A DNA stretch of 33,232 nucleotides from a bacterium (lineage in GTDB: Bacteria > Electryoneota > RPQS01). The position numbers were made by a program, and so were the translations under genes. Location of the stretch: contig JAPKYT010000120.1 of NCBI GenBank assembly GCA_026394155.1, forward strand, positions 1 through 33,232, given 5' to 3'. This document shows positions 1 through 33,232 of this stretch, one piece after another; positions within the stretch are counted from its first letter, which is position 1; every line of letters starts with the position of its first letter. The notes under the pieces are model-generated. The model made no database searches, was not told the DNA's origin, and was given only the letters and a program-made list of their open reading frames with translations.

Positions 1-1980
1 GACATCACCGAGCGCAAGAATGCCCAAGAAAAGTTAAAGAGAGCAGAAGAGAGATATAGAGCCATTTTCGAGAATGCTGTTATCGGTATCTACCAGAGTG
101 CACCAGAAGGACGTCACTTAAGCGTCAATCCTGCACTTGCACGTATATATGGTTATGATTCTCCAGAAGAATTGATTGCCAGTATGACGGACATTGCAAA
201 GCAACTTTACGTTGATCCCAACCGTCGTGTTGAACTGTTTAAGCATAGCGAAATACTAAATTTTGAATCACAAGTCTATCGCAAAGATGGAAGCATTATA
301 TGGATTCTGGAGAACACGACCGCTATTTGTGATTCAAAGGGCAATATACTCTATTTTGTTGGCACCGTTGAAGACGTCACCGAGCGTAAGCGGACTGAGG
401 AAGTCCTGCTGGTCAGCAATGCCCATCTGTTGAATGCGATCCGCATCGCCAAGCTGGGATACTGGGAGTATGACTTTGTCAAGGACGTGTTCACCTTCAA
501 CGACGAATTCTACGCGCTCTTTCGGACCACGGTCGAACAAGTGGGCGGCTACACCATGGCGGCGGCCCGCTACGCCGAACTTTTCGTGCATCCCGAGGAT
601 ATTGGGGTGGTCGCCGAGGAGGTCCGGAAAGCCGCTGAAAGCACGAATCCCAACTACAGCCGGCAGCTCGAACACCGGATCGTGTATGGCGACGGCAAGA
701 CCGGACATATCGCCGTACGCTTCCAGATCGTGAAGGACAGTGAGGGCCGAACCATCAGAAGCTACGGCATGAATCAGGACATCACCGAGGGCAAGCGAGC
801 GGTGGACGCGCTCATCGAAAGCGAGGAGCAGCTCCGCCAGTCGCAAAAGATGGAAGCCATCGGCCGCATGGCGGGGGGCATCGCCCACGATTTCAACAAT
901 CTTCTCACCAGCATTCTCGGACACAACGAGATCATGCTTCGCGGGTTGCCCGCAGACCATCCGCTGCGCGACGACATCGAAGAAGTGGCCAAAGCCGCCG
1001 AGCGCGCCGCCGGACTCACCCGCCAGCTTCTGACCTTCAGCCGCAAGCAGGTTCTCCAGCCGCGAGTGCTCGATCTCAACGCCATCGTCGCCGACATGGA
1101 GAAGATGCTGCGCCGTCTGATCGGAGAGGATATCGAACTGCTCACGCGTTTGCAGCCCGATCTGGGCACGACCAAGGCGGATCCGAGCCAGATCGAGCAG
1201 GTGCTGATGAATCTGGTGATGAACGCCCGCGACGCCCTGCCCGCCGGCGGACGGCTGATGATCGAAACAGCCAACGTCGCGCCCGATGAAATCCACGACT
1301 GGCGGCGCAAGAAGGCCGCGCCCGAGCCCTACGTTGTGCTGGCCGTTTCCGATAACGGCACCGGCATGGACGCCGAAACGCGATCGCACATTTATGAACC
1401 GTTCTTCACCACCAAGGAGTGCAGCAAAGGCACGGGACTCGGCCTGTCCACGGTGTATGGCATTGTCAAGCAGAGCGGTGGACATATCTGGGTCTACAGC
1501 GAACCGGGACGCGGGTCCGTCTTCAGGATCTACCTGCCGCGTGCGGCCGGGGCGGCGGAAGAGCTGAAGCCGCCTGAACCGAACGCGCCGCAGAACGGCC
1601 AAGAAACAATCCTGCTGGTGGAGGACGAGGATAGTGTTCGCGACCTCGTGCGCCGCATTCTCGAGGGCAAGGGCTACAGGGTGCGGGCCACGGGACTTCC
1701 GGCGGAAGCGCTGCAATTAGCGGAACTTCACCACGGCGCAATAGACCTGTTGATTACCGACGTCATCATGCCACAGCTCAGCGGAGAGAAGCTGGCTCAG
1801 AAAGTGATCGCCCTGCACCCCGAGACGAAAGTGCTGTTCATTTCCGGCTACCCCCACCATTCCCTCGGCCGCTTCGGAGTCATCGAACCGGGCAAGACGT
1901 TTCTGGAAAAACCCTTCAGCGCGGAGGTTCTGGCGAGCCATGTGCGGCAGCTTCTCGACACGCTGGTGACCGCCTCGTAA
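1..1980 (+). CDS. PAS hybrid sensor histidine kinase / response regulator (5' end outside window)
   Basis: The frame is open from base 1, so the true start lies upstream; 659 residues are visible. The first residues (DITERK) are the end of an earlier PAS/PAC unit. Two PAS domains follow (about residues 19-125 and 145-265), each closed by a D(V/I)TE(R/G)KR motif. Next comes a HisKA dimerisation helix with the phospho-acceptor His296 in GGIAHDFNN, then a HATPase domain with an N box (VMNARDALP), G1 box (DNGTGMD) and G2 box (GTGLGLS). A C-terminal receiver domain has acidic residues in LVEDED, phospho-acceptor Asp587 in LLITDVIMP and Lys in FLEKPFS. No transmembrane segment is visible in this part. 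The signal sensed is unknown. Bases 1 to about 380, encoding the first PAS domain, are clearly AT-richer than the rest. No output domain follows, so phosphate is probably relayed to another protein. Confidence 0.95.
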   Translation, partial: DITERKNAQEKLKRAEERYRAIFENAVIGIYQSAPEGRHLSVNPALARIYGYDSPEELIASMTDIAKQLYVDPNRRVELFKHSEILNFESQVYRKDGSIIWILENTTAICDSKGNILYFVGTVEDVTERKRTEEVLLVSNAHLLNAIRIAKLGYWEYDFVKDVFTFNDEFYALFRTTVEQVGGYTMAAARYAELFVHPEDIGVVAEEVRKAAESTNPNYSRQLEHRIVYGDGKTGHIAVRFQIVKDSEGRTIRSYGMNQDITEGKRAVDALIESEEQLRQSQKMEAIGRMAGGIAHDFNNLLTSILGHNEIMLRGLPADHPLRDDIEEVAKAAERAAGLTRQLLTFSRKQVLQPRVLDLNAIVADMEKMLRRLIGEDIELLTRLQPDLGTTKADPSQIEQVLMNLVMNARDALPAGGRLMIETANVAPDEIHDWRRKKAAPEPYVVLAVSDNGTGMDAETRSHIYEPFFTTKECSKGTGLGLSTVYGIVKQSGGHIWVYSEPGRGSVFRIYLPRAAGAAEELKPPEPNAPQNGQETILLVEDEDSVRDLVRRILEGKGYRVRATGLPAEALQLAELHHGAIDLLITDVIMPQLSGEKLAQKVIALHPETKVLFISGYPHHSLGRFGVIEPGKTFLEKPFSAEVLASHVRQLLDTLVTAS

Positions 1981-2067
1981 GATACTCCCTTCTCCCGCCT
2001 CCGGCCACGCCCGCCACAGCGCTCAGACTTGCCCGGACAAGAGCTTAGCAGGCCGGCGCCGGGCCGG

Positions 2068-2096
2068 TTGACTTTTCGTTCGCCACCGCCTATCTT
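2068..2096 (+). promoter_or_regulatory. Sigma70-type promoter for the M48 protease / EamA genes
   Basis: TTGACT at 2068-2073 and TATCTT at 2091-2096 are separated by exactly 17 bp. This puts the likely transcription start near 2103 and leaves a leader of about 65 bases before the ATG at 2169. Nothing else in the 188-bp gap after the kinase gene looks like a gene. Confidence 0.6.
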
Positions 2097-2168
2097 GTGA
2101 CCGTCTGTGCAAGGCCCGATCCGGCCTGCCGGCGCTCTTAATCCCCCATCATTTTCAGGTCGAGAACC

Positions 2169-2972
2169 ATGACTCCGAAGCGAATTCGCCCGCTGCGCGC
2201 GGCGGCTGCCGCGGCGCTCATGGCGGTTTTTCTGGCGGCGTGCTACACCAATCCGTTCACCCATCGCCGCGAGCTGATGCTCGTCACGCCGCAGGAAGAA
2301 GCCCAATTGGGGCTGAACACCTTCAACCAGATCAAGAACGAGACTCCCGTTTCCACCGATCCGGCGCAAAACGACTTGGTGCAGCGCGTGGGGCGGCGCA
2401 TTTCGTCGGTGGTGGACTTGCCCTACGCGCAGTGGGAGTTCGTCATGTTCCGCGCCGACCAAACGGCCAACGCCTTCTGCCTTCCCGCGGGAAAGGTGGG
2501 AGTCTACACGGGGATTCTGCCCATCACGCAGAGCGAAGCGGGATTGGCGACGGTGATAGGGCACGAGGTGGCGCACGCGGCGGCGCGGCACGGCGGCGAG
2601 CGCATGAGCCACGCGCTCTTGGTCCAGCTGGGTGGAATCACGCTGTCCGCCGCACTTCAGAGCAAACCGCAACAGACGCAGGACCTCGCCCTGACCGCCT
2701 ACGGCGTGGGCACGGCGCTGGGACATTCGCTGCCGCACAGCCGCAAACAGGAGCTTGAGGCCGACCAGATGGGGCTTATGTTCATGGCGCGCGCTGGCTA
2801 CGATCCGCGCGAGGCGATTTCGTTCTGGCAGCGGTTTCAGCAATGGAGCAACGCGCACGGTGGTCAGCCTCCGGAGTTTCTGTCCACGCATCCGCTCGAC
2901 AGCCGCCGCATCCGCGAATTGGAAAAGCACCTGCCCGAGGCGTTGGCCGCCTATCAGGGACGGAATCCGTAG
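2169..2972 (+). CDS. M48-family zinc metalloprotease, outer-membrane lipoprotein
   Basis: The 267-residue protein starts with a basic, Ala-rich signal peptide ending in a lipobox (LAAC, Cys25), so it should be lipid-anchored, most likely facing the periplasm. The M48 zinc site is complete: HEVAH at residues 132-136, with the third ligand Glu195 in the QELEAD motif. The C-terminal STHPLDSRRI motif is typical of the LoiP/BepA-like periplasmic M48 proteases that handle misassembled outer-membrane proteins. Its length is that of the catalytic domain alone; the TPR tail of BepA is missing. The start is ATG 2169, preceded by an AGGTCGAG-like ribosome site. It has its own promoter and probably shares a transcript with the EamA gene 44 bp downstream. 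The family assignment is firm; the quality-control role is inferred from relatives. Confidence 0.93.
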   Translation: MTPKRIRPLRAAAAAALMAVFLAACYTNPFTHRRELMLVTPQEEAQLGLNTFNQIKNETPVSTDPAQNDLVQRVGRRISSVVDLPYAQWEFVMFRADQTANAFCLPAGKVGVYTGILPITQSEAGLATVIGHEVAHAAARHGGERMSHALLVQLGGITLSAALQSKPQQTQDLALTAYGVGTALGHSLPHSRKQELEADQMGLMFMARAGYDPREAISFWQRFQQWSNAHGGQPPEFLSTHPLDSRRIRELEKHLPEALAAYQGRNP

Positions 2973-3016
2973 CGCCTTCGCGCCCGGCGCACTTTTCGTC
3001 ACCAGCAACTTTCTTC

Positions 3017-3910
3017 ATGACCAGCCTTCCCTATTTCGGAGAACTCCTTGCGCTGATCACCGCCGTGGTCTGGGCCGTGGCGGTGATTCTGTTTAAGAAA
3101 AGCGGCGAGAGCGTTCATCCCATCGCTCTCAATCTCTTCAAGAACGTGCTGGCCGCGGCGCTGGTGGTGCCGACGCTCTATCTGGTGGGCGGAAGTCTGT
3201 GGCGGCCGGTGAGCGCGGGCGACTATCTCATTCTGCTGGTGAGCGGTGTCTTAGGAATCGGCTTCGCCGACACGTTCTTCTTCATGAGTCTGAACATCCT
3301 CGGCGCCGGACTCTCCGCCATCGTGGATTGCCTCTACAGCCCCTTTGTGATCGCCCTTTCCGTGATGTTTCTGAGCGAGAGCCTTTCGCTTCTGCAAGTG
3401 CTGGGCGTGCTCATGATTGTCTCGGCGGTGCTGGGCGTGACCAGCGGCAAATGGGTGGTGGACATTCCGCGCCATGACCTTCTGCGCGGCACGTTCTGGG
3501 CGGTGGCGGCGCTGCTCCTGATGGCCGCAGGTATTGTGATGGCCAAGCCGGTCTTAGAGCGCTCGCCTTTGGTGTGGGCCATGGAGTGGCGTCTGATCGG
3601 CGGCATTCTCGCGCTGCTGGTGATCATGGCACTGCGCCGTGACCGCCGCGCAATCATCTCGACGCTCATGGGCACGCGGCACTGGGGCTACGTGGTCAGC
3701 GGCTCGTGGTTCGGGGCCTATGCAGCCACGTTTCTCTGGTTGGGGGGAATGAAGTACACGCAGGCCTCCACCGCCTCCGCGCTCAATCAAACCAGCAACA
3801 TCTTCATTTTCGTTCTTGCCGCGCTCTTGCTGCGCGAACCGATCACGCTGGCCCGCACCGTCGCTATCGTGCTGGGCGTGGCCGGAGCCTATTTGGTGAC
3901 CTTCGGTTAG
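3017..3910 (+). CDS. EamA/DMT-family permease
   Basis: The 297-residue integral membrane protein has about ten hydrophobic segments arranged as two EamA halves. The first half begins at residue 1 (LALITAVVWAVAVILFKKSG); the second follows the polar loop near residue 150. The small-residue glycine patterns (VLGIGFADTFFF; ALNQTSNIFIFVLAALLLREP) are typical of drug/metabolite exporters. I chose ATG 3017 because an in-frame start at 2843 would overlap the protease gene and add a 58-residue non-hydrophobic stretch with the character of an out-of-frame translation. There is no strong ribosome site in front of 3017. The substrate cannot be read from sequence; members of this family export amino acids, sugars, nucleosides or metabolites. 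It is probably cotranscribed with the M48 gene. Confidence 0.88.
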   Translation: MTSLPYFGELLALITAVVWAVAVILFKKSGESVHPIALNLFKNVLAAALVVPTLYLVGGSLWRPVSAGDYLILLVSGVLGIGFADTFFFMSLNILGAGLSAIVDCLYSPFVIALSVMFLSESLSLLQVLGVLMIVSAVLGVTSGKWVVDIPRHDLLRGTFWAVAALLLMAAGIVMAKPVLERSPLVWAMEWRLIGGILALLVIMALRRDRRAIISTLMGTRHWGYVVSGSWFGAYAATFLWLGGMKYTQASTASALNQTSNIFIFVLAALLLREPITLARTVAIVLGVAGAYLVTFG

Positions 3911-3915
3911 TGGTT

Positions 3916-3980
3916 TCCCCCCGCGTGCGGGGGGATGTCGCGCTGCTTTCCCCCCGTGGACGGGGGGAAAAAAGGGGGGT
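3916..3980. repeat. Two C6/G6 palindromic repeat units
   Basis: Unit 1 is 3916-3935, a 9-bp perfect stem TCCCCCCGC / GCGGGGGGA with loop GT. Unit 2 is 3947-3970, an 11-bp stem (TTTCCCCCCGT / ACGGGGGGAAA) with loop GG, followed by AAAGGGGGGT up to 3980. Read on the minus strand, unit 2 plus its tail matches the repeat flanking the DUF559 gene (C6, short spacer, then the C6/G6 palindrome). A damaged half copy (CCCACGGGGGGGAAAC) lies after mntP near 4597-4612, so mntP is bracketed by this family. Confidence 0.75.
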
Positions 3981-3996
3981 TCTTTCCGTACCGGTC

Positions 3997-4018
3997 TTCA
4001 TCCTTCATCCTTTCGTCC
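3997..4018. repeat. Heptamer tandem repeat (TTCATCC)
   Basis: Two exact TTCATCC heptamers (3997-4003, 4004-4010) and a degenerate third copy (TTTCGTCC) lie directly before the mntP start codon, where a ribosome site would normally be. The reverse-complement heptamer GGATGAA/G is found after mntP (4852-4893) and after the pentapeptide gene (6719-6741). Confidence 0.55.
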
Positions 4019-4019
4019 T

Positions 4020-4580
4020 ATGCCTTTCCTCGAAATCCTCATTCTTGCGTTAGCCTTATCCGCCGATGCCTTCTCCGTGGGCGCGGCCGTGGGACTGCGT
4101 CATCCCGGTGCGCGGCAGGTCTTCCGGATCTCGTTTCATTTCGGACTGTTTCAGAGTCTGATGTCGCTCGCCGGCGCGCTGGCGGGTTTGCTGTTTGTGC
4201 GCTACGTGGAGAGCTGCGATCACTGGATTGTTTTTGCGCTGCTCACGCTTATCGGCCTGCGCATGATCTATCTATCGGTCAAAGGCGAGCCTGCGCGCTT
4301 GGCCGATGTAGACCTCACGCGCGGGCTTTCGCTGATCGGTCTTTCGCTGGCGGTGAGCATAGATGCGCTCGGCGCGGGAGTCAGTCTGCCGGCCGCGGGC
4401 GCGCACATTCCCACAGCGGTCATTGTGATCGGAGTCGTTTCCGCTCTGGCGACGCTGTGCGCCATGCGTCTGGCGGACAAAATGCGCGCGTGGATAGGCC
4501 GCCGCTGTGAAATCGTGGCTGGCATCGTCCTCATTCTGCTCGGCGCGTGGACGCTCGTGGATCATCTGCGATTGCTCTGA
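4020..4580 (+). CDS. mntP: MntP-family manganese efflux pump
   Basis: The 186-residue, six-helix membrane protein has the two conserved acidic helix motifs of the MntP (formerly DUF204/YebN) family: LSADAFSVGAAVGL near residues 13-26 and AVSIDALGAGVSL in the second half. It also has the closing GRRCEIVAGIVLILLGA helix. Length matches the family (about 190). It is expected to export Mn2+ across the inner membrane. The ATG at 4020 puts the first hydrophobic helix right at the N-terminus, as in relatives; no Shine-Dalgarno is visible because heptamer repeats fill the upstream bases. The leader shows no recognisable yybP-ykoY manganese riboswitch. It is bracketed by dispersed repeats and is probably a separate transcript or read-through from the upstream genes. 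Confidence 0.88.
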   Translation: MPFLEILILALALSADAFSVGAAVGLRHPGARQVFRISFHFGLFQSLMSLAGALAGLLFVRYVESCDHWIVFALLTLIGLRMIYLSVKGEPARLADVDLTRGLSLIGLSLAVSIDALGAGVSLPAAGAHIPTAVIVIGVVSALATLCAMRLADKMRAWIGRRCEIVAGIVLILLGAWTLVDHLRLL

Positions 4581-4851
4581 CGTTCTCCCTTCTTGTCCCA
4601 CGGGGGGGAAACATTTTTTTGCCGAACGAACTGCTTTATTGCATAGGAAGATTGAAGATACATAAGAAATATTGCCTGAAAAAGCAGTAAACACTGTTGG
4701 GGCATGATGTTGTGTAATACAGACCAAATCATGTTTGACTGAACGCAATATACAACACAAAATGGCGGAAGTCAAGGGGGGAGGCTTGCCTATCATGCTG
4801 TTAATTAGGAAACGTGAAAGGCGGATGAGGTGTCGCGGGCGAGGGCCACGT

Positions 4852-4893
4852 GAGGGATGAGGGCGGAGGGATGAAGAGAAGGATGAAGGATGA
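4852..4893. repeat. Heptamer-type GGATGA(A/G) tandem repeat
   Basis: The stretch consists of degenerate (G/A)GGATGA units. Its first 23 bases (4852-4874) are identical to 6719-6741 after the pentapeptide gene. The end (4881-4893) has two GGATGAA units, the reverse complement of those before mntP. Confidence 0.6.
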
Positions 4894-4938
4894 ACAAGGA
4901 AAGTCAAAATACCAAAAAGCCCCAACGCCCAAAATGAT

Positions 4939-4979
4939 CGCCGAGCCGGGTTAAGGTCTTCCGCAACCCGGCCGGAATC
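4939..4979. repeat. Bulged-A hairpin repeat, copy 1
   Basis: Constant left flank CGCCGA (4939-4944), arm GCCGGGTT, 12-base loop, arm AACCCGGC (4965-4972) and constant right flank CGGAATC (4973-4979). The flanks pair as CCG/CGG with the A at 4944 bulged. Same architecture as the copies at 5021, 6791 and 31429 but with different arms and loop. Confidence 0.75.
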
Positions 4980-5020
4980 TAACGAGCGCCGTAGCGGCAC
5001 ATGGCACTGTGCCTCTTTTC

Positions 5021-5051
5021 CGCCGAGGCAGGCATCTTGCCTGCCCGGAAT
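5021..5051. repeat. Bulged-A hairpin repeat, copy 2
   Basis: CGCCGA flank, arm GGCAGGCA (5027-5034), loop TCT, arm TGCCTGCC (5038-5045), flank CGGAAT (5046-5051) followed by C. Outer CCG/CGG pairing gives an 11-bp stem with one bulged A at 5026. It lies 38 bp upstream of the pentapeptide-repeat gene start. Confidence 0.8.
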
Positions 5052-5089
5052 CTTGTCTTTTCGGGGTTCACAAGAGCGAGGCTGTAATC

Positions 5090-6712
5090 ATGTCCGAACC
5101 CGAATCTCCCGCACAATGCAGCTATGAAGGCTGCCCCCGGCCTGTGCACGGCGACACGGACAAGTGCATCTTCCACGCCCCCGCCGACAAGAAAGACCCA
5201 CAGGAGTTCCGCAACGCCCTCGCCTGCCAGATCAGAGAGTGGCGCAATGAAAAGGTCACTGCATGGGACTTCCGCGGCTGCGTGTTCGTGGATGTGGAGA
5301 GGATCGTTTGCCCGCGACGGTCTTGGGAAAAACACAACATGTTCCGCCGGGCTGTTTTCCCGGCTTTTGTGAGCTTCTCCGGAGCGAAGTTCGAGAGTGA
5401 AGCTTGTTTCAGTTCTTCAAAGTTCACGGGGTTCGCGGGTTTCGAATATGCGCAGTTCACGGGATATGCGTTTTTTGAGTCCGCGCAGTTCATGGAAATG
5501 GCGGTCTTCCGGTCTGTACAGTTCATGGACCTTGCACGTTTCCGGTCCGCACGTTTCAGAGGGGACGTGTATTGGGGGTCTGCGCAGTTCAAGGGCAACG
5601 TGGATTTTGAGTTCGCACGGTTCAAGACGGGCGCCAACTTTGCGTCCGTACAGTTTACCGGGGACGCCGATTTCCACTTCGTGCAGTTCAGGAGGCGCAC
5701 GGTTTTCCAGAACGTCAAGTTCTTCCGACAATCAGTGTTTGTTGGCGCATCGTTCCAAGGCAAACTTGACTTAACTCATGCTTCTTTTGCACATCACGGC
5801 GATTTCAAAGAAGGCAGCATCCTCGGCCATGTTCGTTTGCTTTGGCCGGGTGAGGGCAAGACGCGCATCCAACCCGCAAAGGGCGAAGAGGACAAGAGCC
5901 TGACGGCTTCGGCAGAGATTCAGCGCGGCAAGCTGCTTCTGAAGAACCTGCAATTCAGTCCGACAGGTGTCCTCGATCTACGCCGCAATTCTCTGGCTCC
6001 TGATTGCGAGTTAGCAATTGAAGACTGCGACATGACCCGCGTCCTCCTCGAAGGCACGGACTGCACGAAGATACGCTTCTACAACTGCACATGGCCGGTC
6101 GCACTGGGTCGTCAGATGGTGGGAGACGAATGGCGTGGGCGGCCCTATCTGAAACGCAGTTTCTTAAGGCGCGCACGGCTTGTGCTCCGCATCTGCCGCG
6201 GAAAGAGACTGGGGCTCTTGCGCAAGCTTGCGAAACCGCACGCGGACTGGAGTCTTGTCGCCCTGACCTATCAGCAGCTTGCCCGACGCTTCCACGAGGA
6301 CTTCAATCATTCCGTGGCCAATGATTTTGACCGCGGCGTGTTCGAGATGAAGCGGCTGACCAATCGCCGTTTTCTGTCGCGATGGCTCGGTCTGGCGGCT
6401 TGGTATCGCTACCTCTCCAACTACGGCGGCAGCGTCCTTCGACCGGTATTCGCTCTCGTGGCGAGCCTTGGCTTGTTTGCCTTGGGATACGCCGGAACCA
6501 CGCGCCCGAACATCCACGAAAATTGTGCTTGGACCGGCTGGGATTATCTTGGTCTGAGTCTTCAGGTTAGCTACCTCAACCGCGCCGGTCTGGAGTTCGC
6601 GCGGGGAAACAGCATCGGAGTGAATGTGCTCATGGCACTGCAAGTGGTCTTCACGGCTACTCTGGTGGCGCTGTTCGTCTTCGCCATCCGCAGGCGGTTC
6701 CGGCACGGATGA
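5090..6712 (+). CDS. Membrane-anchored pentapeptide-repeat protein with N-terminal Cys/His motif
   Basis: A 540-residue protein. The N-terminus carries a small metal-site-like motif (CSYEGC ... H ... KCIFH, about residues 7-26). After a short linker comes a pentapeptide-repeat region (about residues 90-240) with many FxxAxF-type units (GYAFFESAQF, GDVYWGSAQF, GDADFHFVQF), predicted to form a right-handed quadrilateral helix. A further beta-rich part follows (residues 250-350). Two hydrophobic segments near the C-terminus (VFALVASLGLFALGYAG; LMALQVVFTATLVALFVFAI) suggest inner-membrane anchoring with the repeat domain probably cytoplasmic. I chose ATG 5090 because GAGCGAGG sits about 10 bases upstream; the longer in-frame start at 5009 would translate a hairpin repeat. 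The gene stands alone. The family includes topoisomerase-shielding and membrane-scaffold proteins, but no specific role can be assigned here. Confidence 0.85.
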   Translation: MSEPESPAQCSYEGCPRPVHGDTDKCIFHAPADKKDPQEFRNALACQIREWRNEKVTAWDFRGCVFVDVERIVCPRRSWEKHNMFRRAVFPAFVSFSGAKFESEACFSSSKFTGFAGFEYAQFTGYAFFESAQFMEMAVFRSVQFMDLARFRSARFRGDVYWGSAQFKGNVDFEFARFKTGANFASVQFTGDADFHFVQFRRRTVFQNVKFFRQSVFVGASFQGKLDLTHASFAHHGDFKEGSILGHVRLLWPGEGKTRIQPAKGEEDKSLTASAEIQRGKLLLKNLQFSPTGVLDLRRNSLAPDCELAIEDCDMTRVLLEGTDCTKIRFYNCTWPVALGRQMVGDEWRGRPYLKRSFLRRARLVLRICRGKRLGLLRKLAKPHADWSLVALTYQQLARRFHEDFNHSVANDFDRGVFEMKRLTNRRFLSRWLGLAAWYRYLSNYGGSVLRPVFALVASLGLFALGYAGTTRPNIHENCAWTGWDYLGLSLQVSYLNRAGLEFARGNSIGVNVLMALQVVFTATLVALFVFAIRRRFRHG

Positions 6713-6718
6713 CAAGAC

Positions 6719-6786
6719 GAGGGATGAGGGCGGAGGGATGAGGGATGAATCGGAAAACTTGAAACCTGAAACTTGAGACTTGAAAC
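6719..6786. repeat. Two kinds of heptamer tandem repeats
   Basis: 6719-6741 is a 23-base exact copy of 4852-4874 (GGGATGA-type units). It is followed at 6759-6786 by four consecutive heptamers TTGAAAC, CTGAAAC, TTGAGAC, TTGAAAC. The run directly abuts the hairpin repeat at 6791. Confidence 0.65.
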
Positions 6787-6790
6787 ACTT

Positions 6791-6822
6791 CGCCGAGGCA
6801 CGCGTCCCCGCGTGCCCGGAAT
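6791..6822. repeat. Bulged-A hairpin repeat, copy 3
   Basis: CGCCGA flank, arm GGCACGCG (6797-6804), loop TCCC, arm CGCGTGCC (6809-6816), flank CGGAAT (6817-6822) followed by C. The A at 6796 is bulged. The arms differ at several paired positions from copies 1, 2 and 4, and pairing is kept. Confidence 0.8.
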
Positions 6823-7066
6823 CGGGTGCAGGTAGCGCCGCACAGCCGTGCGCTTGGAGTTTGCGTGACCCGTTAACCAATCTTCTTGCCATTGCCGGTC
6901 GGGAGACCGACAACGGCGAGATGGTTTTATAATAAACAATAAGTTAAACCTTGACTTCTCGCCCTTGTTTTCCTTCTAAGAATTTCGTAATCTTCCACTT
7001 GATTGAACCGGAGTCGCGCGGTCAAGAGTTCAAGAGAGGCATCCGCCAAGCACCTCCCCGTCTGAC

Positions 7067-9787
7067 ATGCCCCAGGACCCCGCATATCTCGGCCAAGCCG
7101 AGCCCGCCGTCATCGAAAGCCTCTACGAGCAATACCTGACGAATCCCGATACGCTCGACGAAGGCTGGCGACGCTTTTTTGAAGGCTTCGAGTTCGCGCG
7201 CCGCACCTACGGCGACAACACGCGACAGATTCCGGAGATGTTCGCCAAGGAATCGGCCGTGCTGAACCTCATCGGCGCGTATCGCCTGCGCGGCCATCTC
7301 TTCACCAAGACCAATCCCGTCCGCACCCGCCGCAAGTACGATGATCCGCTCACACTAAGAAACTTCGGCCTGAGTGAGAGCGATCTGAGTACCATTTTTC
7401 AAGCCGGAACCGCCGTCGGTCTTGGTCCCGCGCCGCTGGGTGAGATTGTCAAACTGCTCGACGAAACCTATTGCCATTCGGTAGCCGTCGAGTTCAAATA
7501 TGTGCGCGATCCCAAGGTCGTGAACTGGCTGCAGACGCGCATGGAAGCGGTACGCAACCGGCCCACTTTCAGCTTCGAGGAACGGCTGCACATCCTGCGC
7601 AAGCTCACGCAGGCCGTCGTTTTCGAAAAGTTCATGCACAGCCGCTTCGTAGGCCAAAAACGGTTTTCGCTGGAAGGCGTGGAGGCGCTCATTCCCGCGC
7701 TGGATGCCATCGTGGAAAAGGGCGCCGATCTGGGGATCGAGGAATTCGTCATCGGCATGGCGCACCGCGGGCGGCTGAATATCCTCGCCAACATTCTGGA
7801 CAAGCGCTTCGATCAGATTTTCGCCGAGTTCGAGGGGAAAAGCGTTTCGGATTCCGATCTGGCGGGCGACGTGAAATATCATCTCGGGCACTCTTGCGAC
7901 AAGGCCACCACCTCCGGCAAGCGCGTCCGGCTGAGCGTTGCGCCGAATCCCTCACACCTCGAAGCGGTGGGGCCGGTGGTGGAGGGGCTGGTGCGGGCGC
8001 GCCTTGACCACGTTTATTACGGCGATCTGAACCGTATCGCGGCCATTCTCATTCACGGCGACGCCTCGATTGCGGCACAAGGTGTGGTTTACGAACTCTT
8101 GCAGATGTCGCTTTTGGACGGCTACCGCACGGGCGGAACGATTCACGTCGTCTTGAACAATCAGGTGGGCTTCACCACCAATTATCTCGACGGCCGCTCG
8201 AGCACGTATTGCACCGACGTGGCCAAAGTCACGCTCTCGCCGGTGTTCCACGTGAACGGCGACGACGTGGAAGCGGTGGTCTATGTCATCGCTTTGGCGC
8301 TGGAATTCCGCGAGACTTTCAAACGCGACGTCTTCATTGACATTCTGGGCTATCGAAAATGGGGGCACAACGAGGGCGACGAACCGCGCTTCACGCAGCC
8401 GATTCTCTACAAGATCATCGCGACGCATCCCGATCCGCTGGAGATCTACTCGCGCAAGCTGGTGGACGAAGGCGCGATGGACATCGAGCGCATTAAGAAA
8501 GAGGAAGAGGATTTCCGCCGCCATCTCGAGGAGAAATTCGAACTTTCGAAGCGCGCGCCGCTTTCGACGGATGATTCGTTCTTGCGCGAGACCTGGGCGC
8601 CTTTTCGCCGCACGAGCGGCGACGAGCCTTTGGAATCGCCTGAGACCGGCATGGACGCAGCGACGCTGAAGGACATCGGGCTCAAGACAACGCACCTGCC
8701 GACCGGGCCGAAGTTCTTCACTAAGATTCTGCGCATCTTCGACGACCGCCGCAAGATGATTGAAGAGGGTGCGCGGCTGGACTGGGCGATGGGCGAGCTT
8801 TTAGCCTATGCCACGCTGCTCAGCGAAGGCGTTCCCGTGCGCTTGACCGGACAGGACTCGGAACGCGGTACATTTTCGCACCGCCACGCGGTGGTGACGA
8901 TTGAAGATTCCGAGGAAGAATACGTGCCGCTGGCGCACGTTCGCGAAGGACAGGCGCGTTTTGCCATCTATAACTCGCCACTTTCCGAATACGGTGTGTT
9001 GGGTTTTGAATATGGCTACGCCCTCGGCGCGCCGCAAGGCCTCACGATTTGGGAAGCGCAATACGGGGACTTCGCCAACGGCGCGCAAGTCGTGATTGAC
9101 CAGTTCTTGAGCAGCGCCGAGAGCAAATGGCAGCAGATGAACGGACTGGTGCTGCTTCTGCCACACGGTCTTGACGGACAAGGCCCTGAACATTCCTCGG
9201 CCAGGATCGAGCGTTTCCTGAGTCTCTGCGCCGATGGAAATCTGCAAGTCGTTAACGCCACTACGCCCGCCAATTTCTTCCACGTCTTGCGGCGGCAAGT
9301 GAAGCTCTCCTATCGCAAGCCGTTGGTGGTTTTCACGCCCAAGAGTCTGCTCCGGCATTCCGCTTGCGTGAGTGCGCTGACGGATTTCGCCTCGGGAACA
9401 CGTTTTCGCGAAACGCTCGACGATCCCGCCGCCGATCCGAAGGCGGTGGAACGGCTGATCTTCTGCTCAGGCAAGGTCTACTACGATCTCTTAGAGAAGA
9501 AACAGAAGGATGCGCGACGCGACACAGCCATCGCGCGCATCGAACAGCTCTATCCTTTGCCCGAGCGGCAGATTCGTGCCGTGCTCGACAAGTACACTTC
9601 GGCGAAGTCGCGGCTGTGGCTGCAGGAAGAGCCGGAGAACATGGGGCCGTGGCCGTTTCTGCGCGCGCCAGAAGCCATGGCCGGATTTCAGGCAGTCACC
9701 CGCGCACCGTCGGCCTCACCGGCCACCGGATTTCCCGCACGGCATCAGCAAGAGCAACAGGCGCTCGTTGAACGCGCCTTCTCGTAA
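7067..9787 (+). CDS. sucA: 2-oxoglutarate dehydrogenase E1 component
   Basis: This 906-residue thiamine-diphosphate enzyme decarboxylates 2-oxoglutarate and transfers the succinyl group to the lipoyl arm of SucB in the TCA cycle. The N-terminus (SLYEQYLTNPDTLDEGWRRFF) is the E2-binding region typical of SucA. Core motifs are all present: YRLRGHLFTKTNP, the SRFVGQKRFSLEG segment, IGMAHRGRLN, SVAPNPSHLEAVGPVVEG, the ThDP/Mg site HVNGDDVEAV and YRKWGHNEGDEP, then the pyrimidine-binding and C-terminal transketolase-like domains (ARFAIYNSPLSEYGVLGFEYGYAL; LWLQEEPENMGPW). Length fits the family (about 900-940). Start ATG 7067 fits the usual N-terminus, though the ribosome site is weak. First gene of sucA-sucB-lpd; sucB starts 33 bp downstream. 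Confidence 0.97.
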   Translation: MPQDPAYLGQAEPAVIESLYEQYLTNPDTLDEGWRRFFEGFEFARRTYGDNTRQIPEMFAKESAVLNLIGAYRLRGHLFTKTNPVRTRRKYDDPLTLRNFGLSESDLSTIFQAGTAVGLGPAPLGEIVKLLDETYCHSVAVEFKYVRDPKVVNWLQTRMEAVRNRPTFSFEERLHILRKLTQAVVFEKFMHSRFVGQKRFSLEGVEALIPALDAIVEKGADLGIEEFVIGMAHRGRLNILANILDKRFDQIFAEFEGKSVSDSDLAGDVKYHLGHSCDKATTSGKRVRLSVAPNPSHLEAVGPVVEGLVRARLDHVYYGDLNRIAAILIHGDASIAAQGVVYELLQMSLLDGYRTGGTIHVVLNNQVGFTTNYLDGRSSTYCTDVAKVTLSPVFHVNGDDVEAVVYVIALALEFRETFKRDVFIDILGYRKWGHNEGDEPRFTQPILYKIIATHPDPLEIYSRKLVDEGAMDIERIKKEEEDFRRHLEEKFELSKRAPLSTDDSFLRETWAPFRRTSGDEPLESPETGMDAATLKDIGLKTTHLPTGPKFFTKILRIFDDRRKMIEEGARLDWAMGELLAYATLLSEGVPVRLTGQDSERGTFSHRHAVVTIEDSEEEYVPLAHVREGQARFAIYNSPLSEYGVLGFEYGYALGAPQGLTIWEAQYGDFANGAQVVIDQFLSSAESKWQQMNGLVLLLPHGLDGQGPEHSSARIERFLSLCADGNLQVVNATTPANFFHVLRRQVKLSYRKPLVVFTPKSLLRHSACVSALTDFASGTRFRETLDDPAADPKAVERLIFCSGKVYYDLLEKKQKDARRDTAIARIEQLYPLPERQIRAVLDKYTSAKSRLWLQEEPENMGPWPFLRAPEAMAGFQAVTRAPSASPATGFPARHQQEQQALVERAFS

Positions 9788-9820
9788 CTGGTATTGGCAC
9801 ATCGTGCAATAGGACAACGA

Positions 9821-11008
9821 ATGCTCACGGAAGTTCTCATTCCCAGCCCGGGCGAATCGGTGACCGAAGTCACGCTCGCCGCATGGCTCAAAGCCGATGG
9901 TGACTACGTTCGCAAGGACGAGGAGCTTTTCGAAATCGAATCGGACAAGGCCACGCTGTCGGTTTCCGCGCATGTTGCCGGCAAGCTCTCCATCCAGGTG
10001 AAGGAAGGCGAAACGGTACGCGTGGGCGCGGTGGCCTGCACCATTGACACCGAAGCGGAACCGCCGGCCAGCGTGTACGCACCCATGGAAACGCGCGCCG
10101 AGCCGGAAGCTGCACCGAAGGAACAGGCGCCCGCTGAAAGCATCGCTTCACCTGCTGCGCGGAAGCTCATGGAGGAGCGGGGCATCACCACCGAGCAAGT
10201 CGCCGGAACGGGCAAGGGCGGCCGCATCACCAAGGCGGACGTGCAGACGTTCACGCCCGTGGCGGAAGTTTCAAAGCCCATCGAGACCGTGATTCCGCGC
10301 CCCGGTGCGCGCACCACGCGGCGGCACAAGCTGTCCTCGCTGCGCATCAAACTCGCGGAGCGGCTGGTCGCGGTGAAAAACCAGACGGCCATGCTCACCA
10401 CCTTCAACGAAGTTGACATGAGCGCCATCGTCGCCGCGCGCACGAAGTACAAGGAGTTGTTCAAGGAGACGCATTCCGCTTCGCTGGGCCTGATGTCGTT
10501 CTTCGTGAAGGCTACGGTGGAAGCGTTGCAGGAATACCCGGCCGTCAACGCCATGATCGAGGGCGACGAACTCGTCTATCATGATTACGTGGACATGGGC
10601 ATCGCCGTCAGCGCGCCCAAGGGATTGGTGGTGCCGGTGATTCGCAATGCGGAGTCGTTGGCTTTCGATCAAATCGAGTCGGAGATTGACCGGCTCGCTT
10701 CACGCGCCCGCAACAATCAACTCACGCTCGACGAAATGAGCGGCGGCACCTTCACCATTTCCAACGGCGGTGTCTTCGGTTCGCTTCTTTCCACGCCGAT
10801 TCTGAATCCGCCGCAGAGCGGCATTCTCGGCCTGCACAACATCGTCCAGCGGCCGGTGGCGGTCGAGGGCCGCGTGGAAATCCGGCCCATGATGTATCTG
10901 GCCTTTTCCTACGATCACCGCATCATTGACGGCCGCGAGTCCGTGAGTTTTCTGGTGCGCATCAAGCAGCTTCTCGAAGACCCCATTCGCGTGCTGCTGC
11001 GGGTGTAG
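9821..11008 (+). CDS. sucB: Dihydrolipoamide succinyltransferase (E2 of 2-oxoglutarate dehydrogenase)
   Basis: A 395-residue E2 chain. The lipoyl domain (residues 1-78) carries the lipoyl-lysine Lys43 in the ESDKATL motif. An Ala/Pro/Glu-rich linker leads to the peripheral subunit-binding domain (about 105-145, [13 protein letters not shown] ... [13 protein letters not shown]). The catalytic domain (about 165-395) has His366 in [10 protein letters not shown], with Asp370. The [17 protein letters not shown] stretch and the [10 protein letters not shown]-terminus are typical of succinyl- rather than acetyltransferases, and the neighbour is sucA. I chose ATG 9821 because AGGA lies 6 bases upstream and the lipoyl domain starts at once; an in-frame start at 9794 adds nine residues with no homology. 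A hairpin lies between this stop and lpd. Confidence 0.96.
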
Positions 11009-11021
11009 CGACAAATGGCGG

Positions 11022-11041
11022 GGCGAATCTGGAGATTCGCC
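11022..11041. repeat. TCTCCAGA-centred hairpin between sucB and lpd
   Basis: GGCGAATCT / AGATTCGCC, a 9-bp perfect stem with a 2-base GG centre. On the minus strand its centre reads TCTCCAGA, the same centre as the hairpins at 17649-17668 and 31435-31454. It lies 14 bp after the sucB stop and 14 bp before the lpd ribosome site, so it will be present in the operon mRNA. Confidence 0.7.
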
Positions 11042-11062
11042 GCCGCGCGAAGAAGAGGTGAC

Positions 11063-12463
11063 ATGAAATACGACGTCACGGTCATCGGCAGCGGGCCCGG
11101 AGGTTACGTGGCCGCCATCCGCTCGGCGCAGCTCGGCATGAAGGTCGCGCTGGTCGAACGCTATTCGAACCTCGGGGGCACGTGCCTGAACGTGGGCTGC
11201 ATTCCGTCGAAAGCTTTGCTCGATTCTTCGGAGTTCTATCACGCGGCGAAAAAACATTTTCCCACGCACGGCATTCGCGTGACGGGCCTCGACGTGGACT
11301 GGCCGCAGATGCAACGGCGCAAGGAGAAAGTCATCGCCGACACGGTGGCCGGAATTCGCTTCCTGATGAACAAGCACGAGATCACGGTCTATGAAGGCCA
11401 CGCGTCATTTGTGGATGCGAACACCATCGCGGTCGCGCGCAATTCAGGCGGGGACGAGCGCATCGAAACGCGCCACACCATCATCGCCACCGGCTCGAAA
11501 GCCGCCGATTTGCCCTTTGTGCCGATAGACAAACGGCGCATCATCTCATCCACCGAGGCGCTTTCGCTTGCGGAGATTCCCGGCGAAATGGTCATCATCG
11601 GCGGCGGTGCGATCGGCCTTGAATTGGGTTCCATCTACGCGCGGCTGGGCACGAAGGTGAGCGTGGTGGAGTTCATGGACTCCATCATTCCCAACCTGGA
11701 CCGCACCCTGGGCAAGGAACTCCAGAAATCCTTGCAGCGGCTGGGCATGACGTTTTATCTAAGTCACAAGGTGCAGAGCGCGAGTGCGGAGAATGATCGG
11801 GTGACGGTCACCGCCGAGAATCCTTCTGGCGAGCGTGTTCAATTCGCGGGCGACTACTGCCTCATGTCTGTTGGCCGCAAACCCTATACGGAGAACCTGC
11901 GGCTCGAGCGGGCGGGAGTGCTCACCGATCATCGCGGGTTCATTCAGGTGAATCAACATCTCGAAACGCAAAGCCCGGGGATCTATGCGGTAGGCGACGT
12001 CATCGGCGGCGCGATGCTGGCCCACAAGGCGGAGGAAGAAGGCATTTTCGTGGCCGAGCGGCTGGCCGGTCAGAAACCGCACATCAACTATCGCGCCATT
12101 CCGTGGGTGGTGTACACCTGGCCGGAGGTGGCCGGTGTGGGATTCACCGAGGAAGAACTGAAGCGAAGCGGCCAAAGCTACAAGGTCGGATCGTTCTCCT
12201 ACAAGCCGCTGGGCCGGGCGCGCGCGGCTAATGAAAATGAAGGTCTGGTGAAGGTTCTGGCCGATCAAGTCACCGATGAAATCCTCGGCGTGCACATGTT
12301 CGGCGCGCGCGCGGCCGACATGATCGCCGAGGCGGTGGTTGCTCTCGAGTACCGCGCCAGCGCCGAGGACATCGCCCGCATGTCGCACGCGCATCCGACC
12401 TTCACGGAGGCGTTTCGCGAAGCCTGTCTGGCCGCCACCGCCAATCGCGCCATTCATGCGTGA
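11063..12463 (+). CDS. lpd: Dihydrolipoamide dehydrogenase (E3)
   Basis: This 466-residue FAD/NAD-dependent disulfide oxidoreductase reoxidises the dihydrolipoyl arm of the SucAB complex. The FAD-binding GSGPGGYVAA motif is at the N-terminus. The redox disulfide Cys41-Cys46 lies in GGTCLNVGCIPSKALL. The NAD-binding motif is IGGGAIGLELGSIYARLG, the second FAD motif is GIYAVGDVIGG, and the dimerisation domain has the catalytic HAHPTFTEAF His/Glu pair. ATG 11063 follows GAGGTG at 11055-11060; a longer in-frame start at 11015 would translate the intergenic hairpin. Last gene of the sucA-sucB-lpd operon. The same E3 may also serve other 2-oxoacid or glycine-cleavage complexes not seen here. Confidence 0.97.
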   Translation: MKYDVTVIGSGPGGYVAAIRSAQLGMKVALVERYSNLGGTCLNVGCIPSKALLDSSEFYHAAKKHFPTHGIRVTGLDVDWPQMQRRKEKVIADTVAGIRFLMNKHEITVYEGHASFVDANTIAVARNSGGDERIETRHTIIATGSKAADLPFVPIDKRRIISSTEALSLAEIPGEMVIIGGGAIGLELGSIYARLGTKVSVVEFMDSIIPNLDRTLGKELQKSLQRLGMTFYLSHKVQSASAENDRVTVTAENPSGERVQFAGDYCLMSVGRKPYTENLRLERAGVLTDHRGFIQVNQHLETQSPGIYAVGDVIGGAMLAHKAEEEGIFVAERLAGQKPHINYRAIPWVVYTWPEVAGVGFTEEELKRSGQSYKVGSFSYKPLGRARAANENEGLVKVLADQVTDEILGVHMFGARAADMIAEAVVALEYRASAEDIARMSHAHPTFTEAFREACLAATANRAIHA

Positions 12464-12476
12464 TTATTTTCCCATT

Positions 12477-12496
12477 TCCCCCCGCTTGCGGGGGGA
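12477..12496. repeat. C6/G6 palindromic repeat unit
   Basis: TCCCCCCGC / GCGGGGGGA, a 9-bp perfect stem with loop TT, located 13 bp after the lpd stop. Same family as 3916, 3947, 22511, 22922 and 22959. It could act as a weak terminator for lpd. Confidence 0.7.
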
Positions 12497-12535
12497 CAAA
12501 AGGGACTATCTTGAAATAGTGGAGGAGTTCGGAAC

Positions 12536-12648
12536 TGTCATTCTAAAGGCCGCTCTTCCGGTCTTGCGGCCTGAAGAATCTCTCTTCGCGCCTTCTTTCC
12601 CCGAGAGATTCTTCACCCCCGGCGAAGACTTGGGGGTTCAGAATGACA
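12536..12648. repeat. Nested inverted-repeat (MITE-like) element with TGTCATTCT ends
   Basis: Ends are TGTCATTCT (12536-12544) and AGAATGACA (12640-12648), a 9-bp perfect inverted repeat. Inside, GAAGAATCTCTC (12573-12584) pairs with GAGAGATTCTTC (12603-12614), 12 bp perfect. A further hairpin AGGCCGC/GCGGCCT occupies 12547-12572. It has no ORF. The architecture suggests a non-autonomous element or a folded RNA. Confidence 0.65.
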
Positions 12649-12706
12649 ATCCCGTGTTTACCACGCACTAATTCAGGATAGGCCCCAAAGGGGGGTGGCT
12701 TGCATT

Positions 12707-12738
12707 GCAAAGGGCTCAGGATTTCCTGAGCCCTTTGC
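12707..12738. terminator. Strong bidirectional hairpin terminator, downstream of lpd
   Basis: GCAAAGGGCTCAGGA / TCCTGAGCCCTTTGC, a 15-bp perfect stem with a 2-base TT centre. A/T runs are part of the stem ends. The inner 13 bases of each arm are identical to the terminator at 22476-22503. Confidence 0.6.
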
Positions 12739-12763
12739 GTTGCCCTCTGCGGGTCGCAACTGT

Positions 12764-12877
12764 CGTAGAGACGGGGATGTCCACGCCGTTCCGTTCGTCA
12801 CCCGTGTCAGTTATTGTATAAACCTTCCTGGGGACGGGAATAGATGGCCGTTGCCGAACGGCAACGTCTCTCTACCG
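12764..12877. repeat. GTAGAGACG palindromic element
   Basis: CGTAGAGACG at 12764-12773 is complementary to CGTCTC-TC-TACCG at 12865-12877. Next to the right end is a perfect 7-bp hairpin CGTTGCC-GAAC-GGCAACG (12849-12866). The left half between them is less regular, as if one half had decayed. Confidence 0.45.
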
Positions 12878-13065
12878 GCTTCTGTTCTCTACTCGCAAGT
12901 GGAGCGTTTCTAAACTGTTTCCGCACAATGGCCGATAATCCGCATAGCGGGATTGGATGCCCGCCGCGCACGAACTCCGTTCACGGTGGGCGTGACCGCG
13001 CCGGAGCGTGCGAAATTCATGTGCAGAACAATCTGCATTGGGCAGTCATAAGCAAGAGGAGAACG

Positions 13066-13545
13066 ATGAAGGCATCTTACACGCGGCTGGCGGCTGTACT
13101 TCTGATGGCGCTCGCGTCCGTGGCGCTGGCGGCGGACAACGACAACCATCAAGTGACCGTCACCGTGAACGACATCAACGAACTGGCCGTCACCGGCGGC
13201 GACATCACGCTGATCATCAGCTCGGCTACGGCCGGACAAAACCCCAATCAGGCCACCGACAACACCTGCGGTCTGGAATGGACGGTGAACACCACCAACA
13301 AAAAGATCACCGTCGCCACCAATCAGTCCTCTTTCGCCCACACCTTGAAGGTGCAGGCGGCCAGCGTGTCGGGCGGAACTGCGGCCGCTGAAGTCACGAT
13401 TTCCGACACCGCACAGGATCTGGTGACGGGTGTGGCCACCACGCTGGGAACTTGCACGCTGAACTACCGTGCCACGGCCACGGCCGCGCAGGGCACGCAG
13501 TCTGTGGCGCATACCATCACCTTCACGATAACGGCTGCCAGCTAA
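13066..13545 (+). CDS. Small secreted beta-sandwich protein, candidate fibre subunit A
   Basis: 159 residues with a clear Sec signal peptide (MKASYTRLAAVLLMALASVALA, cleavage near residue 22). The mature part is Thr/Val/Ala-rich with alternating hydrophobic residues, as expected for an Ig-like beta-sandwich. It is paralogous to the next gene: shared landmarks are GD(I/V)xLxI, ATAGQ/AAAGQ, LEWT, KKI, LGTCTLNYRA and a closing TITFTIT strand. It differs by a roughly 14-residue N-terminal extension with alternating valines (NHQVTVTVNDINELAVTG) and by a second Cys (TCGLEW) that could form a disulfide with the one in GTCTL. AGAGGAGAA at 13055-13063 marks ATG 13066. First of four closely spaced genes (subunit A, subunit B, chaperone-like, barrel protein). 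I do not recognise a named family; the fibre-subunit role is inferred from context. Confidence 0.75.
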   Translation: MKASYTRLAAVLLMALASVALAADNDNHQVTVTVNDINELAVTGGDITLIISSATAGQNPNQATDNTCGLEWTVNTTNKKITVATNQSSFAHTLKVQAASVSGGTAAAEVTISDTAQDLVTGVATTLGTCTLNYRATATAAQGTQSVAHTITFTITAAS

Positions 13546-13577
13546 CGCAGCCTGTCCGCCCTGTGCAGGGGCTCACG

Positions 13578-14036
13578 GTGAAGAGAATACTTCCCACGCT
13601 GGCGGCGACGGCGGCCATTTTCTTGAGTTCGCTTGGACAGGCCGCCGACGTTGCGATTCTCAATGGCGACGTCAGCCTGACCATCACGACGGCCGCCGCC
13701 GGTCAGCAGCCTCCGGCCGTGACGGACGAGACCGGGCAGTTGGAGTGGACCACGCTGGTCACCGATGCGGTGAAGAAGATCATCGCCCAGACCAATCTGG
13801 CCGGCCCGAGTTATACGCTGTCGGTTCGGGCCGTCAACATCTCCGCGGGGGACGGAACCGGAGCGGGCGCGGTCGTGTTGAGCACGACTCCCGCCGATCT
13901 GGTAGTGGACATTCCTTCGGGAATCCAGCCCTTGGATCCCGGCACCTGCACGCTCCGTTACGCGGCCTCAGCCACCGTTACCGGCGGCGCCGGCACCGAC
14001 AATCATTCGGTGACGTTCACCATTACGGACCAGTAG
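13578..14036 (+). CDS. Small secreted beta-sandwich protein, candidate fibre subunit B
   Basis: 152 residues starting at GTG 13578, with CAGGGG 7 bases upstream. The signal peptide is MKRILPTLAATAAIFLSSLGQA. The mature part is a paralogue of the preceding protein (GDVSLTIT, AAAGQ, LEWT, KKI, GTCTLRYAA, SVTFTIT end). Unlike subunit A it starts almost directly with the first core strand and has only one Cys. If these are donor-strand-complemented subunits, the lack of an N-terminal extension would suit a terminal (tip) subunit; that is speculation. An in-frame ATG at 13452 overlaps subunit A and has no signal peptide, so I reject it. It lies 32 bp after subunit A and 16 bp before the chaperone-like gene. 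Confidence 0.72.
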   Translation: MKRILPTLAATAAIFLSSLGQAADVAILNGDVSLTITTAAAGQQPPAVTDETGQLEWTTLVTDAVKKIIAQTNLAGPSYTLSVRAVNISAGDGTGAGAVVLSTTPADLVVDIPSGIQPLDPGTCTLRYAASATVTGGAGTDNHSVTFTITDQ

Positions 14037-14052
14037 AATCCGGGGAGACGTT

Positions 14053-14847
14053 GTGATTGCCAGACGGACATTCATTTTGCTGGCGCTGTTCGCGTTGACG
14101 CTACCGGCCGGAGCCGGCATTTCGGTGGGCACGCTCACTCTCGAAAGCGAAGCGCAACGGGGGCAGACCTACCGCGGGACCTTCACCGTAGCCAACACCG
14201 ACACGGTGCCCCGAATCGCTGTGGTTTATCAGACCGACTACCTGTTCAACAGCGACGGCAGCAATCGGTTCGATGAGCCCGGACAGGCGAAGCGCTCAAA
14301 TGCCTCGTGGATCACGTTCAGTCCGCATCGGATTGAAGTGCCGCCGGGGCAAAGCGCGACCGTCAGCTATGAGGTCTGTGTGCCGGATGAAGCGGCGCTG
14401 ATCGGCACGTATTGGAGCATGCTGATGGTGGAGGAGGTCGCGGATCCGGGCCTTCCGGCGCGGCTCCAGCGCAACCAGACGGAAGTGCGGCAGACGGTCC
14501 GGTATGGTGTTCAGTGCATTACTCACATCGGCGGCACCGGCCGCGCCCAGCTCGCCTTCACCGGCACCCGGCTCGTGTCCGAAGAAGGCGAGAGCCGCGA
14601 ATTGCAGGTGGACGTGGAGAACACCGGCGAGCGCTGGCTGTCGCCGGCGGCCTGGATGGAACTCTACGACGGTGACGGTCATCAGGTGGGACGGTTCGAA
14701 AGCGAAAAGAAGAGGATTTTTCCCGGAACATCGGTTCGCTTCCGCATCAGTCTGGGCGACACGCCCTCCGGAAAGTACAAGGCGTTGGTGGTGCTGGACA
14801 ACGGAGATCAGAATGTCTTCGGTGCAAAGTACGATCTGGAATATTAG
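14053..14847 (+). CDS. Periplasmic PapD-like pilus chaperone (candidate)
   Basis: 264 residues, GTG start with GGGGAG about 6 bases upstream, and a signal peptide ending near LTLPAGA. Two Ig-like beta-sandwich domains are apparent. The N-terminal one (about 20-135) contains TFTVANTDT, then NASWITFSPHRIEVPPGQSA and a YEVCVPDEAA strand, the pattern of the PapD N-domain (N-x-sheet, W...P..., PG...). The C-terminal one (about 165-264) contains LQVDVENTGERWL, a short glycine turn, KKRIFPGTSVRF and PSGKYKALVVLDNGD. Chaperones of the chaperone-usher pathway fold fibre subunits by lending a beta strand; gene order (two subunits, chaperone, barrel protein) matches that pathway. I see the fold pattern but no diagnostic signature, so this remains a candidate. 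The next gene starts 4 bases after the stop. Confidence 0.62.
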   Translation: MIARRTFILLALFALTLPAGAGISVGTLTLESEAQRGQTYRGTFTVANTDTVPRIAVVYQTDYLFNSDGSNRFDEPGQAKRSNASWITFSPHRIEVPPGQSATVSYEVCVPDEAALIGTYWSMLMVEEVADPGLPARLQRNQTEVRQTVRYGVQCITHIGGTGRAQLAFTGTRLVSEEGESRELQVDVENTGERWLSPAAWMELYDGDGHQVGRFESEKKRIFPGTSVRFRISLGDTPSGKYKALVVLDNGDQNVFGAKYDLEY

Positions 14848-14850
14848 ACC

Positions 14851-17628
14851 TTGCGAGACTTCTGTCTATCCCTTGCTGCGCTGGCCATCCTGTCGGCGGC
14901 CGCAACGGCTTTAGCCGCAGGTGGTGTTCTCCTCGATCCCGGCGCGGAGAGTGCGGTGCGCGTGGAAGCACCGCATCTGCTCACGCGCGCGGTCGCGGTC
15001 ACCAACGCCGGCGCCGACCGGCGCGAGTTCCGCGAAGACGTTCGCTTGCCGCAGGGCTGGCGGAACGTCACCGCGGACTCCGTCTTTTTTCTCGCGCCCC
15101 AAGAGCGCGAGGTGCGCCTGCTCTGCATCGCCATACCCGCCGCCGCCGCTCCCGGAGCTTATTCGCTGAACTATGCCGTGCGCGACCGCCGTGACGGGAT
15201 CGCCGTTGCCGACACGGTCATTCGGGTCGAGGTGCTGCCCGTCCTGAAGATTGACCTCGCCATACGTGACGCTCCGCGCCGCGTGCTGGCCGGCGAGGAG
15301 TTCGCCGTCCGCTTCGAAATCTCGAGCCGCGGCAATATCCCTTGCACGGTGAGCGTGCACGTGCAAACCTCGGCGGGACTGCCGGTGCGCATCAGCGAAG
15401 ATCGGGTCACGCTCGAGCCCGGCCAGAGCCGAATCTTGACCGCTTATGCGAAGAGCGAGCGGAATCTCCGCCAAGCCCAGCCGCAATGGCTGACGGTGCG
15501 AGCCGAAGCGGTGGAAGGAGAGGTGCGCAGCGCCGCCCAGACCACCATGGCGGTAAATGCGCTGCCGCAGCCCAACCGCGGCGACGATCTCTACCACCGC
15601 GTGCCGTCGCATGCCGCGTTGCGCTACATGGGAGCGGAGGACGAAAACGGATTGCAGCTTGAACTGGGGGGCAGCGGCACGCTCGATGCGCACGGCGATC
15701 ATCGCGTCGAATATCTGATTCGCGGACCGCGCGACCTCGAACGCCACCTCTACGGCCTGCGCGATGAGTACTACCTGAGCCTTCAGAACCGTTATGGTGA
15801 GCTACGGGCCGGAGATCTCTTGTTCAGCCTCTCCCGCCTCACCGAGCAGAATCGTTTGGGCCGCGGCGCCAAAGCCGCCTATCACTCTGGACTCTTCACC
15901 GTCGGCGCCTATTCCTTCGCCAGCCGCGCCAAGTACCCCGACTTGTCGGAGACGGCGGCGTTCTTCAGCGTCACGCCGCGCGCGCCGGTGCAGTTCAAGC
16001 TCAACTTCCTCGACAAGAGCACGGCCCAAGCTCATCGCCGCCTGCTGACGCTTTCGGGCGGCACAGGTGTACTCCGTCACACCAATATCGAAGCCGAAAT
16101 CGGAGCCGGACAGAGCCTGAAGAACGCGGACGCGACCGCCACCGCCGTGTGGGGTCGCGTCCAGCGCGATCTTCCGCTGGGCGCGCGGCTGTCCGCCGAG
16201 AAGGCCCTGGCCGCGCCCGGCTTTCCCGGCTACTATGGCGATCAGGATTATAACGCGGTCGCGCTCTACCTTCCACTCGGTGCAAAGGCGCGCTGGCAGA
16301 CCTCCTACCGTCGAACCGCCCAGAATCTCGATGGTGACACCGCTTTCTCAACCGCTTTGCGCGAGCACGAACTGCTCTCGACCGTGTCGTATGCGTTTCC
16401 TTTCCGCACGCAACTGAACCTGGACCTCACCGACCTGAACCGGCGCGACGCGCTGCAGCCTGCCGACTTCGACTACGGCGAGCGGTTCGCCACGCTGCGC
16501 GTGCGGCAGCCGATTCGCCGCTTGACGCTGAGCGGACTTCTGCGGCAGGGTGTCTGGCGCGACCGCCGGGCCGGCGACTCGGGGCCGGCGGAGCGCTACG
16601 GCGCAAGCATCACCGTCTCGCCCGATTCACGTCAGAACTACACGGCCTCCTTCCAGACCGGGCACACGGGGCCGGAAGCGGTGCAGAATCGCATCTTCGG
16701 GCTGTCCGTCAGTTGCCGCGTGATCCCCGGACTGCTGCTGGCGGCGAACTGGCAGAAATCCAACTACCGCGGCTACCTGGTCTATGAGAACGATCAACTG
16801 GCGCTCGATGTTCGCTACACGCTTTTCCGCCGCCACACGCTCTCCTTCAAGTACCGCCGACTGGAATACGAGCAGGATTACCTGTCGCGGGGTACTTCGT
16901 GGATGGTCAGTTATGAGCTGCCGGTGGGAATGCCGGTCGGCCGTCAGGACAAGTTCGGCAGCGTCAAGGGACGGGTTTGCGACGCGGAAGACGGCCAACA
17001 CGCGGGTCTTTCCGGCGTGGTGCTGACGCTGGACGGCCGCGCGGCGCTGACCGACCGCAAGGGCAACTACATCTTCCCGTCGGTGGAACCGGGAGTGCAC
17101 TACCTGCAAGTGGAAAAGTCGAGCATCGGGCTGGATCGTGTCACCATGCAACGCGCGCCGGTGGAAATGCGCGTGCGCGGCGGATACAGCGAGGTGCTGA
17201 ATTTGGCCGTGGTGCGGGGCGCGGTGCTCTCCGGCGAAGTGGCCCTCTTCGGTTCGGGTTCCGGCAGTGCGCGCGGCATCTTCGTCGAGAGCGACAGCGC
17301 CGCGTCCGGCTCCGACAGTCTCGCGTATCTTTACAGCCTGCCCGGTGTGGAAGTGGAACTGCGCGGCGACCAAGAGCTGCGCCGCGTGCTCACCGACCGC
17401 AACGGCCGCTTCACATTTGACGAACTCGTGCCCGGCCGCTGGGTGTTGATGGTATCCCCGTTCAGTCTTCCCGCCTTCCATGATCCGGAATCCGAGACTT
17501 ATGAGATCATGGTCGAGCCAGCTTCGCACACGGATCTTGCGTTGCGGGTGGTGCCGCGCAAGCGCTCCGTCATCATCGTGGACGAAGGCAAGGTTCCGGT
17601 CATCTCCACCCGCAAATTCTCCCGGTGA
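14851..17628 (+). CDS. Large outer-membrane beta-barrel, usher-like protein
   Basis: 925 residues from a TTG start 3 bases after the chaperone stop (weak GGA upstream), so probably translationally coupled. Signal peptide near residues 1-23 (LSLAALAILSAAATALA). Two Ig-like sandwiches follow (about 25-130 and 130-240, NEW3-like, e.g. VAVTNAGADRREF and FEISSRGNIPCTVSV). A long region (about 245-705) has alternating aromatic/polar strands and short turns typical of a many-stranded outer-membrane barrel, including RYGELRAGDLLFSLSRL. Two C-terminal beta-sandwiches of the carboxypeptidase-regulatory/SdrD type follow (GSVKGRVCDAEDG ... LTDRKGNYIFPSVEPG; EVELRGDQELRRVLTDRNG). Ushers have the same N-domain, barrel, two C-domain plan. 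I cannot recognise the classical usher signature, so usher-like is an inference from architecture and neighbours. Last gene of the operon. Confidence 0.65.
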   Translation: MRDFCLSLAALAILSAAATALAAGGVLLDPGAESAVRVEAPHLLTRAVAVTNAGADRREFREDVRLPQGWRNVTADSVFFLAPQEREVRLLCIAIPAAAAPGAYSLNYAVRDRRDGIAVADTVIRVEVLPVLKIDLAIRDAPRRVLAGEEFAVRFEISSRGNIPCTVSVHVQTSAGLPVRISEDRVTLEPGQSRILTAYAKSERNLRQAQPQWLTVRAEAVEGEVRSAAQTTMAVNALPQPNRGDDLYHRVPSHAALRYMGAEDENGLQLELGGSGTLDAHGDHRVEYLIRGPRDLERHLYGLRDEYYLSLQNRYGELRAGDLLFSLSRLTEQNRLGRGAKAAYHSGLFTVGAYSFASRAKYPDLSETAAFFSVTPRAPVQFKLNFLDKSTAQAHRRLLTLSGGTGVLRHTNIEAEIGAGQSLKNADATATAVWGRVQRDLPLGARLSAEKALAAPGFPGYYGDQDYNAVALYLPLGAKARWQTSYRRTAQNLDGDTAFSTALREHELLSTVSYAFPFRTQLNLDLTDLNRRDALQPADFDYGERFATLRVRQPIRRLTLSGLLRQGVWRDRRAGDSGPAERYGASITVSPDSRQNYTASFQTGHTGPEAVQNRIFGLSVSCRVIPGLLLAANWQKSNYRGYLVYENDQLALDVRYTLFRRHTLSFKYRRLEYEQDYLSRGTSWMVSYELPVGMPVGRQDKFGSVKGRVCDAEDGQHAGLSGVVLTLDGRAALTDRKGNYIFPSVEPGVHYLQVEKSSIGLDRVTMQRAPVEMRVRGGYSEVLNLAVVRGAVLSGEVALFGSGSGSARGIFVESDSAASGSDSLAYLYSLPGVEVELRGDQELRRVLTDRNGRFTFDELVPGRWVLMVSPFSLPAFHDPESETYEIMVEPASHTDLALRVVPRKRSVIIVDEGKVPVISTRKFSR

Positions 17629-17642
17629 TGTCTCGTCGTTCT

Positions 17643-17708
17643 CCCGGTGGTGACTCTCCAGAGTCACCCCTTTAGCCGGACGGGGGCCTCTGGAGAGACC
17701 CCACCGGG
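17643..17708. repeat. Long two-part inverted repeat containing a TCTCCAGA hairpin
   Basis: CCCGGTGG (17643-17650) and CTCTCCAGAG (17654-17663) pair with CTCTGGAGAG (17688-17697) and CCACCGGG (17701-17708), giving 18 bp of stem with one 3-base internal loop. The left side can instead fold locally as GGTGACTCT-CC-AGAGTCACC (17649-17668). It follows the usher-like gene and may end the operon. The rest of the 284-bp gap to the M16 gene shows no clear gene; CATATTTG at 17871-17878 is a weak -10 candidate. Confidence 0.6.
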
Positions 17709-17912
17709 AACCCTATTCTCTCCGACGCTCTTGAATCGTGATTCACTATGTCTCCATCCTCTCCGGTCTCTCGATTCCAATTCCCACTGATGTTAACACA
17801 TTGGGCGTGTTGGACATAGCCCGCGCTCCCCACGTGAACCCCGTCTGAAACAAACATCGCGGAACTTCGTCATATTTGGGTACAGGCTCTCACCGGTCAA
17901 GACGAGGACACG

Positions 17913-20636
17913 ATGAAACGAATCTGCTGGCTCCCCTTTGCGGCTGCGCTCGCCGTTCTGACAACAGGTGCGGCGTTGGCCGTGACGCTTCCCGAAATCA
18001 AGTACGAGAAATACGAGCTCCCCAACGGGCTGGACGTGATTCTCTACGAGGATCACACGATGCCCACGGTCACCGTAAATGTCTGGTATCACGTGGGCTC
18101 GAAAAACGAGAAGCCGGGACGCACGGGTTTCGCGCATCTCTTCGAGCACATGATGTTCGAGGGCTCCGAGCATCACCCCGACGATTTCTCGAACGATGCC
18201 ATCGGCGGAGAGGATAACGGCTCCACCGCCGAGGACCGCACCAACTACTACTCGGTGGTTCCCAGCAATTACCTCGAGCGCCTGCTGTGGATGGAGTCGG
18301 ATCGCATGGGTTTTCTGCTGCCGGCCATGACGCAGGAAGACCTTGACATTCAGCGCGACGTGGTGAAGAATGAGCGGCGTCAGCGGGTGGACAACACGCC
18401 CTATGCCAAGTCCGACGAACTCATCCTGCCGGCGATCTTTCCGCCCGGGCATCCCTACTCGCATTCCATTATCGGCAGCATGGAGGACTTGTCGGCGGCC
18501 AGTCTGGAAGACGTGAAGGACTTCTTCCGCACCTACTACGCTCCCAACAACGCCTCGCTGTGCATCGCCGGCGACTTCAATCCGGCGCAGGTCAAGGTGT
18601 GGGTGGAGAAATACTTCGGCACGATTCCGCCGGGAGCGCCCATTGACCGCATCGAAACGTGGGTGCCGCGGCTCGACGGAGTCACGCGTCTCTCGGCCGA
18701 AGACCGCATCAGCCTTCCGCGGCTCTACTGCGTGTGGCCCATGCCGCCGCAGTACTCGCCCGGCGACGCGGAACTGGATCTCTTGAGCGACGTTCTCACT
18801 TTCGGCAAAACCTCGCGCCTCTACAAGGCTCTGGTCTACGAGCAGCAGATTGCGCAGGACGTGTCGGCCTACGTGGATTCGCGCGAGATCGGCGGCCTGC
18901 TGGCGATTGAGATCACGGCCCGCGACGGCCACACGTTGGACGAAGTCGAGCGGGCCATGGATGCGGTTCTCAAGGACGTTCTGGAAAAGGGTATCCGGCC
19001 GGACGAACTGGCGGCCGTTCAAACCGCGACCGAAGCGGGCTTCGTGCGTTCGCTGCAGCGGATCGGAGGATTCTACAGCATCTCCGACCGGCTGAACATG
19101 TACAACACCTATCTGGGCGAGCCCAACCGCTTTCAGTGGGACGTGGATCGCTATACCAAGGCCACCGTCGCCGATGTCCACCGCGCCGCACGGCAGTATC
19201 TCGATTTGAACCGCCGCGTCATCCTGCATCTAATTCCGCAGGGTGATCTGACTCCTGCTGTCGTGGACGTGGATCGCACCGGCGAGCCGGCGTCCGCGGC
19301 GGAGCCGGCCTTTGCGCCGCCGGTCATTCAGCGTGCCACGCTGTCGAACGGCGTGCCGCTCTTTCTGGTCGAGAAGCACGCGCTGCCTCTGGTGCAAATC
19401 AACATGATCTTCCGCGGAGGCTATGCGGCTGATCCCGCGGACCGCGCGGGTCTGGCCACGCTGACGGCGGACATGCTGGACGAAGGCACCGCTTCGCGCG
19501 ACGCGCTGCAGATCAGCGAAGAGGTGAAGAATCTGGGCGCGCAACTGAACCTGAGCGCCTCTTGGGATGGCACCTACGCCGGCATCAACGTGCTCAAGTC
19601 CAAGCTCGACGCGGGACTCGCGCTGCTGACCGAGGTGCTGACCAAACCCGTCTTTCCGGCGGAGGAACTCGAGCGGCGGCGGCAGAACACATTGGGCGCG
19701 ATTCAGCAGCAACTGCGTCAGCCGTTCGCGCTGGCTCTGAAAACTTACGGGCGGCTGCTCTATGGGGAAAGCCATCCCTACGGCCAGCCCTACAGCGGCA
19801 CCGGCACCGAAGCCTCGGTTAAATCCATCTCGCGCGACGACGTCGTCAACTTCTACCGGCATTTCTACGGTCTGAACAACGCCGCCTTCATCGTGGTCGG
19901 TGACATCACGCTCGACGAGTCCAAGGCGAAACTCGAGCGGGCCTTTGCCGCGTGGAAACCGGGCAAGGTCGAAGTTCCCGATATTCCCGTTCCCACGCCG
20001 CCGGCCGCGACGCGCATCTACCTCGTGGACAAGCCGGGAGCGCCGCAGAGCACGGTGGTGATCGGCCACTTGGGCATGAAGCGATCCGACCCGGATTTCA
20101 CCGGCTGCGAGGTCTTGAACAATGCGCTGGGCGGCGGCAGCATCTCGCGGCTCTATCTCAATCTGCGCGAACAGCATGGCTACACCTACGGCGTGTTCTC
20201 CAATTTTTCCAGCCGCCGCGGCATTGCGCCATTCAGCGCCTATACGCAAGTGCAAACCGACGTCACCGACAAGGCCATTCTCGAATGCCTGAAGGAGCTG
20301 CGCGACATCCGCGGGCCGCGGCCGCTCACGGTTTCCGAGCTCGCGGCCAGCAAGGACAATCTCATCAAGGGATTTCCGCAGAACTTCGAGACTTTCGGCG
20401 AACTGGCCGGCCAGCTCAACACGATTTTCCTACAGGACCTGCCGCTCACGGAGTGGTCCACGTACGTGAGCCGTGTGAGCGGTGTCACTCCCGAAGAGGC
20501 CGCACGTTTGGCCGGCGCGCACATCAACCCCGATGCGCTGCTCATCGTGGTCGTCGGCGACCGGCAAAAGATTGAAGCTCCGCTGCGCGCGTTGAATCTG
20601 GGCGAGATCACCGTGGTCCGACCTGACGAGCTCTGA
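17913..20636 (+). CDS. M16-family zinc peptidase, two-domain (pitrilysin/processing-peptidase type), secreted
   Basis: 907 residues with a signal peptide (cleavage near ALA 23), so periplasmic. The N-terminal half holds the inverted zinc motif HLFEH at residues 75-79, with the third ligand Glu154 in VVKNERR (75 residues on), and the FEGSEHHP motif after it. The second half (from about 470) is a second M16 pair without an HxxEH motif; it keeps the conserved SRLYLNLREQHGYTYGV substrate-binding Arg/Tyr segment near residue 750. An active half plus an inactive half is the normal arrangement in bacterial M16 proteins of this size. It probably degrades peptides in the periplasm. It has its own terminator; it is separated from the usher-like gene by a repeat. 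Confidence 0.93.
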   Translation: MKRICWLPFAAALAVLTTGAALAVTLPEIKYEKYELPNGLDVILYEDHTMPTVTVNVWYHVGSKNEKPGRTGFAHLFEHMMFEGSEHHPDDFSNDAIGGEDNGSTAEDRTNYYSVVPSNYLERLLWMESDRMGFLLPAMTQEDLDIQRDVVKNERRQRVDNTPYAKSDELILPAIFPPGHPYSHSIIGSMEDLSAASLEDVKDFFRTYYAPNNASLCIAGDFNPAQVKVWVEKYFGTIPPGAPIDRIETWVPRLDGVTRLSAEDRISLPRLYCVWPMPPQYSPGDAELDLLSDVLTFGKTSRLYKALVYEQQIAQDVSAYVDSREIGGLLAIEITARDGHTLDEVERAMDAVLKDVLEKGIRPDELAAVQTATEAGFVRSLQRIGGFYSISDRLNMYNTYLGEPNRFQWDVDRYTKATVADVHRAARQYLDLNRRVILHLIPQGDLTPAVVDVDRTGEPASAAEPAFAPPVIQRATLSNGVPLFLVEKHALPLVQINMIFRGGYAADPADRAGLATLTADMLDEGTASRDALQISEEVKNLGAQLNLSASWDGTYAGINVLKSKLDAGLALLTEVLTKPVFPAEELERRRQNTLGAIQQQLRQPFALALKTYGRLLYGESHPYGQPYSGTGTEASVKSISRDDVVNFYRHFYGLNNAAFIVVGDITLDESKAKLERAFAAWKPGKVEVPDIPVPTPPAATRIYLVDKPGAPQSTVVIGHLGMKRSDPDFTGCEVLNNALGGGSISRLYLNLREQHGYTYGVFSNFSSRRGIAPFSAYTQVQTDVTDKAILECLKELRDIRGPRPLTVSELAASKDNLIKGFPQNFETFGELAGQLNTIFLQDLPLTEWSTYVSRVSGVTPEEAARLAGAHINPDALLIVVVGDRQKIEAPLRALNLGEITVVRPDEL

Positions 20637-20665
20637 GACCGGCATCTCCAAGCCACCCCGAACGC

Positions 20666-20697
20666 AACGCGGGCGATCCTTTTGGATCGCCCGCGTT
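20666..20697 (+). terminator. Terminator of the M16 gene
   Basis: AACGCGGGCGATCC / GGATCGCCCGCGTT, a 14-bp perfect stem with loop TTTT, starting 29 bp after the stop codon and followed by CTTATGG. The U tract is short but the stem is very stable. Confidence 0.75.
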
Positions 20698-20775
20698 CTT
20701 ATGGTCCCAGAGGGTTTCCACTGTTTTATTTGCACGCAGGTGGCGATCTGAACAAATGCTCAGTAGCGATGCGGG

Positions 20776-20804
20776 TTGCAAGTTAGCCGCGTTTTAGGTA
20801 CATT
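20776..20804 (+). promoter_or_regulatory. Promoter of the carboxyltransferase gene
   Basis: TTGCAA (20776-20781) and TACATT (20799-20804) with 17 bp between them, about 80 bp before the start codon. It lies downstream of the M16 terminator, so the carboxyltransferase is its own transcription unit. Confidence 0.55.
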
Positions 20805-20890
20805 CTCGCGTAAAGTCACAGAGAAGAGAGACTTGCATCGCTGTCAAGTCGCCGCGCTCGCCAAACCCGGCGCAAGGGAAGACAAGACCC

Positions 20891-22438
<1,548 letters not shown>

Positions 22439-22475
22439 GATCCTCCGGTTCATTCGCTCCTTCGACTTCCATAGA

Positions 22476-22503
22476 AAAGGGCTCAGGAAATCCTGAGCCC
22501 TTT
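22476..22503. terminator. Bidirectional terminator between carboxyltransferase and DUF559 gene
   Basis: AAAGGGCTCAGGA / TCCTGAGCCCTTT, a 13-bp perfect stem with loop AA. It serves the plus-strand carboxyltransferase (37 bp after the stop) and sits 2 bp beyond the minus-strand DUF559 stop. Arms are identical to those of the terminator at 12707-12738. Confidence 0.75.
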
Positions 22504-22504
22504 C

Positions 22505-22894
22505 TCACTGTCCCTCCGCTTCAGCGGGGGGATTAAGGGGGGTAACGACGCACAGTATTTGTCTGATCACACTGGCCATGTTCTCCCTCACCTCGCGGTT
22601 GGTGAAACGGATGATCTTGAATCCTGCCGATTCAAGGCAACGCGTTCGCTCACTATCATGCGCGATCTGCTCTGGGTCGGCGTGTGTGTCGCCGTCAATC
22701 TCAACGACCAACCCGCATTCCGGAGCAAGGAAATCCACGATGAATGGTCCAATCGGATGTTGTCTGCGGAAGACAACACCCGTTTGGCCGTTCCGAAGTG
22801 TCCGCCAAAGAATCCGTTCGGCGTTCGTCGGTGTTCGCCGCATAGCCCGAGCTCGTTGCCAGTTCTGGCGTGGCACCTTCTCCCAACGCGGCAT
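22505..22894 (-). CDS. DUF559 / Vsr-like endonuclease domain protein
   Basis: 129 residues. The whole protein is one DUF559 domain, a PD-(D/E)XK-type (very-short-patch-repair-like) nuclease fold. The family landmarks are all present: ARAMRRTPTNAERILWRTLRN, then FRRQHPIGPFIVDFLAPE with the catalytic Asp, VVEIDGDTHAD with Glu, Asp and His, the second conserved D-x-x-R (HDSERTRCLESAGF) and IIRFTNREV. AGGAGG at 22904-22909 (read on the minus strand) lies 9 bases before the ATG. The last 13 residues (VTPLNPPAEAEGQ) lie outside the domain and are encoded entirely by a C6/G6 palindromic repeat. Another copy of the repeat, inverted, starts directly upstream of the ribosome site. The substrate is unknown; a role in moving the repeat is a hypothesis only. 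Confidence 0.88.
   Translation of the reverse strand: MPRWEKVPRQNWQRARAMRRTPTNAERILWRTLRNGQTGVVFRRQHPIGPFIVDFLAPECGLVVEIDGDTHADPEQIAHDSERTRCLESAGFKIIRFTNREVRENMASVIRQILCVVTPLNPPAEAEGQ
22506..22543 (-). repeat. C6/G6 palindromic repeat, left flank of the DUF559 gene
   Basis: Stem TCCCTCCGCT / AGCGGGGGGA at 22511-22532 (one T-G pair), loop TC, then TTAAGGGGGGT. On the minus strand this reads C6-TTA-A followed by the palindrome, and it overlaps the 3' end of the nuclease reading frame. Confidence 0.75.
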
Positions 22895-22910
22895 GTTATC
22901 TCGCCTCCTA

Positions 22911-22950
22911 CCCCCCTTTGATCCCCCCGCTGAAGCGGGGGGAGACTTGT
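22911..22950 (+). repeat. C6/G6 palindromic repeat, right flank of the DUF559 gene
   Basis: C6-TTTGA (22911-22921) followed by a 10-bp perfect stem TCCCCCCGCT / AGCGGGGGGA (22922-22943) with loop GA, then GACTTGT. It is the inverted counterpart of 22506-22543. Confidence 0.8.
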
Positions 22951-22958
22951 TCGGGTCC

Positions 22959-22992
22959 TTCCTCCACTTCAGTGGGGGAAGTTAGAAGGGGG
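22959..22992 (-). repeat. Third C6/G6-type repeat, degenerate, downstream of asnA
   Basis: Stem TTCCTCCACT / AGTGGGGGAA (22959-22980, one T-G pair), loop TC, followed by GTTAGAAGGGGG. On the minus strand it has the same layout (C5, spacer, palindrome) and therefore faces the copy at 22911. Confidence 0.65.
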
Positions 22993-22997
22993 TCAAA

Positions 22998-23019
22998 GGG
23001 CGGCTCTCGCGAGCCGCCC
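22998..23019 (-). terminator. Terminator of asnA
   Basis: GGGCGGCTC / GAGCCGCCC, a 9-bp perfect stem. Read on the minus strand the loop is GCGA (GNRA type) and TTT follows. It begins 19 bases after the asnA stop codon. Confidence 0.75.
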
Positions 23020-23038
23020 CTGTTTGTCAACCTATCTC

Positions 23039-24172
23039 TTATTCCAGCACGAAGATCTTGCGCTTCGCGCACATGTCCTTGAGGATTTTCGGCCACACCG
23101 TGACGGAAACTTCGCCAAGGTGCGCCTTCTTGAGGATGGACATGGCGGTGCGCGCCTGACCGATGCCGCCGCCTATGGACAGCGGAATCTGGTCGGCCAT
23201 GATCGCCTTGTGATAAGGCAGTCCGAGGAAGTTGAGCTGATTGGTCCGCTGCAACTGATCTTTCAACGTCTCCTTGGTCACGCGGATTCCCATCGAGGTC
23301 AGCTCGTGGCGGCGCTTGGTGATGTAGTTCCACACCAGAATGTCGCCGTTCAGGCCGTGCATTTGCTTGCCGTTCTTGACGACCGAGGGCGTAACCCAGT
23401 CGTCGTAGTCCGCGGCGCGCATCTCGTGCGGATAGCCGTCCTGCAGCGTCCAGCCAATGCCGATGATGAACACGGCCGGATACTTCTCCGACACCACCTT
23501 CGTCTCGCGCTGCTTGCGCGGAAGGTCGGGGTACATGTCCAAGATCTCCTCGGCATGCAGGAACACCAGCTCCTTCGGCAGGTTCGGCCATTTTGAGTTC
23601 TTCAGCTTGGGAAACTCGCTCTGGATGTAGTCCTCGGAATCGGTGAGGACTTTCCAAATCTTGGTGACGGTCATCTTCAGGAAGTCCAGATTGCGGTCTT
23701 CCGCCTTGATGACCCGTTCCCAGTCCCATTGATCCACGTAGGCGCTGTGGTCGTGATCGAGGAAATAGTCCTTGCGCACCGCGCGCATGTCGGTCATGAT
23801 GCCTTGTCCGTAGCGGCAAAGGAACTGCTTGAGCGCGACGCGTTTCCACTTGGTCGCGGCCTGCACGATCTGCGCGTCAATGGGATTCTTGTTGTAGTCG
23901 TTGTTGATGTGGAAGTCAATGGGCGTGCGTGAGCCGTCGCGGTCGAGGTAGTCATTTACGCCGCTGGTGGTGTCCACGATCAGCGGGCACTCGATCCGAA
24001 AGAGATTCAGCTCCTTGCAGAGGTTGTCCTCGATGTAGCGTTTCAGCTTGGCCAGTGCAATCTGAGTGTCCTGTGCGTCGAGGAGCGATTCATAGTCGGT
24101 CGGCAGAATCTTCTCCACTTCTTCATAGGTGCCGATGCCCGGTCCCGCCAGATCTGCTTTCTTGTCCGCCAT
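23039..24172 (-). CDS. asnA: Aspartate--ammonia ligase (asparagine synthetase A)
   Basis: This 377-residue enzyme makes asparagine from aspartate, ammonia and ATP. It has the class-II aminoacyl-tRNA-synthetase-like fold of AsnA. Recognisable segments are AKWKRVALKQF, the nearly invariant YVDQWDWERVI, IGIGWTLQDGYPHEMRAADYDDW, HGLNGDILVWN, ELTSMGIRVTKETLKDQL and the IGGGIGQARTAM motif near the C-terminus. It is longer than the Escherichia coli enzyme (330), mainly through an N-terminal extension of about 25 residues and small insertions. ATG 24172 is preceded by CTGGAG about 8 bases upstream on the minus strand. A small hairpin CTGCCT-GCG-AGGCAG (24206-24220) lies in its leader. Single-gene unit with its own terminator. 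Confidence 0.95.
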   Translation of the reverse strand: MADKKADLAGPGIGTYEEVEKILPTDYESLLDAQDTQIALAKLKRYIEDNLCKELNLFRIECPLIVDTTSGVNDYLDRDGSRTPIDFHINNDYNKNPIDAQIVQAATKWKRVALKQFLCRYGQGIMTDMRAVRKDYFLDHDHSAYVDQWDWERVIKAEDRNLDFLKMTVTKIWKVLTDSEDYIQSEFPKLKNSKWPNLPKELVFLHAEEILDMYPDLPRKQRETKVVSEKYPAVFIIGIGWTLQDGYPHEMRAADYDDWVTPSVVKNGKQMHGLNGDILVWNYITKRRHELTSMGIRVTKETLKDQLQRTNQLNFLGLPYHKAIMADQIPLSIGGGIGQARTAMSILKKAHLGEVSVTVWPKILKDMCAKRKIFVLE

Positions 24173-24563
24173 GTGAAAATCTCCAGAAAGTTAGCGGTTG
24201 AGAGGCTGCCTGCGAGGCAGGTCAGTCTATTGAATGAAAGAATGTTTTCCGAATGACTGCCGCGGAAGCCCCGCGCCATATCGTCCAAGTCAAGAATCCG
24301 AAAGGGAATGTCCGAGCGTGCGGCTGGAGACTCGGCGAGGATTCTAAGGGGCTGAAACCGAAGAAATTAAAGAAAACTATCAAGCACACTAATTTGCGAA
24401 GAAATCCTCAAAAAAGCAACTCAACAGCAGCGTCACGCAGGAGGCACACGATGATCCCCAGCCGGCCAAAGCTGAACCCGCGGCAGCGTCCGGAAGAACG
24501 CCACCCACCAAAGCGGCCCCGTAGAATCGGGGCCGCTTCAGTTCAAGCCTTGTGAAACTTGGC
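24173..24563. other. Region of 391 bp between asnA and the C25 gene, no confident gene
   Basis: It holds the asnA leader with a small hairpin (24206-24220), AT-rich sequence (24360-24420) and the C25 terminator (24511-24538). One plus-strand reading frame is open from 24253 to 24555; its best start is ATG 24451, which has a strong AGGAGG at 24439-24444 and would give a 34-residue Arg/Pro-rich peptide. A different frame (24393-24524) reads like a Lys-rich then Ala/Pro-rich small protein ending KAAP, but has no start codon. This may be a decayed or frameshifted small basic protein gene. I do not call a CDS. Confidence 0.4.
24511..24538 (-). terminator. Terminator of the C25 protease gene
   Basis: AAGCGGCCCC / GGGGCCGCTT, a 10-bp perfect stem with an 8-base loop. 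It starts 25 bp after the C25 stop on the minus strand and is followed there by TTTGG. Confidence 0.7.
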
Positions 24564-27500
24564 TTAACGAACTGCGGTCACGAGGTAGAACCGCCGGGCA
24601 CGAGAAGCTGTCTCGCCCACAAGTGTGCAGGTGGAATCGGATACCTCGGTGACGGGAGGCGCGCTGAAATCCTGCACGGTGTCGGATGCGTACACGCGAT
24701 AGGATGTCGCCCTCGGGACCGAACTCCAGTAAAGGATGACGTCCTGCCCGGAGACCATGATGACCAGATCGGTGACCGCATCCGGCGCAAGGCCATTCCA
24801 GTTTACGCTGTCGGTGTTGGACAAGCCCGATTCGCTCGATCCGTACTGTGCCGACACCGCGTAGCGATACCAGCCGAAGGGCAGGCCGTCCAAATCATCC
24901 GCGTAGGAGAGCGAATGCAACAGCGAATCAATCTTTGCGCCGTTGCGATAGAGATTGTAGCCGCCGAGAACGGAGAGAAAGACACCGCTGGAGGGGGATT
25001 GCCACGAAATCTGAGCATCGCTGCCCGCTAACTGCGCTTCGAGATTGCGCGGCGGGTTGTTGCCGATGACCAGAGCCACGCGCACGTCATCCACGTACCA
25101 GCCGCCTCTGACCGTGGCGCTGTCGCTGCCGAAGCGGAAGCGGAAACGCACCGGCCCGCTGTAGGAGGCAAGGTCGCAAACCACTTCGCGCCAACTAAGG
25201 GAGCCGCTGAAACACGGAGCGAGAGGGGGCAGCGGCCCGTTGTAGGGACGGGTGCTGCTGGCCTTGGCTCGCACCCATTTGTTGTAGCCGTTGGTGGTGG
25301 GCGTGAGCGTCGTCCATGCCCCGCCGTTCAGCGAGATATAAAGGATGCCTCCGTCGTAGGCCGAATCCGCATACGTGCCCGATGTCTCGGCGTCCATCTT
25401 GTGCCAGAAGCGCAGTTCGGTGTGGCCCGAAAGAGAGATGGATGGCGTGATCAGCACCGCATCGGTGTGAATCGTATAGGTGCCGGTGCCTTCGTCGCCG
25501 CACCACCAGGCATGCGTCGGCGAGTGCAAGTTGCGTGTGCTGATGTGCCATTCATCGAGCCAGCCGGTGCCGTTGGACTGATGGGTCCATGCCCCCGCAC
25601 CGTTTTCCACGGCGTCAGAGAAACCGCCGATGCTCATCTCGATGATGAAGTGGTCCGTGCGCCCGCCGCTCATGGTCAATTCGAGATAGAAGAATGTGCG
25701 TTCCATTGCCGGAGCCGTGGGCGACACGGTGAGGCCGAAGGCCGACAAGCTGCCCGACCCGCCGGCATTCAGCGCCGCTAATGTCCCCGTAGGCTGGGTG
25801 ACGGTGATGTGTTCGCAGTCGGTGCTCAACGTGCCCGCCAGCGCGCTGGCGCCGGCTGAGCCGCCGTTCTGAAGAGTCAGCGTCAGGCTTACCGTCTCGC
25901 CCGCGTCCATCACGCCGTTGTTGTTGCCGGAAGCATCGTTGACGGCGGTCGAACTCACCTGAATGGCGGGAGCATGGGCGGTGATGTCGAGCGTGTCCGC
26001 AAACTCGTTGTCCTCGTCATCCGTGGCGGTGACGCTCACGGGAATTACACGGCCGTCGGGAACGTCGGGAGACAGCGCCGCCGCAAAGCCGTCGGTTTTG
26101 GTGACCTGTCCGCCCGCGGGAATGAGGCCGTAGAGTTCGCTCGCATCGGTGATGGTCAGGTACGGATCGGCGGCGGCGATCTCCACCGTCACGCCGTTGG
26201 CGTTCTCCGTGCCGATGTTCTGTTCCGTGAGCGTGAAGGTCAAGGCCTCGCCGAAATCGCACAAGCCATCGCCGTCACCGCCAGCAACGTCGCTGATCTG
26301 CACGGCCGAGGTCACAAGGTATGGCCCCGAACTGGCGATGACCTGAATGGAATCTATCACGGGAATTCTCGCCTGCCGTGTGATCACGAGGTAAGCCGTG
26401 CCCGGAGAGGTCAGTGCGCCGAAATTCAAGGTGAGCGAGCCGCTCTCACCCACCAGTCCCGCCGCTAACAGTTGACCGCCCATGCTGAAGCCGACATAGG
26501 AGTAGGCGTCCGCCGTGACCGTCAAAGAAGTCTGCCCAAGAAACAGAGGATCGGGATAGTTGACCGTGTTGGCGGTGGGCACACCCAGATAAGTGCTGAC
26601 CGACGGATCACCCATCAACTGATAGATTTCCCAGTAGTAGTTGGTGAGGCTGCTGGCGGCCTGCGTCACGGCCAGATTTCCGGCCATGATGAAGCCGTAT
26701 TGGGTGGTGTACCAGGTGGGGAAGGTCTCGCCGTGATCGTGAAACATGCCGTCGTAGGCGCCGCGATGCGTGGCGTCGTAAGGCGGATTCACTTGCACCG
26801 ATTTCGAGCCCACGCCCCACCAGTAATCTTCATCCCAATAAGTGCTGTTCGAGCCGCCGATGTAGCCGATAGCCCCTTTGTTGGCAGCGCGCAGCCAGGC
26901 CTCGCCGAAACAAGTCGTCACTTGAAAACTGTTGGTCAGACAGCAATTGCCCACCACCGTGCCGTATTTGTGGGCGTTGGTGAGATTGGCCACGTCGGTC
27001 ACGGTGAAGGTGGGATCAGCCCAGCTCGTTTCGCTGCCGTGAGCGGTGTAGTTCATGTAGCCGCGGCCGTCGCTGGCGTTGGCGATGACCTGAGCGTCCG
27101 AACTGCCGGATGCGGGATACAAGTAAGTGTTCGACGTGATCCCGTGAGCCACATTGAAATAGTAATCGGTGCCGTAATTGATCTGGCCGTTGCCGTAGGT
27201 GGGCGCGTAGGTCGCGTCCGCGCCGGCGATCATCACCACCCGACTCAAGTAGCTCGGATCGGGCATTTGATAACGCTCGTATTCGAGCGTCTTGTCAATT
27301 TGCGGCTGCAGCTCACTCGTGCTGTTGGCCGAGAAACGGCCGAAGTAGATTTCCGGCAGGTAGTCGCCGCCCGCCAGCCGCACGTAGTTCAAGTCCGTAA
27401 AGTGAGTGTCGGTGCCGCCGCTCCACGTCGGTATCTGCGCGGTGTCGCCCACGAACAGCACAAAGCTGGGCGCAGGGTCTTGCGGGGTTCCCGCGTTGTA

Positions 27501-28424
27501 CAGCGTCTGAAGATAGTTCTTGATCGTGGTCGCCGTCGAGCCCACACCCGCATCGCCCTTGTACGCGACGATGACGTTGAACCCTTTCTGCTTCTTCCAC
27601 GCGATGAACGGCTGGAGCTGGGCGGTGAACATGGGGTTGGCGACAATCACATATTTGATGGGATAGCGCACGAGATCATCGTCCAGCGTGGAAGCCCGCC
27701 GGTAGTTGAGCACGAACTGGCTGTAGAGCGACTCGAAATAGGGAGACCACGTCCGCTCGCGCAGATGGCGCGTGGCGGCTGCGTCGCCGCCGGTAAAGCG
27801 CACCTCCACTTGAATATGGTTGCAGACGGCCACAAGCTGCCGCGACGGATCATAGCGCACCGGCTCGACGTCCACCGCAAACAGCCGCAGGCCGCGCAAG
27901 ATGCCGAGTTCCTGCACCGAGACCAGCGGTCGCTCATCGAATCCGGAGCGTGAGTAGGCCTGTGCGTTGTAGGCAAAGGGCACGTCTTGGGGACGCTCAC
28001 TCTTGGAAAGGGAAGGCTGCGCGGGCATCACGGGAAAGCGAACACCCGCATCGGCCAGCGAAATCTCGCGGCGGTCAAAGCTCACCGCCTCGGCCGTGAC
28101 CTCCGCGCCCAGCGGCACGGCCACGATCTGCCGGTTCAGGGGCAGTGCCGGCTCGCCTAACCGTAGCGTGTGCGTGAATCCCGGAATGGCGATCCGGCTG
28201 AATGTGCCTTGCCGCGTGGCCACGTCAAAGCTCTCGAATCCCGCGTAGGCACAGGTGAAACTCAAACCGTCGTCGGCGCTGCGCGTGAGACTCGCCGGAT
28301 TCTCGACGGTGGCGGGACGCGGCCCGCCGCTCATCGAAACCCACACTGCCGCCGCATCAGCCGCCGCCCATGAGGCATCCATGACCAGCGCCGTCAATGC
28401 CAAACCAATCCACAGTTTCCTCAT
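24564..28424 (-). CDS. Secreted gingipain-type cysteine protease (peptidase family C25) with Ig, jelly-roll and FN3 modules
   Basis: 1286 residues. ATG 28424 is chosen because GGAGGTGA sits 5 bases upstream; a GTG at 28433 would fall inside that site. Signal peptide about 1-24, then a gingipain-like propeptide to about 245. The C25 domain (about 255-620) has catalytic His462 in YTAHGSETSW and Cys495 in GNCCLTNSF; the 33-residue spacing equals that of RgpB His211/Cys244. Next are two Ig-like domains (about 690-900), a MAM/jelly-roll-like domain (about 935-1100) and two FN3-like modules. The C-terminus ends in RRFYLVTAVR and lacks an obvious type-9 secretion domain ending in a KVxxK-like motif. 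It should be an extracellular endopeptidase. It is divergent from the M14 carboxypeptidase gene, so endo- and exopeptidase may act together. Confidence 0.93.
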   Translation of the reverse strand: MRKLWIGLALTALVMDASWAAADAAAVWVSMSGGPRPATVENPASLTRSADDGLSFTCAYAGFESFDVATRQGTFSRIAIPGFTHTLRLGEPALPLNRQIVAVPLGAEVTAEAVSFDRREISLADAGVRFPVMPAQPSLSKSERPQDVPFAYNAQAYSRSGFDERPLVSVQELGILRGLRLFAVDVEPVRYDPSRQLVAVCNHIQVEVRFTGGDAAATRHLRERTWSPYFESLYSQFVLNYRRASTLDDDLVRYPIKYVIVANPMFTAQLQPFIAWKKQKGFNVIVAYKGDAGVGSTATTIKNYLQTLYNAGTPQDPAPSFVLFVGDTAQIPTWSGGTDTHFTDLNYVRLAGGDYLPEIYFGRFSANSTSELQPQIDKTLEYERYQMPDPSYLSRVVMIAGADATYAPTYGNGQINYGTDYYFNVAHGITSNTYLYPASGSSDAQVIANASDGRGYMNYTAHGSETSWADPTFTVTDVANLTNAHKYGTVVGNCCLTNSFQVTTCFGEAWLRAANKGAIGYIGGSNSTYWDEDYWWGVGSKSVQVNPPYDATHRGAYDGMFHDHGETFPTWYTTQYGFIMAGNLAVTQAASSLTNYYWEIYQLMGDPSVSTYLGVPTANTVNYPDPLFLGQTSLTVTADAYSYVGFSMGGQLLAAGLVGESGSLTLNFGALTSPGTAYLVITRQARIPVIDSIQVIASSGPYLVTSAVQISDVAGGDGDGLCDFGEALTFTLTEQNIGTENANGVTVEIAAADPYLTITDASELYGLIPAGGQVTKTDGFAAALSPDVPDGRVIPVSVTATDDEDNEFADTLDITAHAPAIQVSSTAVNDASGNNNGVMDAGETVSLTLTLQNGGSAGASALAGTLSTDCEHITVTQPTGTLAALNAGGSGSLSAFGLTVSPTAPAMERTFFYLELTMSGGRTDHFIIEMSIGGFSDAVENGAGAWTHQSNGTGWLDEWHISTRNLHSPTHAWWCGDEGTGTYTIHTDAVLITPSISLSGHTELRFWHKMDAETSGTYADSAYDGGILYISLNGGAWTTLTPTTNGYNKWVRAKASSTRPYNGPLPPLAPCFSGSLSWREVVCDLASYSGPVRFRFRFGSDSATVRGGWYVDDVRVALVIGNNPPRNLEAQLAGSDAQISWQSPSSGVFLSVLGGYNLYRNGAKIDSLLHSLSYADDLDGLPFGWYRYAVSAQYGSSESGLSNTDSVNWNGLAPDAVTDLVIMVSGQDVILYWSSVPRATSYRVYASDTVQDFSAPPVTEVSDSTCTLVGETASRARRFYLVTAVR

Positions 28425-28507
28425 CGAAATCACCTCCGCAACTGTACATCACGAGGCCGCGCCGCGCTCTTGTCGAGCGCGCGCAGCAAGAGGAAATCAA
28501 GAAATAC

Positions 28508-28536
28508 ATTTTACGAACAAATAGTTCGTTATGCAA
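28508..28536 (-). promoter_or_regulatory. C25 protease promoter with a palindromic operator in the spacer
   Basis: On the minus strand TTGCAT (28531-28536) and TAAAAT (28508-28513) are 17 bp apart. The palindrome ACGAAC-AAATA-GTTCGT (28513-28529) fills almost the whole spacer. A dimeric repressor bound there would block RNA polymerase. No candidate regulator gene is adjacent. Confidence 0.5.
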
Positions 28537-28797
28537 GCTGCCCGACACTCAAACGCAACGAGGCTATTATGGATATGCTTGTCCAGTATGCCCTTTAGGC
28601 AGCGCCCTGAAGGAGGAAGGCTATCCGTCATAGTGCTGATGACCTTCGCCCTGCCGTCATCATGCCTCATCAGCATGCGCGAGACTGCATGAAGTAGGCA
28701 AGTGCCCGCGCGCATCAGCAGCATCCCTGACCCACCATTGTTTTCCGGCAAAAAGAGGAGAGTGCGAAAACCTGTGGCGAAGCGGCGATTTCGGTGC

Positions 28798-28805
28798 TAT
28801 ATTTG
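28798..28805 (+). promoter_or_regulatory. Possible -10/-7 element of the M14 gene
   Basis: TATATTTG matches the Bacteroidetes-type TAnnTTTG element and also a TATATT -10. The expected -35/-33 region lacks a clear TTG. It is 35 bp before the start codon. Confidence 0.35.
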
Positions 28806-28840
28806 AAGATCGGAGAGAGCGGCACACACGAGGTAAGGAT

Positions 28841-31417
28841 ATGCGCGCTTTGAATCGGATTGTTTGGGGATTATTCCCCTTCGTGCTTTTGGCTCTGGCC
28901 GTTTCGGTGGCCCTTGGGGCGGGCCAGCAGCGCAACATGCTGGATTCGCGACTGGCCGAGGTCAAGCTGACTTCCAAGCTCGATTTGCGGGTGATCGAGG
29001 AAGTCGGCGGCATCGTGGACAATGTCACGGGAGACGTCGCGCGCGTCTATTTGCTTCCCGGCGACGCGGATCAATTGCGCGCCCGCGGCTTTTCGGTGCT
29101 GTGGATTCGCGATACGGCCCAAGAATACGGCCGGGAACTCTGGGAGCGCACCCGCCACACCCGCGATCCGCTGGATGCCTATCATACGAATGAGGAGATC
29201 GCCACGCTGTTTACGGGCTGGCAGGCCGCCTATCCGGACTACTTCCACTACGAAGCCATCGGCATCTCAGCGGGAGGGCGCACTGTCTGGGCCTGCAAAG
29301 TGTCGGACAACGTGAGCGCGGACGAGCCCGAAATCGAGGTGAAATACATCGCCAACATGCACGGCGATGAGGTGGTAGGCAAGGAGAACTGCCTGCGCTT
29401 CATTGAAGAGCTGCTGACGCAGCGCGACACCGTGCCCGCTTATCAGGAACTCATGAGCGATTTCGAGATGTGGTTCATTCCGTGCATGAATCCCGACGGC
29501 ATGGCGTCCGCTTCGCGCTACAACGGGGACGGCGTGGATCTCAACCGCGATTTCCCCGACCGCTGCGACGACTCGGTGAACACCACTGTCGGCCGGGAAC
29601 CGGAAACCGCCGCTGTGATGAACTGGTCGGCCACTCACGATTTCGTGCTCTCGGTCAACTTCCACGGCGGTGCACTGGTGACGAATTATCCTTGGGACAA
29701 CGACAACATCGTCCCCGACGGAAGTTACGCCGCCAGTCCCGAGGACAGCCTGTTCATCTGGATCTCCCGCCGCTATTGCGAGGCCAATCCCCGCATGCGC
29801 GTCAACACCGAGTTTCTTTACCCGGACACCGGCATCACCAACGGGAGCGACTGGTATCAAATCACCGGAGGCATGCAGGACTGGAATTATGTCTGGATGG
29901 GCGACCGCGAACTGACCATCGAGCTCGACGACACCAAATGGCCGAACCAGAGCCTGCTTGAAGGGCTGTGGCAGGAAAACCGGCTGGCCATGCGCTATTA
30001 TTTTCTCGAAGCGAAATACGGCGTGCGGGGCGTGGTCACAGACTCCGTCACCGGCCTGCCGCTGCGGGCGAACGTGCGGCTCTTCTCCATTCCCTACCTC
30101 ACCTTCTCCAGCGCGTTGCACGGCGAGTATTACCGCGTGCTGCGGCCCGGCACCTACACCCTCACGTTCTCCGCTCCGGGCTACGCGTCCAAAACCTTCA
30201 CCAATGTGACCGTGCCGCCAGGCTCGTACACGGTGCTGAACGTGCCGCTCGTCGAGGTTGGGCTCCCCGACATCTCGGTGAATCCCGACTCGGTTCACGC
30301 CGACATCGGGTCTTGCAGCCACGGTGACATCCCCTTTGCCGTTATCAACTCGGGCACCGCCGCTCTGGGCTGGTCATCCGGGCAGGAACCGTACTCGCAG
30401 CAAACCCACTATGGCAACGCGGTGGGCGGCGGCTGGCGGTGGATAGACAGCGATCAGCCCAACGGTCCGGTTTACCAATGGAAGGACATCAGCACCATCG
30501 GCACTCCGGTGACTTTCGCCGTCAACGATGAGACTCTGGGTCCCTTCGACATCGGCTTCACCTTCCCCTATTACGGCCAGAACTTCACCAGCTATCGCAT
30601 CTGCAGCAACGGCTGGATCTCGTTTACGTCCACTTCGACCTCCTTTAGCAACCGCGATCTGCCCTCCGCCACTGTACCGGAAAATCTGTTGGCTGTTTGG
30701 TGGGACGATTTGAGTCCGGAGCGAACCGGCACGCAGGTTCACCGTTGGACCAACAACGTGGACAGTCTCGTGGTCTCGTTTGTGGACGTACAGAGCTTTT
30801 CCCTCCTCGGACTGTACGACTTCGAAATCATTGTGCTGGCCTCCGGCCGCTTTGTGTTTGAGTACGGCGACATGGGCTCGAACCGGCTGGATCAGTCCAC
30901 CATCGGCTTCCAAAACGGCAACGGCACCAAGGGTGAGGCGATGATTTACAATCAGCTCTACATCCACAACGAGATGGCCATTGCCTTCTGTCCCAATCCG
31001 CTGGTGGAGCTGATTCCCGCATCCGGAATCGTGCCGGCCCACAGCACGCAGAACGTGGTCGCCCGCGTCCATTCGTGTTGCCTGCCGTTTACGGCCCAGG
31101 GACAGTTTCCAATCGCCTCCAATGACCCGGACACGGATACGCTGTGGGTGCCGGCTTCCATGGAGATCCCGACGTTGCCGCCCGCTCCGGTGAATGATCT
31201 GGTCGCCTATAAAGATGGCGACGGCCTGCATCTCTGGTGGTCGCCCACGAATCTGGCCAACGGATACCTCGTCTATCGCCTGACCAGCGCGCAACAAGAA
31301 TACACTTTTGGCGAGCTGCTCACGCCGACCCCCGTCACCGAAACCACCTTCCTCGACACCACGGCCCTCGGCCTGAGCGCGCGCTATTTCTTCTATCAGG
31401 TGATTGCCGTGCGGTAA
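28841..31417 (+). CDS. Secreted M14 zinc carboxypeptidase with regulatory, beta-sandwich and FN3 modules
   Basis: 858 residues, ATG 28841 after AGGTAAGGAT. Signal peptide about 1-27. The M14 domain (about 115-385) has Zn ligands His174 and Glu177 (NMHGDEVVG) and His275 (NFHGG), substrate-binding Asn/Arg in MNPDG ... DLNRDFPD, and catalytic Glu361 in TIELDD. A carboxypeptidase-regulatory-like domain follows (about 390-475, GVVTDSVTGLPL ... RPGTYTLTFSAPGY). Next is a beta-sandwich with the IGFTFPYYG ... SNGWISF motif (about 520-700), an ASH-like domain with a Cys-Cys pair (about 705-775) and a C-terminal FN3-like module ending RYFFYQVIAVR. It should trim C-terminal residues of extracellular peptides and pairs functionally with the divergent C25 endopeptidase. 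Confidence 0.93.
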   Translation: MRALNRIVWGLFPFVLLALAVSVALGAGQQRNMLDSRLAEVKLTSKLDLRVIEEVGGIVDNVTGDVARVYLLPGDADQLRARGFSVLWIRDTAQEYGRELWERTRHTRDPLDAYHTNEEIATLFTGWQAAYPDYFHYEAIGISAGGRTVWACKVSDNVSADEPEIEVKYIANMHGDEVVGKENCLRFIEELLTQRDTVPAYQELMSDFEMWFIPCMNPDGMASASRYNGDGVDLNRDFPDRCDDSVNTTVGREPETAAVMNWSATHDFVLSVNFHGGALVTNYPWDNDNIVPDGSYAASPEDSLFIWISRRYCEANPRMRVNTEFLYPDTGITNGSDWYQITGGMQDWNYVWMGDRELTIELDDTKWPNQSLLEGLWQENRLAMRYYFLEAKYGVRGVVTDSVTGLPLRANVRLFSIPYLTFSSALHGEYYRVLRPGTYTLTFSAPGYASKTFTNVTVPPGSYTVLNVPLVEVGLPDISVNPDSVHADIGSCSHGDIPFAVINSGTAALGWSSGQEPYSQQTHYGNAVGGGWRWIDSDQPNGPVYQWKDISTIGTPVTFAVNDETLGPFDIGFTFPYYGQNFTSYRICSNGWISFTSTSTSFSNRDLPSATVPENLLAVWWDDLSPERTGTQVHRWTNNVDSLVVSFVDVQSFSLLGLYDFEIIVLASGRFVFEYGDMGSNRLDQSTIGFQNGNGTKGEAMIYNQLYIHNEMAIAFCPNPLVELIPASGIVPAHSTQNVVARVHSCCLPFTAQGQFPIASNDPDTDTLWVPASMEIPTLPPAPVNDLVAYKDGDGLHLWWSPTNLANGYLVYRLTSAQQEYTFGELLTPTPVTETTFLDTTALGLSARYFFYQVIAVR

Positions 31418-31428
31418 GCCCGGATCTT

Positions 31429-31460
31429 CGCCGAGGCGGATCTCCAGATCCGCCCGGAAT
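31429..31460. repeat. Bulged-A hairpin repeat, copy 4
   Basis: CGCCGA flank, arm GGCGGATCT (31435-31443), loop CC, arm AGATCCGCC (31446-31454), flank CGGAAT (31455-31460) followed by C. The A at 31434 is bulged. Its centre TCTCCAGA is shared with the hairpins at 11022 and 17649. It begins 12 bp after the M14 stop. Confidence 0.8.
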
Positions 31461-31474
31461 CATGCCGACAACGA

Positions 31475-31503
31475 GAACCCCGCCTTCATGGAAGGCGGGG
31501 TTC
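31475..31503. terminator. Bidirectional terminator between M14 and the FN3/DUF2341-like gene
   Basis: GAACCCCGCCTTC / GAAGGCGGGGTTC, a 13-bp perfect stem with loop ATG, followed by TTC. It lies 57 bp after the M14 stop and 45 bp beyond the stop of the convergent minus-strand gene. Confidence 0.75.
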
Positions 31504-31548
31504 TTCGCATCCGGCGGCATCTCCGCTGTGCCGCCATAAGTGTTCTGT

Positions 31549-33232
31549 CTATTCGCTGGCCGGGACGACCTGATAGAAACAGCCCGTTGCTGCCGTATCT
31601 ATTCGCACCACCGTGGCCGTGGTGTCGCCGGTCGAGAACAGCAGCGAATAGGGCCCGTCGAGCGTCGTCGAGCACAGCACGCGGTACAGAGGCGCGCCGG
31701 TATTCGTCCAGTTCAGCCGCACGTAGCCGTCTTCCTCCTGCACAACCACGGTGGGCTGTGGTGGAATGGCCTGCACGTCGCCGAAGGTGATGGTCGGTTC
31801 AGGATAGTGATACTTGCGGACCAGCAACCAATCTACAGCCATTTGGGAACCACGTGGGGCGGCGACACCGTATCTCGCAGATCCCTCTCCAGAAGCAAGC
31901 ATAATGCGCTTTGCTTCAGCCTTGTAGAGAACCGTATAGGCTTTTGGTCTGAGCGAACTTGCAGAACCATCAGCCCACCAACGAAGGGTATCCCCAGAAT
32001 AGGCAAGATGATGGATGCGCCATGTATTCTCTAAGGAATCCGGTATGATTTCAGAGGCCAATTTTTTGCTTGCCGAATCAGGTTTCAAATAGAAAAGATT
32101 CCCATAGTATGCAGAGTTAGTATACCGTATGCCATAGCCGGAATTCATACCCATCTCTGCACTTGCCGAATAATATCCCGTAAGTGAGGCGGGTTGGCCT
32201 GATCCGGCAGAGATAACTGCGGCGGGAGAGAGAGTATCCCACTTCAGTTTCATCCGGTATTCGATCACGAAATTATTTGTAAATCCCGTATCGGAAATCA
32301 GGGCAATCGAGGGTGAACCGCTATCGACACGGAAAGGTTCGGCAGCGAGCAGGAGTTGCCCGTTTCTGGCCTCGTGAAAACCAAAATTACTATTTCGCCT
32401 GAAACCCCTCCATCCACTCGGCACTGCATTCGGATTCGTAAACATGGTACGGTAACGAACTCCCGTTCCGGGCATATTTCTGGCCGGAATCCAAGCCATC
32501 CACGAAGAGTCCCGCAATATGTCCTGACTGATGATTGCCCCCGCAAGCATTGAGTCGTTAGAAAAATAACGCACAGAAGAGAGACTTTGCAGATCATCAC
32601 TCAATCGGAATCGCCCATGCAGCCAACTGCTACTGGGGCCGTGCATACAATGTGCATCAACATATAATGAATCACTAACGTTAAATAACTGATTCGGTAC
32701 GGCGGCTCGATAGAAACTTGTGGGCAGGGCTGTGCTGCATGGATAACAATGTACCGTATCATAAACTCCAAGCGGATGATCTGCTCCGAAGAGAGCGAGC
32801 ATACCACCACCACAATCCACATATCCCGGAAAGTACCCTTTTACTTCCACGGCAAGATAAATGTTATGCTCCCTGTCTGGATAAGCAACCTCAGAAGTAT
32901 CCCACACAATCGCGGCAGGAGAGCTTGGAGAGATAAGCCAAGTGAACTTGGTGGAACTATCATCAACAACCTTACCCGCAAATGTCCATGAGAGTCCATT
33001 ATCAGCAGAATAACACAAGCCAATACGATCACATTTTGGATTTCGGCTACAAGGTGGAACATAATCCCCCTTATATTCGTAGTACGTCCAAAGCGTATCG
33101 TGATAGATAATCGTATAGGCATCTTCACCATGTGCAGAATCACATGAGGCTTTTCCTCCTAACGTATCTAATCTCCCCCGCCGTGTGAAGGTGAATCCAT
33201 CAGAACTGGTTTCAAGATACATCCATGAGGAG
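31549..33232 (-). CDS. Large secreted protein with propeller-like, DUF2341-like and FN3 modules (5' end outside window)
   Basis: The frame stays open through the window edge (residues SSW precede the first Met), so the start is missing; about 560 residues are visible. The N-terminal visible part reads like beta-propeller/sialidase-type blades (SSDGFTFTRRG; IGLCYSADNGLSWTFAGKVV). A concanavalin-like DUF2341-type domain follows (FVIEYRMKLKWDTL ... NTWRIHHLAYSGDTLRWWADGS ... VDWLLVRKYHYPEPTITFGDV). The last 85 residues are an FN3-like module ending CFYQVVPASE, similar to the ends of the C25 and M14 proteins. It is probably extracellular and may bind or cleave polysaccharide; no catalytic residues can be assigned. 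DNA upstream of about 31870 is clearly AT-richer than the FN3-encoding 3' end. Confidence 0.8.
   Translation of the reverse strand, partial: SSWMYLETSSDGFTFTRRGRLDTLGGKASCDSAHGEDAYTIIYHDTLWTYYEYKGDYVPPCSRNPKCDRIGLCYSADNGLSWTFAGKVVDDSSTKFTWLISPSSPAAIVWDTSEVAYPDREHNIYLAVEVKGYFPGYVDCGGGMLALFGADHPLGVYDTVHCYPCSTALPTSFYRAAVPNQLFNVSDSLYVDAHCMHGPSSSWLHGRFRLSDDLQSLSSVRYFSNDSMLAGAIISQDILRDSSWMAWIPARNMPGTGVRYRTMFTNPNAVPSGWRGFRRNSNFGFHEARNGQLLLAAEPFRVDSGSPSIALISDTGFTNNFVIEYRMKLKWDTLSPAAVISAGSGQPASLTGYYSASAEMGMNSGYGIRYTNSAYYGNLFYLKPDSASKKLASEIIPDSLENTWRIHHLAYSGDTLRWWADGSASSLRPKAYTVLYKAEAKRIMLASGEGSARYGVAAPRGSQMAVDWLLVRKYHYPEPTITFGDVQAIPPQPTVVVQEEDGYVRLNWTNTGAPLYRVLCSTTLDGPYSLLFSTGDTTATVVRIDTAATGCFYQVVPASE

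Follow-up and report, generated by a model that had tools for sequence, protein, structure and literature searches.

A four-gene cassette with the layout of a chaperone-usher operon in an uncultured bacterium

The cassette and its distribution

The window analyzed here, a stretch of 33,232 nucleotides from an uncultured bacterium, contains a tight cassette of four co-directional genes on the forward strand, which we label SU1, SU2, CH and US (Table 1). An earlier note on this DNA had described four tightly spaced genes; the four ORFs lie at the positions it gave and are separated by only 32 bases (SU1-SU2), 16 bases (SU2-CH) and 3 bases (CH-US). The start codon of SU1 is preceded by AAGAGGAGAACG. 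The start of SU2 is most likely the GTG at 13578, because the signal peptide then resembles that of its relatives. SU1 and SU2 proved to be paralogs, as had been proposed (phmmer E about 1e-20). The note had also recognized no classical signature in the four proteins; indeed, no pilin, chaperone or usher family in Pfam recognizes any of them.

Table 1. Coordinates of the genes and of predicted features in the cassette.
Feature	Position	Strand	Description and basis
SU1	13066..13545	+	ATG start; class I subunit with signal peptide and N-terminal extension, predicted polymerizing subunit
SU1 N-terminal extension DNDNHQVTVTVNDINELAVT	13135..13194	+	Predicted donor strand; alignment, column statistics, analogy with donor-strand exchange
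SU2	13578..14036	+	GTG start (most likely); class II subunit without N-terminal extension, gene adjoins CH, predicted tip/first subunit
CH	14053..14847	+	GTG start; periplasmic two-domain PapD-fold/WxLIP-like chaperone
CH G1 strand, RYGVQCITHI	14500..14529	+	C-terminal part of predicted donor-strand motif, conserved R-Y-G-x-Q; model secondary structure, column statistics
US	14851..17628	+	TTG start; usher-like outer-membrane barrel protein
US N-terminal Ig-like domains 1 (NEW3/NPCBM_assoc) and 2	14926..15564	+	Pfam PF10633 barely above cut-off; model
US transmembrane barrel	15607..16923	+	26 predicted strands, no plug-sized insertion; DSSP of AlphaFold2 model
US most conserved barrel loops, LIRGPRDLERHLYGLRDEY ... 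AGDLLFSLSRLTEQNRLGRG	15724..15855	+	Candidate lumen gate; alignment, column conservation, function inferred
US CTD1 and CTD2, CarboxypepD_reg/transthyretin-like	16957..17607	+	Pfam PF13620, E 4e-13; predicted periplasmic

The same four genes occur in the same order in six relatives within the order to which the window belongs; in one of these US is cut by the end of the contig. The order SU(s)-CH-US was found in 76 of the 82 loci that contain a CH gene, and it extends over about 20 phyla, most of which are two-membraned. This recurrence, together with the six relatives, shows that the arrangement is far beyond chance. The gene order is that of chaperone-usher operons, as the earlier note had claimed; however, the distribution does not bear out its suggestion that the system is peculiar to a candidate phylum.

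A census of 386 sampled genomes detected the CH family (threshold E at most 1e-40) in 13, seven of them from the window's own order. A recognized usher was present in six genomes of the same sample, none of which has the CH family. Furthermore, the usher family PF00577 is missing from the genome of the window and from 24 other cassette-bearing genomes (25 in all). The CH family reaches Planctomycetota, Verrucomicrobiota, Spirochaetota, Ignavibacteriota, the diderm firmicute Orenia and cultured purple sulphur bacteria. To our knowledge, chaperone-usher systems are seldom annotated in the first four of these phyla or in Orenia. The gene set, its order and its conservation are supported by computation, and the four genes have the appearance of a full apparatus for making surface fibres, one that current annotation has missed.

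The chaperone-like protein CH

The earlier note had read the third protein as a two-Ig, PapD-like protein and had set structure prediction as a test. The AlphaFold2 model of CH has a two-domain PapD-like fold, and computation supports this fold class. The closest solved structure is the enterococcal WxLIP (Z 16.9), followed by fimbrial chaperones of every class, namely CfaA, YadV, FimC, CsuC, Caf1M and PapD, with Z scores of 11-13. A single-sequence search of the PDB with CH gave no match; the sole significant match of the CH profile there was EfmWxLIP1 (E 2e-4). In Pfam, WxLIP_PGBD is weakly matched by 22 of 74 CH proteins; PapD does not match CH from the window and is not listed for any of its 74 relatives. 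The NCBIfam fimbrial chaperone model reached only E 0.18 with CH from the window. A comparison of the CH profile with archaic chaperones gave a match (prob 94, E 1.4e-7; control 12) that spans the two domains. By profile and predicted fold, CH is nearest to the WxL-interacting proteins, with the fimbrial chaperones in second place.

This kinship suggests one alternative, that the cassette is a diderm version of the WxL system. CH would then stay on the SU proteins as a lasting complex at the surface or cell wall, as has been proposed for WxLIP and WxL, while US would only export or anchor them and no polymer would form. The WxL clusters of Gram-positive bacteria, which encode small WxL, large WxL and WxLIP (DUF916 plus DUF3324) proteins, likewise pair small all-beta proteins with a two-Ig partner (PMC10599100). 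However, virtually all WxLIP proteins carry a C-terminal transmembrane helix (PMC10599100), whereas CH has none and ends with the last strand of its second domain. The cassette lacks the WxL domain as well as this membrane anchor: neither SU1, SU2 and the class II proteins nor their relatives match the WxL family. Moreover, the gene following CH nearly always encodes an outer-membrane barrel and the hosts are mostly diderm, unlike those of the WxL clusters.

The G1 strand of CH carries the predicted donor motif. Every second position is hydrophobic, with the exception of one conserved Gln, and Tyr is present in 93% of the sequences. The chaperone CsuC from the archaic (sigma) pili of Acinetobacter baumannii has a similar alternating hydrophobic G1 motif with a conserved Tyr; its donor residues are Val110-Phe112-Met114-Tyr116 (PMC4654587).

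The barrel protein US

The fourth protein had been described as a large barrel flanked on either side by Ig-like domains. Prediction agrees with the barrel and with Ig-like domains at the N-terminus, but the C-terminal domains belong to the transthyretin-like CarboxypepD_reg type. In four relatives a SPOR domain follows these domains, which places the C-terminal end of US in the periplasm. The earlier note had further held that a barrel unlike the 24-stranded usher would count against its reading; the model has 26 strands and no plug insertion, with a longest loop between strands of about 13 residues. The barrel nature of US is supported by computation; as modeled, the protein is a large barrel of the outer membrane that differs from standard ushers.

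The best structural match of the barrel is MtrB (Z 21.7, rmsd 4.7, 414 residues), the alginate exporter AlgE also scores high, and the ushers FimD and PapC reach Z 17.5 and 16.7. FimD is also among the top matches in Foldseek (E 1e-13), in an alignment that extends through the C-terminal domains. Profile similarity between US and ushers was high (prob 96.8); this score is not specific, because the MtrB control reached 90.3. US has no Pfam match to the usher family PF00577 or to MtrB_PioB.

The likeness to MtrB and AlgE, including the 26-stranded geometry shared with MtrB/PioB barrels, could mean that US is another conduit or porin, such as an MtrB-like electron conduit or a polysaccharide exporter, with the small proteins as its accessories. 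We consider this very improbable. MtrB_PioB (PF11854) has no match in the window's genome, the cassette contains neither a polysaccharide gene nor the multihaem cytochrome that partners MtrB/PioB, and US differs from those barrels by its extra periplasmic domains at both ends. US also seldom occurs without a PapD-fold protein and small exported beta proteins at its side.

Another alternative is that the cassette belongs to the known archaic chaperone-usher pathway but has diverged strongly, its usher deriving from PF00577 and its chaperone from PapD_N. Gene order and content agree with the Csu system, in which subunits, a two-Ig PapD-fold chaperone and an usher follow each other; archaic chaperones and ushers also scored positively in the profile comparisons, and two C-terminal domains follow the barrel in both systems. 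However, the cassette and Csu have no sequence family in common, and usher and PapD are absent from Pfam matches of the window proteins, as is PF00577 from the 25 cassette genomes. The archaic usher has 24 strands and a plug, and the usher-type N-terminal domain, to which chaperone-subunit complexes bind, differs from the Ig/NEW3 domains of US. For CH, both sequence and fold place WxLIP ahead of every fimbrial chaperone. This derivation seems to us unlikely.

Subunits and proposed fibre assembly

The subunits are of two kinds, one with an alternating hydrophobic N-terminal extension and one without it that is encoded beside CH. The extension occurs in 6 of 73 subunits encoded beside CH vs 74 of 132 encoded elsewhere. 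Part of the alternation stems from the pattern by which the class I subunits were collected, which demands hydrophobic positions; the positional bias does not. The existence and gene positions of the two classes are supported by computation, and judged from the sequences this is the layout expected of donor-strand polymers with a tip subunit. In Csu pili the subunits likewise carry a donor-like N-terminal extension and the tip subunit has none, its presumed counterpart here being the extension-less protein; the tip gene of Csu lies at the end of the operon, whereas the presumed tip gene directly precedes CH in the cassette. A diderm WxL system would leave this split by gene position unexplained, and on all the evidence we regard that alternative as rather improbable.

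The claim that the subunits are small secreted beta-sandwich proteins is consistent with their sequences and with a model of middling confidence: in an SU-CH read-through model (pTM 0.62) the SU part had pLDDT values of 53-92 and the complex was not resolved. The same holds for the complex in a CH-US read-through model (pTM 0.59). Neither SU1 nor SU2 belongs to a Pfam family, and the SU profile gave only chance matches in the PDB. A second tip family, IIb, has an archaic-pilin-like end, TYSTTVTYT; profile comparisons of class IIb with archaic pilins (prob 14) and with class I (prob 8) were not significant.

Together, these data led us to favor the view that the cassette is probably a chaperone-usher-type fibre assembly system of a new branch. 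The PapD fold, the operon order and the absence of classical signatures agree with the branch that the earlier note had suggested; the WxLIP-like chaperone and the 26-stranded barrel without a plug do not, so that the cassette would operate in the manner of a chaperone-usher system but is better kept apart from the known archaic branch. The literature searched, with preprints and most subscription journals outside its reach, contained no earlier description of such a system.

In the proposed mechanism SU1 and SU2 would be exported to the periplasm. In known chaperone-usher systems the Ig fold of a subunit is short of its last strand, which the chaperone or a neighbouring subunit supplies. We infer that each subunit here lacks a strand and that CH holds it by lending the alternating hydrophobic G1 strand of its first domain. 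CH would then carry the subunit to US and dock there; US is pictured as a plug-less, probably 26-stranded barrel in the outer membrane, with the Ig-like domains of its N-terminus and the transthyretin-like ones of its C-terminus both in the periplasm. Once at the barrel, the CH strand would give way to the N-terminal extension of an incoming SU1, and repeated strand exchange would polymerize the subunits into a chain that is translocated as an adhesive or structural fibre. SU2 would be at the tip, since a subunit without an extension can only be the first and outermost one.

There is, in our estimate, an even chance that the cassette belongs to a branch of its own within donor-strand fibre assembly, one that occurs in about 20 mostly diderm phyla and combines WxLIP-type chaperones with a plug-less 26-stranded barrel. 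If this is true, the Gram-positive WxL system and the chaperone-usher pili of Gram-negative bacteria would both descend from a single, older principle of chaperone and subunit. If the system is confirmed, many of these bacteria would prove to have surface fibres of this kind, and it would follow that a barrel without a plug can serve as an usher. The origin of chaperone-usher pili would also become testable, because the closest relative of CH is a Gram-positive protein, for which no outer membrane is required.

Gene content and distribution of the cassette

The genes for the small secreted subunits SU1 and SU2, the putative chaperone CH and the usher-like barrel protein US lie head-to-tail, with successive gaps of 32, 16 and 3 bases, and each product has a signal-peptide-like N-terminus. 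The ORFs upstream were read from the sequence as, presumably, 2-oxoglutarate dehydrogenase genes, and the downstream gene we take to encode an M16-type peptidase; relatives of these genes also flank the cassette in L017, a locus from another genus of the same family. Searches of Pfam and NCBIfam with the cassette proteins gave no match to pilin, chaperone or usher families. Only generic domains were found: CarboxypepD_reg at the C-terminus of US (E 4e-13), NEW3 (NPCBM_assoc) at its N-terminus (E 3e-5, barely above the cut-off) and sub-threshold Ig families in CH. Neither kind of subunit matched a Pfam family, and the PF00577 usher occurs neither in the window's genome nor in any of 24 other cassette-holding genomes.

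The gene set is conserved. Six further genomes of the order have a CH of 51-71% identity, always inside SU1-SU2-CH-US (in one, L014, US is truncated by the contig end). Scanned once with the CH alignment, GTDB species genomes yielded 80 loci; iterated profile searches placed US directly 3' of CH at 76 of 82 loci, nearly all with 1-7 subunit genes around CH. A tree of 74 CH proteins covers 19 named phylum-level groups, plus KSB1 and unnamed bins. It has 25 label changes vs 39.6 in shuffles, and the family is therefore largely clustered by phylum. The closest named relative, L026, is from the window's genus and is labelled candidate division KSB1. Among 386 sampled genomes, CH was found in 13 at E <= 1e-40 (7 in the window's own order) and recognised ushers above the cut-off in 6, with no overlap.

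More distant SU-CH-US-like clusters of other architectures occur in further lineages (L126-L130, L137, L138). L128, L129 and L137 encode a ~460-aa protein with a subunit-like terminal strand, possibly a two-domain adhesin. In L020, from a high-GC genome resembling Thermus, the CH is distant (29% identity) and is separated from a 1070-aa barrel protein by an additional gene of 162 aa.

Location of the cassette genes and of related features
Feature	Location	Strand	Remarks
SU1	13066-13545	+	159 aa
SU2	13578-14036	+	152 aa, GTG start
CH	14053-14847	+	264 aa, GTG start
US	14851-17628	+	925 aa, TTG start
US barrel, 26 strands	15607-16923	+	model residues 499-937; predicted structure
SPOR-ended US	L019:4201-7662
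SPOR-ended US	L030:6826-10128
SPOR-ended US	L036:6820-10476
SPOR-ended US	L055:2947-6198
Two-CH-region protein	L023:7680-9317
Two-CH-region protein	L024:6815-8443
Two-CH-region protein	L025:9431-11119
Two CH-like proteins	L136:4257-7830
Distant CH locus	L020:6076-10513

The putative chaperone and its subunits

For structure modelling, the stop codon separating adjacent genes was read through to give two proteins as one chain, for SU-CH of the related locus L038 and CH-US of the window. The pLDDT of CH was about 95-98 in the former and mostly >85 in the latter. Its top fold match (Foldseek, VIA-align) was an enterococcal WxLIP, a two-domain surface protein of Gram-positive WxL clusters (E 4e-12, Z 16.9; Z 16.6 for the window's own CH). 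Next came representatives of every known chaperone class, namely CfaA, YadV, FimC, CupB2, CsuC, DraB, Caf1M and PapD (Z 11-13). EfmWxLIP1 was the sole significant PDB match of the CH profile (E 2e-4), and 22 of 74 CH members weakly matched WxLIP_PGBD. These likenesses favour one of two main rival explanations, a lasting WxL-type surface complex; however, the WxL system has a WxL domain, absent from the cassette, and a membrane anchor, absent from CH.

The second main rival is a diverged archaic system. Aligned by hhalign with five archaic chaperones from whole genomes, CH reached prob 94 (E 1.4e-7; mismatched control, 12) over both domains, its VRYGVQCIT pairing with MRIGIPVFV. In the G1 strand of CH, alternate columns (135, 137, 141, 143, 145, 147) are 84-100% large hydrophobic, with Gln at column 139; 93% of sequences have Tyr at 143. 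The donor residues of the same strand in Csu chaperones are Val110, Phe112, Met114 and the highly conserved Tyr116 (PMC4654587). Together, model and profiles indicate that CH is probably a PapD-fold chaperone, nearest to WxLIP.

CH-like regions were also seen elsewhere. In other families of the window's phylum (L023-L025), ~550-aa proteins with two such regions lie beside small secreted proteins, in L023 near a secretin (PF00263); WxLIP-like domains may serve another purpose there. Two CH-like proteins occur in L136, from a complete 0.8 Mb genome whose lineage is probably reduced and possibly monoderm. Each is preceded by a secreted protein whose end resembles GTYNTIIKFT, and no barrel gene adjoins either.

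The subunits are of two kinds. SU1-like proteins carry ~20 residues between signal peptide and core, of the form Q-T-V-T-F-E-V-Q-A-I-N-E-I-S-V-S-G (HQVTVTVNDINELAVTGG in the window), whereas the core of SU2-like proteins begins directly. The gene adjoining CH nearly always encodes the extension-less kind, SU2-like or of IIb, a second such family (ISVTGSW...TYSTTVTYTVVD). Six of 73 CH-adjacent subunits scored positive for the extension, vs 74 of the other 132 (Fisher p 1.5e-12, uncorrected for relatedness). The pattern that seeded the extended class requires hydrophobic positions; the case therefore rests on this positional bias and on residues outside the pattern, namely Thr7 (89%), Ala12 (82%), Asn14 (82%) and Glu15 (86%). 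Chaperone-usher fibres have the same asymmetry: an extension at the N-terminus occupies the groove of the neighbouring subunit, and the tip subunit can do without one.

The barrel protein

In the window CH-US model (mean pLDDT 88.6), US consists of two Ig-like domains, 26 consecutive barrel strands lacking any plug-sized insertion, and two transthyretin-like domains; the barrel of the chaperone-usher pathway, in contrast, has 24 strands and a plug. The best VIA-align match was MtrB, with 26 strands (Z 21.7, rmsd 4.7, 414 residues), followed by FimD (Z 17.5) and PapC (Z 16.7), both aligning through C-terminal domains; FimD chains were among the top Foldseek matches (E 1e-13). The US profile matched archaic ushers with prob 96.8, a similarity that is unspecific because MtrB reaches 90.3. 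US is thus predicted to be a large barrel other than the standard usher.

Conservation in US peaks in the first barrel hairpins (RGPD...GxRDEY...GDxxYxLSPLTExxRYGRG), a candidate lumen gate replacing the plug. Four relatives, from different phyla, have a SPOR domain after the C-terminal domains. SPOR domains bind peptidoglycan, and the C-terminal end of US would therefore face the periplasm, as in ushers; the SPOR ends also suggest that these barrels are tethered to the cell wall.

Proposed assembly and relation to known systems

The best-supported reading is chaperone-usher-type assembly by the cassette. The CH G1 strand would complement the subunits, which US would then receive; SU1 extensions would displace the CH strand, one subunit per step, with SU2 at the front as tip. 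Computation supports the gene set, its conservation, the folds and the asymmetry of the subunits; we infer the missing subunit strand, strand exchange, docking and export. The pTM was 0.62 for the SU-CH read-through model and 0.59 for CH-US. The working mode would resemble that of the chaperone-usher pathway, whose PapD and usher sequence families are absent from the cassette. No prior description was found in the open literature searched. The cassette is possibly a bridge between the chaperone-usher pathway and WxL.

What the first reader, a model, noticed from the sequence alone, without database searches (positions are those of the whole stretch)
22506..22992. DUF559 nuclease packed between inverted C6/G6 repeats: candidate nuclease-repeat mobile system
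The nuclease gene with its ribosome site fills exactly the space between two inverted copies of a roughly 33-bp repeat (C6, 3-4 base spacer, then a palindrome). The right copy starts 2 bp upstream of the AGGAGG. The left copy encodes the end of the protein. Repeat-only copies exist at 3916-3980 and 12477-12496, with a third copy beside the cassette at 22959. The layout parallels RAYT transposases with REP repeats, but the enzyme is a Vsr-like PD-(D/E)XK nuclease. If the nuclease recognises the palindrome, this would be a homing-like or repeat-spreading system.
Basis: partly seen in the sequence, partly recalled or inferred. Interest (0 to 1): 0.78.

Follow-up and report, generated by a model that had tools for sequence, protein, structure and literature searches.

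The report
Nuclease gene carried by BoxC-like repeats
A small DNA-cutting enzyme gene of unknown purpose (DUF559; YcjD in E. coli) is, across many bacterial phyla, bracketed by copies of a hairpin repeat known since the 1990s as BoxC; the pair has entered many different places, even in frame inside essential genes, so the enzyme is the first good candidate for what spreads these orphan repeats.

Summary
The DUF559 gene (22505-22894, minus strand) lies between inverted copies of a module: a C-rich hairpin plus an outlying G-run. The module has the architecture of BoxC/PIT repeats ('intrastrand triplex' motifs), whose mode of spread was unknown. Over 129 DUF559 loci from many phyla, module density is about 30 times higher within 250 bp of the gene than beyond 500 bp; 98/129 have a module within 300 bp, mostly as inverted pairs, against 1/30 RAYT transposase loci. 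In 99 genomes, repeat-rich genomes and DUF559 genomes coincide (Fisher p = 1e-11). The cassette is mobile: LeuS has reciprocal occupied and empty sites; mnmE has empty, repeat-only and full alleles; Deinococcus hpa operons carry it at three positions or not at all. A third of the genes sit in frame in longer ORFs. Solitary modules form head-to-head doublets like REPINs. The fold is that of the homing endonuclease I-Bth0305I and Vsr. Not shown: that the enzyme cuts the repeat, or how copying happens. Some repeat-rich genomes have no detected DUF559. Best reading: a REPIN-like repeat family whose partner is a Vsr-like nuclease, not a transposase.

The parts
22505..22894 (-). DUF559 (YcjD-like, EDxHD/Vsr fold) nuclease gene, 129 aa; residues E26, D54, E65, D67, H71, D80 conserved
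22511..22543 (+). left module: hairpin 22511-22532, spacer TTAA, G-run 22537-22542; encodes the protein's C-terminus
22910..22943 (-). right module (inverted): same hairpin apex GCTTCAGC, spacer, G-run next to the ribosome site
22904..22909 (-). ribosome-binding site AGGAGG, directly next to the right module
22959..22992 (+). third module; with the right module forms a head-to-head doublet (gap 15 nt) of the kind found elsewhere in this genome
3947..3980 (+). solitary module, 34 nt identical to the left end of the mnmE-DUF559 cassette on contig C82
3917..3934 (+). solitary hairpin without its own foot, 15 nt before the module at 3947
12478..12504 (+). solitary hairpin with degenerate foot

Best explanation
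The cassette is the autonomous form of a mobile repeat family. The unit is one DUF559 nuclease gene between two inverted BoxC-like modules (hairpin plus third G-tract). Solitary modules and head-to-head doublets are its non-autonomous derivatives, as REPINs are to RAYTs. Shown: the gene-repeat link across phyla, many different insertion sites with natural empty sites, and the enzyme's fold and conserved active site. Inferred: the nuclease binds the module when it is extruded or single-stranded, nicks or cuts there or at a target, and host repair (template switching or break-induced copying along the palindromes) copies one module, a doublet or the whole cassette into a new place, without a transposase and probably without a target duplication. 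In-frame, stop-free ends let it survive inside coding genes.
For: Module density 3.2-3.3/kb within 250 bp of 129 DUF559 genes against about 0.1/kb beyond 500 bp; inverted pairs 39 feet-in and 9 feet-out against 10 same-way. Inverted repeats of 12+ nt across the gene in 36/74 named loci, 1/62 in shifted controls. Genome co-occurrence 26/31 against 9/68, p = 1.2e-11. Only the two DUF559 cassettes form gene-sized inward pairs in 657 kb; twelve doublets with 7-35 nt gaps. mnmE: no insert (G006, G011, G015), module only (G003, G009), cassette (G000, G001) with 34-nt ends 94-100% matched. LeuS: two sites reciprocally filled and empty, one gene with both. Deinococcus hpa and paa operons: cassette at different places or absent. 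Stem bases next to the C-run change on both sides (G-C, T-A, A-T), so the hairpin is kept. Fold as 3hrl, I-Bth0305I, Vsr.
Against: Repeat-rich genomes without detected DUF559 (G018, G023, G035, G003, G012, G021 and others), though several are incomplete assemblies and relics are possible. 31/129 loci show no module with my detector. No cleavage data, no insertion seen in real time, no clear target duplication. Homologues can have other roles (VsrA of Caulobacter, PMC12907096). Cassette polarity differs between clades.
Confidence: 0.62

Rival explanations
1. Passenger: the modules spread by another route (replication slippage, template switching, host recombination), and DUF559 genes were captured between copies and moved by recombination between repeats.
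For: Modules far outnumber genes (about 100-fold in G000); repeat-rich genomes without DUF559 exist.
Against: DUF559 is the only gene in gene-sized inward pairs sampled; RAYTs, equally small and mobile, are not captured (1/30); the link is seen in many phyla.
Confidence: 0.18
2. Free-standing homing endonuclease: the enzyme targets conserved sites in host genes (LeuS, MnmE, methyltransferases) and the repeats are only ends of the homing segment.
For: EDxHD homing endonucleases share the fold; DUF559 also sits in Hint inteins (PMC9403480); same LeuS sites in several genomes.
Against: Many unrelated sites, also intergenic ones such as the window; ends are of BoxC type although sites differ; solitary modules abound.
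Confidence: 0.12
3. Housekeeping Vsr-like repair enzyme, with hairpins as transcription terminators or mRNA-stabilising ends.
For: VsrA of Caulobacter carries DUF559 and is functionally linked to a cytosine methyltransferase (PMC12907096); E. coli ycjD sits at sapF-fabI in 3363 of 5426 genomes.
Against: In-frame insertions inside LeuS, MnmE and UvrC; site differs between relatives; the third G-tract is not part of a terminator; PIT elements showed no terminator activity (PMC4666352).
Confidence: 0.07

Closest known systems
BoxC / PIT elements / intrastrand triplex motif (TM), Holder et al. 2015, PMC4666352
   Same: C-rich hairpin followed by a third G-tract; variable loops; many copies, also as inverted pairs; reported abundant in Microcystis and Neisseria, which also carry DUF559. 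A copy with the type A loop TTA stands downstream of E. coli ycjD.
   Different: Described as having no mobility gene nearby and as always intergenic in E. coli; here linked to DUF559 and often in frame. Spacer in the window is TTAA/TTTGA, not TTA or CCG.
REPIN-RAYT systems (Bertels and Rainey 2011, PMC3116915)
   Same: Palindrome plus asymmetric foot, singlets, head-to-head doublets, one partner enzyme gene flanked by the repeats.
   Different: Partner is a PD-(D/E)XK/EDxHD nuclease, not an HUH tyrosine transposase; no GTAG-type foot.
EDxHD homing endonucleases (I-Bth0305I, PDB 3r3p)
   Same: Fold and catalytic motif; nuclease-only mobile gene.
   Different: I-Bth0305I has extra DNA-binding regions and a long target (PMC3943268); DUF559 here is the catalytic core only, with inverted repeats and many insertion sites.
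Rickettsia palindromic elements (own knowledge)
   Same: Palindromic repeats inserted in frame in protein genes.
   Different: They encode no nuclease.
Vsr very-short-patch repair endonuclease
   Same: Fold (1cw0, 1vsr).
   Different: No linked cytosine methyltransferase beside the window gene; mobile, with repeats.

Membership tests
REPIN-RAYT | HUH Y1 transposase gene flanked by the repeats | tested here: not met
   RAYTs occur in the same genomes but 1/30 has a module within 300 bp
REPIN-RAYT | palindrome with asymmetric foot; inverted doublets | tested here: met
   12 of 14 outward neighbour pairs lie 7-35 nt apart
BoxC/PIT/TM repeats | C-rich arm, loop, G-rich arm, short loop, third G-tract | tested here: met
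   definition in PMC4666352
BoxC/PIT/TM repeats | folds as intrastrand triplex | not testable with these tools
   only the Watson-Crick hairpin was folded
EDxHD homing endonuclease | EDxHD/Vsr-like fold and active-site residues | tested here: met
EDxHD homing endonuclease | cuts the unoccupied allele of its own insertion site | not testable with these tools
   needs an enzyme assay
Insertion sequence / MITE | DDE, HUH or serine transposase | tested here: not met
   only DUF559 lies in the cassette
Insertion sequence / MITE | target-site duplication | tested here: inconclusive
   none seen at mnmE or in Deinococcus, but empty sites are too diverged to be sure
Vsr repair | linked to a cytosine methyltransferase | tested here: not met
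   neighbours are a carboxyltransferase and an AsnA-like synthetase gene, named by reading the sequence
Intein | Hint splicing domain around the nuclease | tested here: not met
   absent in the window and in the MnmE and LeuS insertions; present in a separate subset

The most novel reading that the evidence does not exclude
A distinct class of mobile element: a single Vsr-like nuclease that uses triplex-forming hairpin ends and host repair instead of a transposase, spreads its ends as BoxC repeats through much of the bacterial domain, and can sit in frame inside essential proteins.
Probability: 0.5. Interest if true: 0.95.

Novelty: new variant of a known kind. Interest (0 to 1): 0.85.

Why it matters
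BoxC/PIT repeats were noticed in the 1990s and found in more than 260 genomes, yet their spread was unexplained; Holder et al. report that no mobility gene was ever found near them. Naming DUF559/YcjD as partner makes the question directly testable in laboratory E. coli. It would also give a function to a large DUF family and show that a repair-type nuclease, without a transposase, can run a repeat-spreading system. The in-frame LeuS, MnmE and UvrC insertions show a way in which essential proteins gain extra domains.

Tried and rejected
RAYT as driver: tested, rejected. Empty site for the window locus itself: AsnA neighbours are not syntenic in relatives, so no comparison. E. coli ycjD as clean empty site: strains without ycjD carry the eef efflux operon there, so no simple junction (PMC12817139). 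Genus-wide searches in Pedobacter and Sphingomonas could not be run because the centre must be a genome handle. The genome-contig scan failed with a diverse alignment. For one search I used alignment A2, whose fourth row I had altered by hand to sharpen the search patterns; its hits were confirmed by tblastn with the unaltered window protein, but it steers which relatives were found. In A1 (used) one row has Q typed for a stop codon. Defence-system reading: only weak PADLOC hits.

Full report
What is there. The gene at 22505-22894 (minus strand) encodes a 129-aa DUF559 protein. It lies between inverted copies of a module, 22511-22543 and 22910-22943, that consists of a C-rich/G-rich hairpin, a spacer of about 4-5 nt and a second G-run. 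The right copy abuts the ribosome site and the left copy encodes the last residues. A third module at 22959-22992 makes a head-to-head doublet with the right copy. A solitary module at 3947-3980 is identical to the left end of a second DUF559 cassette of the same genome (contig C82).

More than chance. The pattern CCCCC-N(4-14)-GGGGG-N(3-8)-GGGGG occurs 386 times in the genome against 4 for the reversed pattern (overlapping hits are counted more than once). A stricter detector finds 108 modules in 657 kb and 4 in the same DNA read backwards. In that sample there are only three inward-facing pairs 60-1500 bp apart: one of 95 bp without an ORF and two of exactly 370 bp, and those two are the DUF559 cassettes. 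The sample was partly chosen for holding modules, and the two cassette contigs were included on purpose. Outward pairs are mostly doublets with gaps of 7-35 nt. Bases next to the C-run vary on both sides together (G-C 30, T-A 18, A-T 11), so the stem is maintained.

Link to DUF559 in other genomes. Among 99 relatives, 46 have a DUF559 hit; taking the 31 with strong hits (E <= 1e-15), 26 are repeat-rich against 9 of 68 others (Fisher p = 1.2e-11; 8e-5 for other phyla alone, 4e-5 within the own phylum). For 129 loci (80 named ones, the rest) module density is 3.2-3.3 per kb within 250 bp on each side and about 0.1 per kb beyond 500 bp. 98 have a module within 300 bp; 39 are inverted with feet inward, as in the window, 9 with feet outward, 10 point the same way. 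Independently of the module definition, 36 of 74 named loci have an inverted repeat of 12 nt or more across the gene, against 1 of 62 in windows 1.6 kb away. Named hosts include Sphingomonas, Microvirga, Pedobacter, Maribacter, Microcystis, Chloroflexi, Planctomycetota, Armatimonadetes, Nitrospirae and Omnitrophota; Deinococcus, Neisseria gonorrhoeae and E. coli were read from annotated records. RAYT genes of the same genomes serve as control: 1 of 30 has a module nearby. Loci are not phylogenetically independent (for example about ten Sphingobacteriaceae HisF fusions).

Mobility. (a) mnmE: G006, G011 and G015 have no insert; G003 and G009 have one module of about 12 codons in frame; G000 and G001 have module-DUF559-module in frame with 34-nt ends that match 32/34 and 34/34. 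(b) LeuS of Bacteroidota: L246 and L281 carry the cassette at one site and are empty at a second; L268, L287 and L290 are the reverse; L279 carries both. (c) Deinococcus: the hpa operon carries it at three positions in four species (truncated in D. wulumuqiensis) and lacks it in D. radiodurans, D. ficus and D. deserti; D. psychrotolerans has it between paaD and paaZ, Deinococcus QL22 does not. (d) Sphingomonas: between sufB and sufC, before dnaG, and between yebC and ruvC. (e) 43 of 129 DUF559 genes lie in a longer open frame, a few of which may be chance; clear host proteins are LeuS, MnmE, UvrC, MetH, MurD, DNA methyltransferases and HisF, plus a set of Hint inteins. I named these hosts by reading the sequences, except MnmE, which was confirmed by profile. 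No target duplication was evident, but the empty sites are diverged.

The enzyme. E26, E65, D67, H71 and D80 are invariant and D54 nearly so among 28 relatives including YcjD. The profile finds PDB 3hrl (E = 4e-32; NGO0050 by the fold search) and 3r3p, I-Bth0305I (3e-6). The model (pLDDT 85.6) matches 3hrl, I-Bth0305I and Vsr.

What the repeat is. The module has the architecture of BoxC, rediscovered as PIT elements and as the TM intrastrand-triplex motif (Holder et al. 2015, PMC4666352). That paper found 23 copies in MG1655 with second loop TTA or CCG, with A+B inverted pairs in five cases, reported more than 260 genomes with the motif, and stated that activities providing mobility were never found around the sites. 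In K-12 a copy with loop TTA (CCCCTCGCCCCTCTGGGGAGAGGGTTAGGGTGAGGGG) stands downstream of ycjD, and the 3' end of ycjD itself runs into a degenerate copy. I infer, but have not proved by homology, that the C6/G6 modules of the window's lineage and E. coli BoxC are one family; the common points are architecture, doublet arrangement and the DUF559 link. Of 14 held papers that name DUF559, I opened two (PMC12907096, PMC9403480); a search for DUF559 together with repeat, inverted and mobile found none. Subscription papers are not held, so a report elsewhere cannot be excluded.

How it may work. The parallel to REPIN-RAYT is close in layout and differs in the enzyme. I think it most likely that the nuclease acts on the module and that repair copies modules, doublets or the cassette. 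Palindrome-driven template switching would explain the compensated loops, and also the inverted copies of flanking DNA outside the modules at some Deinococcus sites. These steps are inference. Confidence: mobile unit of gene plus modules about 0.85; nuclease acting on the module about 0.6.

Limits. Nine repeat-rich genomes have no strong DUF559 hit, some of them complete above 90%; relics or losses are possible. The relatives were found with hand-sharpened patterns (see Tried and rejected). The phylum of the window's genome was not identified.

Noticed in passing
L279, L246, L281, L287, L268, L290, L295, L311: Leucyl-tRNA synthetase genes of Bacteroidota with one or two DUF559 cassettes in frame (the complete ones 1100-1290 aa), at two fixed sites.
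   Followed up: partly
L240-L243, L257, L282, L028: DUF559 inside Hint inteins of a DNA methyltransferase gene, some with C/G modules inside the intein as well.
   Followed up: partly
L239 2890-3360; L328 2400-2880; L337: In Deinococcus the inverted repeat extends beyond the modules into sequence that differs from site to site (for example ATTCGCTTTG...CAAAGCGAAT), as if flanking DNA had been copied in inverted form.
   Followed up: partly
L131 (G002 mnmE): A tandem run of translated modules (PPSLTGGTKGG repeats) in the GTPase domain of MnmE, separate from the module in the N-terminal loop.
   Followed up: no
L096 3556-4092 and 2959-3687: A RAYT-like gene about 600 bp from the end of the mnmE gene, next to its own different repeats (a frame reads GHSRLCPYG repeatedly).
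   Followed up: partly
window 12709-12736 and 22476-22503: Perfect inverted-repeat element AAAGGGCTCAGGATTTCCTGAGCCCTTT in two copies, likely terminators.
   Followed up: no
L082, L093, L094 (G039): Three related cassettes in one genome whose hairpin tips differ (GAAGCTTC, TAAGAA, GAAGTTTC) within otherwise about 86% identical DNA.
   Followed up: partly
L237 (Neisseria gonorrhoeae): The DUF559 gene of this record has CCCTCTCCC..GGGAGAGGG-type modules on both sides, in the same orientation; a gonococcal DUF559 protein has a solved structure (3hrl).
   Followed up: no
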